This document shows, piece by piece, positions 1 through 64,000 of a stretch of 64,000 nucleotides of DNA. Under the pieces are notes generated by a model. That model made no database searches. It was not told the origin of the DNA and was given only the letters and a program-made list of their open reading frames with translations. Source of the stretch: Phyllobacterium sp. YR531 (GTDB lineage: Bacteria; Pseudomonadota; Alphaproteobacteria; Rhizobiales; Rhizobiaceae); contig NZ_AKIZ01000037.1 of NCBI RefSeq assembly GCF_000282595.1, positions 62,001 through 126,000 of the forward strand. Direction: 5' to 3'. The translations under genes and the position numbers were made by a program. Position 1 is the first letter of the stretch, and every line of letters begins with the position of its first letter.

Positions 1-407
1 GCATGGGCATTAAGCCCGGTGAAGGGTTTGGACAGGCTGGAAAGTCCATGGGCGATGCTGGCAAATCCCTCGGCGAGGCAGATGGTGGTCAGGCGCTCGG
101 CCAGCAAAGCGACGCGCTCGATGCATTGCGCCGTGGTGGTCAAGATATGATGAAGCAGATGCAGCAGGCCATGGGACAGGACGGCGAGACCGGTCCCGGC
201 GGACGCCAGCAGACTGGACGGCGCGATCCACTGGGTCGTGAAAATCGCATCGACGGCCCTGATGACGGCAGCAATACCAAAGTTCCCGGTGAGATCGATA
301 TTCAGCGTGCGCGCGAAATTCTTGATGCCATCCGCAAGCGCCTTGGCAACTCGCTAAGCCCGCAACTCGAAAAGGATTATCTTGAGCGCCTGCTGAAGTT
401 CAATTGA
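1..407 (+). CDS. TIGR02302/DUF4175 family protein, C-terminal part
   Basis: Only the last 135 or so codons are in the window; the frame is open to the left edge, so the real start lies outside. The visible part is low in complexity and rich in Gly, Gln, Asp and Met, with a methionine/glutamine run (MMKQMQQAMG), and ends in a charged helix containing RAREILDAIRKRLG. This fits the tail of the large alphaproteobacterial low-complexity membrane proteins classed as TIGR02302 (DUF4175), usually over 800 residues with N-terminal membrane helices. Their function is unknown. The stop codon abuts the convergent hpt stop with no gap. The family call rests on tail composition and on the neighbouring hpt-ftsE order. 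Confidence 0.75.
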   Translation, partial: MGIKPGEGFGQAGKSMGDAGKSLGEADGGQALGQQSDALDALRRGGQDMMKQMQQAMGQDGETGPGGRQQTGRRDPLGRENRIDGPDDGSNTKVPGEIDIQRAREILDAIRKRLGNSLSPQLEKDYLERLLKFN

Positions 408-944
408 TCAATCCCTGACCACGCCTACATAGGGCAGCTGCCGGAATGAGTGACCGACATCCATGCCATAACCCACGACGAAATAGTCAGGGCACTCAAA
501 GCCTTTGAAATCCGCTTCGATCTCGGTCTTGCGTTTGACACTCTTGTCGAGCAGCACGGCGATATAAACATTCCGGGCACCGCGTTCGAGCATGAGTTCG
601 CGCGTGAACTTCAAGGTTCGGCCCGATTCAAGAATATCGTCAATCAGCAGGACATCTCGCCCTTGCACATCACTATCGATATCGCGCAGTAGTCGCACCT
701 CGCCGCTTTCCGTACCCTTGCCATAGCTGGAAACAGTGATGAATTCGACATCCGGTTCTGCGCCGGCATCGTGCATTGCGCGGATCAGATCCGCAGCAAA
801 AATAAACGAGCCCTTGAGAATCGAAATAACGAGAAGGTTTTCGAAATTGCCTGCAACGATTGCCCTGGCAAGTTCAAGATTGCGCGCAGCAATCGTCTCG
901 GCACTGAAAAGAACATCAATATTTTTAGTCCCGACTTTTGGCAT
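408..944 (-). CDS. hpt: hypoxanthine phosphoribosyltransferase
   Basis: A 178-residue purine salvage enzyme that joins hypoxanthine (or guanine) to PRPP, giving IMP or GMP in the cytosol. The PRPP-binding signature VLLIDDILESGRTL lies at residues 98-111, with the two acidic residues and the SGRT phosphate loop intact. The early SILKGSFIFAADL segment (41-53) matches the PPi-loop region of the family. Length is normal for bacterial Hpt. It is divergent from ftsE, with 214 bases between that must hold both promoters; I see no clear operator there. Confidence 0.93.
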   Translation of the reverse strand: MPKVGTKNIDVLFSAETIAARNLELARAIVAGNFENLLVISILKGSFIFAADLIRAMHDAGAEPDVEFITVSSYGKGTESGEVRLLRDIDSDVQGRDVLLIDDILESGRTLKFTRELMLERGARNVYIAVLLDKSVKRKTEIEADFKGFECPDYFVVGYGMDVGHSFRQLPYVGVVRD

Positions 945-1158
945 TCAAGATTCCTGTGGCGCGTTTTCAGTACGAATTTTTCCAGTACAACTCCCTGCAC
1001 CTATAGCCTGATCACCGATCAAAATGCAAAAACCGACCTTCCCGCAATGCTGCCGCATAAAATTCATGTTTCCGTTCATGCTGGTTCACGTTTGATGGGG
1101 TGGTCAAATCAGTTCCCGCAAAATAGAACACGATGCAGATGAGATCGGAAAAGCACAG

Positions 1159-1818
1159 TTGATTCGTTTTGAGAATGTCGGATTGCGGTACGGGATGGGC
1201 CCGGAGGTCTTGCGCGATGTCAGCCTCCACATATCGCCGCGATCATTCCAGTTCCTCACCGGGCCTTCCGGTGCAGGCAAGACATCATTGCTGCGCCTGC
1301 TGTTCATGACGCTCAAGCCGACGCGTGGCTCCATTACCGTCTTCGGCAAAGACATTGCGACAATCTCTTCCAAAGAAATGCCGATGCTGCGCCGACGGAT
1401 CGGCGTTGTCTTTCAGGACTTCCGCCTTCTCGATCATATGACCACCTATCAGAATGTTGCCCTGCCCTTGCGTGTTCGCGGCAAGGAAGAGGCGACATAC
1501 CGAGCAGAAGTCGAAGAACTTTTGCATTGGGTAGGTCTTGGTGAGCGTATGCATGTGCTGCCGCCTGTCCTGTCCGGCGGTGAAAAGCAGCGTGCCGCCA
1601 TCGCACGCGCTCTGATCGATCAGCCGGAAATTCTTCTAGCCGATGAGCCAACTGGCAATGTCGATCCGCCACTAGCCCGCCGCCTCCTGCGACTTTTCGG
1701 TGAGCTTAACCGCTCCGGCACTGCGGTCGTCATCGCAACCCACGATCTGACCCTGATGGATCAGATCAATGCACGGCGCATGATTCTCGATCAGGGGAGG
1801 CTGGACGTCTATGATTGA
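1159..1818 (+). CDS. ftsE: cell division ATP-binding protein FtsE
   Basis: The ATPase of the FtsEX complex, an ABC-type machine at the division septum that in other bacteria activates peptidoglycan hydrolases. Walker A GPSGAGKT is at residues 35-42, the Q-loop at VFQD (84-87), the signature LSGGEKQR at 138-145 and Walker B ILLADEP at 158-164; all are intact. The best start is a TTG: it gives the usual N-terminus (MIRFENVGLRYG) and I see no in-frame ATG before the conserved domain. It overlaps ftsX by 8 bases, so the two are probably translationally coupled. 219 residues is standard. Confidence 0.93.
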   Translation: MIRFENVGLRYGMGPEVLRDVSLHISPRSFQFLTGPSGAGKTSLLRLLFMTLKPTRGSITVFGKDIATISSKEMPMLRRRIGVVFQDFRLLDHMTTYQNVALPLRVRGKEEATYRAEVEELLHWVGLGERMHVLPPVLSGGEKQRAAIARALIDQPEILLADEPTGNVDPPLARRLLRLFGELNRSGTAVVIATHDLTLMDQINARRMILDQGRLDVYD

Positions 1819-2809
1819 CGCTGCCGCCCTCAGAGACCGGGCAACGGACCTGGCTTTCCGGCTTTGGACACGCATTCGCAAAGGCAGCGGACAAGCTCCC
1901 ATTGTACCGGCAGGCAATGTTGTCGGACACGCGCTCATGATCGTGATCGCCATCATGACATTTCTCGCCTGTCTCACGGTCGGTGCTGTCAGTCTCGTTC
2001 AAACAACAGCCGCCACCTGGCAGAGCCAGATTTCCACCGAAGCCACGATCCAGATCAGGCCGGTTGAAGGTCAGGATATGGAAACAATGCTCGCCGAGGC
2101 AAGCAAGATTGCCCAAGGCTTTGCCGGGGTAAAATCGACGCGCATTATCGACAGGGACGCCACAGCACGTCTTCTGGAGCCATGGCTTGGCACTGGTCTT
2201 GATATTGATGAATTACCGGTTCCTCGTCTTGTCGTGGTCACACTTGATGAAGCCTCGCCACCGGATTTCGCGGCGCTCCGCAGCATGCTCGTAGGGCAGA
2301 TACCGGCCGCAAGCTTCGATGATCATCGTACATGGGTTGACCGGCTGGTCTCCATGGCGCGCTCAACAGTGCTCATCGGCACGGGCGTCCTTTCGCTGGT
2401 TGTTGCCGCAACCGTTCTCACGGTCATCTTCGCCACACGTGGGGCAATGGCGGGTAATGGACACATCATTGAAGTTTTGCATTTCATCGGCGCTGAACAG
2501 AAGTTTGTCGCGCGTCAGTTCGAGCGGCACTTTTTCTGGACTGCCCTCAAAGGTGCGGCCTTTGGAGGCGCGCTTGCAATGCTGATTTTCCTGATGATTG
2601 GATGGTGGTCATCGCGTAATCTGGCAACCCCGGAAGCCGATCAGGCCACAGCCCTGTTTGGCAATTTTTCCATTGGGTCAGGCGGTTATACGGGTGTGAT
2701 CCTTATTATACTGGCGGTCAGCGTTCTGACCATGATTACAACACGAATGACGGTCATAGCGCATTTAAGACAGGTCGATGGACGCACCGGCGAAAATCAC
2801 GAGACCTGA
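1811..2809 (+). CDS. ftsX: cell division protein FtsX (permease subunit)
   Basis: Membrane partner of FtsE. The 332-residue protein has a cytosolic N-terminus, a first membrane helix near 38-60, a periplasmic domain of about 120 residues, then three helices near 184-206, 245-265 and 290-312. This is the FtsX topology (four helices, one large extracytoplasmic loop). Its start lies inside the end of ftsE and its end overlaps the longest form of the next gene by 32 bases. The identification leans on the ftsE partner as well as topology, because FtsX sequences diverge strongly between genera. Confidence 0.9.
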   Translation: MIDAAALRDRATDLAFRLWTRIRKGSGQAPIVPAGNVVGHALMIVIAIMTFLACLTVGAVSLVQTTAATWQSQISTEATIQIRPVEGQDMETMLAEASKIAQGFAGVKSTRIIDRDATARLLEPWLGTGLDIDELPVPRLVVVTLDEASPPDFAALRSMLVGQIPAASFDDHRTWVDRLVSMARSTVLIGTGVLSLVVAATVLTVIFATRGAMAGNGHIIEVLHFIGAEQKFVARQFERHFFWTALKGAAFGGALAMLIFLMIGWWSSRNLATPEADQATALFGNFSIGSGGYTGVILIILAVSVLTMITTRMTVIAHLRQVDGRTGENHET

Positions 2810-3611
2810 GTTTATTTTATTTATTTTATGGACGACCCGCTTTTTTGCTTTCAGGCGGCAGACTAAACGGACCACTCTCGAACAAGGCATTGCGGCACAG
2901 ATGGACGGCCTTAACGATAGCAGCAACAGCGCCCCCGATGCGGACACAGTTCGCGGTCGTGGCTTGTCTGCGACCATTGGCCGATATTTTGCACGCTTGC
3001 TCTTCCTCCTTGTCATCCTTGCTATTGGTCTTTTCATTGGTGGTTTCATCGTCTTCAGCGACCGCGTGACGACGCTCGGCATACCTGATCTTGCAGAGCC
3101 AGCCGATGGGATTGTCGTGCTCACGGGCGGCTATTCACGTATCGAAGGTGCTTTGGCGCTGCTCAAGAACAAGCGTGGCGAACGCCTGTTCATCAGCGGC
3201 GTCCATCCCTCGACAAAACGTAGCGAACTGCAGCGTGTCACCGGTGGCGATGCCACACTTTTTGAGTGTTGCGTGGATATTGACCGATCAGCGTTGGACA
3301 CAGTCGGCAATGCTGCTGAAAGCATCAAATGGGCCAGCGCAAATCACTATAAGCGCGTGATCGTTGTCACTAATAACTATCACATTCCGCGTACCATGCT
3401 TGAGCTTACGCGTGCGTCACAGGAAATCGAGTTCATCGCCTATCCGATAACCAATACCAATCTCAAGGACGGCGACTGGATCACACGCGGTCAGGTGGTT
3501 CGCGTGCTGCTGATGGAATATATCAAATATATCGGTGCTGTTGCCCGCGCCCAACTGCCCGACAGCATTTCCAGCGCCACAGATGAATTGCTCCATCAGA
3601 TCAGGGATTAG
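2778..3611 (+). CDS. YdcF/SanA-like DUF218 family protein
   Basis: Membrane-anchored protein of 277 residues at most. One helix (about 74-96, LLFLLVILAIGLFIGGFIVF) is followed by a DUF218 domain from about residue 110, with the typical GIVVLTGGYSRIEGAL start and the later VVTNNYHIPRTMLEL segment. DUF218 proteins such as YdcF, SanA and ElyC have Rossmann-like folds and are linked to envelope or peptidoglycan upkeep; the reaction is unknown. The first start overlaps ftsX by 32 bases; the ATG at 2901 would shorten it to 236 residues and still keep the helix, and neither start has a strong ribosome site. It probably shares the ftsEX transcript. Confidence 0.82.
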   Translation: MDAPAKITRPEFILFILWTTRFFAFRRQTKRTTLEQGIAAQMDGLNDSSNSAPDADTVRGRGLSATIGRYFARLLFLLVILAIGLFIGGFIVFSDRVTTLGIPDLAEPADGIVVLTGGYSRIEGALALLKNKRGERLFISGVHPSTKRSELQRVTGGDATLFECCVDIDRSALDTVGNAAESIKWASANHYKRVIVVTNNYHIPRTMLELTRASQEIEFIAYPITNTNLKDGDWITRGQVVRVLLMEYIKYIGAVARAQLPDSISSATDELLHQIRD

Positions 3612-3642
3612 CCCGGATCTTCGTTGCACTTGGCACATCTAT

Positions 3643-3802
3643 AGTGCGTGGTTCGCCCTTCGACAAGCTCAGGACGCTCACCATGAGGGAGGTAAACTGA
3701 TTTGCAGAAAGCCAAGTTCTGCAATAGTGGTAGCTCACGTGCGTATCAACCACCTTCCTCATGGTGAGCGTCCTGAGCTTGTCGAAGGGCGAACCACGCA
3801 CT
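3643..3802. repeat. long palindromic intergenic repeat, copy A
   Basis: A 160-base inverted repeat with arms of about 50 bases (3643-3692 and 3751-3802) that begin AGTGCGTGGTTCGCCC and end in the complement. A different centre of about 58 bases separates them. Outside the arms a short GTTGCA (3623-3628) / TGCAAC (3810-3815) pair extends the symmetry. The same outer core GCGTGGTTCG...CGAACCACGC and inner CTCACCATGAGG occur at 48.1 and 57.4 kb. It resembles Brucella palindromic repeats (Bru-RS), a family assignment made from memory. It sits between ydcF and plsC and ends 29 bases before the plsC start. Confidence 0.85.
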
Positions 3803-3831
3803 GCATTAATGCAACTTCTTATGAGCCCCTT

Positions 3832-4617
3832 ATGACAATAATCCGGTCGATCATCTTCAACGTGCTGTTTTACCTGAACCTCATCGTTCAGATGATCATT
3901 TTTACGCCCTATTACTTTTTCAGTCCGCGTAAGCAGGCTTGGGCTATTCCAAAAAACTGGGCGAGGTCAAACCTTTGGCTACAGAAGGTTTTCGCCGGAA
4001 CCGACATGGAAATCGAAGGACTGGAGAATATTCCGGATGGTCCGTATATCTGCGCGCCGAAGCATCAATCATTCTGGGACGCTTACGCATTTCTGCCATA
4101 TGTCGCCGACCCGGTTTACATTTTAAAGCGCGAACTGATGTGGATTCCGCTTTTTGGCTGGTATATCCAGAAAATGAAAATGGTGCCTATTGATCGCGGC
4201 AAACGCTCTGCCGCGATGAAGACCGCTGTGAAGGGCGCCCATATTGCGGTGTCCGGCGGCAGACAGCTGATGATCTATCCCGAGGGCACACGCACAAGCC
4301 CCGGTGCACCGCCCGCTTATAAGTACGGCGTTGCTCATATCTATGGGGAGCTGGGCGTTCCGGTTTTGCCTATCGCGCACAATGCCGGTCTCTACTGGCC
4401 ACGGCGCAAGTTTCTCCGTCATCCCGGCGTCATCCGATGCCGCGTTCTCCCGCCCATTCAGCCGGGATTGGACAATGACGCCTTCCTGAAAAAGCTTCAG
4501 GAGGTCACAGAGGCCGCCTGCGATGAACTGCTTGTCGAAGCAGCAACGTCAGCCAATCCACCACCAATGCCACCCACTGCCGTCACACGTCTTAAAGAAC
4601 TGGGTTTAAACATTTAA
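3832..4617 (+). CDS. plsC: 1-acyl-sn-glycerol-3-phosphate acyltransferase
   Basis: Makes phosphatidic acid from lysophosphatidic acid at the inner membrane. The chosen start (MTIIRSIIFN) gives 261 residues, the family norm. An upstream in-frame extension of 99 codons exists only because the palindromic repeat is open in this frame, and was rejected. A membrane helix spans about 7-30. The catalytic HX4D motif HQSFWD is at 78-83, the second block VPIDRGKRS at 118-126, and the EGTR motif at 151-154. The stop overlaps the convergent ChaC-like gene by 4 bases. Confidence 0.92.
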   Translation: MTIIRSIIFNVLFYLNLIVQMIIFTPYYFFSPRKQAWAIPKNWARSNLWLQKVFAGTDMEIEGLENIPDGPYICAPKHQSFWDAYAFLPYVADPVYILKRELMWIPLFGWYIQKMKMVPIDRGKRSAAMKTAVKGAHIAVSGGRQLMIYPEGTRTSPGAPPAYKYGVAHIYGELGVPVLPIAHNAGLYWPRRKFLRHPGVIRCRVLPPIQPGLDNDAFLKKLQEVTEAACDELLVEAATSANPPPMPPTAVTRLKELGLNI

Positions 4618-5147
4618 GGGTTGTGCTTGTCCACAGCGGCGGCCACTGCTTCCATCCAGTGGTCGCGAATATTCATCTTGCGCATATGTTCGAGCGTATT
4701 GTGCACGTAGTCCTCATTGCGGCCTGATACGCCGACCGATCCGCATACTGCTTCCGCCGCTTCCCCAACCGAAAGCGATCCCGCATATTGCACGTGGCCC
4801 CGGTCGACAATATAGGTCAGCGCTTCGACCTTACGTCCATCGGGAAGCCGCACACCCAAGCGCCGCTCCAGATAGACATGCGTCACCAGTTCACGTTCGC
4901 GAAGATACGAGACAACCTCATCTTCCAGTTCACCCGGCACACGAAAGGCCATGCCAAGGCAGGAACCGCCACGATCAAGCCCGAGAACCAGTCCCGGCCT
5001 TTCAGGCGTGCCGCGATGTACATATGATCGTACGCAAAGCGCACGGCGATAGCCATGAAGACGGGCATGATGTGTCTCTACATGTGCAAAGCCGGGCTTC
5101 CACATCAGCGAACCATAGCCAAAGACCCAAAAATCGCCCATATCCAT
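4614..5147 (-). CDS. ChaC-like gamma-glutamylcyclotransferase
   Basis: A 177-residue protein of the ChaC branch, enzymes that split glutathione into 5-oxoproline and Cys-Gly in the cytosol. The substrate-binding loop FGYGSLMW is at residues 9-16; the HGYRRALCV block follows at 31-39, and the acidic stretch YLRERE (81-86) holds the likely catalytic glutamate. A second in-frame ATG two codons in is an equally good start. The gloB product 6 kb away also acts on a glutathione conjugate, but nothing links the two directly. Confidence 0.87.
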   Translation of the reverse strand: MDMGDFWVFGYGSLMWKPGFAHVETHHARLHGYRRALCVRSYVHRGTPERPGLVLGLDRGGSCLGMAFRVPGELEDEVVSYLRERELVTHVYLERRLGVRLPDGRKVEALTYIVDRGHVQYAGSLSVGEAAEAVCGSVGVSGRNEDYVHNTLEHMRKMNIRDHWMEAVAAAVDKHNP

Positions 5148-5204
5148 CCCGATAGCTGGATTTGAATCAAAAGTATCTTCCTGACCGATAGCGAGAGCCG
5201 CACC

Positions 5205-6224
5205 ATGCCGTCAAGCAGTACCCCAGAAACCCGCAAGTCCGGAAAGCTCCTCAAATATCTGGTGGGCTTCGTCGTTTTGCTCGGTATCATCTATACGGGC
5301 GGCTGGTTTTATCTAGCCAATCAGCTTGAATCACGTGTTGCGACCAACCTCGCCGCGTTTAAGCAAAAGGGCATTGATGCCACCTGCGAAAACGCTGGTG
5401 CGAGTGGCTACCCCATAAGGCTGGGCCTAGATTGCACCAAAGTCGGCTGGGTCGATCAGGCGAAAAACCTTTCTGTTACTGCTGGCAGCTTTAATGCCGC
5501 CGCGCAGGTTTATGATCCGATGCAGATTGTCAGCCGAATCGAAGGACCAGCTGCGGTCGATGCCCCGGGCATGATTCCTTTGGATATTACGTGGAAAAAT
5601 CTGGGTTCAAGCGTCCGGTTGGACAAACCATTACCAAAGCAGCTTGCCGTTCAGGGTAACGATATCGTCGTCAATCAACGTGGTGCTGCAGCGGGAACTG
5701 CGCCGATTGCAGTCATGCAAGACGGCAAGTTAAGCTTTTCGACAGCCGAGCCAAAGATGAATATTTCATGGTCTTTCGAGAAGCTCAAAATCGCGGATAA
5801 TATTGTCTACAAGCACCCACTGCCCGAGCTTACCGGCGCAGCCGATATCGAACTTGAAAACGGCTTTGCTCTCCTCGGTAAGCCGGAAAGAGACGCAAGC
5901 ATATTGCGCGGCCAGAGCGGCCAATTGAATAATGTCGATCTGGGGTTTACCGACGGCAGCGGCATCGCAATTTCCGGCCCGTTTTCAGTTGACGATGAAG
6001 GCCGCATCAGCGGCGATTTCAATGTGACCATGCGCAATCCCGAAGGTGTCGCTCAGGCAATGCGGGAAATATTGCCGGACGAGGAAAGCACAATCTCTTC
6101 TGTACTTCAGGCGATGGCCTTTGTTCCCAAGGATGCAAGCGGCGCACCGACACTCCCGATCACCGTGAAGAACGGAAAAATGTCGGTGGGCTTTATCCGT
6201 ATTGGACGCCTGCCATCCCTATGA
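5205..6224 (+). CDS. DUF2125 domain-containing protein
   Basis: A 339-residue protein with one N-terminal membrane helix (about 17-37, YLVGFVVLLGIIYTGGWFYL) and a long extracytoplasmic part, matching the DUF2125 family found in alphaproteobacteria. The cysteine pair in TCENAGASGYPIRLGLDC (about 62-79) is characteristic. No reaction is known. It is divergent from the ChaC-like gene with 57 bases between, and its end overlaps the convergent tyrC stop by 6 bases. Confidence 0.88.
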   Translation: MPSSSTPETRKSGKLLKYLVGFVVLLGIIYTGGWFYLANQLESRVATNLAAFKQKGIDATCENAGASGYPIRLGLDCTKVGWVDQAKNLSVTAGSFNAAAQVYDPMQIVSRIEGPAAVDAPGMIPLDITWKNLGSSVRLDKPLPKQLAVQGNDIVVNQRGAAAGTAPIAVMQDGKLSFSTAEPKMNISWSFEKLKIADNIVYKHPLPELTGAADIELENGFALLGKPERDASILRGQSGQLNNVDLGFTDGSGIAISGPFSVDDEGRISGDFNVTMRNPEGVAQAMREILPDEESTISSVLQAMAFVPKDASGAPTLPITVKNGKMSVGFIRIGRLPSL

Positions 6225-7148
6225 TTGCGGCGTAGCCTTCTGGCGCCCGAAATCGGGAGCGTCAATTTCCTGCCCTGCATCGATAATGCCACGGCGCACA
6301 GCACGTGTTCGGGTGAAAAGATCGAACAGCGCATCGCCGTCGCCCCAGCGCACGGAACGCTGCAATGATGCGAGATCTTCGGAAAACCGTGCCAGCATTT
6401 CAAGGATCGCATCCTTGTTGTGCAAGCAGACATCGCGCCACATGGTGGGGTCGGACGCCGCAAGGCGAGTGAAGTCACGGAAGCCCGAAGCGGAGTATTT
6501 GATGACTTCGGAGTTGGTAACCTCCTCAAGATCGCTGGCCGTACCGACGATATTGTAAGCTATCAGGTGCGGAAGATGCGAAACAATCGCCAGAACCCGG
6601 TCGTGATGTGTAGGGTCCATTATGTCGAGCCGCGAGCCGCAAGCTACCCAGAATTTCTTCAGCCGTTCGATGGCATCTGCATCGGTGCCTTCAAGAGGCG
6701 TCAGAATGCACCAGCGATTGATGAACAGATCGGCAAAGCCCGCATCCGGCCCGGAATATTCAGTTCCTGCGAGTGGATGGCCGGGAATAAAATGCACATT
6801 CGAAGGCAATTCCGGCTGCATCTGTGCAATGACCGAGCCTTTGGTTGACCCCACATCTGTCACGATTGCACCCGGCTTCAGCGAGCCGGCTATCTGCTTC
6901 GCAACTGCGCCCGATGAGCCGACAGGTACCGAAACCACAACGAGGTCGGCATTCTTGACGGCTTCAGCGCTATCAAGTGTGTAAGCATCGCCGAGGCCAA
7001 GCTCTTTTGCCCGCGCCAGCGTGCTTTCGCTTCGGGTGGAGATAATGACATGATCGGCCAGACCTTCACGTTTGATCACGCGTGCCAGTGACGATCCGAT
7101 CAGGCCGATACCGATCAGTGCGATTGTATTGAAATGAACGTTGGACAT
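6219..7148 (-). CDS. tyrC: prephenate/arogenate dehydrogenase family protein
   Basis: Oxidative decarboxylation step of tyrosine synthesis. The NAD(P)-binding loop GIGLIGSSLA is at residues 13-22, and the family block GHPLAGTEYSGPDAGF is near 123-138. At 309 residues it is a stand-alone dehydrogenase without a chorismate mutase domain; whether it prefers prephenate or arogenate cannot be read from sequence. The gene follows hisC by 3 bases on the same strand, so both are probably on one transcript and HisC may supply the aromatic aminotransferase step. Confidence 0.9.
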   Translation of the reverse strand: MSNVHFNTIALIGIGLIGSSLARVIKREGLADHVIISTRSESTLARAKELGLGDAYTLDSAEAVKNADLVVVSVPVGSSGAVAKQIAGSLKPGAIVTDVGSTKGSVIAQMQPELPSNVHFIPGHPLAGTEYSGPDAGFADLFINRWCILTPLEGTDADAIERLKKFWVACGSRLDIMDPTHHDRVLAIVSHLPHLIAYNIVGTASDLEEVTNSEVIKYSASGFRDFTRLAASDPTMWRDVCLHNKDAILEMLARFSEDLASLQRSVRWGDGDALFDLFTRTRAVRRGIIDAGQEIDAPDFGRQKATPQS

Positions 7149-7151
7149 TTT

Positions 7152-8258
7152 TTACTTCAGGAATTCGGAGAGTGCAGCGACTACGCCGCGATTGGCTTCT
7201 TCGGATCCAATGGTAAGGCGCAACGCGTTAGGAAATCCGTATCCCGTAACGCGGCGCAAAATATAGCCCTTGCTCGTCAGATAGGCGTCGGCAGCTTCGG
7301 CGGATTTGGCTGCATCATCAGGGAAATGCACGAGAAGGAAATTTCCCACTGAGGGAGTTACCCGCAGGCCAAGCGTCGTCAATTGCTCCACCATGTAGGC
7401 CAGCCATTCATCGTTGAACGCGACGGCGCGATCAATATGCGCGCGATCACGAATCGCCGCGGCACCTGCCAGAATGGCGGCGGAGTTCAGATTGAACGGG
7501 CCGCGTATCCGGTTGACCGCATCAATGACGTGAGCGGGTGCAAACATCCAACCGATCCGCAGCGCTGCAAGACCATAAATCTTCGAGAATGTCCGTGTCA
7601 TCACCACATTCTCGGAAGATGAAACCAGTTCCATTCCGGACTCGTAATCATTGCGGCGGACATATTCCGCATAGGCCGCATCGAGGACCAGCAATACATT
7701 CTTCGGCAGTCCGGCATGCAGACGGCGCACTTCCTCGAAAGGCAGATAGGTGCCAGTCGGGTTGTTGGGATTGGCAAGAAATACAATCTTTGTGCGCGGC
7801 GTAACGACGCTCAATATGGCGTCGACCTCGGCCTGTTCATTCTTCTCTCTGGCAACGACCGGCGTTCCACCAGTGGCCATGATGTAAATCTTGTACACCA
7901 TAAAGCCGTGTTCCGTGTAGACCGCCTCATCGCCGGGTGAAAGATAGGTCTGGCAAAGGAGGCCGAGCAACTCGTCAGAACCATTTCCGCAAAGAATGTT
8001 GCCCGTGTTCAATCCATGTACTTCAGCAATTGCCTGCTTGAGAGCAGTGGCCTGACCATCCGGATAGATTTCAAGATTCTTTGCCGCCGTTGCGAAAGCG
8101 TCGGCTGCAAGTGTGCTCGCGCCAAGCGGGGATTCGTTGGACGACAGCTTATAGACCTTGGCAACACCATGCGCATGTTCCTTGCCGGGCACATAGGCAG
8201 CGATATCAAGCAACCCGGTTTTTGGTGTTGGACGTAGGTCTTTAAGTGTCGTTGACAT
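7152..8258 (-). CDS. hisC: histidinol-phosphate/aromatic aminotransferase
   Basis: A 368-residue fold-type I PLP aminotransferase. The PLP lysine is K226 in [18 protein letters not shown] at 163-169 and the conserved LSSNESPLG (38-46) bind cofactor and substrate. HisC enzymes convert imidazole-acetol phosphate to histidinol phosphate, and many also transaminate prephenate or phenylpyruvate. Pairing with tyrC instead of other his genes suggests an aromatic role here (inference). It is divergent from metX. Confidence 0.9.
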
Positions 8259-8332
8259 AATTGTTCACCCGTTAAGCGGCAAAAAACTCCGTCGCGGACA
8301 TAGCTGTCTGGAGACCAGATGTCGAGAACAAC

Positions 8333-8361
8333 TTGACTTTGGCTCATGCGCGACCATAGCT
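8333..8361 (+). promoter_or_regulatory. possible metXW promoter
   Basis: TTGACT at 8333-8338 is a good -35 element. About 16-17 bases on lies a weak -10 candidate (CATAGC or ATAGCT, 8355-8361), some 45 bases before the metX ATG. I looked for a SAM-II riboswitch between hisC and metX and did not see its conserved blocks. Confidence 0.35.
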
Positions 8362-8406
8362 ACGGCCAATCTTTTTCAGCAGGATTTCACGGCAATCAAC
8401 ATCAAT

Positions 8407-9594
8407 ATGACCAAAGCCACTCGACCCACCGCTTACAAAGCATCCAAAAGTCAGGAAGCGACCAATCCCCACAGTCCGGTGGTCGAATTTGGCGCGGACA
8501 AGCCTTTGAATCTCGACAGTGGTGTATCGCTTTCACCGTTCCGCATTGCCTATCAGTCTTACGGCACGCTGAATGAGGACAAATCCAACGCGATCCTGAT
8601 CTGCCACGCCCTGACAGGTGACCAGCATGTGGCTAACGTCCATCCTGTGACCGGCAAGTCCGGTTGGTGGGAATTACTTGTGGGACCCGGTAAGCCTATC
8701 GATACTGACCGCTATTTCGTCCTGTGCTCGAATGTCTTGGGCGGCTGCCTCGGTTCAACCGGTCCGGCTTCGATCAATCCTGAAACCGGCAAGCCCTATG
8801 CGCTTGATCTTCCGATCATTACAATTGCGGATATGGTGCGCGCTCAGGCAATGCTGGTCGAGCATTTCGGCATTGAACAGCTTTTCGCTGTCGTCGGCGG
8901 TTCCATGGGCGGCATGCAGGTGTTGGAGTGGGCATCCAGCCATTCCGACAAAGTTTTTGCAGCAGTAGCGCTCGCCACGGGTGCCCGTCACTCCTCGCAG
9001 AATATCGCCTTCCACGAGGTTGGGCGTCAGGCCGTCATGGCTGATCCGGAATGGAAGGAAGGCCGCTATCTTGAGGCTGGAACAGTCCCGCGCAAGGGTC
9101 TCTCAGTCGCCCGCATGGCAGCGCACATCACCTACCTTTCGGAAACGGCGCTGCACAACAAGTTCGGTCGCAATCTGCAAGACCGTCAAAATGTGACATT
9201 CGGCTTTGATGCGGATTTCCAGATCGAGAGCTATCTGCGCCATCAGGGCAATACGTTTGTTGAGCGTTTCGACGCCAATTCCTATCTCTACATGACGCGC
9301 GCCATGGACTATTTTGATCTGGCTGCCGAGCATGAAGGGCGTCTTGCCGATGCCTTTGCCGGTACAAAGACGCGCTTTTGTATTGTTTCCTTCACCAGCG
9401 ATTGGCTGTTCCCGACCAGCGAAAGCCGCACTGTAGCCCATGCCTTGAATGCGGCAGGGGCTTCGGTCTCATTCGTCGAGATCGAATCGGATCGTGGCCA
9501 TGATTCATTCCTGCTGGACGAGCCGGAAATGTTCTCTGCTGTTAATGGCTTCCTGCGTTCGGCGGCACGGGCCAAGGGACTACTTCCATCATGA
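8407..9594 (+). CDS. metX: homoserine O-acetyltransferase MetX
   Basis: Acylates homoserine in the methionine pathway. The 395-residue alpha/beta hydrolase-fold protein has the nucleophile elbow GGSMGG with Ser166, the oxyanion region [10 protein letters not shown] (65-74), the acidic residue in TSDWLFP and the histidine in RGHDSFLLD near the C-terminus. Whether acetyl-CoA or succinyl-CoA is used cannot be fixed from these motifs. The ATGA-type overlap with metW (4 bases) is the classic metXW arrangement, implying coupled translation. Confidence 0.93.
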
Positions 9595-10205
9595 GCATCA
9601 ATAGTCATCCCCGCGTCGATTTTGCCGTCATCGCCTCGCTGATTGAACCCGGTTCGCGCGTGCTCGACGTCGGCTCCGGCGACGGTGAATTACTGGAACT
9701 TCTGCAGACAAGTAAAGGCGTTGATGGACGCGGCGTAGAGCTTTCGCAAAAGGGCGTCAGTGAATCCGTCGCGCGCGGCCTTTCGGTTATTCAAGGCGAT
9801 GCGGACAGTGATCTGAAATATTATCCGGATGGCGGCTTTGACTATGTGATCCTCAGCCAGACATTGCAGGCAACCCGCAATCCCAAATATGTGCTTACCG
9901 AGCTTCTGCGGATCGGCGAAAAGGCCATCGTCTCGTTCCCCAATTTCGGCCATTGGCGCATGCGGGCCTCGTTGGCGATCAATGGGCGCATGCCTGTCAC
10001 CAAAGAGCTGCCCTATAGCTGGTATGACACGCCAAACATCCACTTTTGCACCATCAACGACTTTGTCGATATGACCAAGGAAGTCGGCGCGCACGTGGAA
10101 TCTGCCGTTGCGTTGAACGCCCTCGGTCAGCGCCTTGCGTTCAATATGCCTTGGGGCTTCTGGAATCTCTTTGGCCAGCAGGCAGTGTTCCTGCTCCGCC
10201 GTTAG
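9591..10205 (+). CDS. metW: methionine biosynthesis protein MetW
   Basis: A 204-residue SAM-methyltransferase-like protein that works with MetX in the acylation of homoserine in organisms with this gene pair. The SAM-binding loop [15 protein letters not shown] is at about 24-38, followed by GVELSQKGV (48-56) and the characteristic [10 protein letters not shown] block (near 117-126). It overlaps metX by 4 bases and ends 4 bases inside the convergent methyltransferase-like gene. Confidence 0.93.
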
Positions 10206-10963
10206 TCTTCATCGGGGCCATCGCGCCGCATGGCTGTGCCCTGCGGCGAAAGCACTGGCACGAAAACGCGCCGCGAGGTGCGCTTGGCCACTGGCAATCC
10301 CTGATAAACCCGCTTTTGCGCCTCAACAATAACCACGCCGGAGAACATCGGCCAGAACCGCCTGCCAATCCGTTCGAACAGTGACGAAGGACGCATCATC
10401 CAGCGCCGTGATGAGGGTGGAAAGAACAGCGCCTCACCCCATGGGCCGGGTGTAAAATTTGTTTCCCGCAAAAGCCGGATGAGCTGGCCACGGCTATAGG
10501 GCCTGCCGCTGCCAAAAGGCGTATGTTCAAAACGTGCCCACAGGCCCCGGCGGTTGGGAACGACAATCACCAGCCTGCCGTTTGGTGCCAGCACCCGCCA
10601 CATCTCCTTCAATGTTTCCCGGGGGTCTTCCGCATGCTCCAGCGCGTGCATAAGCAATATCCTGTCCACGGCTGAATCCGGCAGGGGGAGTTCTTCCTCG
10701 AAAATCAGGGCCGTCGATGACGGCTCCATTGACGGCCAGCTTGCAGCCCCCTGCCCGGCTGGCATGAAGGCAAAAGTTCGTTCCGTATCGGCGCGAAACC
10801 TGTCCAGATAGGGAGCAGCATATCCCAGACCCACAAGACGTTCGCCGGGCAGTTTCGGCCACATCGCAGCCAGAGCCATGGTAATTGAACGCTCCGTCAG
10901 ATGACCGAGGGTCGAGGCGTAAAAGGTCCGAAGATCGATGATATCGAGATGCATGGCAGGCAA
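10202..10963 (-). CDS. class I SAM-dependent methyltransferase domain protein
   Basis: A 253-residue protein with a methyltransferase core: a degenerate first glycine loop (VGLGYAAPYL, 44-53), the post-motif HALEHAEDP (106-114) and the LKEMWRVLAPNGRLVIVVPN strand-helix (118-137). The weak glycine loop suggests altered SAM binding. The substrate is unknown. It is divergent from gloB, with about 100 bases between, a pairing I believe is common in Rhizobiales (from memory). An alternative start lies at the fourth codon (MHLDIIDLRTFY). Confidence 0.82.
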   Translation of the reverse strand: MPAMHLDIIDLRTFYASTLGHLTERSITMALAAMWPKLPGERLVGLGYAAPYLDRFRADTERTFAFMPAGQGAASWPSMEPSSTALIFEEELPLPDSAVDRILLMHALEHAEDPRETLKEMWRVLAPNGRLVIVVPNRRGLWARFEHTPFGSGRPYSRGQLIRLLRETNFTPGPWGEALFFPPSSRRWMMRPSSLFERIGRRFWPMFSGVVIVEAQKRVYQGLPVAKRTSRRVFVPVLSPQGTAMRRDGPDED

Positions 10964-11065
10964 ACTACCACGTCAATTGAGAACATCAAGAAAATGCCCG
11001 CTTGGCGGGGTTGCGCATCCACGGCGGCGGCTTATCTTGGTCCTGACAGGAACGAAGAGAGACCC

Positions 11066-11836
11066 ATGACCAATTTGCAAATCGAACAGTTTTCCGCCCG
11101 CAGCGATAATTTCGGTGTTCTCATCCACGATCCGGAGACTAATCTCACCGCATCCATAGACGCGCCGGAAGAGCAGCCTATTCTTGACGCGCTCAAGCGA
11201 CGCGGATGGAAGCTTACCCATATCCTGACCACCCACCACCATAATGATCATGTCGAAGCCAATCTGGCTCTCAAGAAGCGCTTCGGCGTGGAAATCATCG
11301 GGCCTGAAGACGAGAAGTCCCAGATTCCCGGGATTGACCGCACGCTAAGCCATGGCGAACATTTCCAGTTCGGTAGTTTTGACATCGAAGTCATTTCGAC
11401 TCCAGGGCACACCAATGGGGAAATCTCGTTCCATATCCCCTCTGCAAAAGTGCTCTTCGCCGGCGACACATTGTTTTCTCTTGGTTGTGGCCGCCTTCTG
11501 GAAGGCACTCCGGCAACCATGTTCAAGTCGCTGCAAAAGCTCGTGGCTTTGCCAGGTGACACGCAAGTCTATTGCGGACACGAATACAGTGAAAGCAATG
11601 CACGTTTCGCGCTGACAATCGATCCGGACAATTCGGCCCTGAAAGAACGGGCCAGGGAAATCACAGCTTTGCGTGCGGCGGGCCAACCGACACTGCCTTC
11701 AACAATTCTTCGCGAGATGGCCACCAACCCTTTTCTGCGCTGGCATGACCCGGCCATTCGCAGAAATCTCAAACTGGAAAACGCCACTGATGAGGCGGTA
11801 TTTGCGGAGATTCGCAAGCGGAAGGATCATTTCTGA
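11066..11836 (+). CDS. gloB: hydroxyacylglutathione hydrolase (glyoxalase II)
   Basis: Hydrolyses S-lactoylglutathione to lactate and glutathione, the second step of methylglyoxal removal. The start MTNLQIEQFS is preceded by GAAGAGAG and yields 256 residues, the family length; a longer upstream frame lacks support. The metallo-beta-lactamase motif THHHNDH is at 56-62 with the later GHTNGEISFH and CGHEY blocks supplying further metal ligands. The stop shares one base with the next start (TGATG), so the DUF985 gene is co-translated. Confidence 0.93.
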   Translation: MTNLQIEQFSARSDNFGVLIHDPETNLTASIDAPEEQPILDALKRRGWKLTHILTTHHHNDHVEANLALKKRFGVEIIGPEDEKSQIPGIDRTLSHGEHFQFGSFDIEVISTPGHTNGEISFHIPSAKVLFAGDTLFSLGCGRLLEGTPATMFKSLQKLVALPGDTQVYCGHEYSESNARFALTIDPDNSALKERAREITALRAAGQPTLPSTILREMATNPFLRWHDPAIRRNLKLENATDEAVFAEIRKRKDHF

Positions 11837-12279
11837 TGACCCCTACAGCCGAACAGATCAAAGAGATTCTCGGGCTTGAACCTCACCCCGAAGGCGGCGC
11901 CTATGTCGAAACATTTCGCGACAACAAGGCCGAACCGCAGGTTTGCAAGCGCGGCCACTCCACAGCCATATATTTCCTGCTTGAGAAGGGCGAGATATCC
12001 CGATGGCACCGCGTGACCGATGCGGCAGAGGTCTGGCACTATTATGGCGGGGCGCCATTGGAGCTGACAATTGCCTCCGGCAAAGAGCCCATAAGTACCC
12101 AGATTCTTGGCATCGATCTTGCTGCCGGTCAGCGTCCGCAGGCGGTGGTTCCTGCAGGGCATTGGCAGATGGCAAAAAGCCTCGGCGACTGGACGCTTGT
12201 CGGCTGCACAGTCGCACCGGGATTCAACTTTGCCCAGTTCGAACTTGCCCCGCACGGTTGGGAGCCTAGCGCTTCTTAA
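11836..12279 (+). CDS. cupin domain protein (DUF985)
   Basis: A 147-residue single-domain cupin. The DUF985 hallmark HPEGGAYVETFRD is at about 17-29, and the cupin strands IYFLLEKGEISRWHRV and VWHYYGGAPLEL follow. Members may bind a metal or small sugar-like ligand; the function is unproven. Its one-base overlap with gloB suggests a linked task, perhaps handling of a carbonyl compound, but this is inference. The end overlaps the convergent transporter by 14 bases. Confidence 0.88.
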   Translation: MTPTAEQIKEILGLEPHPEGGAYVETFRDNKAEPQVCKRGHSTAIYFLLEKGEISRWHRVTDAAEVWHYYGGAPLELTIASGKEPISTQILGIDLAAGQRPQAVVPAGHWQMAKSLGDWTLVGCTVAPGFNFAQFELAPHGWEPSAS

Positions 12280-13141
12280 TGAGCATATCCTTGGCCGCAA
12301 GTACCGCGCCCAGTGTAATCAGCGCACAAGCCAGCAATACGCGCATCGTCGGCTCTGTTACGCCGGCGACAATCAAAACAAGTGTCGACAGGAGTGGTGC
12401 CGCATAGCTGGAAGCGCCCAGCACCTGAATATTGCCGCGCTTGACGCCATAATCCCAAACATAGAACGCTGCACCTACCGGAAATAGCCCGAGCCCGAGC
12501 ACAGCCAGCCATTGCACCAGACCTTCCGGCCAGACGGTTTGCTCCAACAGCAGATGGGAAATGAGTGAGAGTACCGAGGTCACGATGCAAAAGCCCGTCA
12601 CCGCATCGGTCGGCACCTCGGCAAAGCGGCGTGACAGCAGCGAATACCCCGCCCATGTCAGCGCGCAAAGACCTGCCATCGCATAGCCGAAACTGTATTG
12701 CGGATCAAAGCCCAGTCCGCCACCCTTGGTGATGATCAGCACAGTGCCCGAAAGACCAAGCAGAGTCCCCAAAATATGATACCAGCGCAGTCTTTCACCG
12801 GGCATCAAGGCGGAACCGACAACGATGAAGAGCGGCCAGAGATAGGCAATAAGGCTGGCATCGACAGCTGGCGCATTCCGCAGGGCCGTGAAATAAAGAA
12901 AGTGGTACCCGAAAAGCCCAATGACACCGAGCATCCAGACTTTTATCGGCTGGCGCAGATGTCTGGCGGCACCCGGTCGCCATGTCCATGAGATCAGTCC
13001 AAGGCTCGCACCGATCGCGAACGTCATTGCAGTCAATTGGAATGGCGGCACCTTGCCCGATACATCGGTAAACAGGGCAAGCATTGCCCACATGACAACG
13101 GCAAGAAATCCAACGAATGTAGCCACGCTGCCCCCAATCAA
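12266..13141 (-). CDS. DMT superfamily exporter (EamA, YddG-like)
   Basis: An inner-membrane protein of 291 residues with about ten hydrophobic helices in two repeats, the EamA/DMT layout. The N-terminus MIGGSVATFVGFLAVVMWAM and the LYFTALRNAPAVDASLIAYLWPL block (about 81-103) resemble YddG-type aromatic amino-acid exporters. It lies downstream of the DUF3108 gene on the same strand (18 bases apart). The substrate is not determined by sequence. Confidence 0.85.
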   Translation of the reverse strand: MIGGSVATFVGFLAVVMWAMLALFTDVSGKVPPFQLTAMTFAIGASLGLISWTWRPGAARHLRQPIKVWMLGVIGLFGYHFLYFTALRNAPAVDASLIAYLWPLFIVVGSALMPGERLRWYHILGTLLGLSGTVLIITKGGGLGFDPQYSFGYAMAGLCALTWAGYSLLSRRFAEVPTDAVTGFCIVTSVLSLISHLLLEQTVWPEGLVQWLAVLGLGLFPVGAAFYVWDYGVKRGNIQVLGASSYAAPLLSTLVLIVAGVTEPTMRVLLACALITLGAVLAAKDMLIKKR

Positions 13142-13159
13142 CAGGCGGCGCGCAGCCGC

Positions 13160-13966
13160 TTACTGTGTCTTCTCGAAACGGGTTGCGTAAACACTCACCG
13201 TACCGATCTGCGTGCCGATTTTCGCCTGCACCGGCGAATAGATACCGGACTTGCCAAGCGATGCAAAGGTCATACTGATCCTGCTGGAATTTTTCAGATA
13301 TTCGATGGCTTTCCGGCCTGATTGATAGCCGGAAATCGGCACGAATTTTGCTGAGCAGGTGATGGCATCACCTTTGAATCCATCCGTGGCGAAAGGCTGC
13401 GGTTTGCTCTCCGGCGAAAGCTTCAGATCAATGCGGGTTTGCCCGTCATACATATGCAGTGTCTTCGAACATATCTGATCGAGACTATCGGCAGCTACCA
13501 TTACGCCGGACAGCGGGTCAGCGACTGATTTCAGGTCATCGGGTTTCAATTCAACCCAGTTGCTCTTCTTCTTGATTGGCGGAACATTGACTGTCGAAGT
13601 CACATTGCCATTGGCAAAAGCAATCGTCGTGGTCTTGTTGCGTTTGCCATGCTTGTACTTCACCACATACGAACCCGGCACCGGACCGGCTTCGCTATAC
13701 TGGCCCTTCGCGTCAAGCGTGCCGCTCGTGTCGTCAAACAGACTGCCAAGCCCCGAGCTCATCAATTTGCCATTGACCTCATAGGCGCGGCTATCGGAAA
13801 CGTTCGTCGAAAAGCTGGCACGTGCGATAGTCAGGCCGTAGAGGGAAACGCGATACTCAGATTTGTAGATTTGCGCTGCATGGGCTGCGCCTCCTACCAT
13901 GCCTGTGGCGCCCGCAACGCAGGCCGCCATCAACATCCAATTGCAGAAATGCCGACTGGCTTTCAT
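13160..13966 (-). CDS. DUF3108 domain-containing exported protein
   Basis: A 268-residue protein with a Sec signal peptide: positive MKASRHF start, hydrophobic core, and an AHA-A cleavage site near residue 31. The mature part reads as a beta-rich DUF3108 domain (YRVSLYGLTIARASFS after the signal), a family of periplasmic proteins of unknown role in alphaproteobacteria and others. Two cysteines (ICSKTL and ITCSAK) could form a disulphide. It is divergent from rpmB. Confidence 0.85.
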   Translation of the reverse strand: MKASRHFCNWMLMAACVAGATGMVGGAAHAAQIYKSEYRVSLYGLTIARASFSTNVSDSRAYEVNGKLMSSGLGSLFDDTSGTLDAKGQYSEAGPVPGSYVVKYKHGKRNKTTTIAFANGNVTSTVNVPPIKKKSNWVELKPDDLKSVADPLSGVMVAADSLDQICSKTLHMYDGQTRIDLKLSPESKPQPFATDGFKGDAITCSAKFVPISGYQSGRKAIEYLKNSSRISMTFASLGKSGIYSPVQAKIGTQIGTVSVYATRFEKTQ

Positions 13967-14095
13967 TTTATTGTATTCCTGTCCAACGCAGTCCCTACGG
14001 TTACTGCTGGTTTATAAAGCAGGCAAAGTTGTGATAAACACCGGGCGAGTGGGATGAAATGCACAGTGGATGGCCTAAACAGCGCATATACACAC

Positions 14096-14124
14096 TTGAC
14101 GCGTGAGGCTCATATCACTATAGA
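14096..14124 (+). promoter_or_regulatory. sigma-70 promoter of rpmB
   Basis: TTGACG (14096-14101), 17-base spacer, TATAGA (14119-14124): a near-consensus housekeeping promoter. Transcription starting near 14131 would leave a leader of about 105 bases before rpmB. Confidence 0.75.
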
Positions 14125-14237
14125 AACGCAACTTCCCAATAGGCCGCCTTTCCGAAAGCTGAGCCGCTGCGTGGCAACATGCGATGGCAAAAGACAGAAT
14201 TTGGATCGGCGGGAATGAAATTTAAAGGTGAGACCCA

Positions 14238-14540
14238 ATGTCCCGCACATGTGAATTGACCGCCAAGTCGGTCCAGTACGGCAACAATGTGAGCCACGCG
14301 AACAACCGTACGCGCCGCCGCTTTTTGCCAAATCTTTGCCAGGTAACACTGATCTCCGAAGCTTTGGGTCAGAGCTATCGCCTGCGCGTTACAGCTCATG
14401 CGCTTCGCAGCGTCGAGCATCGCGGTGGTCTGGATGCATTCCTGGTCAAGGCTGACGAGAAGGAGCTGTCACAGCGTGCCCGTCTCCTGAAGCGCCAGAT
14501 TGCCAAGAAGCTTCTTGAAGCTCCGGTTGCTGCTGCTTAA
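14238..14540 (+). CDS. rpmB: 50S ribosomal protein L28
   Basis: A 100-residue component of the large ribosomal subunit. The N-terminal [20 protein letters not shown] block and the basic stretch [10 protein letters not shown] are diagnostic for alphaproteobacterial L28. GGTGAG lies 7-12 bases before the ATG. The C-terminal extension beyond the core ([18 protein letters not shown]) is usual in this class. It has a strong promoter and is followed by a stable hairpin. Confidence 0.96.
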
Positions 14541-14568
14541 TAAGCACATCTTCATTGCTTGATCATCG

Positions 14569-14588
14569 AGGCCAGCCTATGCTGGCCT
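14569..14588 (+). terminator. hairpin after rpmB
   Basis: AGGCCAGC (14569-14576), CTAT loop, GCTGGCCT (14581-14588), then TATTGTTG. The stem is strong but the T-run is poor, so it may be a weak terminator or an RNA-stabilising stem. Its CCAGC could alternatively pair with GCTGG at 14596-14600, the 5' strand of the riboswitch stem. Confidence 0.5.
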
Positions 14589-14596
14589 TATTGTTG

Positions 14597-14625
14597 CTGG
14601 TTCCATTACCCAGGATAAAAAAATG
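14597..14625 (+). promoter_or_regulatory. class I preQ1 riboswitch, overlapping the start codon
   Basis: The bases before the transporter gene fit the preQ1-I aptamer block by block. P1 is CTGG (14597-14600) with CCAG (14610-14613). The loop starts with the conserved GGTTC, C14609 in ACCC stands where the ligand-pairing cytosine sits, and an A-rich tail (14615-14623) follows. The pseudoknot would pair CAT (14604-14606) with ATG (14623-14625), which is the start codon itself. Ligand binding should then hide the start and stop translation. The downstream gene is a queuosine-precursor transporter, the expected target. The P1 stem (4 pairs) and second loop (2 bases) are short. Confidence 0.72.
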
Positions 14626-15273
14626 CCGCTCAGTCGCGCTCACTCCCTGTCCGATTTTGTTCTGCCCGTTCTGGCCATGTGCGCAGTTGTCGCTGCGTCC
14701 AATATTCTTGTTCAATATCCATTCAATCACTTTGGATTGGGCGAGATTCTCACCTACGGCGCATTCACTTATCCGATAGCTTTTCTGGTCAATGACCTTT
14801 CCAATCGCAGGTTTGGTCCTGTCTTTGCCAGACGCGTTGTCTATGCAGGCTTTGCGATTGCAGTTGTATTGTCCGTCTGGCTCGCGACACCGCGCATTGC
14901 CATCGCATCCGGCACGGCTTTCCTTACGGCACAGCTTCTCGACATAACGGCCTTCAACAAATTGCGTCAGTTGACGTGGTGGAAGGCACCTTTTGCTGCG
15001 GCAATTTTCGGTTCCCTGCTGGATACGCTGCTGTTTTTCTCCATCGCCTTTGCCGCGCGGTTCGCGTGGATTGACGCGATGACCGGCCAGCCCGATTCGT
15101 CATTGGCAATGCCGGTACCCTTTTTCGGTTCTGAAATCCCGCTATGGGCATCGCTGGGCTTCGGCGACCTGCTCGTCAAGATCGTGATGGCCGTGGTCAT
15201 GCTGGTGCCTTACGGTGCAATCCTTGCAATCTTCGCGCCGGCCATCTATTCGGCCAACCGGAACTCCAGATAG
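14623..15273 (+). CDS. queuosine precursor transporter (VUT/YhhQ family)
   Basis: A 216-residue inner-membrane protein with about six helices that imports a deazapurine precursor (preQ0/preQ1) for the queuosine modification of tRNA. Family traits are the N-terminal SNILVQYPF segment, the TYPIAFLVNDLSNRRFGP motif (about 48-65) and the later DITAFNKLRQ and GSLLDTLLFFSIAF blocks. The start ATG is the 3' strand of the predicted preQ1 pseudoknot, and no separate Shine-Dalgarno sequence is visible. The end overlaps the convergent phytase-like gene by 28 bases. Confidence 0.9.
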   Translation: MPLSRAHSLSDFVLPVLAMCAVVAASNILVQYPFNHFGLGEILTYGAFTYPIAFLVNDLSNRRFGPVFARRVVYAGFAIAVVLSVWLATPRIAIASGTAFLTAQLLDITAFNKLRQLTWWKAPFAAAIFGSLLDTLLFFSIAFAARFAWIDAMTGQPDSSLAMPVPFFGSEIPLWASLGFGDLLVKIVMAVVMLVPYGAILAIFAPAIYSANRNSR

Positions 15274-16259
15274 AGATTTCTCTGGACGACAGAAAAATTG
15301 TCGTCTGAGATTATCGATACGCGCGTGGAGCCATCTGCTGCCTGCCAGACATCCAAGCCCTCCATATTATCGATCTGATAGCTCAGATCGGCCTCAAGCA
15401 GCATTGGCCCATCCACAGTTGCACCCGGCCTGATTGCATCGCCTGGAATGCGGCGCAAGCGTATGCTGATGCCGGTGATGATGCTGTATTTGCGCTCGAG
15501 CAGCAAAAGATCGCCATCAGGCAGAAAATCGCCATCGCTTATGTCGAAACCATCTCTTCGCTGGACATAAAAGAGGCCCTTGCGCGGACCTTCCAGCACA
15601 GTCGCGAATATGTCTCCGGCCTTGTTCAGACTCATCTCCGTCACGGCCACCCGCGCGCCCTGCAACGGACTGTTCGCAGGAGCATAAGCGACGGTCTCGA
15701 TCCCGCGATTCGTTCTCAATTCTTCTTTTGGAATAGCCAGCGGCAGGATATTTGGCAGCGAAGCAAAATTTTCCAGATCAAGCCTGTACTCGGCGATCCG
15801 GTGATTGCGTTCAAAAGACACCGTGACTGTTTGACCAGAGACGTTCATGCCCTCAGCGTCGGAATCCCGCTTTCCATCAACCGGCAAGCCGTCCCCACCC
15901 AGAATGGGAGCCATCCGGTAATCTTCAACAGCTGCCGGTTTACCATCTGCATCGCGCATGATTCTGCCCGTATACCAGGAGCCTGTATCGGTAACTCCGA
16001 GGAATTGGTGCCCGGCATCGAGAAAATGAAATGCTGACATGCTGCCGAAACGATCACTTGTCGAGGACATATCCAGACCGCCGACAAACTCGAATGAACC
16101 GAAACTGGTTTCCGATGAGCCGAGCTGAAAATTGGAAATGACGCGGGACTTGATCTTGAGAGAAGAAACACCCGGCTCTTGCGCCAGAGCCATGGAGCAG
16201 GTCACGATGAAAGCCAGCACCCACCCGACGCGCCAGCAAAGCAGCGCAGCTGGTCTCAT
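15246..16259 (-). CDS. esterase-like activity of phytase family protein, exported
   Basis: A 337-residue protein starting MRPAALLCWRVGW, with a Sec signal peptide ending near ALAQE. The longer in-frame start would run 20 codons into the cobT end and spoil the signal peptide. The body matches the esterase-like phytase domain (beta-propeller, Pfam phytase-like) with FVGGLDMSS, MSAFHFLDAG and the ERNHRIAEYRLD block. True phytase activity is unproven in this family. It begins one base after cobT ends, on the same strand, so it is probably co-transcribed. Confidence 0.8.
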   Translation of the reverse strand: MRPAALLCWRVGWVLAFIVTCSMALAQEPGVSSLKIKSRVISNFQLGSSETSFGSFEFVGGLDMSSTSDRFGSMSAFHFLDAGHQFLGVTDTGSWYTGRIMRDADGKPAAVEDYRMAPILGGDGLPVDGKRDSDAEGMNVSGQTVTVSFERNHRIAEYRLDLENFASLPNILPLAIPKEELRTNRGIETVAYAPANSPLQGARVAVTEMSLNKAGDIFATVLEGPRKGLFYVQRRDGFDISDGDFLPDGDLLLLERKYSIITGISIRLRRIPGDAIRPGATVDGPMLLEADLSYQIDNMEGLDVWQAADGSTRVSIISDDNFSVVQRNLYLEFRLAE

Positions 16260-16260
16260 T

Positions 16261-18150
16261 CTATCGGCGCCCGGCTTTTTTTGCAGCTGAACGCCCCTGC
16301 TCTTCAAACAGAGACGCAAGCTGCTCAGTCATCGCACCCGCCAGTTCCTCCGCATCGACAATCGTCACGGCACGCCGGTAATAACGTGTCACGTCATGGC
16401 CGATACCAATGGCAATCAGCTCCACGGGTGATTTGGTTTCGATTTCTTCGATGACAGCGCGCAGATGCCGTTCCAGATAATTACCCGGATTGACCGACAG
16501 GGTGCTGTCATCGACTGGCGCTCCATCCGAAATCATCATCAGGATACGGCGTTGCTCAGGACGCGCGAGCAAACGCTGATGCGCCCAGATCAGCGCTTCA
16601 CCGTCAATGTTCTCCTTCAGGAGACCTTCACGCATCATGAGGCCGAGATTGCGCCGTGAGCGGCGCCATGGGGCATCCGCGCGTTTATAGACGATGTGGC
16701 GTAAATCATTCAGACGACCCGGATTAGGCTGCTTGCCACGTTCCAGCCAGGCTTCACGGGCTTGTCCGCCCTTCCACGCCTTGGTCGTGAAGCCAAGAAT
16801 TTCGACCTTTACGCCGCAACGCTCCAGCGTTCGTGCCAAAATATCAGCGCAGGTCGCAGCAACAGTGATAGGCCTGCCGCGCATCGAACCGGAATTATCG
16901 ATCAACAGCGTGACAACGGTATCGCGAAAATCCGTATCGCGTTCCATCTTGTAGGAAAGCGGCTGTGTCGGGTCGATCACAATGCGTACCAGACGCGCGC
17001 TATCGAGATATCCCTCTTCGAGATCAAAATCCCAAGAGCGGTTCTGCTGCGCCATCAGGCGGCGCTGCAGCCTGTTCGCAAGACGGCCGACAACACCGGA
17101 AAGATTGGCAAGCTGCTTGTCGAGGAAAGCACGAAGGCGTTCAAGTTCAGCCTCGTCGCACAGCTCTTCCGCATCAGTCGTCTCGTCAAATTCCTGCGTG
17201 TAGATCTTGTAACCGCTCTCTGAGCCAAGATTGGAGAATGGCTGATTGGGCCGCCGGGACTCACCCGGGATTTCCGCATCGGCATCTGAATCTTCATCCA
17301 TATCGTCGGATGAGGCATCGGCAGCTTCCGTTTCACCCGCCTGACTGTCGTCACTGGATGTGTCGGAATCATCATTTTCAGATGAATCGCTACCCTGATC
17401 CTCTTCAGAGCCGCCTTCATTGTTTTCTTCAGGCTCGGGCTGGTCTTCCTCGTTCGTCTGGCTGTCGTCATCCTGGCTTTCCTGCGCCAGTTCTTCTGCC
17501 ATTTCCATCGAAGCCAGCATTTCGCGCACAACCCGCGCAAATGCATTCTGATCATTGATCTTGTCGGAGAGATGATCGAGATCGGTAGCCGCCTTCTCCT
17601 CGATCCAGTCACGCCACAGATCAAGTACGTTCCCGGCTGATTCCGGCGCCTTGCGGCCAGTCAGCTTTTCACGCACCAGCAAAGCCACGGCTTCCTCAAG
17701 TGGCGCTTCCGCCTTGTCGGTAATTGCCGGAAAATTGGCGCGGGCATATTTGTCCGCCAGCATCGAGTTCAGATTTTCCGCAACGCCTTCCATACGCAGC
17801 GAGCCGATCGCCTCGACACGCGCCTGCTCGACAGCATCGAATATCGCCCTCGCCTGCTTGCCTTCAGGGGCAAGCGTCGCATGGATGCGGTCATTATGGC
17901 AGGCCCGACGCAGCGCCATTGAATCGCCGATACCGCGGGTTACGGCAATATCATTGGCTGTCGGGCGTTTGGGCAGATCAGGAAGGCGCGCGCGATGACC
18001 GGTAAGTGCTGGTTTGTCATTGCCAAAGCCGACTTCCAGCTCATGGTCACCGGCAATGGCACGCATGCAGGCGGTAACAGCGCGCTTGAAGGGCTCGCTG
18101 TCTACCGGACCTTTCGGTACCGCACGTGAGTTATCTCCCGGACCTGCCAT
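16261..18150 (-). CDS. cobT: cobaltochelatase subunit CobT
   Basis: With CobS this forms the AAA+/VWA motor that drives the CobN chelatase to insert cobalt into hydrogenobyrinic acid diamide in the aerobic B12 route. The 629-residue protein has an N-terminal helical domain, a long acidic Asp/Glu/Ser tract at about 219-300, and a C-terminal von Willebrand A domain with the MIDAS motif DNSGS at 418-422. Length matches CobT. The gene lies 14 bases after cobS. CobN is not in the window. No cobalamin riboswitch is visible upstream. Confidence 0.94.
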
Positions 18151-18164
18151 TTCCCGCTATGCTC

Positions 18165-19154
18165 TTAACCGATAACCACGTTTGCTGTGGATTCAGGCAG
18201 TTCCTTGCCAAAAGCGCGCTGATAGAACTCAGCCACGATAGGACGCTCCAGCTCATCGCACTTGTTGAGGAAGGTCAGCCGGAAGGCAAATCCGACATCC
18301 TTGAAGATATCGGCATTTTCCGCCCAGGTAATAACCGTGCGCGGGCTCATGACAGTCGACAGATCGCCATTGATAAACGCAGCGCGGGTCATGTCGGCAA
18401 CGCGGACCATTTTGGAGACGATCTCCTTGCCTTCCTTGTTCTGGTAGTGCTTGGCCTTCGCTGCAACGATTGCCGCTTCATTGTCATGCGGCAGATAGTT
18501 GAGGGTTGTCACGATGGACCAGCGATCCATCTGCGCCTGATTGATCTGCTGCGTGCCGTGGTAAAGGCCAGTCGTATCGCCAAGGCCAACCGTATTTGCG
18601 GTTGCAAACAGGCGGAACGCCGGATGAGGCCGGATAACGCGGCTTTGATCCAGAAGGGTCAGGCGGCCGGATGATTCAAGCACGCGCTGGATAACGAACA
18701 TCACGTCCGGGCGACCGGCATCATATTCGTCGAAAACCAGAGCAACATTGTGCTGGTAGGCCCAAGGCAGAATGCCATCGCGGAATTCCGTGATCTGCAT
18801 GCCTTCCTTTACGACGATTGCGTCTTTACCGACAAGATCAATACGGCTGACGTGGCTGTCGAGATTGACGCGCACGCATGGCCAGTTGAGGCGGGCCGCG
18901 ACCTGTTCGATATGCGTGGACTTGCCCGTGCCGTGATAGCCGGACACCATGACACGGCGGTTGAACGCAAACCCTGCCAGGATGGCAAGCGTCGTTGCCT
19001 TGTCGAAAAGATAGTCCGTATCGATTTCCGGGACGTAGGCATCACCAGCCTTATAGGCCGGGACCATCATGTCGGACTGGAATCCGAAAAGCTTTTCTAC
19101 AGAAACCGTTGTATCCGGCAAATTCGCAATATCGCGATCAACCTTATTCATCAT
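18165..19154 (-). CDS. cobS: cobaltochelatase subunit CobS (AAA+ ATPase)
   Basis: A 329-residue AAA+ ATPase paired with CobT. Walker [11 protein letters not shown] is at 71-80, Walker [10 protein letters not shown] near 138-147, and the sensor region [11 protein letters not shown] follows. Two adjacent methionines open the frame. It lies 79 bases downstream of the J-domain gene on the same strand, so the three genes may be one operon, as I recall for other Rhizobiales (dnaJ-like, cobS, cobT). Confidence 0.94.
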
Positions 19155-19233
19155 GCCTCCAGCGCGACTGCACGCGCAGACGCATAAAAATAGCGAACCT
19201 CGTATCGAGATCCTGAATTCAGCCCATGAGTGG

Positions 19234-19887
19234 TTAGCAGAAACCAGCCGTCTTGAGCAATTGATAGGCCTGGATTACGTCACGGAAACGATCCTCGGAA
19301 GCCCGATCACCGCCGTTTGCATCGGGGTGGTGGCGCTTCACCAGTTCTTTATAGCGCGACTTTATGTCTTCGCCAGTAGCTTTTGCGCCCAAACCGAGCG
19401 TATCCAGCGCTTTTGACTCCAATGGTTTCAGCTTGCGCACATGAGCGCGCGCAGTGGTGAACACGCTATTGGGATCGCGAAACCTGTTTTGATAGGCAGC
19501 ACGCCCTGAACGCAACTTTGAAAAGTCCGGTGAAGTCTTTGCACTGGCGCTGGCTTGCGCGCGTGTGCTGGCACTCGCTCCGGCTCCACTTCCCGGCAGA
19601 CCTGCAACGGTCCATGTCGGACGATCACCGGTCAGGGCTTCCTTCTGGTAGCGCGCAACTTCCGTATCAGACAGTCCGGAAAAATAATTATAGCCCTTAT
19701 TGTACTCGCGCACGTGGTCAATACAGAAATGGAAGAACTCGCCTTCCTTCTCGCGGCCCACCGGCGCACGGTGAGGACCGGGCTTGTCACAGCCGTCCCA
19801 TTGGCACACGGGTGTGCGTGATTTTTCCTCGTCCGCCTTCTTGGGGCGGATACGGATGCTATCGAAATATTTAGAACTTGTGGTCAT
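19234..19887 (-). CDS. J-domain protein with N-terminal cysteine module
   Basis: A 217-residue co-chaperone with an unusual order. The J domain is at the C-terminus (about 158-216), with the HPD motif at 187-189 in RHHPDANGG. The N-terminus holds cysteines C28, C33 and C55 in CQWDGC...FHFC, which could bind a metal. A low-complexity Ser/Ala linker (100-118) separates the two. It should stimulate a DnaK-type Hsp70, possibly for the CobS/CobT machine next to it (inference from position). It is divergent from bolA. Confidence 0.85.
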
Positions 19888-20020
19888 CGAATAAGATTAT
19901 CTTGGCTTGACGTGAATTGACATTCGCACACGGATTAACCTAACGCCTGAAATGGCGGTAAATTTGTGATCATGTTCGGATTTGCCAAATGAAACTACCA
20001 TATGGGCGCAGGAGAACGAA

Positions 20021-20323
20021 ATGTCCACTCAGTCAGCAATCGAAAACAAACTGACACAGGCTTTTCATCCCGTTTCATTGGCTGTCATCAATGAAAGCCA
20101 CCTGCACGCCGGTCACCATCATTCTGACAGTGACCATCATGGCACATTTGACGGTTCAGGCGAAACGCATTTTCGCGTGCGGATTGTCGCGGAGGCTTTT
20201 GCCGGAATGTCCCGTGTCGCCCGCCACCGGGCAATCAACGAAGTTCTCGATGCGGAACTGAAGGGCAGCGTCCATGCCTTGGCGCTCGAACCATCCGCCC
20301 CGGGTGAGGCAACGCGGCGTTAA
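20021..20323 (+). CDS. BolA family protein
   Basis: A 100-residue BolA-type protein; these bind glutaredoxin with a shared Fe-S cluster and affect iron handling and cell shape. The start at 20021 follows GGAGAA by 5 bases. The core INESHLHAGH and the ETHFRVRIVAEAFAGMSRVARHR helix-turn region are typical. A His-rich insert (HAGHHHSDSDHH) adds possible metal ligands. It is divergent from the J-domain gene and converges on the TerB-like gene 18 bases later. Confidence 0.92.
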   Translation: MSTQSAIENKLTQAFHPVSLAVINESHLHAGHHHSDSDHHGTFDGSGETHFRVRIVAEAFAGMSRVARHRAINEVLDAELKGSVHALALEPSAPGEATRR

Positions 20324-20341
20324 AAACTACTTTTGCAAAGC

Positions 20342-20857
20342 TCAATCTTGCACCAACTGGCGTTTCATGCGCGCGATCATTCCGGCTTGCAATTCGCTGG
20401 GCTCGCCGTAGGCAGATGCGGTCTGGTGTAGCATGTCAATCAATTGCAGCCGCTCATACCGTGTAAGACGGTCGCGCAGCATGGGCACCATTTCATCAGC
20501 CATTGGTGAGAAAAAGCCGCGATTCTTCGTGTAGCGCCAAGCTTTTTGAAACATTGCGTCCGGGTCTTCGATCTTCAATGTGCCGCTGATCAATTCCAGT
20601 ATTTTCATTTTTTCGTCGGCTGTAACCGGAGCGCCTGTTCGCACCAGTTGAATCATCAATATGGAAGCGGCTAGACGCGGGTCCTTGATGCGGCTGTACG
20701 GACTACCGATAAGGTTCTGCAATCCGAATTTCGCCTTTCGTTGCAGGCCTTTCGTATCCCGATCGAGCTCACGCACAGCCCTGACCGTCGAGTGCGCCCG
20801 CAGGGCCCAGAACAAAACAAGCGCCGCCAAGCCGATGATCGCAATAAGAATATGCAT
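20342..20857 (-). CDS. membrane-anchored protein, TerB-like domain (tentative)
   Basis: A 171-residue protein with an N-terminal membrane helix (about 2-20, HILIAIIGLAALVLFWAL) and an all-helical soluble part. The stretch PRLAASILMIQLVRTGAPVTADEKMKILE looks like the start of a TerB-like fold, and the acidic E/D positions fit, but I could not confirm the family. The function is unknown. It stands 30 bases after the CNNM-type gene on the same strand and probably shares its transcript. Confidence 0.6.
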   Translation of the reverse strand: MHILIAIIGLAALVLFWALRAHSTVRAVRELDRDTKGLQRKAKFGLQNLIGSPYSRIKDPRLAASILMIQLVRTGAPVTADEKMKILELISGTLKIEDPDAMFQKAWRYTKNRGFFSPMADEMVPMLRDRLTRYERLQLIDMLHQTASAYGEPSELQAGMIARMKRQLVQD

Positions 20858-20887
20858 GTAAACCCCGGTTAATATGAAGCCGCAAAA

Positions 20888-22177
20888 TTATCGCGGCTTC
20901 GGCTTTTCCTCATCCTCGACAGGTCGGATACGCAACCTTGTTATCCTGTTCTTTTCGCGCTTGATGATCGTGAATCGCTTGCCATGGAACGTATAGGCCT
21001 GTTTTTCTTTAGGAATGCTCTGTGTCTCGTGAATGACAAGCCCTGCAATAGTCGTAGCTTCGGCATCAGGCAGGCTCCAGTCCAGCGCGCGATTGAGATC
21101 GCGGATTGGCACCGATCCATCGACAAGAATTGATCCGTCTGGCTGCGGGCGCACACCCTGCACATCAATGTCATGCTCATCTGCGATATCGCCGACGATC
21201 TCCTCAAGAATATCCTCAAGCGTGATCAGCCCCTGCACATCGCCATACTCGTCAACGACAATGGCAATATGTGCCTTGCGGCGCAAAAATGCGTTGAGCT
21301 GATCCTGTAGCGTGGTTGTATCCGGTACGAACCATGGCTTGGTCGCGACCTTCATGATGTTTATCTTGGAAAAATCGCGATTGGCATCCCTGATTGCGCG
21401 CACAAGGTCCTTGGTATGAATCACACCGACGAAATTATCGTTGGTGCCTCTCCACATCGGAATACGCGTGTGGTGGCTGGCAAGAATTTCAGTAATGATT
21501 GTCTCAATCGGATCATCGGCATTAACCGAATCCATATCCGTACGATGGATCATCACATCATAAACTTCCAGCTCGCGCAGGTCGAGCAATCCGCCGATCT
21601 GGTCGCGATCCCCCTTCACGACTGAGCCTTCCTTATGGAGCAAGTCAACTGCCCCGCGCAGCTCTTCCTGCGCCGAAAGCATTGAACTGCCAGCGGCAAG
21701 ATTGATTCCGAAAAGCGCCAATATCTTGCGCACGATCCAGTTTACCAGATCGGAAATGGGTCCAAATATCCAAACCGCCACTTGCGCAAATCGCACAAGA
21801 GCGAGTGAATTGCGGTCCGGGCTTGATATCGCCCAGGACTTCGGCAGCACTTCAGCAAAAATCACCAAAAGCACCGTCATGATGGCAGTTGCATAGGCTA
21901 CACCCGCCTGACCGAACAGGTCCAGCAACAGACTGGTCGTCAGCGACGAAGCCAGAATATTGATAAGATTATTGCCGATCAGCATGACGCCGATCAATCT
22001 GTCACGCTTCTCAATGAGTTTTTCTACAATGGTCGCACGCTCGTCGCCACGATTTGCCAGGCGATGCATCCGAGCGCGCGAAACGGCCGTCAGTGCGGTC
22101 TCAGACCCTGAAAAAAGACCGGACATCAGGATCAAACCGAAAATAATTCCGCAGAAGATCCAGATTTCCAAAGTCAT
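20888..22177 (-). CDS. hemolysin family / CNNM-CorC type transporter
   Basis: A 429-residue protein with a DUF21 membrane domain (about 1-190, four helices, including the [19 protein letters not shown] start), two CBS domains (about 205-330; [10 protein letters not shown] and [27 protein letters not shown]) and a C-terminal CorC/HlyC domain. This is the CNNM-like layout linked to magnesium or cobalt efflux. The start overlaps the end of aroB by 4 bases. The old hemolysin label is historical. Confidence 0.92.
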
Positions 22178-23301
22178 TTTTTATCTTTCTCCTGCAGGAA
22201 GCTCAGGACCGCTGAGGGCGGAACATCCTTGGCAATGAATGACTGGCCAATACCGCGTGTAAGAATGAAGGTAAGCGCGCCCCGCGCAACCTTTTTATCC
22301 TGTGCAATATATTCCATCAGTTTTTCTGCCGGCGGAAGCTCCCCGGGGATTTCATCGATGGAAACCGGCAAGCCTACGGCACGCAAATGTTTCTCCACCC
22401 GCAGCGCATCGTCCGGACTCGCCAGATTCATTTTGGCCGAAAACTGATGCGCCAGAACCATGCCGATGGAAACACCCTCACCATGAACGAGACGCGTGGA
22501 ATCATATTTTGTTGCTGTTTCGAGTGCATGGCCGAATGTATGGCCGAGATTGAGAAGCGCCCTGTCACCCATCTCGAATTCGTCACGCGCCACCACATCG
22601 GCCTTGGACTGACAGGCAAGGGCGATCGCTTCCGTACGCTCGGGTCCGCCATCGAAAATGCCACCCCAATTGGCTTCGAGCCAGGCAAAAAAGTCCGGCC
22701 GGTCGATCAGCCCGTATTTTGCCACTTCCGCATATCCCGCGCGGAACTCGCGCAAGGAAAGCGTGTTCAGCACATCTGTGTCGGCCAGTACCAGCTGCGG
22801 CTGGTAGAATACGCCGACAAGGTTTTTACCGTGCGTGGTGTTGATGCCGGTTTTTCCGCCAACCGAGCTATCCACTTGCGCCAGCAGCGAGGTCGGTATC
22901 TGCACAAACCCCATGCCGCGCCGGGCAATACCTGCTGCAAATCCGGCAAGATCGCCGATAACACCACCACCAAATGCAATCACGATATCGCCGCGCTCAA
23001 GCCTCGCGGCCAAAATGGCATTGGTCACTGTCTCGAGCGTTGCAAAACATTTTGATTGCTCTCCCGGAGCAACCACGACTGGCTTGGATTCTATGCCGGC
23101 GGCAGTTAGGCTTGCCTGCAATCGTTCAATGTGCAATCCGGCGACCGTTTCATCACTGACGATTGCCGCACGCATTGTCTTGCCTGCGCGCGAAACGATT
23201 TCCTGCCCTGCACGTTCAATAAGCCCTGCGCCGATGAGGATGTCGTAGGAGCGGTCGCCCAGTTTGACCGGAACAATTGTACTTTCGGCTTGATCCGTCA
23301 T
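22174..23301 (-). CDS. aroB: 3-dehydroquinate synthase
   Basis: Second shikimate-pathway step: DAHP to 3-dehydroquinate, NAD- and metal-dependent. The 375-residue protein carries the NAD-binding [14 protein letters not shown] (about 115-128), the [19 protein letters not shown] substrate block and metal ligands in [11 protein letters not shown] and [11 protein letters not shown]. It overlaps aroK by 4 bases and the CNNM gene by 4 bases, so aroK-aroB-CNNM-TerB-like reads as one operon. Confidence 0.95.
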
Positions 23302-23933
23302 GACCCCGCATCCTCATTCATGTTTGTCTCATTTGAATGGGCCCGCCCGTCCAGATGCGCTGCGATAGCCTGCATCGCTTCAAAAGCGATGATTTCTTTT
23401 TTCTCTTCCCGTGAATTGATCGTCAGGTCTGCATAGCCATAGACCGGATAACGCTCACTCATCAGCCGTTCCATGACACCACGCGGATCGCTGTTTTTGA
23501 GCAATGGCCGGTTCTGTTTGCGCACCACACGCGCCATCAGAACATCAAGCTCAGCTTTGAGCCATACGGAAACACCTGTCGATGCGATTGCACCCCGCGT
23601 CTGCTCATTCATATAGGCGCCGCCGCCGGTCGCCAGCACAATCGGCCCTTCTTCCAGCATGCGCGCGATAACGCGCCGCTCAAGGTCACGGAACTCCGCT
23701 TCTCCATAAGCTTCAAACAGTTCGGGAATGGTCATTGTCGAGACTTTTTCAATCTCGTGATCCGCATCGAAAAAAGGCAGCTCAACAAGTGATGCAAGCT
23801 TTTTACCAACTGTGGATTTGCCAGCCCCCATCAGGCCGACAAGCACGATTGAACGTGTCCCCAGCCGCTCGCGGATGGTTTTTGCCAGCTCCGGTGTTTC
23901 GTCCGGCAGAGGTGCTTCTTCGGTCGTAGTCAT
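23298..23933 (-). CDS. aroK: shikimate kinase
   Basis: Phosphorylates shikimate at the 3-hydroxyl. From [10 protein letters not shown] the protein has 211 residues. Walker [10 protein letters not shown] is at 33-41, the shikimate-binding DADHEIE at 57-63 and GGGAYM at 103-108. An upstream in-frame start at 24035 would add 34 codons running through the short palindrome at 24020-24037 and was rejected. The extra 20 or so N-terminal residues before the core are normal in Rhizobiales. Confidence 0.94.
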
Positions 23934-24019
23934 GACTGCGTTTCGATAGGAAAACCTTGGTCCAGTCAAGCAGACTGTGGTCTGACAGCGGGCTATTTTG
24001 CGTTTTGCATAAACCTTTT

Positions 24020-24037
24020 GCGTGGTTCGAACCACGC
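24020..24037. repeat. collapsed copy of the palindromic repeat, copy D
   Basis: GCGTGGTTCGAACCACGC is a perfect 18-base palindrome equal to the outermost arms of the long repeats with the whole interior removed. Right-flanking TCGTTAATGCAG resembles the right flank of copy A (GCATTAATGCAA). It lies between aroK and a small membrane-protein gene. Confidence 0.7.
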
Positions 24038-24132
24038 ATGTCGTTAATGCAGCAAATCGGCACCGCGCATCAATTGTTAAGAACTTGGCCGCAACATTAT
24101 GGAACCGACCAATTGAGCCGCCTGATTCAGAA

Positions 24133-24294
24133 ATGCCGACACTTACGCGATTGATATTAACCCTCGCCGTTCTTGCAGGGCTTGTCTATGCCGGGATGAT
24201 TGCGCTTGTGACTTTCGTTCACCCGACGCAGACCGAAATGACCATTCGTGTCCCGAGCGAAAAGCTCAATCCAAAACCGCAGCAACCAAAGTAA
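24133..24294 (+). CDS. small single-helix membrane protein
   Basis: A 53-residue protein with one hydrophobic helix (about 6-28, [23 protein letters not shown]) and a short polar tail ending in a Pro/Lys/Gln run. The start at 24133 was chosen because the upstream extension runs into the palindromic relic. I do not recognise a family. It ends 4 bases before xerD, so the two are probably co-transcribed. Confidence 0.65.
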
Positions 24295-24298
24295 AACC

Positions 24299-25225
24299 AT
24301 GCGCGCTTCAGCAGCCATCGAAAACTTTCTGGAAATGATGAGCGCCGAACGAGGTGCCGCACAAAATACACTCGAGTCCTACCGGCGCGATCTCGAAGAC
24401 GCTGCACTATTCAGTGCCGGAACGGGCATACAGCTACCCTTGGCGGAATCGGCGACAATTCGCTCTTACCTCGACGATATCGCCAATCGCGGCTTTGCCG
24501 CCACGTCGCAGGCGCGTCGTCTGTCGGCACTTCGCCAGTTTTTCCGTTTCCTTTACACCGAGAACATCCGGGCAGACGATCCAACCAGCACGCTTGATGC
24601 CCCTAAAAAAGATCGCTCCCTGCCAAAAATAATGAGCGAAGCCGATGTGGAAAAGCTGCTTGCCCGGGCGGAAGAAGAAACGCTTGATGCAAAAGCTTCC
24701 AATGCCGTGCATCTGCAGGCTCTGCGTCTTCACGCCCTGCTTGAAATTCTGTACGCGACAGGCCTACGCGTCTCAGAGCTTGTCGGTTTGCCCGTCACGG
24801 TTGCGCGCTCCGATAATCGCTTTTTAATGGTACGTGGCAAGGGATCGAAAGATCGCATGGTTCCGCTTTCCGGCAAGGCACGCACGGCCATGATGAAATA
24901 CCTTGAGCTGCGCGATGCGCTGCCCGGTCTTTCCGAAAGTCCCTGGCTGTTCCCGGCGGTTTCCGAAAGCGGATTTCTCGCAAGGCAGGTGTTTGGGCGC
25001 GATCTCAAGGGATTGGCTGCGCGAGCAGGCTTGAAAACCTCTGCTATCTCGCCGCATGTGCTGCGCCACGCCTTTGCCAGCCACCTTTTGCAAAATGGTG
25101 CGGACCTGCGTGCCGTACAGCAATTGCTGGGCCACTCAGATATTTCAACAACTCAAATATACACACATGTGATGGAGGAACGCTTGCATCGGCTTGTCAC
25201 CGAGCATCACCCTCTGGCAGACTGA
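24299..25225 (+). CDS. xerD: site-specific tyrosine recombinase XerD
   Basis: Resolves chromosome dimers at dif with XerC near the septum. The chosen start ([10 protein letters not shown]) gives 308 residues. The SAM-like N-terminal DNA-binding domain is at 1-95. Catalytic residues are visible: R157 (ATGLRVSEL), a lysine in the RGKGSKDR turn (179-186), H253 and R256 in [13 protein letters not shown]279 in [10 protein letters not shown] and the nucleophile Y288. XerD rather than XerC is inferred from its place near aroK and accA, recalled from related genomes. Confidence 0.9.
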
Positions 25226-25317
25226 GAACAGTTCCAGGGAAAGCAGCACTTTTCCGGGAACTGCGTCGAGTAAAATGATTGACGGGCGCTCATGCGCGTC
25301 AGAACTATGGAACGTCC

Positions 25318-25839
25318 ATGTGGCGGTTGTTCAAACAACTGTTCGGAGGCAGGACCTCCCCGCCGGAACCTGAAGATGACGGGCGTGAAATCGTTCGATT
25401 TGACGATGAAGGCTTTCATCGCTCCAGCAAATTTGGCCGCAGCATGGGCTGGCGACAGGATTGGAGCTGGAGCGAAATTACAGCCTTTGGTTTCTCCTTC
25501 TCACCGGCAATCTATCCCGATCCATGGTTTGGCGACTATATGGAAGACGAGTGGTTCATCACCGTGCAGAATGAAACCGGCCCTGAGAATATCTTCTTTG
25601 ATGCGGCATGGCTTGACATCGACAGGCTGCCGCCCGCGCTTGTGCGGAATATGCCGGGTCTGGACATTGCCAACTTACAGCAAGGCCTGCGCGCAGCTGC
25701 CGGCGGATTTCACAATTATGAAGGCGAAGGACGATGGCTCGGCTGGAGCAAGCCAGCGCCAAAACCAGTCAGACGATCCAGAGCGAAGGTCAAAACTGCC
25801 CCTACTGCAAAACCAAAAACCAGAAAACAGGCCAGATAA
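25318..25839 (+). CDS. conserved hypothetical protein
   Basis: A 173-residue soluble protein without signal or membrane helix. The N-terminus is Trp- and Gly-rich (MGWRQDWSWSEITAFGFSF, about 41-59), the middle acidic, and the last 35 residues strongly basic (Lys/Arg/Ala/Pro repeats), suggesting nucleic-acid contact. I recognise no family. An in-frame TTG at 25279 could add 13 residues. It lies between xerD and accA on the same strand. Confidence 0.7.
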   Translation: MWRLFKQLFGGRTSPPEPEDDGREIVRFDDEGFHRSSKFGRSMGWRQDWSWSEITAFGFSFSPAIYPDPWFGDYMEDEWFITVQNETGPENIFFDAAWLDIDRLPPALVRNMPGLDIANLQQGLRAAAGGFHNYEGEGRWLGWSKPAPKPVRRSRAKVKTAPTAKPKTRKQAR

Positions 25840-25978
25840 TCACCACACCTTCGCCGGATTTCACCGTATAACTTGCCGGGCTGGCACGTGATCTGGGGCA
25901 TGGTTCCTTGACATGAGCGCTCGCAACAGCCAGTTAGGCTCTCAAGAATCCACCGTTTTGCAGGCAGATATTCAGTCC

Positions 25979-26932
25979 ATGTACAACTATCTTGATTTTG
26001 AAAAGCCGGTCGCCGACCTCGATGGCAAGATTCTCGAGCTGAAAAAGCTTGCTGAAGAAGGTGGCGCGCTCGATACCAATGACGAGATCGTGCGGCTTGA
26101 AAAACGCTCTGGCGAGGCTTTGCGTGATCTTTACCGCAAGCTGACACCCTGGCAGAAGGCGCAGATTGCTCGTCATCCGGACCGTCCGCATTGTGTGGAT
26201 TACATCTCGCGGCTCTTTACCGATTTCACCCCGCTTGCCGGTGATCGCAACTATGCCGATGACGACGCTGTTCAGGCTGGCCTTGCCCGGTTCAATGGAC
26301 AGGCAGTTGCCGTTATCGGACAGGAAAAAGGCAGCGACACAAAAACACGCCTGAAGCATAATTTCGGCATGGCCATGCCGGAAGGCTATCGCAAGGCCGT
26401 GCGCATCATGGAACTGGCTGACCGCTTCAACCTGCCGGTGCTGACACTGGTCGATACCGCTGGCGCATTTCCGGGCATTGCTGCCGAGGAACGCGGCCAG
26501 GCTGAAGCAATTGCACGCTCCACTGCTGCCTGCCTCAACGTTAAAGTGCCAATCGTCTCCGTCATCATCGGCGAAGGCGGCTCCGGCGGTGCTATCGCCA
26601 TCGCTACAGCCAACCGCGTCTATATGCTTGAGCACTCCATCTATTCGGTTATTTCGCCGGAAGGTGCCGCCTCAATCCTCTGGCATGATTCGACCAGAGC
26701 CAAGGATGCGGCAACGTCAATGCGCATCACCGCGCAGGATCTCTACGAATTGAAGATCATTGATGGCATCATTCCGGAGCCTTTGGGCGGCGCTCATCGC
26801 GGCAGGGATGCAGCGATCGAAGCAACCGGAAACATCATCAATGTTGCGCTGAAATCCATGGGCAATATGGACCGTGAGGCCCTGCGTCAGGATCGCCGTG
26901 ACAAGTACCTGGCGATAGGTCGCAATCTTTAA
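25979..26932 (+). CDS. accA: acetyl-CoA carboxylase carboxyltransferase, alpha subunit
   Basis: With AccD it moves the carboxyl group from carboxybiotin to acetyl-CoA, giving malonyl-CoA. The start [18 protein letters not shown] gives 317 residues, the family size; a frame from 25913 would add 22 unsupported residues. The crotonase-like core is intact, with [15 protein letters not shown] and the glycine-rich [13 protein letters not shown] weak stem followed by seven T (26934-26955) may end transcription. Confidence 0.95.
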
Positions 26933-27028
26933 AAGCAAATAGTTGCGGTTTTTTTGGAAACCGGCTTGCATTTACGCAGCCAACCAATTAGGAACCGCCC
27001 TGCGCAGACGAACGCGCAATTGTGGCAC

Positions 27029-27105
27029 GCGCCCGTAGCTCAGCTGGATAGAGCACCAGACTACGAATCTGGGGGTCAGAGGTTCGAATCCTTTCGGGCG
27101 CGCCA
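27029..27105 (+). tRNA. tRNA-Arg(ACG)
   Basis: A 77-base cloverleaf including encoded CCA. Acceptor GCGCCCG (27029-27035) pairs with CGGGCGC (27095-27101). The anticodon stem CCAGA/TCTGG encloses CTACGAA with anticodon ACG, and the T loop is GGTTCGAATCC. A possible promoter TTGCAT (26966-26971), 17 bases, TAGGAA (26989-26994) lies upstream. A run of five T follows. Confidence 0.96.
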
Positions 27106-27635
27106 TTTTTCCCATCTTTAGCGCATCAGCTTATTCATACTTCCGACCTTATTGTCTGATGTGGTTTTAGGCGACCTGAGATGGACAGCTCGCTGAGTTA
27201 ATCAACCTGCCTGTTCCTTTCAGGCTGCTTGCTCAATAAGTGGCAATCGCACGGCTAGGTGCTAGCGAATCGCTGCTGATAGCGGCTTTCGCATTCGCCG
27301 ATTGAGTGCAGGCGTGAATGTGACTCACATGCCAGGTTTATCCTCGTTATCCGCGTGCCGGCATGGTCAGGCAAATTTATGCGCCGATACGCATCTTGCT
27401 AGAACACTCCAATCCTATGATTCCATTGAATTATCTTTTCCAAATTGCATCTTTTTCAGAAAATAGGTTGACATCAACGTATCTGTCTTGTTTTGTACGC
27501 CGCGTGGAACAAGCCTGCTTTTGAAGTATTGAACCATGCTGGTGCTGCTGAGATCGCTCAATCGCTGGTGGCAGAGAACCAGAATGTAATCCAAGGCACA
27601 GTTTCCTTGGCCGAAGGTAATAAAGGGAGAAGAAA
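27106..27635. other. gene-free stretch after tRNA-Arg
   Basis: About 530 bases with no convincing gene on either strand; the open frames here overlap one another and have no family resemblance. I found no copy of the tRNA 3' end further on that would mark an integrated element. GGTTGACATCAACG at 27470-27483 holds a TTGACA that could be the -35 of the next gene. The stretch may be decayed accessory DNA. Confidence 0.45.
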
Positions 27636-28109
27636 ATGGACAAGAACACGATCTGTCTTTGGTACAATAATGATGCGGAAGAGGCTGCAAACTTTTATGC
27701 CAAAACCTTTCCTGACAGCTCGGTTGGTAAAGTGTTCCTTGCACCATCCGACTATCCGGGCGGCAAGGAGGGTGATGTTCTGACCATCGAGTTTACGGTG
27801 TGCGGTGTGCCGTGCATTGGTCTTAATGGTGGCGACACTTTCAAACACAGCGAGGCATTTTCTTTCCAGATTGCCACTGACAGTCAGGAAGAGACAGACC
27901 GCTATTGGAACGCCATCGTCAATAATGGCGGTACGGCAAGCGTTTGCGGCTGGTGCAAGGACAAATGGGGCCTGTCATGGCAGATCACGCCACGTGTTCT
28001 GACCGACGCTAACGCCAAAGGCGGCGACATTGCCAAACGCGCATTCGAAGCAATGTTGGAAATGGACAAAATAGACATCGCCAAAATCGAAGCTGCCATA
28101 CGCGGCTAA
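27636..28109 (+). CDS. VOC family protein, PhnB/3-demethylubiquinone-like
   Basis: A 157-residue protein of the PhnB-like VOC (glyoxalase/bleomycin) fold. It starts with ICLWYNNDAEEAANFYAKTFPDS, the typical family opening, and has ALMG-like core strands DVLTIEFTVCGVPCIGLNGG and the WGLSWQITPRVL block. These proteins have been labelled 3-demethylubiquinone methyltransferase, but no methyltransferase motif is present and the function is unknown. A good ribosome site (GGGAGAAG) precedes the ATG. Confidence 0.87.
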   Translation: MDKNTICLWYNNDAEEAANFYAKTFPDSSVGKVFLAPSDYPGGKEGDVLTIEFTVCGVPCIGLNGGDTFKHSEAFSFQIATDSQEETDRYWNAIVNNGGTASVCGWCKDKWGLSWQITPRVLTDANAKGGDIAKRAFEAMLEMDKIDIAKIEAAIRG

Positions 28110-28216
28110 ATCGTGCACGCATGATTGCAGCGCTCCAGCGGAAGCATCCAATGGGGCGCATTCATATCCACTACAGGAGCGTCTTGCTCCAGCTCAGCGT
28201 GCATTTGTCAGCGGCA

Positions 28217-28432
28217 TTACTGGGGAGTTGTAGTCTTCGGCTCCGGCTCTGCCGTCGTCTGTGTGGGCACCGTATTTGCCGGGAAAAGATATGTGGCCGC
28301 AGCACTGAGAATGACTGTTGCGGCTCCCTGAATTTCAGGCGATGTCAGCTCTGGCGGAAGCGCGTAGCGTGAGGCAAGCCAGCCCGCAACACCTCCAATG
28401 ATCGACCCAATCAGCTTCGAATAGCTACCCAT
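28217..28432 (-). CDS. small holin-like membrane protein
   Basis: A 71-residue protein with two hydrophobic segments (about 6-25 and 37-53) around the turn LPPELTSPEIQGA, and a Thr/Pro/Glu tail. Layout and the YLFPAN stretch recall small phage holin-like proteins of alphaproteobacteria, but the match is from memory. No lysozyme, spanin or other phage gene is next to it. GAAGGGAA precedes the start. Confidence 0.6.
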   Translation of the reverse strand: MGSYSKLIGSIIGGVAGWLASRYALPPELTSPEIQGAATVILSAAATYLFPANTVPTQTTAEPEPKTTTPQ

Positions 28433-28516
28433 ATCGGTATTCCCTTCGCAAGGTTGGCGATTCTGGAAGGATAATAGCCGTTTACGTCAAATGCTAGTTT
28501 TGTGGGAAAATTTGAC

Positions 28517-28550
28517 GGCTGCCCCGCATTTCTCGCAAAGCGGGGCAGCC
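28517..28550 (-). terminator. terminator of the DUF2189 gene
   Basis: GGCTGCCCCGC (28517-28527) and GCGGGGCAGCC (28540-28550) form an 11-pair stem. Read on the minus strand it lies 7 bases after the DUF2189 stop and is followed by GTCAAATTTTCCC, a partial T-run. Confidence 0.75.
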
Positions 28551-28556
28551 AGAACA

Positions 28557-29360
28557 TCATAGTTCATGGGCCGGCACGACTGCCCTGTAGAGGTGCCATG
28601 TGGCATGGCCAAGCACCGGGATGAAGATCGCCAATCCCACAAAAAGGGTTGCAAAACCCACCATCAGCAGGGCGGCAACGATCAGTCCCCAGACGATCAT
28701 CGGCAGTGGATTTTTCGCTACAGCGCGGGCCGATGTGGCAATTGCCGCATAGGCACCACCATCTCGATCAAGCAGGAAAGGAAAGGCAATGACCGTCGTG
28801 CAAAGCACGAAAGCAGCAAAGACAAAGCCGATTGCATTGCCAAGCAGGATCATCCGCCAACCTTGAGGCGTATTGAACACCTGATCCATGAAAACTGCGA
28901 TTGACGCTGGAGGCGTCTCGCCGAACAGGTTCACATAGAGGGCTTGGGCGATGAGCAGCCAGGCAACAAAGACAGCCACCAGCATGACACCCACCGCAAG
29001 TATGGACGGGACGGCAGGCGAGTGCACTACCTGCCTTGCATGGTGCCACGACGTATCCATTCCCCGCTCCCGTCTGCGACTGATCTCATAAAGCCCGATT
29101 GCAGCAAGAGGCCCGATCAGAGCGAAGCCGGACATGAGCGGAAAAATCAGCGGCAAGGCATTGGCACCTGATGACCAACGCATGATAACCAACCCTGCTA
29201 CAGGATAAATCAGACAGAGAAACACATAATGCGAGGGCTTTTCCCAAAAGTCGTCGAAGCCTTTGCGCAGTGCGGTAAAAACATCGCCAACAGTTATTTT
29301 ACGTATGACAGGGTGGGCAATGCCCGCATCAGCACCGGCAATCACATGGAAATTCGCCAT
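28557..29360 (-). CDS. DUF2189 domain-containing membrane protein
   Basis: A 267-residue integral membrane protein with about six helices, matching DUF2189 proteins (IRKITVGDVFTALRKGFDDFWEKPSHYVF start; FPFLLDRDGGAYAAIATSARAVAKNPLPM block). Their role is unknown. GGGAGG (minus strand, 29369-29374) stands 8 bases before the ATG at 29360 but is too close to the ATG at 29366, so 29360 was chosen; a longer frame to 29525 lacks support. A strong hairpin follows the stop. Confidence 0.87.
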   Translation of the reverse strand: MANFHVIAGADAGIAHPVIRKITVGDVFTALRKGFDDFWEKPSHYVFLCLIYPVAGLVIMRWSSGANALPLIFPLMSGFALIGPLAAIGLYEISRRRERGMDTSWHHARQVVHSPAVPSILAVGVMLVAVFVAWLLIAQALYVNLFGETPPASIAVFMDQVFNTPQGWRMILLGNAIGFVFAAFVLCTTVIAFPFLLDRDGGAYAAIATSARAVAKNPLPMIVWGLIVAALLMVGFATLFVGLAIFIPVLGHATWHLYRAVVPAHEL

Positions 29361-29509
29361 ACTCATTCCTCCCTTGAAGTTCAGGGCAGTAAAGGCGCAT
29401 AGCGGCCACGCATCGGCCACTGTGGACCTCAACCTGCATGCCGCAAGCATACGCGTCTTGAAAAAGTTTGGCCAGACGCGGGAAAACACAGATGCGTTAT
29501 GGCTCTGCC

Positions 29510-29534
29510 GGAACCAAGGCTTCATTCAAAGGTT
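29510..29534 (+). promoter_or_regulatory. possible EcfG (general stress sigma) promoter
   Basis: GGAAC (29510-29514), 16 bases, GGTT (29531-29534). The alphaproteobacterial EcfG consensus is GGAAC-N16/17-CGTT, so only the less conserved first base of the -10 differs. It would start transcripts about 40 bases before the iron-permease-like gene. Confidence 0.45.
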
Positions 29535-29583
29535 ATTGAATACCGGACGTTCCTCCGGTGAATAAAGCACGGGGAGGTTGCAC

Positions 29584-30036
29584 ATGTTCGGCAAGTTTTT
29601 CACCAAAGTCGCCAACGATGTCGCTCTGGCTGCGGGCAAACCCGTGACCTTCATCCTTTGCGTGGCCGTTGTTGTGGTGTGGGCGGTATGCGGCCCAATA
29701 TTCGGTTTTACCGACACCTGGCAGTTGATCATCAATACGGGTACGACGATCATCACCTTCCTCATGGTGTTCCTCATCCAGAACACCCAGAATCGTGATG
29801 GTGTCGCCATTCAGGCAAAGCTCGACGAGCTGGTGCGGGTCAGCGAAGCAAAGAATGCCTTTATAGGTATCGAGCACCTGACTGAAGAGGAAGTTGAGAA
29901 ATTCCGGAAGCAGTGCGAGGCGGCCGCCAAAAAAGCGGACAAGGAGCTGGAAGAGCGGGATGCGAAAAAGAAATCTGCCAAAACCGCATCGCGCAGATCA
30001 CCTGCCAAATCAGCCGCCGCAAAAGCACAGGCCTGA
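29584..30036 (+). CDS. low-affinity iron permease family protein
   Basis: A 150-residue protein of the low-affinity iron permease family (related by name to yeast Fet4). Two membrane helices (about 21-41, FILCVAVVVVWAVCGPIFGF, and 49-66) are followed by IQNTQNRDGVAIQAKLDELV, the most conserved block, and a long charged Lys/Glu/Ala tail. GGGAGG sits 6 bases before the ATG at 29584; a TTG two codons earlier is less likely. Bacterial members have no proven iron transport, and two helices are few for a transporter. Confidence 0.82.
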   Translation: MFGKFFTKVANDVALAAGKPVTFILCVAVVVVWAVCGPIFGFTDTWQLIINTGTTIITFLMVFLIQNTQNRDGVAIQAKLDELVRVSEAKNAFIGIEHLTEEEVEKFRKQCEAAAKKADKELEERDAKKKSAKTASRRSPAKSAAAKAQA

Positions 30037-30124
30037 AGCGTTTACGCATTAACGAATATGGCCGACTTTGGCAATTTCACCGACGAATCCGCCATTTTTC
30101 TCAGATTTATGACCGATAGCGACA

Positions 30125-30209
30125 AATTAAAGGCATAAACCTTTAATTACAGGGGTTTGAAGGCCCATTTTACTGCAAACCAGCTATGCAAACTTGTGAC
30201 TCCAAGTTT
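30125..30209. promoter_or_regulatory. two inverted repeats upstream of the DUF1127 gene
   Basis: AATTAAAGG/CCTTTAATT (30125-30133 and 30140-30148, 6-base gap) and AAACTTG/CAAGTTT (30190-30196 and 30203-30209, 6-base gap) are both perfect. The first could end the preceding transcript or bind a regulator. The second lies just before CACTATATCC, a possible -10 region, and looks like an operator. Confidence 0.45.
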
Positions 30210-30282
30210 TGGGTGCACTGCACTATATCCAGCTCACCGATCGATAACGATCCAACAAACAAAAGAACTTTAGGTGAGTGAA

Positions 30283-30432
30283 ATGAACTTGATCCGCTCT
30301 TACAACAACTGGCGCCGCTATCGTGACACTGTCACGGAATTGAACCGCCTGTCCGCACGTGAGCTGAACGACCTCGGCATCTCCCGCGGTGATATCGCTT
30401 TCGTTGCGAAGAAGGCCGCTTCGGCATTCTGA
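30283..30432 (+). CDS. DUF1127 small basic protein
   Basis: A 49-residue protein, MNLIRSYNNWRRYRDTVTEL at the start and LSARELNDLGISRGDIAFVA in the middle, the diagnostic DUF1127 pattern (Arg-rich helix, then L-x-D-x-G-x-x-R). GGTGAG precedes the ATG by 6 bases. Members of this size act as small regulatory or RNA-turnover-linked proteins: CcaF1 in Rhodobacter is encoded upstream of the CcsR small RNAs. The same arrangement is seen here, as three CCUCC-loop hairpins follow the stop. Confidence 0.92.
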   Translation: MNLIRSYNNWRRYRDTVTELNRLSARELNDLGISRGDIAFVAKKAASAF

Positions 30433-30451
30433 TTTATACGGTCTCCCACGT

Positions 30452-30478
30452 CCGTGGCACTCCTCCTCCCAGCCACGG
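30452..30478 (+). ncRNA. cuckoo/CcsR-like RNA hairpin 1
   Basis: CCGTGGC (30452-30458) pairs with GCCACGG (30472-30478); the loop carries CTCCTCCTCCC, which contains the exact CUCCUCCC anti-Shine-Dalgarno motif of the cuckoo RNA family. It begins 20 bases after the DUF1127 stop. Confidence 0.75.
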
Positions 30479-30484
30479 CCGCAT

Positions 30485-30516
30485 AAAGAACAGCGTTCCT
30501 CCCAGAGCCGTTCTTT
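30485..30516 (+). ncRNA. cuckoo/CcsR-like RNA hairpin 2
   Basis: AAAGAAC (30485-30491) pairs with GTTCTTT (30510-30516); the loop holds TTCCTCCC, one base off the CUCCUCCC motif. The T-rich 3' strand makes it a possible terminator as well. Confidence 0.7.
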
Positions 30517-30522
30517 ACAAGT

Positions 30523-30560
30523 AACACCCATCGCTCCTCCCAGCGGTGGGTGTTCTTCTT
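30523..30560 (+). ncRNA. cuckoo/CcsR-like RNA hairpin 3 with terminator
   Basis: AACACCCATCGCT (30523-30535) pairs with AGCGGTGGGTGTT (30542-30554), 13 pairs with one T-G wobble; the CTCCTCCC motif runs from the end of the 5' arm into the loop, and CTTCTT follows. It is the most stable of the three and closes the array, probably ending the DUF1127 transcript. Confidence 0.75.
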
Positions 30561-30630
30561 TGTGCCTTTGCCTGATTGCACCTGCTGCCGTTTCCCCATA
30601 TCAAGCGAGCTCAGCAACGGAGGAAAGTTC

Positions 30631-32196
30631 ATGACAGGCGGCATTCACCACATCACCCTGATCACCCGCAAGGTTCAGGCGAATGTCGATTTCTATGTGG
30701 GATTTCTGGGTCTTCGGCTGGTCAAACGCACCGGAGGCTATGAGGATGCCACACAACTCCACCTGATTTATGGCGATGCATCCGGCACACCCGGCTCCCT
30801 TATTACCTTTCTTGTCTGGGAAGATGGCTCGCTTGGCCGTGTTGGCTATGGTCAGACGAGCGAAGTGTCATTTGCCATAGCGCCGGAGAGCATTGGTTTC
30901 TGGCTTACCCGTGCTTTGCAATACAACATAGCGGTGACTGGCCCGGCGCAGGAATTCGGCGAAACCGTTCTGCGGCTGCATGATCCGGACGGCGCGATCA
31001 TTAAACTGGTCGGAACCGATGCCGTCAGCGCGGGCGATATCTGGGCCAGCGATGGCATACCGGCGGCAGATGCGATCAAACGCTTGCGTGGAGCAACGAT
31101 CCTCACAGAGAAGCCCGCTGAAACTGCAGACTTTCTAAGGCAGCATTTTTCTTATGAGAGTTCAGACCAGAGCGAAACAGTCAACCGCATGCTTTCCTCG
31201 TCCGGCGATTGTATCGATGTTCGTGACGCAACCGGGTTCTGGAGTTCAGCGCCGGGCACAGGCACAGTCGACCACGTTGCGTTCCGCGCTGCAGATATTC
31301 CCGAGGTGACTACCGTCTATGAGCACTTGATTGCCGAAGGCGCGGATGCAACGGCAATGCACGACCGAAAATATTTCAACTCCATCTATGTGCGTGAGCC
31401 GGGCGGCAGCCTGCTGGAAATGGCGACGGACGGGCCCGGCATGCTGATCGACGAGCCCCTTGAAAAATTGGGAACCGAGCTATTTGTCCCTCCACATTTT
31501 GCCGATGAAACGGAGAATGTAAAAATCATCCTCCCGCAGTTTGGCCTGCCGAACGAACCGCGCTTTATCTATCGCGAACTACCCTTCATTCACCGAGTTT
31601 ATACGCCAGAACCCGCGAACGGACCAACATTTATCCTGCTGCATGGCTCGGATGGCAGCGAGACCAGCCTTATGCCGCTGGCTGTGAGCATAGTGCCCGA
31701 TGCAACGCTCATAGGCGTTCGTGGCCGCAGCACGGAAGAAGGAACAGCGCGCTGGTTCCGGCGCTTCGGACCATTGAGCTTCGACCAGAAAGACATTCGT
31801 TCTGAAGCAGAAGCATTTGCCGCATTTATTGAGGGTGCCGTTGAAGCCTATGGCCTCGATCTCGCGACCGCGATCTTTATGGGATATTCGAATGGGGCAA
31901 ATCTTTTGGCTGCGATGATGCAGTTGCATCCGGGCCTTGTGCACAATGCAATTCTGCTGCGGGCCACAAAAGTGCTTGAAGACACTCCTGAATCAGACCT
32001 TGGCAATACGCGGGTTCTCAGCTTGACCGGCGATCACGATCTTTTTGGTGCGCACGCCCCGGCACTGGAAGCCGATCTGCGGCAGGCTGGCTCCGATCTG
32101 ACGGCCCTCAGCGTTCCAGCCGGGCATGAGACCAATCAGCACGATATCGACGCCGCCAAAAATTGGCTGGCAGAGTCGAAAACAGGCCGGAACTGA
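30631..32196 (+). CDS. ring-cleaving VOC dioxygenase fused to alpha/beta hydrolase
   Basis: A 521-residue two-part protein. Residues 1-310 are two VOC modules like MhqO-type dioxygenases: metal ligands H7, H215 (VDHVAFRA) and E263 (LLEMATDGPG). Residues 325-521 form an alpha/beta hydrolase of the carboxylesterase/MhqD type: oxyanion HGSDG (338-342), nucleophile S420 in GYSNG, an acidic residue in TGDHD (466-470) and H499 in AGHE. In Bacillus, MhqO and MhqD are separate proteins induced by quinones, so the fusion would couple ring opening and ester or thioester hydrolysis. GGAGGAAAG stands before the ATG. A bidirectional terminator separates it from the convergent second dioxygenase. Confidence 0.9.
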   Translation: MTGGIHHITLITRKVQANVDFYVGFLGLRLVKRTGGYEDATQLHLIYGDASGTPGSLITFLVWEDGSLGRVGYGQTSEVSFAIAPESIGFWLTRALQYNIAVTGPAQEFGETVLRLHDPDGAIIKLVGTDAVSAGDIWASDGIPAADAIKRLRGATILTEKPAETADFLRQHFSYESSDQSETVNRMLSSSGDCIDVRDATGFWSSAPGTGTVDHVAFRAADIPEVTTVYEHLIAEGADATAMHDRKYFNSIYVREPGGSLLEMATDGPGMLIDEPLEKLGTELFVPPHFADETENVKIILPQFGLPNEPRFIYRELPFIHRVYTPEPANGPTFILLHGSDGSETSLMPLAVSIVPDATLIGVRGRSTEEGTARWFRRFGPLSFDQKDIRSEAEAFAAFIEGAVEAYGLDLATAIFMGYSNGANLLAAMMQLHPGLVHNAILLRATKVLEDTPESDLGNTRVLSLTGDHDLFGAHAPALEADLRQAGSDLTALSVPAGHETNQHDIDAAKNWLAESKTGRN

Positions 32197-32211
32197 TCCG
32201 GCCTGTTTTTT
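32181..32211. terminator. bidirectional terminator
   Basis: AACAGGCCGG (32181-32190) and CCGGCCTGTT (32198-32207) form a 10-pair stem, followed by TTTT on the plus strand and by TTTT on the minus strand. It serves both convergent dioxygenase genes; the fusion gene's stop lies in the loop. Confidence 0.88.
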
Positions 32212-32216
32212 GGTTT

Positions 32217-33170
32217 TTACACGAGTGGCTTGAGACCTGCCTCAATGGAAGCCCGCTTGGCTTCAAGGAATGGAGGCAATGACAGCTCCTCGCCCAGCGT
32301 TTCCAATGGCTCGTCTACCGTAAAGCCCGGACCATCGGTAGCGATCTCAAAGAGAATGCCATTTGGCTCGCGGAAATAGAGCGAACGGAAGTAGTAACGC
32401 TCGACTTCACCGCTCGAAGGCATGCGGAAGCTTTTCAAACGCTCGGTCCACTCATGCAGCGCATTCACATCCGGTGCCCGGAACGCCACGTGATGCACCG
32501 CACCCGCACCTTGGCGAGCTGCCGGAAGGTCCGGCTGGACAGCGACGTGCAATTCGGCAGCAGGACCGCCCTCACCCATGGCAAAGACATGCACATGGCC
32601 CACGCCATCGGGATCAGCATAGTCGCGTACCTTTTTCATGTTCATCACATGCAGCAGGATTGCTTCAGTATTGGTGATATCCGGCACGCTGATGGTGATA
32701 GGACCAAGGCCGCGAATCTGGTGTTCCGCAGGCACGGGGCTCTTGTCCCATGGGTGGGAATCACCTGCACCGCCATCATCAATCAAACGAAAACGCTGGC
32801 CTTCACCATCTTCAAAATCCAGCGATGCATGACCACCTACTTCGGTTACTTCACCCGCCTTGACGCCCAGTTCGGTAAAACGGGCCTTCCACCAGTCAAG
32901 ACTGGCCTTGCTACCAACACGCAGACCTGTACGCGAAATACTATGCGTACCACGACGCTCCGGTGTGGCTGGCCAGTCGAAGAAAGTCAGGTCTGTACCC
33001 GGCGTTGCTTCGCCATCGGCATAGAAAAGGTGATAGGCGCTCGTATCGTCCTGATTGACGGTCTTCTTGACCAGCCGCAAACCCAAAGTTTGCGTATAAA
33101 AGCGCACATTCTCGGGCGCGTTTGCCGTGATTGCAGTCAAATGGTGGATACCTGTCAGTTGCAAGCTCAT
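32217..33170 (-). CDS. ring-cleaving dioxygenase, MhqO-like VOC protein
   Basis: A 317-residue extradiol-type dioxygenase of two VOC modules. The ligands are H9 or H10 in [13 protein letters not shown], a histidine in [12 protein letters not shown] and the glutamate in [13 protein letters not shown]. It is close in layout to the N-terminal half of the neighbouring fusion, pointing to an old duplication. It is divergent from a LysR regulator (164 bases between), which probably controls it in response to a quinone or catechol-like inducer. Confidence 0.9.
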
Positions 33171-33334
33171 GAAAGCCTCCTGCGTGATTATTTGGCGAAA
33201 TCGCCGTTGGGCTGAATATCTGCGCAGTGCCTGCAGGAATAAAGATCATAAAGCCGCAACTCATGTTCGATAAAACAGAACGATACATGCAAAACGAACT
33301 GTGAAAGCGGCATACAGTCCGCTATAAGAAAACC

Positions 33335-34276
33335 ATGAAATGGCGTTTCGAAGATTTGCTGACATTTCTGGATGTAATCGAGACCGGCAGCATCACCGCA
33401 ACGGCCGCACGGCTGAACTTATCCAAATCCGTGGTCAGCAAGCGTATTTCCGATCTGGAGACCGGGCTTGGCATGGAGCTCTTCCAGCGCACCCCGCGCA
33501 AATTGCTCGCCTCTTCCCATGCGCTGGACTTTGTTGAGCGCATTCGCCCGCTGGTCCGCGATATCATGGAAGCTGCCGATACAGTCACCGAGCGCAACAG
33601 CGCAATTCGTGGAACATTACGCATCGCGGCCCCAATGTCATTCGGCACGATGTACCTCGGCCGTATGATTGCGGACTTTGCCCGACAATATCCTGATCTC
33701 GAAATTGCCGTGGAGTTCGAAGATCGCATGGTCGATCTGGTTCGCGGCGGCTATGATGTCGGCATACGCATCGGCATATTGCGCGATTCAAGCCTCATAG
33801 CCCGCAAATTATGCACCGATGCCCGTATCATCTGTTGCAGTCCGGATTTTGCCCGCACCCATGGAATGCCAGAAACGCTGGATGCCTTGAGCCATTTTTC
33901 CTGCATTGATTATTCCAACGTCAACACCAGTCAACTCTGGCAGTTCGAAAATCCGGACAAGAATGGCGAGCCCATTTCAATTCCGATGCATGGACGCGTC
34001 GTCGCCAATAATGGTGAGGCGATGCGTGATATGGCCATCGCCGGACTTGGGCTGGTTCTGTTACCCATGTTCATCGCTGCCGAACCGTTGCGGTCCGTAA
34101 CTCTCGTAGCTGTCTTGCCGGAGGCGAGACCGTTACCCTACAATATATATGCGGTTTACCCGCCGACGCGGCACGTTTCAGCCAAGGTGAGGGCTTTCGT
34201 CAACCACATTGTCAGGCACATCGGCAGCCCTCCGATCTGGCAAATGAACGAAGTTTTTCATCATCAGGACGGCTGA
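33335..34276 (+). CDS. LysR family transcriptional regulator
   Basis: A 313-residue LysR protein. The winged helix-turn-helix is at about 5-62 (FLDVIETGSITATAARLNLSKSVVSKRISDLE), followed by a periplasmic-binding-like effector domain from about 90. The sequence and the IRIGILRDSSLIARKL block recall the PecT/DmlR-type group. Its gene is divergent from the MhqO-like dioxygenase, the usual position of a direct regulator. TGTTCGATAAAACAGAACGA at 33263-33282 is a partly symmetric candidate site. Confidence 0.9.
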   Translation: MKWRFEDLLTFLDVIETGSITATAARLNLSKSVVSKRISDLETGLGMELFQRTPRKLLASSHALDFVERIRPLVRDIMEAADTVTERNSAIRGTLRIAAPMSFGTMYLGRMIADFARQYPDLEIAVEFEDRMVDLVRGGYDVGIRIGILRDSSLIARKLCTDARIICCSPDFARTHGMPETLDALSHFSCIDYSNVNTSQLWQFENPDKNGEPISIPMHGRVVANNGEAMRDMAIAGLGLVLLPMFIAAEPLRSVTLVAVLPEARPLPYNIYAVYPPTRHVSAKVRAFVNHIVRHIGSPPIWQMNEVFHHQDG

Positions 34277-34481
34277 AAAGCGGTCGCTTCAGGCCGAATC
34301 ACTTCTGTCCGTTCGTAGACAGTGAAGGCTCACTATCCGGTCAAAGACGGCTAAAATTACAAAAAACCCCGTAAACACTGGGTATAAACGTGCTTTTTGC
34401 CTCTAGTTCCTGATGACAGAGGGCGTAACGCATGCCATACAGACCCCTCCGATCAACGAATATATTGAGGAAACCGCCAAA

Positions 34482-34757
34482 ATGAATACTTCCGATCTCA
34501 TTGATAAGCTTGTTGCTGATCAGGGTCTTACAAAGGTTCAGTCCAAGGCGATTGTTGATAGCATCCTTAAAGGCATCACCGATTCCGTCGTAGCTGGCGA
34601 TGAAGTTTCGCTGCCAGGCTTCGGCAAGTTCAAGGTACAGGCACGCGCCGCTCGCGAAGGCCGCAACCCTGCAACCGGCGCAACAATCAAGATCGCAGCT
34701 TCCAAGAAAGTTGCTTTCCAGCCTGCAAAGGCTCTCAAGGACGCCCTTAACGGCTGA
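34482..34757 (+). CDS. hupB: HU family DNA-binding protein
   Basis: A 91-residue nucleoid protein that bends DNA as a dimer. The start MNTSDLIDKLVADQ gives the exact family length; an in-frame extension to 34413 was rejected. The GFGKFKVQARAAREGRNPATGATIKI arm region has the conserved GRNP turn. A strong terminator follows. Confidence 0.95.
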   Translation: MNTSDLIDKLVADQGLTKVQSKAIVDSILKGITDSVVAGDEVSLPGFGKFKVQARAAREGRNPATGATIKIAASKKVAFQPAKALKDALNG

Positions 34758-34778
34758 TCTGTTTGAGTTAGACCTCTT

Positions 34779-34814
34779 AAAAGGCGGTGCTTTTTGCGCC
34801 GCCTTTTTTGTTTT
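34779..34814 (+). terminator. rho-independent terminator of the HU gene
   Basis: AAAAGGCGG pairs with CCGCCTTTT (34799-34807), with a T-rich tail to 34814. The stem lies 21 bases after the stop. Confidence 0.9.
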
Positions 34815-34965
34815 AACGCATATCGGCCAACATACTGCAAATGCACTATCGCGAGTTTGCCATAAATCCGCCGTCAGTGCGTGACAGGTGACATCTGCGT
34901 GATCGGGGCAATTTATGCGGTTGCGTCAAGACTTTATCAACTATAACGGATGCATTTATAGTGGT

Positions 34966-34982
34966 GCGAATGTTACATTCGC
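34966..34982. promoter_or_regulatory. perfect palindrome, likely operator
   Basis: GCGAATGT-T-ACATTCGC, 8-base arms around one base, with a further GCGAAT half-site at 34984-34989. It lies about 50 bases before the L,D-transpeptidase start. The one-base gap argues for a protein site instead of an RNA hairpin. Confidence 0.5.
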
Positions 34983-35033
34983 TGCGAATCTGACCTGATA
35001 AACTCGATTGATGAACTGGCAACTGCTGCTGCG

Positions 35034-36263
35034 ATGAAGATAAAGACTCATATTCTTGCGCCTTTGATGCTCACGCTTTTCCTTGCTGGATGCCAGGGAG
35101 GAACGGTCAGCGATCTCGTTCCCAATGGCGAACACACGCAACTATCGTCCAAGGTCGTGCAGAGCATGAAGACCAAGGGCATGGCCGTCACGTCACCCAT
35201 CATGTTCCGTATATTCAAGGAAGAGAACGTCCTTGAAGTTTGGAAACGCAAGGATAATGGCCGCTACGACGTCGTCACCAGCTACCAGATCTGCAAATGG
35301 TCAGGCAAGCTAGGCCCGAAATTCATCGAAGGTGATCGTCAGGCGCCGGAGGGCTATTATGCCGTCCGTCCGGCACAGATGAACCCGAAATCCAGCTATT
35401 ATCTTTCATTTAACACCGGCTTCCCAAATGCGCTTGACCGCGCACTCGGACGTACCGGCGCGAACCTCATGGTTCACGGCGCCTGCTCCTCGTCCGGCTG
35501 TTATTCAATGACAGATGGTCAGGTCGCTGAAATTTACGCTTTTGCCCGTGAAGCCTTCAAGGGCGGTCAGGAATCGATCCAGCTTCAGGCTTACCCGTTC
35601 CGCATGACAGCAGCCAATATGGCGCGTTACAAGGACGATCCCAATTACGCTTTCTGGAAAAACCTGAAGGAAGGCTACGATCATTTCGAAATTACCAAGG
35701 TGCCGCCGAAGGTCGATGTCTGCGAGAAGAAATATGTCTTCAACCACACGTCTGATCCGAACGCGCCTATCGCAGCCACCGCCACCTGCCCGCCATCGGA
35801 TCAGCCGGAATCGCTGAAGATGGCCTATCAGTCCTACCAGACCAATTATGAGACCGCTTTCTCATCCATGGTCGGCAAGGGCAAGATTCAGGCACCAGCC
35901 CGTTCCATCCAGGGTCTGACTGAAGCCAAGATCATTGCCGAATGGAGTCAGCGCCGCGCCCGTGGTGAACGCGTCACGCAGGAACCGCCATCAATGTCGC
36001 CGCAAGATGCAGGCGCTGCCGGCAAGCCGCAGGTCATGGTTCGCCTTGCATCTGCCGTAGCTGCCGACAAGGCAAAAGAAGAGCGTGAAGCTTCCAAACG
36101 TTCACGCATGCACACGCCAGCCGTCGCCGCCGCTGCTGCTCCACAGCAGACCCCGGCACCGGCACCGATGACCACAGCTGCAATCGCCGCTCCGCAAGCG
36201 CCTGCCGCCGCTGAAGCGCCAGCACCCGCCAAGAAAGCCTGGTGGAAGATCGTCGGTAATTAG
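35034..36263 (+). CDS. L,D-transpeptidase family lipoprotein (YkuD/YafK-like)
   Basis: A 409-residue exported protein. The signal peptide ends in the lipobox LAGC with lipidated Cys20. A YkuD-type domain spans about 50-240 with the catalytic HGACSSSGC (148-156), Cys156 being the nucleophile. The VRPAQMNPKSSYYLSFNTGFPN stretch resembles YafK-like members, some of which detach lipoprotein from peptidoglycan rather than cross-link it. The last 60 residues are an Ala/Pro-rich, probably disordered tail. TusA follows 8 bases later. Confidence 0.85.
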   Translation: MKIKTHILAPLMLTLFLAGCQGGTVSDLVPNGEHTQLSSKVVQSMKTKGMAVTSPIMFRIFKEENVLEVWKRKDNGRYDVVTSYQICKWSGKLGPKFIEGDRQAPEGYYAVRPAQMNPKSSYYLSFNTGFPNALDRALGRTGANLMVHGACSSSGCYSMTDGQVAEIYAFAREAFKGGQESIQLQAYPFRMTAANMARYKDDPNYAFWKNLKEGYDHFEITKVPPKVDVCEKKYVFNHTSDPNAPIAATATCPPSDQPESLKMAYQSYQTNYETAFSSMVGKGKIQAPARSIQGLTEAKIIAEWSQRRARGERVTQEPPSMSPQDAGAAGKPQVMVRLASAVAADKAKEEREASKRSRMHTPAVAAAAAPQQTPAPAPMTTAAIAAPQAPAAAEAPAPAKKAWWKIVGN

Positions 36264-36271
36264 AACTGGTC

Positions 36272-36496
36272 ATGGAAGCTGAAGTCTACGACCTTCGCGG
36301 CCTGAATTGCCCGCTTCCCGTGCTCAAGACCCGCAAGAAACTTGCACTGGCCACCGCCGGTACACGATTGTGGGTGGAAACCACTGACCCATTGGCTGTG
36401 ATCGACATGCCCAATTTCTGCGTGACGGACGGCCATCGCCTGATTGAAACAATCAGCGTCGAAGGCGGCCACCGCTTTCATATCGAGCGCGGTTGA
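36272..36496 (+). CDS. TusA-like sulfurtransferase
   Basis: A 74-residue sulfur-carrier protein. DLRGLNCPLPVLKTRKKL (7-24) has the family CPxP with the persulfide Cys13. Small TusA-like proteins pass sulfur to tRNA thiolation, molybdenum cofactor or other routes; which one cannot be said. No TusBCD-type partner is nearby. It is 8 bases after the L,D-transpeptidase gene, and a long palindrome follows. Confidence 0.92.
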   Translation: MEAEVYDLRGLNCPLPVLKTRKKLALATAGTRLWVETTDPLAVIDMPNFCVTDGHRLIETISVEGGHRFHIERG

Positions 36497-36552
36497 GACT
36501 TCTATTTAAAGTCGCGACCAGCGCTCCACGCGCCAACTTCGCCTTTTTTCAC

Positions 36553-36617
36553 AAACACTCACTTCTCCGTCATCCTCGGGTCAAGAGCCCGAGGATGACG
36601 GAGAAGTGGTTGTGTTT
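36553..36617. repeat. REP-like palindrome between convergent genes
   Basis: Perfect 20-base arms (36561-36580 and 36588-36607, containing TCCGTCATCCTCGGG and its complement) around a 7-base loop, with an outer AAACAC/GTGTTT pair (36553-36558, 36612-36617). No T-run follows on either strand. The CATCCTCGGG core is a frequent palindrome type in Rhizobiales genomes. It separates tusA from the convergent cobW-like gene. Confidence 0.8.
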
Positions 36618-36667
36618 ACTTCCAGCATGTGAACCGTCGAGGCCCGCGCGCTTGCCCCGAAACAGAG

Positions 36668-37831
36668 CTAAACCCGTTTCACGCCCGGTATGGCCAGCGG
36701 ATTGTCAAACAGCGCGGCTCTGTCCGGCATATCGATCTGCGGCCGGTTCAGGAAAGCGTTGAAAAGTTGCTTCACGTAGCTTTCCGGCAAATCCTTTACG
36801 ATCATCACCAGCCTCGTCTCCCTCACGCCCTCCGGCCAGGCCGGGAGCCGCACGGGCGGATGAAATATCTGCTGCACGCCATGAATGACCAGCGGGCGCT
36901 CGGGATCATCCTCGAGTTGCACGATACCCTTCATGCGCAGCAGTTTTTCACCATGGGCCGAACGCAGGAGATCGATGAACATGTCAAAGCTGGACAGTGA
37001 AACCGGCGCATCATGTGTCAGTGAAAATGACCTTATCGATGCGTCATGCCGGTTCACATCATGATGGTGGTGGTCGTGATCATGGCCGCCATGGTCATGA
37101 TGATGGTGGTGCCCATGGTGATGATGCTCAAGATCGTGGCGTTCATGCTCGCGATCCCGCCATGCTTCGCTTTTCAGCCAGCGCTGCACATCAACCGTCT
37201 TGGTTTCAGGATTATAGACCCCACATTCGAACAGCGCCGCATAGCCCGTGCGCTCATCACCGACATCGATAATATCAGCGCCGGGATTGAGTGCTTCCAA
37301 ACGCTCGCGCAGCAGATCAGCCTGCCCAACGGACTGGCGCAGGTCGGTCTTTGTGATAACGATCCGGTCAGCAACCGCCGCCTGTTTCACTGCCTCTTCA
37401 TGCGCGTCGAGTGTCGCCATGCCATTGACTGCATCAACGGTGGTGATAACGCCATCGACGCGAAATGCCTGAAGCAGCACAGGATGACCCATGATCGCGT
37501 GCAGCACAGGCGCAGGATCGGCAAGACCGGTTGTCTCAATGATCACCCGCTTCAGGCGCTGCAACTGGCCAGTCTGCAAACGATCAATCAGATCAGCAAG
37601 CGTATCCACCAGTTCGCCGCGCACTGTGCAACACAGGCATCCATCTGAGAGCTCGATAATGCCTTCGCTTGCTTTCTCGACCAGCAGATGATCAATGCCC
37701 ACATCGCCAAATTCGTTGATGATCACCGCAGTGTCCGTCAACGCCGGATCTTTGAGCAGGCGGTTGAGCAAAGTCGTCTTGCCGGAGCCTAAAAAGCCCG
37801 TCAGCACCGAAACCGGAATGGGAGATGCCAT
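36668..37831 (-). CDS. CobW/COG0523 family GTP-binding metallochaperone
   Basis: A 387-residue G3E-family GTPase. Walker A GFLGSGKTT is at 12-20, the metal-binding CLCC motif (in SDGCLCCTVRGEL) at 65-68, and the guanine-specificity region ITKTD near 158-162. A linker at about 230-265 is packed with His and Asp (HHHHGHHHHHDHGGHDHDHH type), and the CobW C-terminal domain follows. Members deliver zinc or cobalt; the His stretch favours zinc handling or storage. It overlaps the D,D-carboxypeptidase gene by one base on the same strand. Confidence 0.92.
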   Translation of the reverse strand: MASPIPVSVLTGFLGSGKTTLLNRLLKDPALTDTAVIINEFGDVGIDHLLVEKASEGIIELSDGCLCCTVRGELVDTLADLIDRLQTGQLQRLKRVIIETTGLADPAPVLHAIMGHPVLLQAFRVDGVITTVDAVNGMATLDAHEEAVKQAAVADRIVITKTDLRQSVGQADLLRERLEALNPGADIIDVGDERTGYAALFECGVYNPETKTVDVQRWLKSEAWRDREHERHDLEHHHHGHHHHHDHGGHDHDHHHHDVNRHDASIRSFSLTHDAPVSLSSFDMFIDLLRSAHGEKLLRMKGIVQLEDDPERPLVIHGVQQIFHPPVRLPAWPEGVRETRLVMIVKDLPESYVKQLFNAFLNRPQIDMPDRAALFDNPLAIPGVKRV

Positions 37832-38952
37832 CAGTTGATCGCTTTCGCAGCGCCACTTGCATCGCTCAGCGACGAGCGATCAGGACGCGGAGTGGGGATG
37901 GGCAGGCGATTGAGCTCCATGCCAAGCGAATTGAGCTTCGATGGGAGCAGCGCGACCTTCTCGGCAACAGGTTCCCGGTCCATGCGGTTCATATAGGGCG
38001 AACCGGCGACGATATGGCCCTCAAGGTCTTTGCCGTCCCACGTATCTGAACCCGAGGTTTTGGCACAGACTTCCGGACGCATGTTCACGGCGACGTCGAG
38101 TTGCGGCGAGCCATCGGATTTAAGATTATCGATAGTGGTGCCATTGCCCCGCGTCTCAAAACCCTTGGCCAAAAGTTCTGCTGCTCTGGTAGCACGTGTG
38201 GATAGTTTCAACTCTCCAAGCACGACCGTAACCACGGTCCGGCCATTACGGGTTGCCGATCCGATCAGATTATAGCCGGACGGGCAGACAAAACCGGTCT
38301 TCATCCCATCTGCGCCGGGGAAACGACCGATCAAAGCGTTGAGGTTGGGCTGAACCTTCTTGCCACCATAATCGATGGCTTCAATGTCAAAAAAGTGTGC
38401 GAACTGCGGGAATTCACGGCGCAATTGCAGAGTCAGAACCGCCATATCGCGCGCAGTCGTGTAATGATCATCCGAGTGCAGGCCATTCGGATTGACGAAA
38501 TGCGAACTGTTCATGCCGATGCGTCTGGCTTCCTCGTTCATCAGTACCGCAAACTTGTCTGAAGAGCCTCCCAGCGTCTCACCGACGGCCATGGCGACAT
38601 CATTGGCAGATTTGACCATCATGATCTTCAGCGCATCGCTGAGTGTGAGTTCCGATCCGGTTTTATAACCCATCTTGCTGGGTGGCTGCTTGGCAGAAAG
38701 CGCCGTGATGCGAACAGGCGTATCAAGCGTTACCTGCTTTGACTCCAGCATGCGGAACGCTACATAAACGGTCATAAGCTTGGTCAGGGACGCGGGATAC
38801 CACCGCTGGAACGCATCTTTCTGTGAAAGAATCTCACCGGTTCCTGCATCCAGCGTAATATTCGCATCGGCAAGAGCGGTCGATCCAAAGCCGAGCGTTA
38901 CGATGGTTGACATCGCGCTGCCGACTAGAAAAAGTGCTACAGTTTTCCGCAT
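37831..38952 (-). CDS. D-alanyl-D-alanine carboxypeptidase (low-mass PBP)
   Basis: A 373-residue serine peptidase that trims peptidoglycan stem peptides. The start MRKTVALFLVGS opens a signal peptide cleaved near ALADA; the frame to 39051 was rejected. The three active-site motifs are present: SLTK (55-58, Ser55), SAND (near 114-117) and KTG in GMKTGFVCPSG. It ends by one shared base with cobW. Pairing with a metallochaperone is noted as a finding. Confidence 0.92.
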   Translation of the reverse strand: MRKTVALFLVGSAMSTIVTLGFGSTALADANITLDAGTGEILSQKDAFQRWYPASLTKLMTVYVAFRMLESKQVTLDTPVRITALSAKQPPSKMGYKTGSELTLSDALKIMMVKSANDVAMAVGETLGGSSDKFAVLMNEEARRIGMNSSHFVNPNGLHSDDHYTTARDMAVLTLQLRREFPQFAHFFDIEAIDYGGKKVQPNLNALIGRFPGADGMKTGFVCPSGYNLIGSATRNGRTVVTVVLGELKLSTRATRAAELLAKGFETRGNGTTIDNLKSDGSPQLDVAVNMRPEVCAKTSGSDTWDGKDLEGHIVAGSPYMNRMDREPVAEKVALLPSKLNSLGMELNRLPIPTPRPDRSSLSDASGAAKAIN

Positions 38953-39104
38953 TCCTGAAATCCAGCCTGTCTGTATAAACTTGGGAAGGTGAAAGGCATT
39001 AAGCCGCGCTTCACGTGGAGCGGCAATGGCCTTATCTATCTTATGTGGCATCCAAAAGGCAAAGTGCCTTTCTTGCCACAGGTAAATTGGAGTTGATGTA
39101 AAAA

Positions 39105-40274
39105 ATGCCCTTGCTCAATCGCGCTATCGAAATGCAGGACGAAGTTTCGCAATGGCGTCGCCATTTGCACCAAAATCCTGAACTGATGTTCGATGTGCAC
39201 CAGACCGCAAAGTTCGTCGAAGACAAATTGCGCAGTTTCGGTTGCGACGAGATTGTTACGGGCATTGGCCAGACCGGCGTCGTTGGCATTATTCGCGGGC
39301 GTCACGGCGAGGGTCCGACAATTGGCCTGCGCTCCGATATGGATGCCCTGCCTCTGACGGAAATTACCGGCAAGCCCTGGGCCTCGACCAATACCGGCAA
39401 GATGCATGCCTGCGGTCATGATGGCCATATCTCCATGCTGCTGGGTGCTGCGCAATATCTCGCTGAAACCCGGAATTTCAAAGGCTCGGTTGCGGTCATT
39501 TTCCAACCTGCCGAAGAAGGTGGCGGTGGCGGGCGCGAAATGGTCAAAGACGGCATGATGGAGCGTTTCTCCATTTCCGAAGTCTACGGCCTGCACAATA
39601 TTCCGGGGCTGCCGGTCGGCGAATTTGCCATCCGCAAGGGTCCGATCATGGCCGCGACTGATGAATTCACCATCACCGTGGAAGGGCGTGGCGGTCACGC
39701 CGCACAGCCCCACACAACCATTGATCCTGTGGTGATTGGCGCGCAACTGGTGAATGCACTGCAGACAATCGTCTCGCGCGGTACTGATCCTCTTGATTCC
39801 GTTGTTATCTCAGTGACAAAGTTTCATGCGGGTGATGCGCATAATATCATCCCGCAAAAGGCTGAACTGGCCGGAACAGTGCGCACCCTGCGAAAGGAAA
39901 TGCGCGATTTCGTCCAAAAGCGCCTGACTGAAATTGTCGAGGGAGTAGCGACTGCCTTGGGTGCAAGCGCGGTCATCGATTATGCGCGCAATTATCCCGT
40001 TACGTTCAACCATGATCGGGAGACGGATTTCGCCGCTGACGTCGCGCGCAAGGTTGCCGGAAACGGCGCAGTGAACGAAGAAGTTGCACCTATGATGGCG
40101 GGCGAGGATTTTTCCTACATGCTTGAAGCCCGTCCCGGCGCATTCATCTTCATGGGCAATGGCAAAAGCGCCTCGCTACACAATCCCGCTTATGATTTCA
40201 ACGATGACGCAATCCCGCATGGCATCAGCTATTGGGTGAATATTGCTGAAAGCGCACTTCCGCCCTCCAGTTGA
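39105..40274 (+). CDS. M20 family amidohydrolase (hippurate/aminoacylase type)
   Basis: A 389-residue cytosolic metallopeptidase-like enzyme that removes acyl groups from amino acids. MHACGHDGHISMLLGAA (about 103-119) and FQPAEEGGGGGREMV (about 132-146) contribute metal ligands and the catalytic glutamate; a dimerisation lid domain lies between 185 and 300, and GEDFSYMLEARPG near the C-terminus. The exact substrate is not defined. It is divergent from the D,D-carboxypeptidase gene. Confidence 0.92.
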   Translation: MPLLNRAIEMQDEVSQWRRHLHQNPELMFDVHQTAKFVEDKLRSFGCDEIVTGIGQTGVVGIIRGRHGEGPTIGLRSDMDALPLTEITGKPWASTNTGKMHACGHDGHISMLLGAAQYLAETRNFKGSVAVIFQPAEEGGGGGREMVKDGMMERFSISEVYGLHNIPGLPVGEFAIRKGPIMAATDEFTITVEGRGGHAAQPHTTIDPVVIGAQLVNALQTIVSRGTDPLDSVVISVTKFHAGDAHNIIPQKAELAGTVRTLRKEMRDFVQKRLTEIVEGVATALGASAVIDYARNYPVTFNHDRETDFAADVARKVAGNGAVNEEVAPMMAGEDFSYMLEARPGAFIFMGNGKSASLHNPAYDFNDDAIPHGISYWVNIAESALPPSS

Positions 40275-40399
40275 TTGCTTTTCAATGAAATTCTACCAAA
40301 GTTGAGACTTGGCGGCGGCACTGAAAAACGTTAAGTCTCGGCGCATCGCGGTTAACCGCGATACGTCTGGTCTTGGAGTTCTGCTCGAAGGCTCGATAT

Positions 40400-40476
40400 G
40401 GTCCCGTAGCTCAGTAGGATAGAGCGACAGATTCCTAATCTGTAGGCCACTGGTTCGAATCCAGTCGGGATCACCA
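40400..40476 (+). tRNA. tRNA-Arg(CCT)
   Basis: A 77-base cloverleaf with encoded CCA. Acceptor GGTCCCG pairs with CGGGATC (one G-T wobble). The anticodon stem ACAGA/TCTGT encloses TTCCTAA with anticodon CCT; the T loop is GGTTCGAATCC. Confidence 0.95.
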
Positions 40477-40505
40477 CTCACTCAGTCATTGCGCATTCGG
40501 TGCAT

Positions 40506-41600
40506 TCACGCAGGCTGTTGCTGCGTCGTGCAGTGAATGCCGCCACCACCCGCTGCAATCGCATCGATATCAAGTTGCACCACTTCGCGATCAGGCAAGG
40601 CATCCCTCAGTGCATCACGGCAATATTGATCAGCTTTCTTGTCCCCGAATTCGGGCACGATAACAGCGCCGTTGCACAGATAGAAATTGATATAGCCTGC
40701 CGCAAACTCGTTGTTCTCAAATTGCGGGCGAATGCTTTCGGGGCCTGGGATGACGATAACTTCCAGCTTGTTTCCGGCCCCATCAGTTGCCGTCTTGAGG
40801 ATTTCGAGATGACGTTTGGTAACCGCATGGTCATAGGATGAGGGATCATTATCCAGTCCGGCCACAACAACGCCCGGTCTGATAAACCGCGCATAGAAAT
40901 CCGTATGCCCGTCGGTAATATCCTTACCGGCAATACCCGGCAGCCAGATGATTTTCTTCAACCCCAGAAGGCGGCCAAGCTCTGCCTCGCATTGTTCCTT
41001 GCTGACGCCCGGATTGCGGTTCTTGTTCAGCACGCAGCTTTCCGTAATGATGGCTGTGCCCTTACCGTCAACCTCGATACCGCCGCCTTCAAGCACAAGC
41101 TTGGTTCTCAGCACCTCTATTGTCGATTTTTCTGCAACAAATTCTGCGACTTCCGCGTCCGCATCATGCGCCTGCTTGTTGCCCCAGCCATTGAAATTGA
41201 AATCGACCGCCGCCAATTTACCTGCTTGGCTTTTGACGAAGACAGGCCCTGTGTCGCGCATCCACAAATCATCTATATCCCGCACGAACAATGTAACATC
41301 GCCGCCACACAAGCTTTCAGCGATCTCGTGATCCTCTTCACGAACCAACATGTTCACCGGCTCATGCGCGGCGATGGCTTTTGCGATTTGGGCAAGATTA
41401 TTTTGCGCCCCACGCTGCAGCTTCTTGCCCCAAACCTCCTGACTTGGGCCAAATGCCATCCAGGTTGCGGTGTGGGGATCGCCTTCATCGGGCATGGTCC
41501 AGACATTTTCTGAAGCGGCAGCCATCGACGTTCCTTTCCCGACTGTACCGGCCAGAACAGCACCGGAAGCCAATTTCAAAATATTGCGGCGCGTTGTCAT
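40506..41600 (-). CDS. agmatine deiminase family protein with Tat signal
   Basis: A 364-residue enzyme of the peptidyl-arginine/agmatine deiminase group, which splits guanidino groups to ureido groups plus ammonia. The N-terminus TRRNILKLASGAVLAG is a twin-arginine signal, so the protein should act in the periplasm. The body has the TWMAFGP start, the LEGGGIEVDGKGT block, GHTDFYARFIRPG, and the catalytic cysteine in GGGIHCTTQQQPA at the very end. Arg-tRNA nearby is coincidence. It is followed by a LysR gene on the same strand, 22 bases away. Confidence 0.9.
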   Translation of the reverse strand: MTTRRNILKLASGAVLAGTVGKGTSMAAASENVWTMPDEGDPHTATWMAFGPSQEVWGKKLQRGAQNNLAQIAKAIAAHEPVNMLVREEDHEIAESLCGGDVTLFVRDIDDLWMRDTGPVFVKSQAGKLAAVDFNFNGWGNKQAHDADAEVAEFVAEKSTIEVLRTKLVLEGGGIEVDGKGTAIITESCVLNKNRNPGVSKEQCEAELGRLLGLKKIIWLPGIAGKDITDGHTDFYARFIRPGVVVAGLDNDPSSYDHAVTKRHLEILKTATDGAGNKLEVIVIPGPESIRPQFENNEFAAGYINFYLCNGAVIVPEFGDKKADQYCRDALRDALPDREVVQLDIDAIAAGGGGIHCTTQQQPA

Positions 41601-41623
41601 GCCATCCTCGATGCCTTGTTTGG

Positions 41624-42493
41624 TTAAGTTGCGATTGTCGCTGGCCGGAAGGCCTCGCGGATGACCGCTACCATCCCGTCTATTGCAGCACTCTTTCTGA
41701 GTGGATTCCTCTTCAAGACCACATTGGAAGAATCGATCAGCGGAAAACCATCAACTTCTGTCAACGCCCTGCATCCGGCAGGAATATTGCTTGATGCAAG
41801 AGGTGCTATCGCAAGCCCGGAAACTACGGCGATCTTGAGGCCACCACTTGTATCGCAGCTATAGGCAACGCGATAATTGACCCTCGATGTTTCTAGAGAG
41901 CCAATGGCAAACTTCTTGCACCAGCTTGAACTCTCATAAATGGCGATGGGCACGACATCATTTTCATGGACACAATGGGTGTCCGAGGTAACCCAGACCG
42001 TCGGGTCCACGAAGAGCACCTCTCCAACCGGCGGTTGCTGTTGGTCAAATATGACAGCAAGGTCCAGTTCGTCCGCCTCCAGCGCCGCAATCTGTGCTGA
42101 GGAATAACCACACTTGACCGTCACCTCGACGTTAGGGTGTTGGTTGGCAAAGGCGGCCAGTGCACGCGGCAAGACCGTATAGCCATACTCTTCCGGTATG
42201 CCGATCCGCACGGGACCACCCAGCGGCTTTGCGCGGATAGACGCCGCCGTCTCATCCAGCAGACTGATGATCCTGTTGGCGCTTGTGAGAAGCGCCCGGC
42301 CCTGACTGGTCAGCATCACGCCTCGCGAACCCCGCTCAAACAGGCTTTCGCCCAGAATATCCTCAAGACGCTTTACCTGCATGCTGACTGCAGACTGGGT
42401 GCGACCCACCTGCTCTGCCGCGCGCGTAACATTGCCGTGTTGCGCAACCGCAGCAAAAACCCGAAGCAGTTCACTATCCAAGGGAAGCTTCAC
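41624..42493 (-). CDS. LysR family transcriptional regulator
   Basis: A 289-residue regulator with an N-terminal helix-turn-helix (about 17-40, NVTRAAEQVGRTQSAVSMQVKRLE) and an effector domain from about 90. It is divergent from the SDR gene with 145 bases between, so it probably controls that gene. The minus-strand gene after it encodes the agmatine deiminase. Confidence 0.9.
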   Translation of the reverse strand: MKLPLDSELLRVFAAVAQHGNVTRAAEQVGRTQSAVSMQVKRLEDILGESLFERGSRGVMLTSQGRALLTSANRIISLLDETAASIRAKPLGGPVRIGIPEEYGYTVLPRALAAFANQHPNVEVTVKCGYSSAQIAALEADELDLAVIFDQQQPPVGEVLFVDPTVWVTSDTHCVHENDVVPIAIYESSSWCKKFAIGSLETSRVNYRVAYSCDTSGGLKIAVVSGLAIAPLASSNIPAGCRALTEVDGFPLIDSSNVVLKRNPLRKSAAIDGMVAVIREAFRPATIAT

Positions 42494-42638
42494 CGGATCT
42501 CTTTCAATAAGAATTGCAAATGACTGGGATACTCATCATTCGTGGTACAAATGTCAAATGTGCAGAATATATAATTGGATGTGTCATGGTTGCGACCCTA
42601 TGATCCTCTAAAGGCCACTCAACCCGAAGGAGAATTCC

Positions 42639-43442
42639 ATGGACTTGAAACTGGCAGGCAAGACTGCGCTTGTGACCGGCTCGACTGCGGGTATCGGCTT
42701 GGCAATTGCCGAGAGGCTGGCAGCCGAGGATGCGCATGTAACCATTGTCGGCAGATCTCAGGCGAAGCTTGAAGAGGCACTAGAAAAAGTACGCGGGGCA
42801 GCTTCCCCAACAACAAAGTCTCATGTGCGCGCGGTTCTTGCAGATGCTGCATCTGCGGAAGGTGCAAAGATTCTTGGCGAGCAGGTGCCGGCGGTCGACA
42901 TTCTGGTAAACAATCTCGGCATCTACGAATCCAAGCCCTTCACCGAGATTACAGACGAGGACTGGAGGAAGTTTTTCGAAGTCAACGTCCTGAGCGGGGC
43001 CCGCCTTGCCCGGCAATACTTTCCGGGAATGCTTGCAAGGAACTGGGGCCGCATCATTTTCATCGCAAGCGAGTCGGGCCTGCTGATCCCTACCGACATG
43101 ATCCATTATGGGATGACCAAGACTGCCCAACTCTCGATTTCCCGTGGCCTCGCGGGTCTGACCAAAGGCACTGGAGTCACTGTGAACTCCGTACTACCGG
43201 GGCCGACACGGTCTGAGGGTATTGTGGATTTCCTGAAAAGCGTTGTCAGCGACCCCACCTTGCCAGCCGATGAGATGGAGGCTGAATTCTTCCGCAACGA
43301 CCGTCCCTTGTCACTGTTGCAACGCATGATAGAACCCGAAGAGATCGCCAGCATGGTCGCCTACGTTGCCAGCCCCTTGTCGGCTGCAACCAATGGTGCC
43401 GCGCTTCGCGTCGAAGGCGGAATAACGCCAACGATCGCCTGA
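42639..43442 (+). CDS. SDR family oxidoreductase
   Basis: A 267-residue classical short-chain dehydrogenase/reductase. The cofactor loop TGSTAGIG is at 13-20, NNLG at 91-94 (usually NNAG), catalytic S144 with Y157 and K161 in YGMTK. The C-terminal insert (about 200-235) is longer than average and may shape the substrate site. GAAGGAG precedes the ATG. The substrate is unknown. Confidence 0.9.
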   Translation: MDLKLAGKTALVTGSTAGIGLAIAERLAAEDAHVTIVGRSQAKLEEALEKVRGAASPTTKSHVRAVLADAASAEGAKILGEQVPAVDILVNNLGIYESKPFTEITDEDWRKFFEVNVLSGARLARQYFPGMLARNWGRIIFIASESGLLIPTDMIHYGMTKTAQLSISRGLAGLTKGTGVTVNSVLPGPTRSEGIVDFLKSVVSDPTLPADEMEAEFFRNDRPLSLLQRMIEPEEIASMVAYVASPLSAATNGAALRVEGGITPTIA

Positions 43443-43539
43443 TAATCAGCAATAAGAATTTTGCATGACAGGCATAATTTCTATTTGTTTGTCAAATATC
43501 GCAAACACGCTGACATGATATATTCCGTAGGAGGATACC

Positions 43540-43800
43540 ATGTCAGATCTGCAAACGGTTATAACCGGCTGGCTCGTTCTTCGTCAGCAACGGCAAGCTC
43601 TTCTTGATGTTCTTGGCAAAGCCGATGACCGTCTCCTGAGGGACGCAGGACTGACCCGGGAGGAAGCAATGCGGCTTGTCAAACAAAGTGCAATGGCTTG
43701 GGTCATCGGGCATCGCACCGCCGCACCTTCATCACGCCAGCAAAACGATTTGGCAAGCGTTGATGTTGAGGGGCGTTCTAATTTTTGTAGTGGATATTGA
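43540..43800 (+). CDS. DUF1127-like protein, long form
   Basis: An 86-residue protein whose middle (LGKADDRLLRDAGLTREEAMRL, about 27-48) follows the DUF1127 pattern L-x-D-x-G-x-x-R. It lacks the Arg-rich first helix of the short protein at 30.3 kb and has an extra tail of about 35 residues. An excellent ribosome site (TAGGAGG) precedes the ATG. No CCUCC hairpins follow; its stop lies one base from the convergent GGDEF gene. Confidence 0.75.
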   Translation: MSDLQTVITGWLVLRQQRQALLDVLGKADDRLLRDAGLTREEAMRLVKQSAMAWVIGHRTAAPSSRQQNDLASVDVEGRSNFCSGY

Positions 43801-43801
43801 G

Positions 43802-45604
43802 CTATGATTGTCGTTGGCAGGAAAGTGTCATGGATGCTTCCTTCAGCTTTTTTCTTTGACGCACGTCATCATATCCAGAGAAACGCACCCGGTTGCGCCC
43901 TGCTGCTTTGGCAGCATAAAGCGCCATGTCTGCACGATTGACTATTTCAGACCAAGGCACGTTCTTGCATTCTGCAACCCCAAAACTTGCTGTAATTTTG
44001 AGGGAACTTCCGCCGGGTATAGCAATCAAATGATGCTGGATTGCAATCCTCAACCGGCGCGCAACCATTGCGGCATCGGCGGCTGAATACCCACGCAGCA
44101 ATATTGCAAACTCCTCACCCCCAAATCGGGCGACAATGTCACTTTCGCGGACTGTATTGCGCATGATCCTCGCAATTTCTCGCAAAACCTGGTCGCCAAG
44201 AAGATGGCCATGTTTGTCGTTGACGGCTTTGAAGTGATCAATGTCCGCAAGTATAAAATATGGAACACGTTCTCCATGCTCGGCACTGGTTATTGAACTT
44301 CCCAAATCATCCAATGCCCGCCTGTTGAGAAGGCCCGTCAATCCATCCGTATGCGCCAAATGTTCAAGTTGGCTCATGAGGAAAGAGCGCTCTTTCAATT
44401 TTGCTGTGATGACTTCGATAGCGGAGTAAAGTGTTTGAATCTCCGCAACGTGGCCGGACTCTCGGGAGAGGTTCGAGGGACGATCATCGGCCAAATTTAC
44501 GATCGCCTCCGCGCCCCGGAAAAGTGGCCCGAAAATATGATACTGAACGACAGCAACCAGACCGATTACCAGTACGAGGATCAGGATTGCAATGGCACTG
44601 GTGTGGTAAAGTGCTTTTCGCGCAGTCCCTTCACGGCCCTCGAACTCATCGATGGAAGCGGCAAGATAAATGCCGCGTAATTCTCCCAGTGGCTTCATCG
44701 CGGCAACATAGCGCTTCGTAAATGTCGCTGTGTCCAGCGAGAATGCTCCGCCTCTCTGTGCGGCTTGAACCTGTTCGTCTATCAGGGCAAGCCCTTGATT
44801 CATATAGAGCAAATTTGCTTCTTTGCGCTTTTGAACAATAGGAGAGGAATCGGGGTGAGACTCGCTGCTGGGTTCCATCAAATACCACATGTCGCGAATA
44901 TATCCCCGGAGAACATGGCTCTCTATCACATTTTCCTCTGGGATCGGCTGGTTCAAGGCCATTGGTGCAACCAGGTATGATCCTAATCGTCCAGCATATT
45001 CCCGCAAGCTGGTTAGCATCATGCCTTTAATAACCACTGCTCCCAAATCGCGATCGTGGCGCAGAAGATATGCTGCCTGCCATTGGATGATTGCCCTGTA
45101 GCTGTCCCAAGCCGCAAACATCTGGTCAATTGCGCCCTGGACTTCATCAAAACGCAGCATGGCGCGTTCTTTCAACTGTGTCGCCTCAACCTTTCTGCGA
45201 CCAAGCCGAAGTTCCTGGCGAACGCCCTGAACAAGATTATCGGGAATAATGCTCGCATTGAGCTTGTTCAGCGCATCATCAGTCTTTTGCTGGGCAGCCT
45301 TCCAGTTGTTATAGGCTTGACTGCGGTCTGTATCGTCTGCTGTCATCAGAATGTTGGCGGGCCCACGTTCTGCCGAAATGAAATTGGCGGCTTCGAAAAC
45401 GGAGGCAAACTGCTTCACGTCCATCAGATTGGTATGCGCTTTTGAAAACGATGCGACAGAGATTAAAATAGTCGACCCCGCCATCACCAGCGTACATATG
45501 ATAACAATCAGAGCCATTCCCCAAAGCCGTATCTTCAGACGGCCTCGAGTCGCGAACAGCTTCATTTTCATGATTTGCAGTTTCTTCACTGAATGATTTT
45601 TCAC
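43802..45604 (-). CDS. membrane diguanylate cyclase (GGDEF)
   Basis: A 600-residue inner-membrane enzyme that makes cyclic di-GMP. A first helix (about 29-51) and a second (about 337-358) frame a mostly helical periplasmic sensor of about 285 residues. The cytosolic GGDEF domain has the active-site GGEEF at 495-499 and an inhibitory I-site RESD at 486-489, five residues before it, so product feedback is expected. There is no EAL domain. The ligand of the sensor is unknown. No phosphodiesterase is adjacent. Confidence 0.92.
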   Translation of the reverse strand: MKNHSVKKLQIMKMKLFATRGRLKIRLWGMALIVIICTLVMAGSTILISVASFSKAHTNLMDVKQFASVFEAANFISAERGPANILMTADDTDRSQAYNNWKAAQQKTDDALNKLNASIIPDNLVQGVRQELRLGRRKVEATQLKERAMLRFDEVQGAIDQMFAAWDSYRAIIQWQAAYLLRHDRDLGAVVIKGMMLTSLREYAGRLGSYLVAPMALNQPIPEENVIESHVLRGYIRDMWYLMEPSSESHPDSSPIVQKRKEANLLYMNQGLALIDEQVQAAQRGGAFSLDTATFTKRYVAAMKPLGELRGIYLAASIDEFEGREGTARKALYHTSAIAILILVLVIGLVAVVQYHIFGPLFRGAEAIVNLADDRPSNLSRESGHVAEIQTLYSAIEVITAKLKERSFLMSQLEHLAHTDGLTGLLNRRALDDLGSSITSAEHGERVPYFILADIDHFKAVNDKHGHLLGDQVLREIARIMRNTVRESDIVARFGGEEFAILLRGYSAADAAMVARRLRIAIQHHLIAIPGGSSLKITASFGVAECKNVPWSEIVNRADMALYAAKAAGRNRVRFSGYDDVRQRKKLKEASMTLSCQRQS

Positions 45605-46011
45605 AGAGCGCTCAACGGGCTTAGTCAGAGCAATTAACAGATGATGCGAACCAATCCAGAAAAAATAAGATTATGTCTTCAATTGCTATGGGCACAATAC
45701 TTGCGACTCGAAATATCATCATGAACAACAGCCGATACTGGAGAAAATCAATTTTATATTTAAAGTGTATTTAAGTTGTGTTTATTGCTTGTTGCAATCC
45801 TAAGTAGAGCCAATCTTTCAGTAATTCATAGTAAATGAATAAGTTCAATAAACGCAACATATATCGCATAAATTTAACTGATCGTCGTCGATCATCACTG
45901 GGGTTCAGACCCGAAACTGATTATACAGAAAATCGCCTCTACGCCCTATAGTTTATTGATAAACCTGCTCGTCCGGGGATCACAGCTATTCCAGGACACT
46001 CGACTATAAGT
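45605..46011. other. AT-rich gene-free stretch
   Basis: Roughly 400 bases upstream of the GGDEF gene and downstream of the yeiH-like gene, clearly richer in A and T than its surroundings (for example 45735-45860). I found no gene, tRNA or convincing terminator. GATCGTCGTCGATC at 45884-45897 is a short symmetric site. It probably holds the regulatory region of the GGDEF gene. Confidence 0.5.
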
Positions 46012-47034
46012 TCAAGCAAGCTGCAGCAAGGCTATCAGGCCAAAGCTGATTGCAACCAGCGACGCAAGTGAAAGAATTGCAGCCGCCATGACCCGCCCGC
46101 CCGCATGGGCAACTGAACGGATATCGACGGAAAGGCCAAGCGCCGCCATGGCAATAATTGTCAGTACATTGGAAACCTGAGCCATAGGGGCAATTGCCGC
46201 CTCGGGGATCAGACCCAGTGAACGCAGGATCATCATCGCGGCAAACCCGCCGATGAACCATGGTACGAGGGATATTTCACGCCGCACCGCTGGTGTTTCA
46301 TGACGAAGGTCGGCCTTCATGATTGCACCGAGCACGATCAACACAGGACCGAGCATCAGCACCCGTACCAGCTTCACCAAGGTTCCGGTTTGCATGCCCA
46401 ATAGTCCTGCTGGCGCTGTCGCAGCAATAACTTGGGGCACCGCATAGACCGTCAACCCGGCCAGCACGCCATATTGCGGCACGCTTATCATGGTGTGGAA
46501 GTAAAGCAGCGGAAGCAAAAATACGGCCACTATGCCCAACACTGCGGTAAAGGTCAGCGCGGCGGCGATTTCCTTGCGGTCTGCTTCAATGACGGGCGCT
46601 ACTGCCACTATTGCGGAGTTTCCGCAAATTGAGTTACCGCAAGCAATCAGGGTGGCAAGCTTCGGCGGCAAGCCGAACAACCGGCCTATTCCATAGCTGA
46701 TGGTGATCGAGAGGGCGACTACTCCCGCAATACCTGCAATAAGCGTCAGGCCAGCACCTTTCATCGCCGTCAGGCTGATTGAAGCGCCCAATAATACAAT
46801 TGCCATTTCCAAAAGAAACTTTGCGCTGAAATCGATACCTGGCGCCAGCGAGCGATCCGGTTGACGTAATGAGCGTATGGCAATGCCGACAACAATAACC
46901 AGCACGAGACTTTCCACCCATCTGACGCCGAATACTGCCGTCTCGATATGCTCGCCAATAACCGCCACAAACGCGACAGCACAACACAATGCGAGGCCGG
47001 GGAGAACAGAAAATGCGCGTTGATGAATGAACAT
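46012..47034 (-). CDS. YeiH family putative sulfate exporter
   Basis: A 340-residue integral membrane protein with about ten helices, of the conserved YeiH/UPF0324 family annotated as putative sulfate exporter. Blocks recognised are SLAPGIDFSAKFLLEMAIVLLG (about 62-83), ACGNSICGNSAIVAVAPVI and GVLAGLTVYAVPQVIAA. Transport of sulfate is not demonstrated for most members. It is divergent from a LysR gene, the same arrangement as yeiH-yeiE in enterobacteria. Confidence 0.88.
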   Translation of the reverse strand: MFIHQRAFSVLPGLALCCAVAFVAVIGEHIETAVFGVRWVESLVLVIVVGIAIRSLRQPDRSLAPGIDFSAKFLLEMAIVLLGASISLTAMKGAGLTLIAGIAGVVALSITISYGIGRLFGLPPKLATLIACGNSICGNSAIVAVAPVIEADRKEIAAALTFTAVLGIVAVFLLPLLYFHTMISVPQYGVLAGLTVYAVPQVIAATAPAGLLGMQTGTLVKLVRVLMLGPVLIVLGAIMKADLRHETPAVRREISLVPWFIGGFAAMMILRSLGLIPEAAIAPMAQVSNVLTIIAMAALGLSVDIRSVAHAGGRVMAAAILSLASLVAISFGLIALLQLA

Positions 47035-47142
47035 GAGCTTGCCGTTTCAGACTTTAGTGGTAGCCGCTTATCTCACTTCCAATCATCGACATCCATCGAA
47101 TGTTATGTCATGTTTTATTCGATAAAATCGAATGGTATTCTC

Positions 47143-48030
47143 ATGACATTTGAACAACTTGCCATTTTCGTCGCGGTTGCCGAACGCGAACATCTTACGC
47201 AGGCTGCCGCCGCTATTCATCTGACGCCTTCTGCAGTCAGCAGCGCGATTAAAAATCTGGAAGCATTTTACGGTGTCGAGCTTTTCCACCGCGTTGGAAG
47301 GCGTATTGAACTCACCCAAACCGGTCGCGTGTTTCTGGGTGAAGCCAAAGCGACAATCGCCCGGGTTCGTTCAGCTGAACTTATGTTGTCAGAACTGGGC
47401 GGCCTGCGTCGCGGCAAACTCAGCCTTTACGCCAGCCAGACAATTGCCAGCTATTGGCTCCCACCATTCCTGATGCGCTTCAAGCAGGACTATCCCGGCA
47501 TCGAGATCGATCTGACCATCGGCAATACGCGAACGGTGGCCGAAGCGGTGACACAAGGCGAAGCTGAGCTGGGCTTCGTCGAGGGCGAGATCGAAGCCCC
47601 CCTTCTTTCAGCAAAGATTGTTGCAGAAGACGCGTTGATCATCGTGGTTGCTCCGCAACATCCTTGGGCTGACCGGCGGCCTTTGACGGCCAAGGATCTT
47701 GTCGGGCAAACATCATGGGTTATGCGGGAACAGGGTTCCGGCACGCGCTCGGAATTTGAACATGCAATCGACAATCTCAAACTGTCCCATGATGATCTGA
47801 AACTTGCCCTCGTTCTCCCGTCAAATGAAGCGGTGCTTTCCGCGGTCTGCGCGGGTAATTGCGCCGCTGTGATTTCCAGCGCCGCCGCGCGAGCCTATCT
47901 GCACGAAGGGCTGGTAATCAAAGCAGCATTCGATTTGCCTGTGCGCAATTTCCGCATGCTGCGGCATACACAAAGACACAGCAGCAAAGCTTCGGAGATA
48001 TTGGAAGGGTTGTGTAGCGTAAAGACTTAG
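47143..48030 (+). CDS. LysR family regulator, YeiE/CysL-like
   Basis: A 295-residue LysR protein. The start MTFEQLAIFVAVAEREHLTQ is typical; a frame from 46948 would overlap the yeiH start and was rejected. The helix-turn-helix is at about 17-40 (LTQAAAAIHLTPSAVSSAIKNLE). Divergence from yeiH and overall likeness to YeiE/CysL suggest it controls the exporter in response to a sulfur compound (inference). A long palindromic repeat follows its stop. Confidence 0.88.
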   Translation: MTFEQLAIFVAVAEREHLTQAAAAIHLTPSAVSSAIKNLEAFYGVELFHRVGRRIELTQTGRVFLGEAKATIARVRSAELMLSELGGLRRGKLSLYASQTIASYWLPPFLMRFKQDYPGIEIDLTIGNTRTVAEAVTQGEAELGFVEGEIEAPLLSAKIVAEDALIIVVAPQHPWADRRPLTAKDLVGQTSWVMREQGSGTRSEFEHAIDNLKLSHDDLKLALVLPSNEAVLSAVCAGNCAAVISSAAARAYLHEGLVIKAAFDLPVRNFRMLRHTQRHSSKASEILEGLCSVKT

Positions 48031-48051
48031 CGCGTCTTGCATACCCGTAAT

Positions 48052-48172
48052 GCGTGGTTCGACGGGGCTCACCATGAGGAAGTATGGTTAGCTGCATGAA
48101 GCGTTGCTAAGTTGCAGAATGTGGCTCCCTGCAATCACCAATCTTCCTCATGGTGAGCCCGTCGAACCACGC
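48052..48172. repeat. long palindromic intergenic repeat, copy B
   Basis: Arms GCGTGGTTCGACGGGGCTCACC... (48052-48082) and the complement (48143-48172) around a 60-base centre; one extra G in the left arm gives a bulge. It lies between the convergent stops of the LysR gene and the DUF6314 gene. The outer arms match copies A, C and D. Confidence 0.85.
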
Positions 48173-48193
48173 AAAATGGTAATGCAGAACTTA

Positions 48194-48622
48194 TCAGGTT
48201 AAGCGCACATACCGGCTCAAACTCGAATATCGCTTTTGCGGCCCGTTGACCCGCCAAACCTCTACCCAGCTATCCATGCTTTCAAAGAAAAAGCGGCCTT
48301 TATAAAGGTCACTCCCGCAAAGATGCGATACCCGCTGTGCTCCATCAAACCCAACGCTGATGAACTCGTTGCCGCTTGGATAAAGCACTCGCACAGCACC
48401 GTCTTCAAAAATGAGCCCGTAAGTCCTTACCGCCTGAAGTACATTCCCGCCAACCGACATTTCACCGCGCTCTTCAAACAACTCGCACGCAATCTCGGCC
48501 TGCCCCGAAAATGCATAAACCGCGCCAGCGCGATGATCGATTACTTTGCGAGTCACCTCCCAAGTACCGAAAATCATCTCGGCAACAGAGGTTTCCGTCG
48601 CATGGGCTGGCCGATCAAGCAT
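48194..48622 (-). CDS. DUF6314 family protein
   Basis: A 142-residue soluble protein; the GTWEVTRKVIDHRAG start (about 19-33), the LYKGRFFF turn and the closing RVNGPQKRYSSLSRYVRL are the DUF6314 pattern, a small beta-barrel-like family of unknown role common in alphaproteobacteria. It begins 3 bases after the end of the fRMsr gene on the same strand, so co-translation is likely. Confidence 0.8.
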   Translation of the reverse strand: MLDRPAHATETSVAEMIFGTWEVTRKVIDHRAGAVYAFSGQAEIACELFEERGEMSVGGNVLQAVRTYGLIFEDGAVRVLYPSGNEFISVGFDGAQRVSHLCGSDLYKGRFFFESMDSWVEVWRVNGPQKRYSSLSRYVRLT

Positions 48623-48625
48623 GGA

Positions 48626-49132
48626 TCAGTCCACCTGTTCTTCCCAAGTGCAAGCGGCCGTATAGATCGCCGCCAATCTTTCAATGCCAGCCTGATCATC
48701 ACTGTCAAAGCGCGAAGGCGTTGGACTATCCAGATCGAGAACGCCGAAGACGCGTCCGTCATAAATCAAGGGAACCACCAGTTCGGATCGTGAGGCTGCA
48801 TCACAGGCAATATGCCCCGGAAAGGCGTGCACATCTTCCACCAGAATTGAAGCTGCGCGTTCGACAGCGCTGCCGCATACACCGCGCCCTACCGGAATGC
48901 GCACGCAGGCGGGCTTGCCTTGAAAGGGTCCAACGACAAGCTCTGCTTGTGAACGCAGGAAATAAAAGCCTGCCCAATTAATGTCTGGCAGCATCTGGAA
49001 AATCAGCGCCGATGTATTGGCAGCATTGGCAGTCGGATCATTCTCGCCTGCAAGCAGTGCTTCCAGTTGGTCGCCGAGTTCCTTGTAGAACTGTGGCTTG
49101 TCGCCTTGGGTTATCGCTTGTGCTGCAAACAT
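48626..49132 (-). CDS. free methionine-(R)-sulfoxide reductase (GAF domain)
   Basis: A 168-residue GAF-fold enzyme (fRMsr, YebR/MsrC type) that reduces free methionine-R-sulfoxide. Cys76 (ACVRIP), Cys86 (GVCGSA) and Cys110 (HIACDAASRSE) are the three conserved cysteines; the glycine-rich VGRGVCGSAV and the SELVVPL strand complete the pocket. A start at 49174 is possible, but MFAAQAI is nearer the usual N-terminus. Confidence 0.9.
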   Translation of the reverse strand: MFAAQAITQGDKPQFYKELGDQLEALLAGENDPTANAANTSALIFQMLPDINWAGFYFLRSQAELVVGPFQGKPACVRIPVGRGVCGSAVERAASILVEDVHAFPGHIACDAASRSELVVPLIYDGRVFGVLDLDSPTPSRFDSDDQAGIERLAAIYTAACTWEEQVD

Positions 49133-49282
49133 GAAAACTGACCTTCCCTGATGGGCTTGTGCATGACGGGCCACATTTCTGCCGAAGCGACCGGCTTGTC
49201 AAGCAAACGCAAGTCGACCGGCAATGTACTTTGCTCCGTGCGTTGATATAGATAAGAACCGGATTTCAAAGGTGCAATTACA

Positions 49283-49642
49283 ATGATTTCAAATGCCAAA
49301 GGCGATCTGCAAACCTATGTGCGTATCGACTTTCCTGACAAGGAGCGGCTGGGTCCGGGAAAGATGCAACTGCTTGAACATATCCGCGATACTGGCTCCA
49401 TCTCTGCAGCGGGACGCGCCATGGACATGTCGTACCGACGGGCATGGCTGCTGGTCAGTGCCATGAACGCAATGTTCGCAACGCCGGTCGTCGACTCACA
49501 ACGCGGCGGCAAACAGGGCGGCGGAGCTGTGGTAACGGAATTCGGTGAAGAGTTGCTACGACGATACCGCAGCATGCAGACGAAAGTCGATACAGCGCTG
49601 AACGCGGACTTTGAATGGATCAACCGGAACCGGAGCCGCTAG
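49283..49642 (+). CDS. winged helix-turn-helix protein, ModE N-terminal type
   Basis: A 119-residue DNA-binding protein with only the LysR/ModE-like domain: GPGKMQLLEHIRDTGSISAAGRAMDMSYRRAWLLVSAMN (about 24-62) and the wing with GGKQGGGAVVTEFG. It lacks the molybdate-binding MOP domains of full ModE, so its signal is unknown. It overlaps the convergent DUF3592 gene by 23 bases. Confidence 0.87.
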   Translation: MISNAKGDLQTYVRIDFPDKERLGPGKMQLLEHIRDTGSISAAGRAMDMSYRRAWLLVSAMNAMFATPVVDSQRGGKQGGGAVVTEFGEELLRRYRSMQTKVDTALNADFEWINRNRSR

Positions 49643-50087
49643 GGCGAATAGTCTTTCGCCGTTTTCGCGGGCTTTTCAGGCTTACCCGGAAGTAGATCAT
49701 GTAGGTTATGAAACTGAAAACAGCCGTGATGACAGCAAGAATTGCGGGACCGCCCCAAAGCGAAATCCAGTCATTCAACATGGCTGAATGCGGGTCCTTG
49801 GCATCATAATATACGACCACGCTTTCCCCCACTTCATAATGCGGAGGAGATGTTCCCATTGACGATGTAAACTCGACATTGGTGCCATCAATGGCCTGGA
49901 ACGCAACAACGGGTTTGAAAACATAGCCTTTTTTCGAGTCACTTCGAACAAGTCTCACCACATGCCCCTGAGCTTCCATCGCATTGTTGACGAAATGGCG
50001 GACATACAATACGGACCAACCGAAACCGCAGAACAAAAGAGCGGTTATGGTGCAGATAAGCACTTTGTGAATATTCGAATTCTTCAT
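49620..50087 (-). CDS. DUF3592 domain-containing membrane protein
   Basis: A 155-residue protein with two helices (about 7-30 and 112-135) around an extracytoplasmic beta-rich domain; the GESVVVYYDAKDPHSAML block (about 86-103) is the DUF3592 signature. Its function is unknown. It is divergent from a small membrane-protein gene with 24 bases between them. Confidence 0.82.
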   Translation of the reverse strand: MKNSNIHKVLICTITALLFCGFGWSVLYVRHFVNNAMEAQGHVVRLVRSDSKKGYVFKPVVAFQAIDGTNVEFTSSMGTSPPHYEVGESVVVYYDAKDPHSAMLNDWISLWGGPAILAVITAVFSFITYMIYFRVSLKSPRKRRKTIRPSGSGSG

Positions 50088-50111
50088 CCCAACAATCCGG
50101 ATCAGCGACGC

Positions 50112-50378
50112 ATGCGTAGGCCACTTATCGCAATTTTCGTTATTTGCACAATTCTGTGCGTGTTGTCTTTTCCACCGGCCATGATGTCACTCGCCTTCAC
50201 GGGTGCTTTCCCCAAGAAGTATTTTTATATCCTCAGCGTCTGGCCAATCTCTGCAGTACTTGGACCGATTCTCGCTTGGACTACCCATAAACGTTTCGGC
50301 ATCTGGGCGCTCATCTGGTTTGTTCCTTGTCTGGCCTATGCGCTCTTTTTCCTGACGGGACACGATCTCGGCGCTTAA
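50112..50378 (+). CDS. small three-helix membrane protein
   Basis: An 88-residue hydrophobic protein with three predicted helices (about 4-25, 38-56 and 62-82). The start at 50112 keeps the helices and drops an upstream extension that lies inside the DUF3592 gene. I recognise no family. It overlaps the convergent antiporter gene by 4 bases. Confidence 0.6.
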   Translation: MRRPLIAIFVICTILCVLSFPPAMMSLAFTGAFPKKYFYILSVWPISAVLGPILAWTTHKRFGIWALIWFVPCLAYALFFLTGHDLGA

Positions 50379-51640
50379 GGCGCGACTTGTTCCCGATCAG
50401 CTTTATCATTCTCCCGCTCCAGCCAATGCATGACCGGCGTCACTGCAATTCCATGCAGGACAACGGATATCAGGACTACCAGCGAAACTGTGACCCATAA
50501 TATCTCGACGTGAGAGAATGGCGCATGACCAAGTGCGTAGGCGAGGTAATAGAATGAACCAAGCCCCCTGATCCCGAAAATCGCGATCACCGCTTTTTCC
50601 CTTTTGCGGATTGGGCTTCCCAAAAGACCAAGCCATCCGGCAATGGGACGAACCAGAAAAAGGATGACCAGTGAAGCCACGATCACCCTCCAGTCGAGAG
50701 CCTTGAAGACGCTACCTTCCGCAATGGCTGCACCAAAACAGACAAGCACGATCATCATCATCAGGCGCTCGATCTGTTCGGCAAAACTGTGCAGGTTTTC
50801 GTGATAGCCGCTGTCACGCTCCGCATGGCGCAGTGTCAGCGCTGTAACAAAAACCCCGACAAATCCATAACCATGGGCCATTTCGATAAGCCCATAGCTC
50901 AGGCAGGTAATACCCAGCACCACAAACCCGTCACCTGTGCGCGACAGTCTCGCGCGGTTCGGCAAATGGAATGTGAGATATCCGAGCAGTTTCCCCGTAA
51001 CCCAGCCGAGCCCGGCACCTGCCGCAAGCCGCCACACAACGTCGATAATCACCCAGTCACGCAGCCACGGCGCACCTGTCGTTGCAGAAGCTGCAATCAC
51101 AATGGCCAGATGCACGAACGGAAAACTCAGCCCGTCATTCAAACCAGCTTCGGAAGTCAGTGCAAATCGCACTTCGCTTTTTTCACCCGACAGCGGCGGG
51201 CCTACCTGTACATCGCTGGCGAGCACCGGATCAGTGGGCGCGAGCGATGATCCAAGCAACAGCGATGATGCCAGTCCAAGACCAAGAAAGCTCCAGCCCA
51301 GCAGGGCAATCGCGCCGATGGTCAGCGGCATCGAAATTGCCAATAGCCGCCACGTTGTCATCCAACTACGCCAGCCAAGTATCCGATCAATCTTCAATCC
51401 TGCCCCCATCAGCGCGATGATGACAACAAACTCGGTAATTTTTTCGGTCAGATAGCGGCTGTCGAGCGGGTTATCGCCAATCATTGAAGAGAGCGGAGTC
51501 CAGACAAACAATGTTCCGAAGGCTATGCAGACAATTGGAAGGGAAAGCGGAAATTCTTTCAGCACCATAGGCAGCCAGGACGTCATCAGGACGACCAGCC
51601 CGAACAAGGAGATCAGAACAATGTAGCTGTCGGTTGTCAT
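50375..51640 (-). CDS. cation:proton antiporter, CPA1 type
   Basis: A 421-residue inner-membrane antiporter with about 12 helices. GSSLAPTDPVLASDVQVG and SEAGLNDGLSFPFVHLAI carry the TDP and ND residues that form the ion-binding pocket of Na+/H+ or K+/H+ exchangers. The start MTTDSYIVLISLF was chosen; a longer frame to 51787 would overlap the divergent EamA gene. Confidence 0.88.
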   Translation of the reverse strand: MTTDSYIVLISLFGLVVLMTSWLPMVLKEFPLSLPIVCIAFGTLFVWTPLSSMIGDNPLDSRYLTEKITEFVVIIALMGAGLKIDRILGWRSWMTTWRLLAISMPLTIGAIALLGWSFLGLGLASSLLLGSSLAPTDPVLASDVQVGPPLSGEKSEVRFALTSEAGLNDGLSFPFVHLAIVIAASATTGAPWLRDWVIIDVVWRLAAGAGLGWVTGKLLGYLTFHLPNRARLSRTGDGFVVLGITCLSYGLIEMAHGYGFVGVFVTALTLRHAERDSGYHENLHSFAEQIERLMMMIVLVCFGAAIAEGSVFKALDWRVIVASLVILFLVRPIAGWLGLLGSPIRKREKAVIAIFGIRGLGSFYYLAYALGHAPFSHVEILWVTVSLVVLISVVLHGIAVTPVMHWLERENDKADREQVAP

Positions 51641-51775
51641 ATCCAATTGCAACCGATGATAAGGGGTTTGGTTCCCAGAGGCTGGTGAAGCCGCATTGAT
51701 CGAAAGCATCAAACATTCGAATTTGCACTGTTTGCGGTTTCGTATAGAGACGTGCCGTAGACTGGAAAGCCAATC

Positions 51776-52669
51776 ATGACTGCCCACCCCGTAAAAACCG
51801 CGGCCAACGCCAATCGCCTCGCCCTTGCTGCGCTGCTGCTTGGCGGTATCGCCATTGGCGGCTCGCCGATTTTCGTGCGCCTGTCAGAAGTCGGGCCGAT
51901 GACGACCGCCTTCTGGCGTGTGGCACTGGCTTTCATTCCGCTGCTGATATGGTCAAAAGCAATGCCGGGTGTGAAACGTGATGCGCGGCCGGACAGCCTT
52001 GCCGATTATTTCTGGCTATCCATGCCCGGCATATTCCTTGCTGCTGACCTTGCTGCTTGGCATCTGGCGCTGCATATGACTTCCGTTGCCAATGCAACGC
52101 TTCTGGCCAACCTTGCGCCAATCTTCGTCACCCTTGGTAGCTGGGCGATTTTTCGTGCTCATGTCAGCGGCATATTCCTGATAGGGCTTGCGACCGCGCT
52201 TATCGGCGTTGTCGTCTTGAAGGGTGGTCCTGCGGCGCTGGGTGATGGGAAGCTTGCTGGTGACGCAACGGCTGCGGTCGCCGCCATTTTCTATGCGGGT
52301 TATATTCTGGTCATCGGGCGTTTGCGCGTGCGCTTTTCCACCCGCACCATCATGATCTGGAGCACGGCGTCTGCAGCGGTCTGCATGCTGCCGGTCTCCG
52401 TGATCTTTGAAACCGGCCTCATCCCTTTGACGCTATTTGGCTGGGCCATGCTGGCAGGCCTTGCCCTGATTTCCCATGCGGCTGGCCAAGGCATGATAAC
52501 TTATGCGCTGGCTTTCCTGCCTCCGGCGTTTTCATCGCTGACACTGCTGTTACAGCCAGTTGTTGCCGCTGCATTGGCATGGTTCCTGCTCAGTGAGCCG
52601 ATAGGGCTGATGCAGGCAATCGGCGGCGTTATTGTGATCTTCGGTATCCTGATCGCACGACGCGGCTGA
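51776..52669 (+). CDS. DMT superfamily transporter (EamA)
   Basis: A 297-residue membrane protein with ten helices in two EamA repeats (about 15-150 and 160-295). FLAADLAAWHLALHMTSVANATLLANLAPIFV and the ending ALAWFLLSEPIGLMQAIGGVIVIFGI are typical of drug/metabolite exporters. The substrate is unknown. It converges on surE, 6 bases apart. Confidence 0.9.
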   Translation: MTAHPVKTAANANRLALAALLLGGIAIGGSPIFVRLSEVGPMTTAFWRVALAFIPLLIWSKAMPGVKRDARPDSLADYFWLSMPGIFLAADLAAWHLALHMTSVANATLLANLAPIFVTLGSWAIFRAHVSGIFLIGLATALIGVVVLKGGPAALGDGKLAGDATAAVAAIFYAGYILVIGRLRVRFSTRTIMIWSTASAAVCMLPVSVIFETGLIPLTLFGWAMLAGLALISHAAGQGMITYALAFLPPAFSSLTLLLQPVVAAALAWFLLSEPIGLMQAIGGVIVIFGILIARRG

Positions 52670-52675
52670 TCACTT

Positions 52676-53413
52676 TTAAAGACTTTCAAGCAGCTCTGCA
52701 TCAAGCTGCGCCTGCCCAAACCAGTTAAGCCGGTTGACGCAGACATAGCCGCGATCGATCAGATCATTATCGTCCCCCTCTTCGCTCGTATGCGCACGCC
52801 CGCGCGGCACGTTGAGAACCGTCACGTCGCCGTCATTGCTCACCACGTCGGATGTCAGCGCAATCTTGTCCCGCCCGATACGCGGCTGGCGAATTTCTGC
52901 AGGTAGCGAGGTTGGCAGATTGACGCTCAGCCAGTGCCCTTCAAGCACCCACTCATCCCGCTCTTTCCACAGTGTCCTGACAAAATCGGCAAGCCATTTG
53001 ACGTCATTTGCCGTCTGCTCAGGCTTTTTAACCCGCGAAAACCCGATTGCGGCAATGCCCCAAAAACTAGCCTCGCGCGCAATACCGAGCGTGCCCGAAT
53101 AGGCGAGATCTTCCGCCACGTTGCGCCCGTCATTAATACCTGAAAGCACCAGATCGGGTCGCGCACCCTCCTTGAACAGCCAACTCATCGCGGTCACCAC
53201 GCAATCGGCTGGCGTCCCCGAACAGGAGTAGCGCTTCGGTTCAATCTCCCGCATGGTCAATGGCCTGCCAACTGTAATGGAAGCGCCCGCCGCAGTGCGC
53301 TTGCCGTCAGGCGCGACGACCCAGACATCGTCCGTCAATTGCCTTGCAACATCCACCAGAACAGCCAACCCCGGCGCATCAATGCCATCATCATTGCAAA
53401 CCAGAATTTTCAT
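52676..53413 (-). CDS. surE: 5'/3'-nucleotidase SurE
   Basis: A 245-residue metal-dependent phosphatase that removes phosphate from nucleoside monophosphates and short polyphosphates. The start MKILVCNDDGIDAPG carries the DD metal ligands (8-9); CSGTPADCV and SGINDGRNVAED are the further active-site blocks. Frames starting upstream (53608) were rejected. It lies 11 bases after the metallo-hydrolase gene, the last gene of the importer operon; SurE is more often found beside pcm or nlpD. Confidence 0.92.
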   Translation of the reverse strand: MKILVCNDDGIDAPGLAVLVDVARQLTDDVWVVAPDGKRTAAGASITVGRPLTMREIEPKRYSCSGTPADCVVTAMSWLFKEGARPDLVLSGINDGRNVAEDLAYSGTLGIAREASFWGIAAIGFSRVKKPEQTANDVKWLADFVRTLWKERDEWVLEGHWLSVNLPTSLPAEIRQPRIGRDKIALTSDVVSNDGDVTVLNVPRGRAHTSEEGDDNDLIDRGYVCVNRLNWFGQAQLDAELLESL

Positions 53414-53424
53414 AGCAGTCGCTT

Positions 53425-54576
53425 TCATATGTCGATATGCCCGCCGGTACGCGCCGTATCGTCCAGCGCAGGCAGGTATTGTTTCAGTGCAGCCAGTGAT
53501 GCGAGTGAGCACGAATGACCAAGTGTTGCAGGACGCCCTGCCCCCTCCCAGATTGCCACATTGCCTTGCCGCGTCGGGTGAGTTGGCAACCTTATCCACG
53601 CCGCACACTGTGTCTCAAAAAGTTCGGCTGCTGGCGTATTGGGTGGAATGTGACCGGTCAGCAGGATCGGATATTGCTGGTCTGCCGCCCGGCCTATCGC
53701 TTCCACCGATGGTCCGGCGCTTCCCATGCCATCAAAAGTCATCAGCGGACAGTCCGGCAGAGAATCAAATTCCGACCAGTCCAGAGCGTTGGCCAGCCGC
53801 TCCGCTAGCAATGCATCAACCCCGGTGCGAAAGGCGCCCTTTGCGGCAATCTGTGCCGCCACAGGCTCGCGCATGCTGCCATGGATGGCAAAGCGCTCGG
53901 GCAGGATCGCCATCAACTCCAGCGGCTTACCGGAAAGCGGCACCGGCAACAGGCAACCATCGGGGCGCTCTGCAATCCAATGCCGGATCGCGGCAATTCG
54001 CTCCTCGCTCGAAACGGCGTCATCGCCATAGGAGGCATCAAGCACCAGCAGATCACAGCGCGGAATGGGGTCCATGGCCAGAACTGCACTGTCGGGGACG
54101 ACATCGGCAGTATAGACAGCCGATTTTTGCCCGTTGCTGGCTGCAAACCATACACCGCCCGCCACATGGCCGGAACGTCCGGTTGATACGCTCAAGCCCC
54201 CTAAGTCAATTGTATCGCCGGATGTGAAAAGCTCCGCCTTTCTTGCTGCAACTGCAAAAGCCTGCACATGGTCCTGCTCGCCATATTGGTTCAGCATTGC
54301 CGCAGCCTCAGCAAAGGTCTCCGCCGTCATGAAAATGCGCCCGTGAAACCCGCGTGACTGCAACCATGCCAGCCCGCCAATATGATCTTCATGCGCATGC
54401 GAAATGAACACGGCATCAAGCTTTTGAATGGCCGCGTCGTCGATGGCGGAATAATATTCCCTGCCCGTCGCGCCAACTTTAATGCCTACGTCCAAAAGAA
54501 TGTTTTTGCCGCCGCTTGCAATGCCAACACTGGTCCGGCCCTTTTCTCCAAAGCCGCCATAGAGATCAATCCGCAT
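53425..54576 (-). CDS. metallo-beta-lactamase fold hydrolase
   Basis: A 383-residue MBL-fold enzyme starting MRIDLYGGFGEKGRTSVGI. The zinc motif SHAHEDHIGG (about 54-63) has all histidines and the aspartate; an SGRSGHVAGGVWF block and AVYTADVVPDSAVLAMD supply the later ligands. The general layout recalls RNase J/beta-CASP-like or phosphodiesterase members, but I cannot place it exactly. It shares one base with the ATPase gene (ATGA) and precedes surE, so it is probably made with the importer. Confidence 0.82.
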   Translation of the reverse strand: MRIDLYGGFGEKGRTSVGIASGGKNILLDVGIKVGATGREYYSAIDDAAIQKLDAVFISHAHEDHIGGLAWLQSRGFHGRIFMTAETFAEAAAMLNQYGEQDHVQAFAVAARKAELFTSGDTIDLGGLSVSTGRSGHVAGGVWFAASNGQKSAVYTADVVPDSAVLAMDPIPRCDLLVLDASYGDDAVSSEERIAAIRHWIAERPDGCLLPVPLSGKPLELMAILPERFAIHGSMREPVAAQIAAKGAFRTGVDALLAERLANALDWSEFDSLPDCPLMTFDGMGSAGPSVEAIGRAADQQYPILLTGHIPPNTPAAELFETQCAAWIRLPTHPTRQGNVAIWEGAGRPATLGHSCSLASLAALKQYLPALDDTARTGGHIDI

Positions 54577-55643
54577 CAGACATTTGCCTCCGGAATGACC
54601 CAACCGGAGGTGATTGTAATGCGCGTTGTCTCACCCTCAGCCAGCCGTTTCGGATCAGCCAGATCGAAATGCAGTTCCTGCGTTTCATCTCCAGCAACAG
54701 CCTCAATGCGCGATCCACCGCCACGATAGATGCTACGCTTGATCGTAACCTCAATGCCGCCATTCGTTGCAGGGATAATGTCAGCGGCGCGAATGCACAC
54801 CTTTGCATCGCCCGTTACGGCTTGTCCGGCACGGCAGCGGAAAACCGCCTCCTGTCCAAGGACTTCCACCTTGCACTGTCCGCCAGCTTCGGCAGTCAAA
54901 ACCTTTGCCGGAAGCACCATGCCCTGAGCGATGAACGAAGCAACCATCGGCGTTGCCGGCTGCTCGTAAAGCTCACGCGGCGTCGCAAACTGTACCAGAT
55001 GTCCCCTATCCATCACGGCAATACGGTCCGCCAGCGCCATGGCTTCGGCTTGATCATGGGTGATATAGATGATCGTTGTGCCGGTGCGCTTGTGGAAGGA
55101 GGCAAATTCATCCTCCATCGAAGCGCGCAGGTGAACGTCGAGATTTGCCAACGGCTCATCGAACAGCACCAGCGAAGGTGCTGAAACGAGGCATCGCGCC
55201 AAGGCCACCCGTTGTCTCTGTCCGCCGGAAAGATTGGCCGGGCGGCGGTCGCCATAACCCTGCAGGTCGACCAGCGCCAACGCTTCACTAATGCGCCGCT
55301 CCCGCTCTGTTTTTTCAACCTTTGCTACTTTCAGGCTGTAGCCGACATTTTCAGAAACGGTCATATGCGGCCAAAGGGCGTAATTCTGGAAGACGATCCC
55401 AACCCGTCTCTGTTCCGGCGGCACGTTCAATTTCGAGTCGGACATGACCTTGCCGCCAACAGTGATTGTTCCTTTATTGACCTGCTCGAAACCCGCAACC
55501 AACCGCAACAATGTGGTCTTGCCGCAGCCGGAAGGACCAAGCACCGCAACGAATTCACCATTGGCAACATCAAGCGAAACGTTGGACAATGCGTCGAAAT
55601 CGCCGAACGTCTTGGTCACATTTTCAATTTTCAATCCCGCCAT
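54576..55643 (-). CDS. ABC importer ATP-binding protein (FbpC/PotA type)
   Basis: A 355-residue ATPase. Walker A GPSGCGKTT (36-44), signature LSGGQRQR (near 138-145), Walker B LVLFDEPLANLD, and a C-terminal TOBE regulatory domain from about 240. This group serves importers for iron, putrescine or phosphonate-like compounds. The start overlaps the permease end by 13 bases. Confidence 0.92.
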   Translation of the reverse strand: MAGLKIENVTKTFGDFDALSNVSLDVANGEFVAVLGPSGCGKTTLLRLVAGFEQVNKGTITVGGKVMSDSKLNVPPEQRRVGIVFQNYALWPHMTVSENVGYSLKVAKVEKTERERRISEALALVDLQGYGDRRPANLSGGQRQRVALARCLVSAPSLVLFDEPLANLDVHLRASMEDEFASFHKRTGTTIIYITHDQAEAMALADRIAVMDRGHLVQFATPRELYEQPATPMVASFIAQGMVLPAKVLTAEAGGQCKVEVLGQEAVFRCRAGQAVTGDAKVCIRAADIIPATNGGIEVTIKRSIYRGGGSRIEAVAGDETQELHFDLADPKRLAEGETTRITITSGWVIPEANV

Positions 55644-57334
55644 GGCAGAACTCCGTTTGGAAGGCTGCGTGCGAACAGATTGGTCAACAGCATCAGCGCA
55701 AAAATCACGACAATGGTCAGAGTGGATATGGCGGCCGCATAATTGGAATCGCCGCCCTGCTCAAAGGAGAAAATAACGACGCCGATGGTTTCCGAGCCCG
55801 AGGCCCACAGCAGCGCTGAGACAGTCAGTTCGCTGAATGCCGTCATGAAAATCAGCACGCCCCCGGCAAGCGTTGCCGGTGCAACCAAGGGAAAGACGAT
55901 TGTGCGCATGCGCCTGATAAGTCCCGCCCCCGCGACCTGCGCTGCCTCCTCAAGCGAACGGTCGATCTGATGTAACCCGCTGATCGTCGGACGCAATGCC
56001 AGCACAAGGAACCGCGCCAGATAGGCATAAAGAATAATCCAGATCGTATTGTATATCTGCAGGCCAATGACCGGCAGCGGCTTAAGAAACAACAGCAGCG
56101 AGGCAATGGCCAAAACCACACCCGGCAACGCATAGGGCAGTTCTGCCGAAAGATTGAGGAAGTTGGTCCACCACCGTTTGCGCCAGGTTATCAAATAGCC
56201 TAGCGGAACCGCTACAAGCACTGCAAAAGCAGCGGCAGCAATGGAAAGGCCAAAACTGTTGAAGAAGGCCCGTTTTGCCGCCGCATGTTCAAAAAGCACG
56301 AATGCATAATTGGCGAGTGTGACGGTCTTCATGCTGAGCGGCACGCCATATGCTGCAACAAGCGACGTCAGAAACAGTCCAACAATAGGCAGGACCAGAA
56401 CAATGACGATAAGCATCCACATGGCGGTTTCCGCCAAGGGTCGCCAACGGCCAAGCTCAAATGGGGCGGCTGGGAGCGAAGTGGAAGCAATACGATAATC
56501 ACGGCGGCGGGATGCGTAATCCTGTGCCAGAATTCCAGCCATGGCGATAAGGCCGATAAGCATGGAAAGAACGGCAACTTCGGAAAGCACCGCCGGTCCA
56601 CCGCCAGCCAGACGTTGATAGATCAATGTCGGCAGGACGAGATAGCCTGCGGGAATGCCCAAAAATGCAGGGATGCCGAAATTGCCGACGCAAGAAACAA
56701 AGGCCAGAGCCGTAGCGCCAATGATTGAAGGCGTCATAAGGGGTATAATGATTGTACGAAGAACCGTCCACCTGCCAGCACCGCTGCTTAGTGCTGCTTC
56801 TACAAGTTCACGCGGTAGTTTACGTAAGCCAGCTCTTACCATAAGGAAAACCAGTGGCCCATATTGAACGCCCAGCAGCGCGATAATTCCTGTCGTTGAA
56901 TAAAGCGGGTTCTTGCTGCCAAGCGCCGGGGCCATGCCGATAAGTTTGAGAAAGGGGCTTGCAGGACCAAAGAGCTGTAGCCAAGCCAGTGCCGTCACCT
57001 GCGGCGCGATGAGCAGTGGAACCACATAAAGCAAAACAAAGCTGCTGCGTCCGCGCACATTGGTCAGGCTCACCAGAAGGGCAACGGTGGTACCTAGCAC
57101 CACTGCCAGCAATGTACCGCCTATGCCGACCTGCAAAGAATGCCAAGTTGCCGTCCACGTGGCCGAACCGGAGAGCGCTGTGCGAAGCGGCGCGGCGGAA
57201 AAGCTGCCTTGTGGCATTACGATCTCAAAGGCGAGACGCAGCATCGGCACAATGGAAAGCACCGCGACGATGATCGCCACACCTGCGATCAGGGCTGTAT
57301 CGGCGCCCCGACGCTTTTCACCTGAAATAATCAT
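55631..57334 (-). CDS. ABC importer permease, two-domain fusion
   Basis: A 567-residue inner-membrane protein with about 12 helices. It has two binding-protein-dependent permease domains in tandem; the EAA loops are near 175-200 (ELVEAALSSGAGRWTVLRTIIIPL) and 460-490 (RSLEEAAQVAGAGLIRRMRTIVFPL). This is the FbpB/AfuB design, so a single chain forms the whole pore. It lies 228 bases downstream of the binding-protein gene, with a palindromic repeat between. Confidence 0.92.
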   Translation of the reverse strand: MIISGEKRRGADTALIAGVAIIVAVLSIVPMLRLAFEIVMPQGSFSAAPLRTALSGSATWTATWHSLQVGIGGTLLAVVLGTTVALLVSLTNVRGRSSFVLLYVVPLLIAPQVTALAWLQLFGPASPFLKLIGMAPALGSKNPLYSTTGIIALLGVQYGPLVFLMVRAGLRKLPRELVEAALSSGAGRWTVLRTIIIPLMTPSIIGATALAFVSCVGNFGIPAFLGIPAGYLVLPTLIYQRLAGGGPAVLSEVAVLSMLIGLIAMAGILAQDYASRRRDYRIASTSLPAAPFELGRWRPLAETAMWMLIVIVLVLPIVGLFLTSLVAAYGVPLSMKTVTLANYAFVLFEHAAAKRAFFNSFGLSIAAAAFAVLVAVPLGYLITWRKRWWTNFLNLSAELPYALPGVVLAIASLLLFLKPLPVIGLQIYNTIWIILYAYLARFLVLALRPTISGLHQIDRSLEEAAQVAGAGLIRRMRTIVFPLVAPATLAGGVLIFMTAFSELTVSALLWASGSETIGVVIFSFEQGGDSNYAAAISTLTIVVIFALMLLTNLFARSLPNGVLPWRD

Positions 57335-57380
57335 TCACGGTCCCAAGCATTCATTGTGCTAAACCCATTGCATTATCGCC

Positions 57381-57503
57381 GTGCGTGGTTCGACGGGGCT
57401 CACCATGAGGAAAGTAGTGCTTTGCAAGAGCTTTTCTCTGAGACGCTGCAACAGTTTTTGCAACCATCCACCCTCCTCATGGTGAGCTTGTCGAACCACG
57501 CAC
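57381..57503. repeat. long palindromic intergenic repeat, copy C
   Basis: Arms GTGCGTGGTTCGACGGGGCTCACC... (57381-57411) and the complement (57472-57503) with a 60-base centre. Copies B and C share the left arm almost base for base. It lies inside the importer operon between the binding-protein stop and the permease start, a place where a hairpin could protect the upstream mRNA. Confidence 0.85.
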
Positions 57504-57562
57504 GACGCAATTGCTAACTGGAACGGCAAGAAGCTCAGTTGAACTCTCTTGCCGGAAGCGTC

Positions 57563-58549
57563 TTAGCCGCCGAACATTTCCGAGAACTTGGCCTTGTCCG
57601 CATCGGTCGCTTCAAGAACTTTCAAGGTTTCGATTGGCATAACCTTTACCTGCACACCTTCGGGCAACCACGAAGGACGACCAATGGAAGGTTTGGCAGG
57701 GAGATAGCCCTGTTCAAGTGCCAGCTTCTGTCCATCATCGGAAAGGATGAAGTCGACAAACTTTTGTGCAGCAGGAAGGTTCTTGGAGCCTGCCATGATC
57801 GCGACGGGCTCAGTCACCGCAGGAACACCTTCAGACGGGAATACGAATTCAACTGGTGATCCCTTGGCTTTGGCATTCAGGGCCATGAAGTCAACCAGAA
57901 TGCCATAAGGCTTCTCACCGCTCGCAACAGATTTCAGCACAGCGCCATTGCCGCGTACCGCTACAGTCTCGTTAGCCTTCAGCTTGTCGAAATAGCCCCA
58001 GCCAAGTTCTGAATTGCCAACAAATCCACTGAGCAGATAAGCAGCTGCACCGGAATAAAGCGGGCTCGGCATGACGATCATGCCCTTATATTCAGGCTTG
58101 GCGAGATCCGCCCAATGTTCCGGCTTGGACGTTGCAGCCGAGTTATAAGCGATACCTGTCGTAATCAGCTTGCTGCCGAAATAAGTCTTTTGCGCATCGT
58201 AGGAATCCTTGTCGAATCCTTCGACATTCGCTTTCTCGTAGGACTGGAGCTTGCCCTGCTTTTTTAGACCTTCCATGCTCACGGCATCGGCGATCAGCAA
58301 CACATCGGCCTGCGTCGCGCCTGCCGAGAATTCGGCGGCCAGTTTGCCGAGGATGTCGCTTGTGCCGGAGCGATATACCTGTACTTCGATATCAGGATTG
58401 ACCTTGCGGAAGGCCTCGACAGTCTTTGCCGCATCCGCATCGGGTTGCGACGTATAAAGGCTCAATGTTTCAGCATTAGCCACACCAAAGGCGAGCGACA
58501 CAGCCAACAGAGCTGGCAAACCAATTGTCATTTTAAGAAGCTTGTTCAT
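57563..58549 (-). CDS. ABC importer substrate-binding protein
   Basis: A 328-residue periplasmic binding protein. The start MNKLLKMTIGLPALL opens a Sec signal cleaved near VANAE, and an excellent ribosome site (GGGAGGAG) precedes it. The mature part (LSLYTSQPDADAAKTVEAFRKVNPDIEVQVYRSG) is FbpA/AfuA-like. The YxxxYY tyrosine pattern that holds ferric iron in FbpA is not seen, so iron is doubtful; sugar-phosphate or phosphonate binders such as AfuA or PhnS share this fold. Confidence 0.88.
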   Translation of the reverse strand: MNKLLKMTIGLPALLAVSLAFGVANAETLSLYTSQPDADAAKTVEAFRKVNPDIEVQVYRSGTSDILGKLAAEFSAGATQADVLLIADAVSMEGLKKQGKLQSYEKANVEGFDKDSYDAQKTYFGSKLITTGIAYNSAATSKPEHWADLAKPEYKGMIVMPSPLYSGAAAYLLSGFVGNSELGWGYFDKLKANETVAVRGNGAVLKSVASGEKPYGILVDFMALNAKAKGSPVEFVFPSEGVPAVTEPVAIMAGSKNLPAAQKFVDFILSDDGQKLALEQGYLPAKPSIGRPSWLPEGVQVKVMPIETLKVLEATDADKAKFSEMFGG

Positions 58550-58865
58550 TGTTTTCTCCTCCCTGAGGGGATTCGGTTTAATCGAGGGGACACGTGCCCA
58601 CGAAAAATCCTCCACCACGCATAGCGGGTTCTTTGCGACCCATCATGCCGGAAGAGTGTCCATGTTCATTTGTCTTTTGTCAAATACATTTGAACAATGA
58701 AACTTATATGACAAACGAAGCTGTTATCGAAATGTCTGAGAAAACTTAGCCGACAGTCATTGTGCAAACCACAATCTATTGCGCGGTGCAGCGAGCTTGA
58801 AGCTTAGTTCGCATTATCTACAGTCTTATGACGGAGCGTGATTGCTGATGATCAAACCAAAGCAC
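58550..58865. other. regulatory stretch upstream of the importer
   Basis: Gene-free stretch of 316 bases that carries the ribosome site of the binding-protein gene (58555-58562) and one inverted repeat (58676-58697). I see nothing else that I can name. Confidence 0.5.
58676..58697. promoter_or_regulatory. inverted repeat, candidate operator of the importer operon
   Basis: TTTGTCAAAT-AC-ATTTGAACAA: 8 of 10 arm positions are symmetric around a 2-base centre, 127 bases before the binding-protein start. Its spacing fits a dimeric repressor site. Confidence 0.4.
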
Positions 58866-59237
58866 CTAAAGCACACCGCGGCTGCGCAGAAAATCCATGA
58901 GCCCGACATGGGTGATGGCTTCAAACTCTGCCGCCGCTGCCGCAAACTTTTTCCGCTGGTTGATCAACATGCCAAAAACCTGCTTCATCTCCGACGAGAC
59001 ACCAAAGCGTTCCCAACGTTCAGCAACATGCGGCGGCAAATCGAGATCGCGGCAGAAATCCGAAATATTGGCATAGCCAAGCTGTGCGAGATTCAGCTTC
59101 ACTTCGTCGACCGGCATGCGTTCCTCGACCGCGTGATCATGCAGACGTTGCGCCACCAAACGAAGGTCAGCCGGAGACGATCCGATGACGCGATTGAGGA
59201 TTGAACGGACCTCATTTGGAAATGATGGCATTTGCAA
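58866..59237 (-). CDS. conserved hypothetical, helix-turn-helix-like
   Basis: A 123-residue soluble, mostly helical protein. The middle (LGYANISDFCRDLDLPPHVAERWERFGVSSEM, about 53-84) looks like a helix-turn-helix: a recognition-type helix after a proline turn. I do not recognise a family. A DNA-binding role is possible but unproven. A perfect 20-base palindrome lies 174 bases upstream. Confidence 0.65.
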   Translation of the reverse strand: MQMPSFPNEVRSILNRVIGSSPADLRLVAQRLHDHAVEERMPVDEVKLNLAQLGYANISDFCRDLDLPPHVAERWERFGVSSEMKQVFGMLINQRKKFAAAAAEFEAITHVGLMDFLRSRGVL

Positions 59238-59410
59238 CTCCAGATTTTAAATTGTCTCAGACCCTATAATGAAGGTGGCAAACGAGCCAGCGGAATCTGT
59301 GCGCACATCGAACAGCTACGTGAAACACCCGAAACAGCAGCGAGAAACCCGGGGCGCAGCAATTAAGTGTCAGCTTCACAGAAAAAACCCAAAAATGCGA
59401 GCAAATCTCT

Positions 59411-59430
59411 CAATTCTGCAAGCAGAATTG
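59411..59430. promoter_or_regulatory. perfect 20-base palindrome
   Basis: CAATTCTGC-AA-GCAGAATTG, 9-base arms and 2-base centre. It lies between the AI-2E family gene and the helix-turn-helix-like gene, both on the minus strand. The short centre argues for a protein site rather than a terminator, and no T-run follows. Confidence 0.45.
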
Positions 59431-59509
59431 TAATCTATGGCTGCAATTTGGTTGCGCTTGGTTGAAAACAAGCTGTCCCGTTGAATCAGCGTCTAAGAAA
59501 TTCCAGCAC

Positions 59510-60607
59510 TCAGATCAATCCGCGCAGCTTCAATTCGTCCTTCAGATAGGCATAGTAAATCGGAGCGGCGATAAGTCCTGCGATGCCATACCAAGCCTCA
59601 AGAACAATCATGGCCAGTAACAGTTCCCATGCGCCAGCTTTGATGCGCGATCCGATAATCTTCGCATTCATGAAATACTCGAGCTTGTGAATAATGATCA
59701 GGAATGCGAGCGAACCAACGGCCGCTACAAAAGAAACACTGAGCGCCACAATCACAATAACTGTGTTTGAGATCAGGTTACCGATTACCGGAAGCAAACC
59801 GACGATAAATGTTACTGCAATCATCGTTTTGACAAGCGGCAGATGGATACCGAAGGCGGGCAATACTACTGCAAGGAAAATGCCCGTGAAAAACGTATTT
59901 AAGGCCGAGATTCGCAACTGCGAAAACACGATATTGCGGAAAGCGTTGCTTAACAGTGCTGCGCGTTCGGTTAGCGCCACAGCCAACGGGCCAGGCTTTT
60001 TATGGGGCGAGACAGATGTCAGCGCGATCAATCCGCCTATCACCATGCCTAGGATAATCCGGATCAGCAAAATACCAATATCCCGCCCGACAAGCTGTAA
60101 CTGGCCAGCATGATTGCGTAACCAGCCTGCTGCAAGGGTTTCCACCTCCTCTAGATTGGAAGGGAAATAATCGCGAGCCCAAGTGGGTAGATGAAGTTGC
60201 GCTGTATCGATGATTTCAGCCATTTTCTGGAACAGCGAGACAATGCCTTCCGAGCCATCGGTCAGCAGGGCAAAGCCACGCATCACGCCAACAACAACGA
60301 TAAATATAAAAATTAGCGCAAGTAATGCCAGCGCAACTGTTCTTGTCAGGCCGTTTGAAACGCCCATCCGCCCAAGAAGAGGCGCTGCCATATGTACCAG
60401 ACTATAGACCAGCAAACCGGCCAGAAGCGCCGAAAGCAATCCAAGCTGAAGGACGCCAACAAGTGCGACAAAGGACAATATATATGAAGCTATTTGGGGC
60501 TTTGAAACGGTCTGCAAGAGAACACCAGAAAACGAGAAAATCGAGAGAACGTTCGTAGACTTGAAAGCTCTTGCTGCGCAAGGCAAATCGCAAGAATTGA
60601 TGATCAC
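59510..60607 (-). CDS. AI-2E family transporter (PerM-like)
   Basis: An inner-membrane protein of up to 365 residues with about eight helices, of the AI-2E exporter/PerM family; the FALLTDGSEGIVSLFQKMAEIID soluble region and the ending ILEAWYGIAGLIAAPIYYAYLKDEL are typical. The start is uncertain: a GTG at 60607 directly follows the udgX stop, while a TTG at 60517 would give 335 residues starting MQTVSKPQIA, nearer the usual N-terminus. Autoinducer-2 transport is proven for few members. Confidence 0.85.
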   Translation of the reverse strand: MIINSCDLPCAARAFKSTNVLSIFSFSGVLLQTVSKPQIASYILSFVALVGVLQLGLLSALLAGLLVYSLVHMAAPLLGRMGVSNGLTRTVALALLALIFIFIVVVGVMRGFALLTDGSEGIVSLFQKMAEIIDTAQLHLPTWARDYFPSNLEEVETLAAGWLRNHAGQLQLVGRDIGILLIRIILGMVIGGLIALTSVSPHKKPGPLAVALTERAALLSNAFRNIVFSQLRISALNTFFTGIFLAVVLPAFGIHLPLVKTMIAVTFIVGLLPVIGNLISNTVIVIVALSVSFVAAVGSLAFLIIIHKLEYFMNAKIIGSRIKAGAWELLLAMIVLEAWYGIAGLIAAPIYYAYLKDELKLRGLI

Positions 60608-62068
60608 CTAGCTGGCTATAGCCAGCTTTTTCACCAAACGGATGTCATTAATAAATTTCTCTGTTTCCACGTGTTTCATATCTTCTTCCGGAATGCGCAA
60701 AAGGTACGAAGGGTGAACAGTTACAAACAATTTCTGACCGGCACCAAAGGGAAATTCTTTGCCCCGGAAGTCGGATAGCCGCTGTTGCTTTTCAGTTAGC
60801 GAGGTTAAAGCAGTGGCACCCAGCGCAACAATCAGTTTTGGTTTGATGAATTCTATTTCTTTCTTTAACCACCAGCGGCAGGCTCGAACTTCGCCCATAT
60901 TCGGCTTCTGGTGAATGCGTCTTTTGCCCCTTGGTATATACTTGAAATGCTTGACGGCGTTGGTGACATATACTTTGGTTCGATCAATACCGGCCAAATC
61001 AAGCGCCATGTCAAAAACCTTTCCGGCGGGACCGACAAAGGGTAGCCCTGCCAAGTCCTCCTGATCCCCCGGTTGCTCGCCCACGAACATGATATCAGCA
61101 TTCTCTGGTCCATCACCGAATACCGTTTGAGTAGCGTTTTTATATAGATCGCAGCGCGTGCATTGTTCTGCCTGGTGCTTCAAATCGGCGAGTGATCCCG
61201 CTGCTTCTGGCGGCTTGTCCTTCTCAGTTTTTACCACTGCCTGCAATCTCTCGTGAAATACTGGCGGCATTGTCGCCTGCCGTTCGCGCATTGCTTGCAC
61301 CCGCGCTTCGGCCGTATTTATGAGGTCCGGAATCAAATCGGCTTCTGGCAGGTTTTTCCAGTATTTCTTTGGCATTTCTGCCTGCATTGCCTTTATCTTT
61401 AGTCTTGCAGGATTGAAAATATTGGCAAAATAGGTTCGCCAAAGATCATCCGTGGCGTCGTCTGTATCCAATTTTACTGCCGGATCACGAGACATTGTGA
61501 GTGCAGTTCCGTCCCAGACCGCCGAACCTTTCGGCGTCGCGATGATCCAGTCCATGTCCGTAAACCGCCTTTGAAAGAACGGCGCCACGCGCTCGACAAT
61601 GAAATGATCCGGCTCGAACCATGCCCAGAATTTACGCCTTGCACCCGATAGCTGGTCAGGCTCGGGGATTTCCTTGAAGCGGACAAATGCCTTCATTTTA
61701 TGACTGTCGCGGCGGACCGATTTTTCCATCTTGTGGGCAAGCACGACGTCTTCATCCGACAGGATTTCAAGCAGTTTCTTTTCGCTCTGCAGCCGCCACA
61801 GCAGCCTGTAAAGCAGATCGAAGCGCTGCGGATTTGAGTGGCAGATGACCTTTTCTGCCAGCGGGACAAACTCTTTTGGCACAGTAATTACTTTAACCGC
61901 CGAGTGTGATCGCGTCGTTGGCAATGTATCAAGAAGACTACCTGAATCTCGGGCTTGGTAATTCCAGTCTACCTCTTTTGGTGGCACGTTATCGACCAGC
62001 ATTGCCTTGGCTATATTTCGCCATTCATCATAATTGGCTGCAGTATCAAGACAAGCTGCTACAGTCAT
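60608..62068 (-). CDS. UdgX family uracil-DNA binding protein with DUF4130 domain
   Basis: A 486-residue DNA repair protein. Residues 1-250 form the DUF4130 (TIGR03915) domain, and 290-486 a uracil-DNA glycosylase of the UdgX type: GEQPGDQED at 330-338, CTRC (C303, C306) and C397 for the Fe-S cluster, and KRRIHQ at 382-387, whose His386 corresponds to the residue through which UdgX bonds covalently to the abasic sugar after uracil removal. It overlaps the radical SAM gene by 4 bases. Confidence 0.93.
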   Translation of the reverse strand: MTVAACLDTAANYDEWRNIAKAMLVDNVPPKEVDWNYQARDSGSLLDTLPTTRSHSAVKVITVPKEFVPLAEKVICHSNPQRFDLLYRLLWRLQSEKKLLEILSDEDVVLAHKMEKSVRRDSHKMKAFVRFKEIPEPDQLSGARRKFWAWFEPDHFIVERVAPFFQRRFTDMDWIIATPKGSAVWDGTALTMSRDPAVKLDTDDATDDLWRTYFANIFNPARLKIKAMQAEMPKKYWKNLPEADLIPDLINTAEARVQAMRERQATMPPVFHERLQAVVKTEKDKPPEAAGSLADLKHQAEQCTRCDLYKNATQTVFGDGPENADIMFVGEQPGDQEDLAGLPFVGPAGKVFDMALDLAGIDRTKVYVTNAVKHFKYIPRGKRRIHQKPNMGEVRACRWWLKKEIEFIKPKLIVALGATALTSLTEKQQRLSDFRGKEFPFGAGQKLFVTVHPSYLLRIPEEDMKHVETEKFINDIRLVKKLAIAS

Positions 62069-63297
62069 AACAATGTCAACTGTTCAGGCTTTGGACTGAA
62101 GACTGCCCGCAGATCTGCGCTGTCAATAAGACTATGCGGCGACCACCCTTCGGCGACAATGAATGCTTTTATCTTCTTGATGGAAACACCAAGTCGCCCA
62201 AGATCGTCCAGACGAAGACTACGATGCTTGCGCGCTACCAGAATGGCTTTGACTGTCTTCGTCCCAAGCCCGGGAATTCGCAAAAGCATCTCCCGTTCGG
62301 CTCTGTTTATGTTTACGGGAAATTTTCCGCGATGAGCCAAAGCCCATGCAAGTTTCGGATCAAGATCAAGATCCAGCATTCCATCCGGCCGGGCTGAAGT
62401 GATTTCTTCAATACCAAATCCATAAAAACGATAGAGCCAATCCGCCTGATAAAGCCGATGTTCGCGAACCAGTGGCGGCTTTATGAGCGGCAGGTTTTTT
62501 GATGAATCCGGTATCGGGCTGAACGCCGAATAATAGACCCGGCGCAAACTGTAGCTACCATAAAGCCTTGAACTTGTTTGCAAAATTGTAGAGTCACTAG
62601 CGGCATCCGCACCAACAATCATCTGCGTACTTTGCCCGCCCGGTATGAATTTTTTGCGCCGTTTAGTCTGTAGCGTCGGATCATTTGCTGCCTCGATCTG
62701 CAGCCGAAGGTCGCCCATCGACTTGCGGATATTGCCGGGTTTTTTCTCGGGTGCGAATTTCGCAAGGCCTGAATCTGTTGGCAGTTCAATGTTGATCGAG
62801 AGGCGATCTGCATAAAGTCCAGCTTCTTCAATCAGGTGTTGTGAGGCTTCGGGAATGGATTTGAGATGAATATATCCGCGAAAATTATGCGTCGTGCGAA
62901 GCTCTTTTGCGATTCTGACCATCTCTTCCATTGTATGATCGGAAGATCGGATAATTCCGGATGAAAGAAAAAGTCCTTCAATGTAGTTCCGACGATAGAA
63001 CTCAAGCGTAAGCCAGATCACCTCTTCTACTGAAAAGCGGGCGCGCTCGACATTACTCGACGATCTGTTGATGCAATATGCACAGTCATAAATACAAAAA
63101 TTTGTGAGAAGTATTTTCAGCAAGGAAATACAGCGCCCATCCGGAGCATAGGCATGACAAATCCCTGACCCTTCCGTAGAGCCCAAACCGCCGGAACGGG
63201 AGGAATCGCGTTTTGTCGTTCCGCTTGAGGCACAGGATGCATCATATTTTGCTGCATCCGATAAAATTGCCAAGCGTTCCTGTAGCGTCTTCTTCAT
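62065..63297 (-). CDS. putative DNA modification/repair radical SAM protein
   Basis: A 410-residue protein of the TIGR03916 group that always travels with the DUF4130/UdgX gene. The radical SAM cluster motif C68-x3-C72-x2-C75 (TNFCIYDCAYC) is intact, and a helix-hairpin-helix near 340-360 (LLRIPGLGTKTVKAIL) should bind DNA. The substrate lesion is unknown. The gene overlaps udgX by 4 bases and is the first gene of the group. Confidence 0.92.
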   Translation of the reverse strand: MKKTLQERLAILSDAAKYDASCASSGTTKRDSSRSGGLGSTEGSGICHAYAPDGRCISLLKILLTNFCIYDCAYCINRSSSNVERARFSVEEVIWLTLEFYRRNYIEGLFLSSGIIRSSDHTMEEMVRIAKELRTTHNFRGYIHLKSIPEASQHLIEEAGLYADRLSINIELPTDSGLAKFAPEKKPGNIRKSMGDLRLQIEAANDPTLQTKRRKKFIPGGQSTQMIVGADAASDSTILQTSSRLYGSYSLRRVYYSAFSPIPDSSKNLPLIKPPLVREHRLYQADWLYRFYGFGIEEITSARPDGMLDLDLDPKLAWALAHRGKFPVNINRAEREMLLRIPGLGTKTVKAILVARKHRSLRLDDLGRLGVSIKKIKAFIVAEGWSPHSLIDSADLRAVFSPKPEQLTLL

Positions 63298-63388
63298 GCC
63301 TGTTCACTTTATGTTCTATTGCCTACTCTGTCAAATTCACAAAGTAGAACGGGCCATTGCAGAAGCAGTTCCCTGGCCCATCCTGTTA

Positions 63389-64000
63389 TTATTTTACGTT
63401 GAGCGCATTTCTCACGCTCTTATTGAGGTCAATTTTCGCAGCGAGAAAGTCCGGCACTGCAGTCCAATAACGCAAGGTGATGCTCATCGTGCTTTCTCCA
63501 AGTTCGGCAATAAACGTGCTTGGTGACGGATCACTCTTTACGTGGGGATTCTTGTCGGCGAGGCCGGTCAATACTTTTTGTATCTTGTCGAAATCTTCCG
63601 CGTTATCGATTGTAACGGTGATGTCGTTTCGTCTCGCGCCATTACGTGTGAAGTTTTTGACAGGCTGCGTCCACAAAGTGGAATTTGGCGCAAGCACATA
63701 TATGCCATCGGCCGCACGCAGACGTGTTGCAAAAAGCCCGATCTCTTCGACAGTTCCTGTAACGCTTCCGACTTCCACATATTCGCCAATACGTAGCGGC
63801 CTTAGCGCAAGCAGCATAATTCCCGCTGCGATGTTCTGCAAAGTTCCCTGCAACGCCAAGCCAATGGCCAAACCGACAGCACCTATGGCTGCTATCACTG
63901 ATGCGGTCTGGATACCGAACTGGCCAAGGACCATGACGATCACAAGACCCAAGACAACATAGCGCGCAATCTTCGAAAAGAAACGCCGCAGGGTCATATC
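63389..64000 (-). CDS. MscS family mechanosensitive channel, C-terminal part
   Basis: Only about 204 codons are present; the frame is open to the right edge, so the N-terminal helices are missing. The pore helix ASVIAAIGAVGLAIGLALQGTLQNIAAGIMLLALRPLRIGEYVEVG (about 32-77 of the visible part) has the Gly/Ala pattern of MscS TM3, and the beta and C-terminal domains follow (VLAPNSTLWTQPVKNFTRNG). It should open under membrane tension to release solutes. Confidence 0.92.
   Translation of the reverse strand, partial: DMTLRRFFSKIARYVVLGLVIVMVLGQFGIQTASVIAAIGAVGLAIGLALQGTLQNIAAGIMLLALRPLRIGEYVEVGSVTGTVEEIGLFATRLRAADGIYVLAPNSTLWTQPVKNFTRNGARRNDITVTIDNAEDFDKIQKVLTGLADKNPHVKSDPSPSTFIAELGESTMSITLRYWTAVPDFLAAKIDLNKSVRNALNVK

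What the first reader, a model, noticed from the sequence alone, without database searches (positions are those of the whole stretch)
30283..30560. DUF1127 gene followed by three CCUCC-loop hairpins: a cuckoo/CcsR small-RNA array
Seen: a 49-residue DUF1127 gene and, within 130 bases, three hairpins with loops CUCCUCCUCCC, UUCCUCCC and CUCCUCCC, matching the anti-Shine-Dalgarno motif. Known: in Rhodobacter, CcaF1 (DUF1127) is encoded upstream of CcsR1-4, which carry this motif, and cuckoo RNAs lie beside DUF1127 genes in other alphaproteobacteria. Three different stems with one shared loop suggest repeated duplication with free stem drift.
Basis: partly seen in the sequence, partly recalled or inferred. 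Interest (0 to 1): 0.72.

Follow-up and report, generated by a model that had tools for sequence, protein, structure and literature searches.

The report
DUF1127 gene with αr14 small-RNA array
A soil bacterium related to Phyllobacterium carries a tiny protein gene whose tail encodes a known type of small RNA, three hairpins that display a sequence like the ribosome's own docking sequence; it probably shuts off nutrient-uptake genes and is an ordinary member of a known family, with hints of a shared switch and of other host genes.

Summary
Window 30283-30432 encodes a 49-residue DUF1127 protein; nine bases on, 30442-30558 is a full-length match to Rfam RF02344 (αr14), 69.5 bits against a cut-off of 58.8. 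αr14 is the family of Sinorhizobium NfeR1. It is not CcsR1 by Rfam (17.2 of 65.3 bits). Two or more CCUCC-loop hairpins follow 76 of 80 DUF1127 relatives fetched, against 0 of 318 control stretches. Stems 1 and 2 covary; stem 3 is nearly frozen and looks like the terminator, so "free stem drift" is only partly right. Upstream lies a conserved site resembling the reported VtlR/LsrB box, at a fixed distance from the -10 in 72 of 81 loci; a LysR gene in the trxB-vtlR-AbcR order lies in the same genome. Best explanation: a VtlR/LsrB-activated DUF1127 mRNA whose 3' end is an anti-Shine-Dalgarno sRNA that silences mRNAs with GGGAGGAG ribosome-binding sites, often ABC transporters (6 of 12 predicted genes, 0 of 19 controls). 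New member of a known kind. Possibly new: the operator shared by DUF1127-hosted and stand-alone αr14, and αr14 copies in phasin 3' ends. Transcription, activation, processing and silencing are inferred; no expression data were available.

The parts
30176..30190 (+). candidate VtlR/LsrB (LysR-type) operator, CAAACCAGCTATGCA, 12 of 15 to the reported VtlR motif
   Evidence: best site in the 200 bases upstream, 12/15; 4 of 1620 mononucleotide-shuffled upstreams reach 12; same place (-107 to -109) in the window and 15 orthologues. Motif from PMC12595884 (passage). Three other 12/15 sites exist in the 64 kb.
30223..30228 (+). candidate -10 element CTATAT, no clear -35 (would fit an activator-dependent promoter)
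   Evidence: invariant in the 16-row alignment; 40 bases from the GCTATGCA core, a distance found in 59 of 81 loci and 0 of 4050 shuffles; the generic sigma-70 scan did not report it
30239..30252 (+). short inverted repeat GATC-N6-GATC in the presumed 5' leader
   Evidence: both GATC halves invariant in the 16-row upstream alignment; role not tested
30272..30278 (+). ribosome-binding site AGGTGAG of the DUF1127 gene, a poor partner for the array loops
   Evidence: invariant in the 16-row alignment; duplex energies -8.2 to -9.9 kcal/mol, like control sites
30283..30432 (+). DUF1127 small protein, 49 aa
   Evidence: PF06568, 59.3 bits
30442..30558 (+). αr14 sRNA (RF02344), three anti-Shine-Dalgarno hairpins
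   Evidence: 69.5 bits, model positions 1-123 of 123
30449..30481 (+). hairpin 1, loop ACUCCUCCUCCCA
   Evidence: 7 of 11 pairs with two-sided change
30484..30517 (+). hairpin 2, shortened motif UUCCUCCC
   Evidence: 4 of 9 pairs with two-sided change
30523..30562 (+). hairpin 3, loop CUCCUCCC, with U-rich tail: probable terminator
   Evidence: terminator-like, 13 pairs; stem nearly invariant

Best explanation
A LysR-type activator of the VtlR/LsrB kind switches on one transcript that encodes the DUF1127 protein and ends in an αr14 sRNA (three hairpins, the last one the terminator). The sRNA part is released or acts in place, probably after RNase E cleavage as reported for CcsR. Each loop (CCUCCC core) pairs in trans with GGGAGGAG-type ribosome-binding sites and blocks translation, often of ABC-transporter mRNAs. 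The DUF1127 mRNA has a different ribosome-binding site and should escape. Shown here: the gene, the RNA family, the conserved structure and loops, the conserved operator-like site at fixed spacing, and the complementarity to target sites. Inferred: activation, joint transcription, processing and silencing.
For: Rfam match. Arrays of two or more motif hairpins after 76 of 80 DUF1127 loci (stems of 6 bp or more), against 0 of 318 control stretches on either strand; 77 of 80 with stems of 5 bp or more. Covariation: 96.3% of cells paired, 11 of 36 pairs with two-sided change, 0 of 500 shuffles as many. Only 9 bases lie between the stop codon and the RNA match. Operator: 12 or more of 15 to the VtlR motif in 54 of 81 upstreams, 15/15 in L113. 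TGCA-N6-GCA lies exactly 58 bases from the -10 in 42 of 81, [GAT]CYATGCR exactly 40 bases in 59 of 81; 72 of 81 have one or the other, 0 of 4050 shuffles have either. A 298-aa LysR protein lies directly before an αr15/AbcR copy and after a frame end that matches thioredoxin reductase best (104.6 bits over the C-terminal part), the order reported for vtlR in PMC7486931 (passage). Targets: 6 of 12 genes of 100 aa or more with GGGAGGAG-N3-9-ATG are ABC-transporter parts, against 0 of 19 for AAAGGAGA; Fisher p 0.0013. NfeR1 silencing through such loops and its activation by LsrB were measured in S. meliloti (PMC10746234, passages).
Against: No transcript, cleavage or target data for this organism. 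The window's operator is a 12/15 match and lacks the TGCA-N6-GCA form; 9 of 81 loci show neither form at the fixed spacing. The spacing and operator patterns were written after seeing the alignments. The LysR gene's hits shown in NCBIfam are all below their cut-offs and none is VtlR-specific, so its identity rests on gene order. 3 of 80 loci show no array in the expected place (in two an αr14 lies nearby on the other strand). The target class was looked for knowing NfeR1's targets, so the p-value is not blind; the strong pairing energies of GGGAGGAG sites follow from the pattern chosen; a second permuted control (11 sites) was not classified by protein. The sigma-70 scan found no promoter between gene and array, but it also missed the candidate promoter upstream, so it does not exclude one. 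Loops 2 and 3 are shortened here and may bind less well.
Confidence: 0.75

Rival explanations
1. The hairpins are only a terminator and 3'-end stabiliser of the DUF1127 mRNA; the loop motif has no trans role.
For: Hairpin 3 is terminator-like and its stem is nearly frozen.
Against: Loops are kept while stems 1 and 2 change with compensation; three hairpins are not needed for termination; related αr14 RNAs stand without either host gene, 14 of 20 sampled Phyllobacterium ones with an operator-like site; NfeR1 loops silence targets (PMC10746234, passage).
Confidence: 0.1
2. The array acts in cis: loops pair with the DUF1127 gene's own ribosome-binding site and control its translation.
For: Gene and array lie 9 bases apart on one strand, so pairing on one transcript is conceivable.
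Against: The own start region pairs at -8.2 to -9.9 kcal/mol, like unrelated controls (means -8.8 to -9.7, n 27), against -16.6 to -26.8 for the 12 GGGAGGAG sites; AGGTGAG is invariant in the window and 15 orthologues.
Confidence: 0.04
3. The array chiefly binds the DUF1127 protein (CcaF1-like RNA binding), so that protein and RNA control each other.
For: CcaF1 binds RNA and aids CcsR maturation in Rhodobacter (PMC10253847, PMC8625941, passages); the neighbourhood is kept.
Against: Many αr14 copies have no DUF1127 gene directly before them: 42 of 85 sampled have neither host type and 12 a phasin gene; Agrobacterium DUF1127 proteins act on PhoR by protein contact and RNA binding by DUF1127 proteins is not general (PMC12501420, passages).
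Confidence: 0.08

Closest known systems
αr14 sRNA family (Rfam RF02344), founding member NfeR1 of Sinorhizobium meliloti
   Same: Three hairpins, CCUCCC-core loops, score above the curated cut-off
   Different: NfeR1 is described as a 123-nt Hfq-independent transcript from its own LsrB/NtrC-controlled promoter (PMC10746234, passages); this one begins 9 bases after a DUF1127 gene; loops 2 and 3 are shortened
Cuckoo RNA group / CIN1 locus (Reinkensmeier and Giegerich 2015)
   Same: 2-4 hairpins, variable stems, constant loop, beside DUF1127 (second-hand: PMC4504443 passage, PMC10253847 passage)
   Different: The paper itself is not held, so its matcher was not applied; stem 3 here is not variable
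ccaF1-CcsR1-4 operon of Rhodobacter sphaeroides
   Same: DUF1127 gene followed by sRNAs in its 3' end (PMC8625941, passage)
   Different: CcsR1 model gives 17.2 bits against 65.3; CcaF1 has 71 aa and an RpoHI/RpoHII promoter (PMC10253847, passages), here 49 aa and a VtlR/LsrB-like site
AbcR (αr15, RF02345)
   Same: Anti-Shine-Dalgarno motif and ABC-transporter targets by the literature (PMC10746234, passage); three copies in this genome
   Different: Another Rfam family; at L204 the gene before it is the LysR gene, not DUF1127

Membership tests
αr14 (Rfam RF02344) | score at or above the gathering score, full length | tested here: met
   69.5 against 58.8 bits, model 1-123
αr14 (Rfam RF02344) | three hairpins each with CCUCCUCCC unpaired (as described in PMC10746234) | tested here: inconclusive
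   three hairpins yes; full motif only in loop 1, loops 2 and 3 read UUCCUCCC and CUCCUCCC
αr14 (Rfam RF02344) | expressed as an RNA of about 120 nt | not testable with these tools
   no expression data
cuckoo group | 2-4 hairpins, no sequence conservation in helices, conserved loop motif (as quoted in PMC4504443) | tested here: inconclusive
   hairpins and loops met; helices 1 and 2 vary, helix 3 is conserved
CIN1 locus | short DUF1127 gene associated with CcsR-like sRNAs | tested here: met
   term from PMC10253847 passage
CcsR1 (Rfam RF02791) | score at or above 65.3 bits | tested here: not met
   17.2 bits, model positions 45-77 only
ccaF1-CcsR operon | RNase E processing of a joint transcript | not testable with these tools
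   needs RNA work
VtlR/LsrB regulon | VtlR/LsrB-type site upstream | tested here: inconclusive
   12/15 match at the place conserved in 16 of 16 aligned upstreams, fixed spacing to the -10; TGCA-N6-GCA absent in the window
VtlR/LsrB regulon | regulator binds and activates | not testable with these tools
   needs a binding assay and a deletion strain

The most novel reading that the evidence does not exclude
DUF1127 genes and their αr14 tails form one conserved operon, switched by VtlR/LsrB in Phyllobacterium, Brucella/Ochrobactrum species and relatives, so that effects credited to VtlR-controlled DUF1127 proteins are partly effects of the anti-Shine-Dalgarno RNA (classical Brucella was not examined here). 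The same RNA unit has also settled in another gene's 3' end (phasin), which would tie uptake control to carbon storage.
Probability: 0.45. Interest if true: 0.5.

Novelty: new member of a known kind. Interest (0 to 1): 0.3.

Why it matters
What DUF1127 proteins do is argued over: RNA binding in Rhodobacter, protein contact in Agrobacterium and Salmonella (PMC12501420, passages). If their genes regularly carry an anti-Shine-Dalgarno RNA in the 3' end, deletions that remove both mix two functions; stop-codon mutants against loop mutants would separate them. The shared operator would put AbcR, αr14 and DUF1127 under one regulator of nutrient uptake.

Tried and rejected
CcsR1 membership: rejected by score. 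flg-Rhizobiales on the reverse strand (24.1 against 55 bits): taken as chance, since the complement of the loops resembles its GGGA loops; no copy was found in this genome, but that search rang in no control genome either, so it does not show absence. A separate promoter for the array: none reported by the scan, which also missed the candidate promoter upstream, so this stays open. Cis pairing with the own ribosome-binding site: rejected on energy. The second permuted-site control (GAGGAGGG, 11 sites) was counted but its genes were not classified. Of 28 AAAGGAGA loci one was lost by my position filter (27 kept) and 8 shorter than 100 aa were left out; of 17 GGGAGGAG loci 5 shorter than 100 aa were left out of the comparison (two of these five, 52 and 60 aa, were scanned and matched no Pfam family); one HlyD membrane-fusion protein among the controls was not counted as an ABC part. 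The αr14 places are not all listed there, and I fetched 80 stretches of my own choice plus the 5 of the own genome; a few stretches hold two or three copies. My hairpin scan misses some hairpins that the alignment shows (for instance hairpin 2 of L045), so counts of two-hairpin arrays are too high. Papers: a search for phasin with anti-Shine-Dalgarno sRNA terms found none, a looser one nothing on this point among the 15 listed of 633. A search for VtlR/LsrB with NfeR1/cuckoo terms listed 8 papers; I saw passages of 5 of them and none of these passages joins VtlR-controlled DUF1127 genes to αr14; the other 3 I saw in the listing only. The cuckoo and CcaF1 papers are not held.

Full report
What is there. 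The window comes from a genome (G000, 5.0 Mb) whose nearest named loci are Phyllobacterium and unclassified Rhizobiales isolates. At 30283-30432 lies a 49-residue DUF1127 gene (59.3 bits to PF06568) between a low-affinity iron permease gene and a glyoxalase-family gene. Nine bases after its stop begins a full-length match to Rfam αr14 (30442-30558, 69.5 bits, cut-off 58.8). The region folds far better than its shuffles (z -6.9), and in my scan of the 64 kb no other two motif hairpins lie within 80 bases of each other.

Relatives. Within 400 bases after the gene, 77 of 80 carry at least two hairpins with the motif in the loop (39 with three, 17 with four, 16 with two, 4 with six, 1 with nine; 3 with none). 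With stems of at least 6 pairs it is 76 of 80, and 0 of 318 control stretches upstream in the same loci show two on either strand. Of 59 genomes searched, the own one included, 43 have αr14 at E 0.001 or better, 35 above the cut-off. The own genome has five copies: two behind DUF1127, one behind a phasin gene, two with neither. In 7 of 13 loci scanned (L072, L101, L102, L103, L108, L121, L123; picked mostly because they looked unusual) Rfam finds two or three full-length αr14 units in tandem (one of two in L123 and one of three in L108 score below the cut-off). So the three-hairpin block can be duplicated as a whole. The 17 loci with four hairpins show that single hairpins come and go as well.

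Structure. An alignment of the window with 15 orthologues (L044-L058 of the 80) keeps the three helices: 96.3% of cells paired, 11 of 36 pairs with two-sided change, 0 of 500 shuffles reaching that, and slid versions only 37.5-50.0% paired. Helix 1 has 7 such pairs, helix 2 has 4, helix 3 none; 9 of its 15 pairs never vary. The window and its nearest relative L044 have shortened versions of loops 2 and 3, and their Rfam scores (69.5 and 67.9) are lower than, for example, that of the Phyllobacterium sp. 628 orthologue (102.9 bits at the matching place of G012).

Switch. Upstream, the 16 aligned sequences share a block ending in CAGCTATGCA or its near variant, 40 bases before a CTATAT -10. It matches the VtlR motif CAATGCAGCCATGCA quoted in PMC12595884 (passage) at 12 of 15 in the window, 11 to 14 over these 16, and 15 of 15 in P. 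phragmitis L113; 4 of 1620 shuffled upstreams reach 12. Over 81 loci, 54 reach 12 or more. The core lies exactly 40 bases from the -10 in 59 of 81 and the LsrB form TGCA-N6-GCA exactly 58 bases from it in 42 of 81; 72 have one or both, 9 neither, and 0 of 4050 shuffles have either. These patterns were written after seeing the alignments. LsrB was shown to bind TGCA-N6-GCAT and to activate NfeR1 in S. meliloti (PMC10746234, passages). In sampled Phyllobacterium copies an operator-like core was present in 15 of 16 DUF1127-hosted, 14 of 20 unhosted and 0 of 9 phasin-hosted arrays (a loose pattern). A LysR gene stands directly before an αr15/AbcR copy and behind a frame end that matches thioredoxin reductase best, which fits the published trxB-vtlR-abcR order (PMC7486931, passage); no VtlR-specific model was among its hits shown.

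Targets. GGGAGGAG followed by ATG at 3-9 bases occurs 17 times in the genome, the pattern read backwards twice. Of 12 such genes with at least 100 codons, 6 are ABC-transporter parts (three ATPases, three solute-binding proteins); with AAAGGAGA it is 0 of 19, p 0.0013. One predicted target lies in this window (57563-58549, minus strand). The DUF1127 gene's own start region pairs no better than controls.

Mechanism and limits. The simplest reading is a joint transcript under a VtlR/LsrB-type activator, giving a small protein and an anti-Shine-Dalgarno RNA that lowers nutrient-uptake genes. Activation, joint transcription, RNase E processing and silencing are inferred from relatives. Whether the DUF1127 protein acts on this RNA is open: Rhodobacter CcaF1 does on CcsR (PMC8625941, passage), while other DUF1127 proteins act by protein contact (PMC12501420, passages).

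Against known kinds. By score it is αr14; by arrangement it is the CIN1/cuckoo locus; it is not CcsR1 by Rfam. The cuckoo and CcaF1 papers themselves are not held, so their criteria are second-hand. Nothing here is a new kind. Points that I did not find in print, within the searches, are the operator common to DUF1127-hosted and stand-alone αr14 and the phasin-hosted copies. In Brucella and Agrobacterium, VtlR control of small DUF1127 or hypothetical protein genes is already published (PMC12595884, PMC7486931, passages).

Noticed in passing
L005:1029-1619 and L128, L132, L136, L141, L142, L148, L155, L162, L171, L173, L186: An αr14 array follows a phasin gene (PF09361 in the 4 tested): 12 of 85 sampled αr14 places, one in each of 9 sampled Phyllobacterium genomes and one in each of 3 other genera; 0 of the 9 show an operator-like site of their own.
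   Followed up: partly
window 57563-58549 (-): A solute-binding protein gene (SBP_bac_6) has GGGAGGAG before its ATG and is a predicted target of the array.
   Followed up: partly
L084, L095 (JAHREI010000002.1 and JAHREI010000005.1): Contigs titled Bacillus subtilis SK6B4 carry DUF1127 proteins identical to those of Pseudochrobactrum loci: probably a mislabelled or mixed assembly.
   Followed up: no
L073 (WNDY01000077.1): A MAG titled Xylophilus has the same DUF1127 protein and the same 200 upstream bases as Brucella pseudogrignonensis L074: probably a mislabelled bin.
   Followed up: partly
window 30439-30554 (-): The reverse complement scores weakly to flg-Rhizobiales RNA (24.1 against 55 bits); taken as chance.
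   Followed up: partly
L112:2996-3110 (-), L116:3007-3120 (-): Two of the three DUF1127 loci without an array in place have an αr14 on the opposite strand beyond a tRNA gene.
   Followed up: no
L227:712-1503 (-), G000 contig C6: A 264-aa protein matches Pfam PF17841, the BID domain of Bartonella effector proteins; seen only as a control gene.
   Followed up: no
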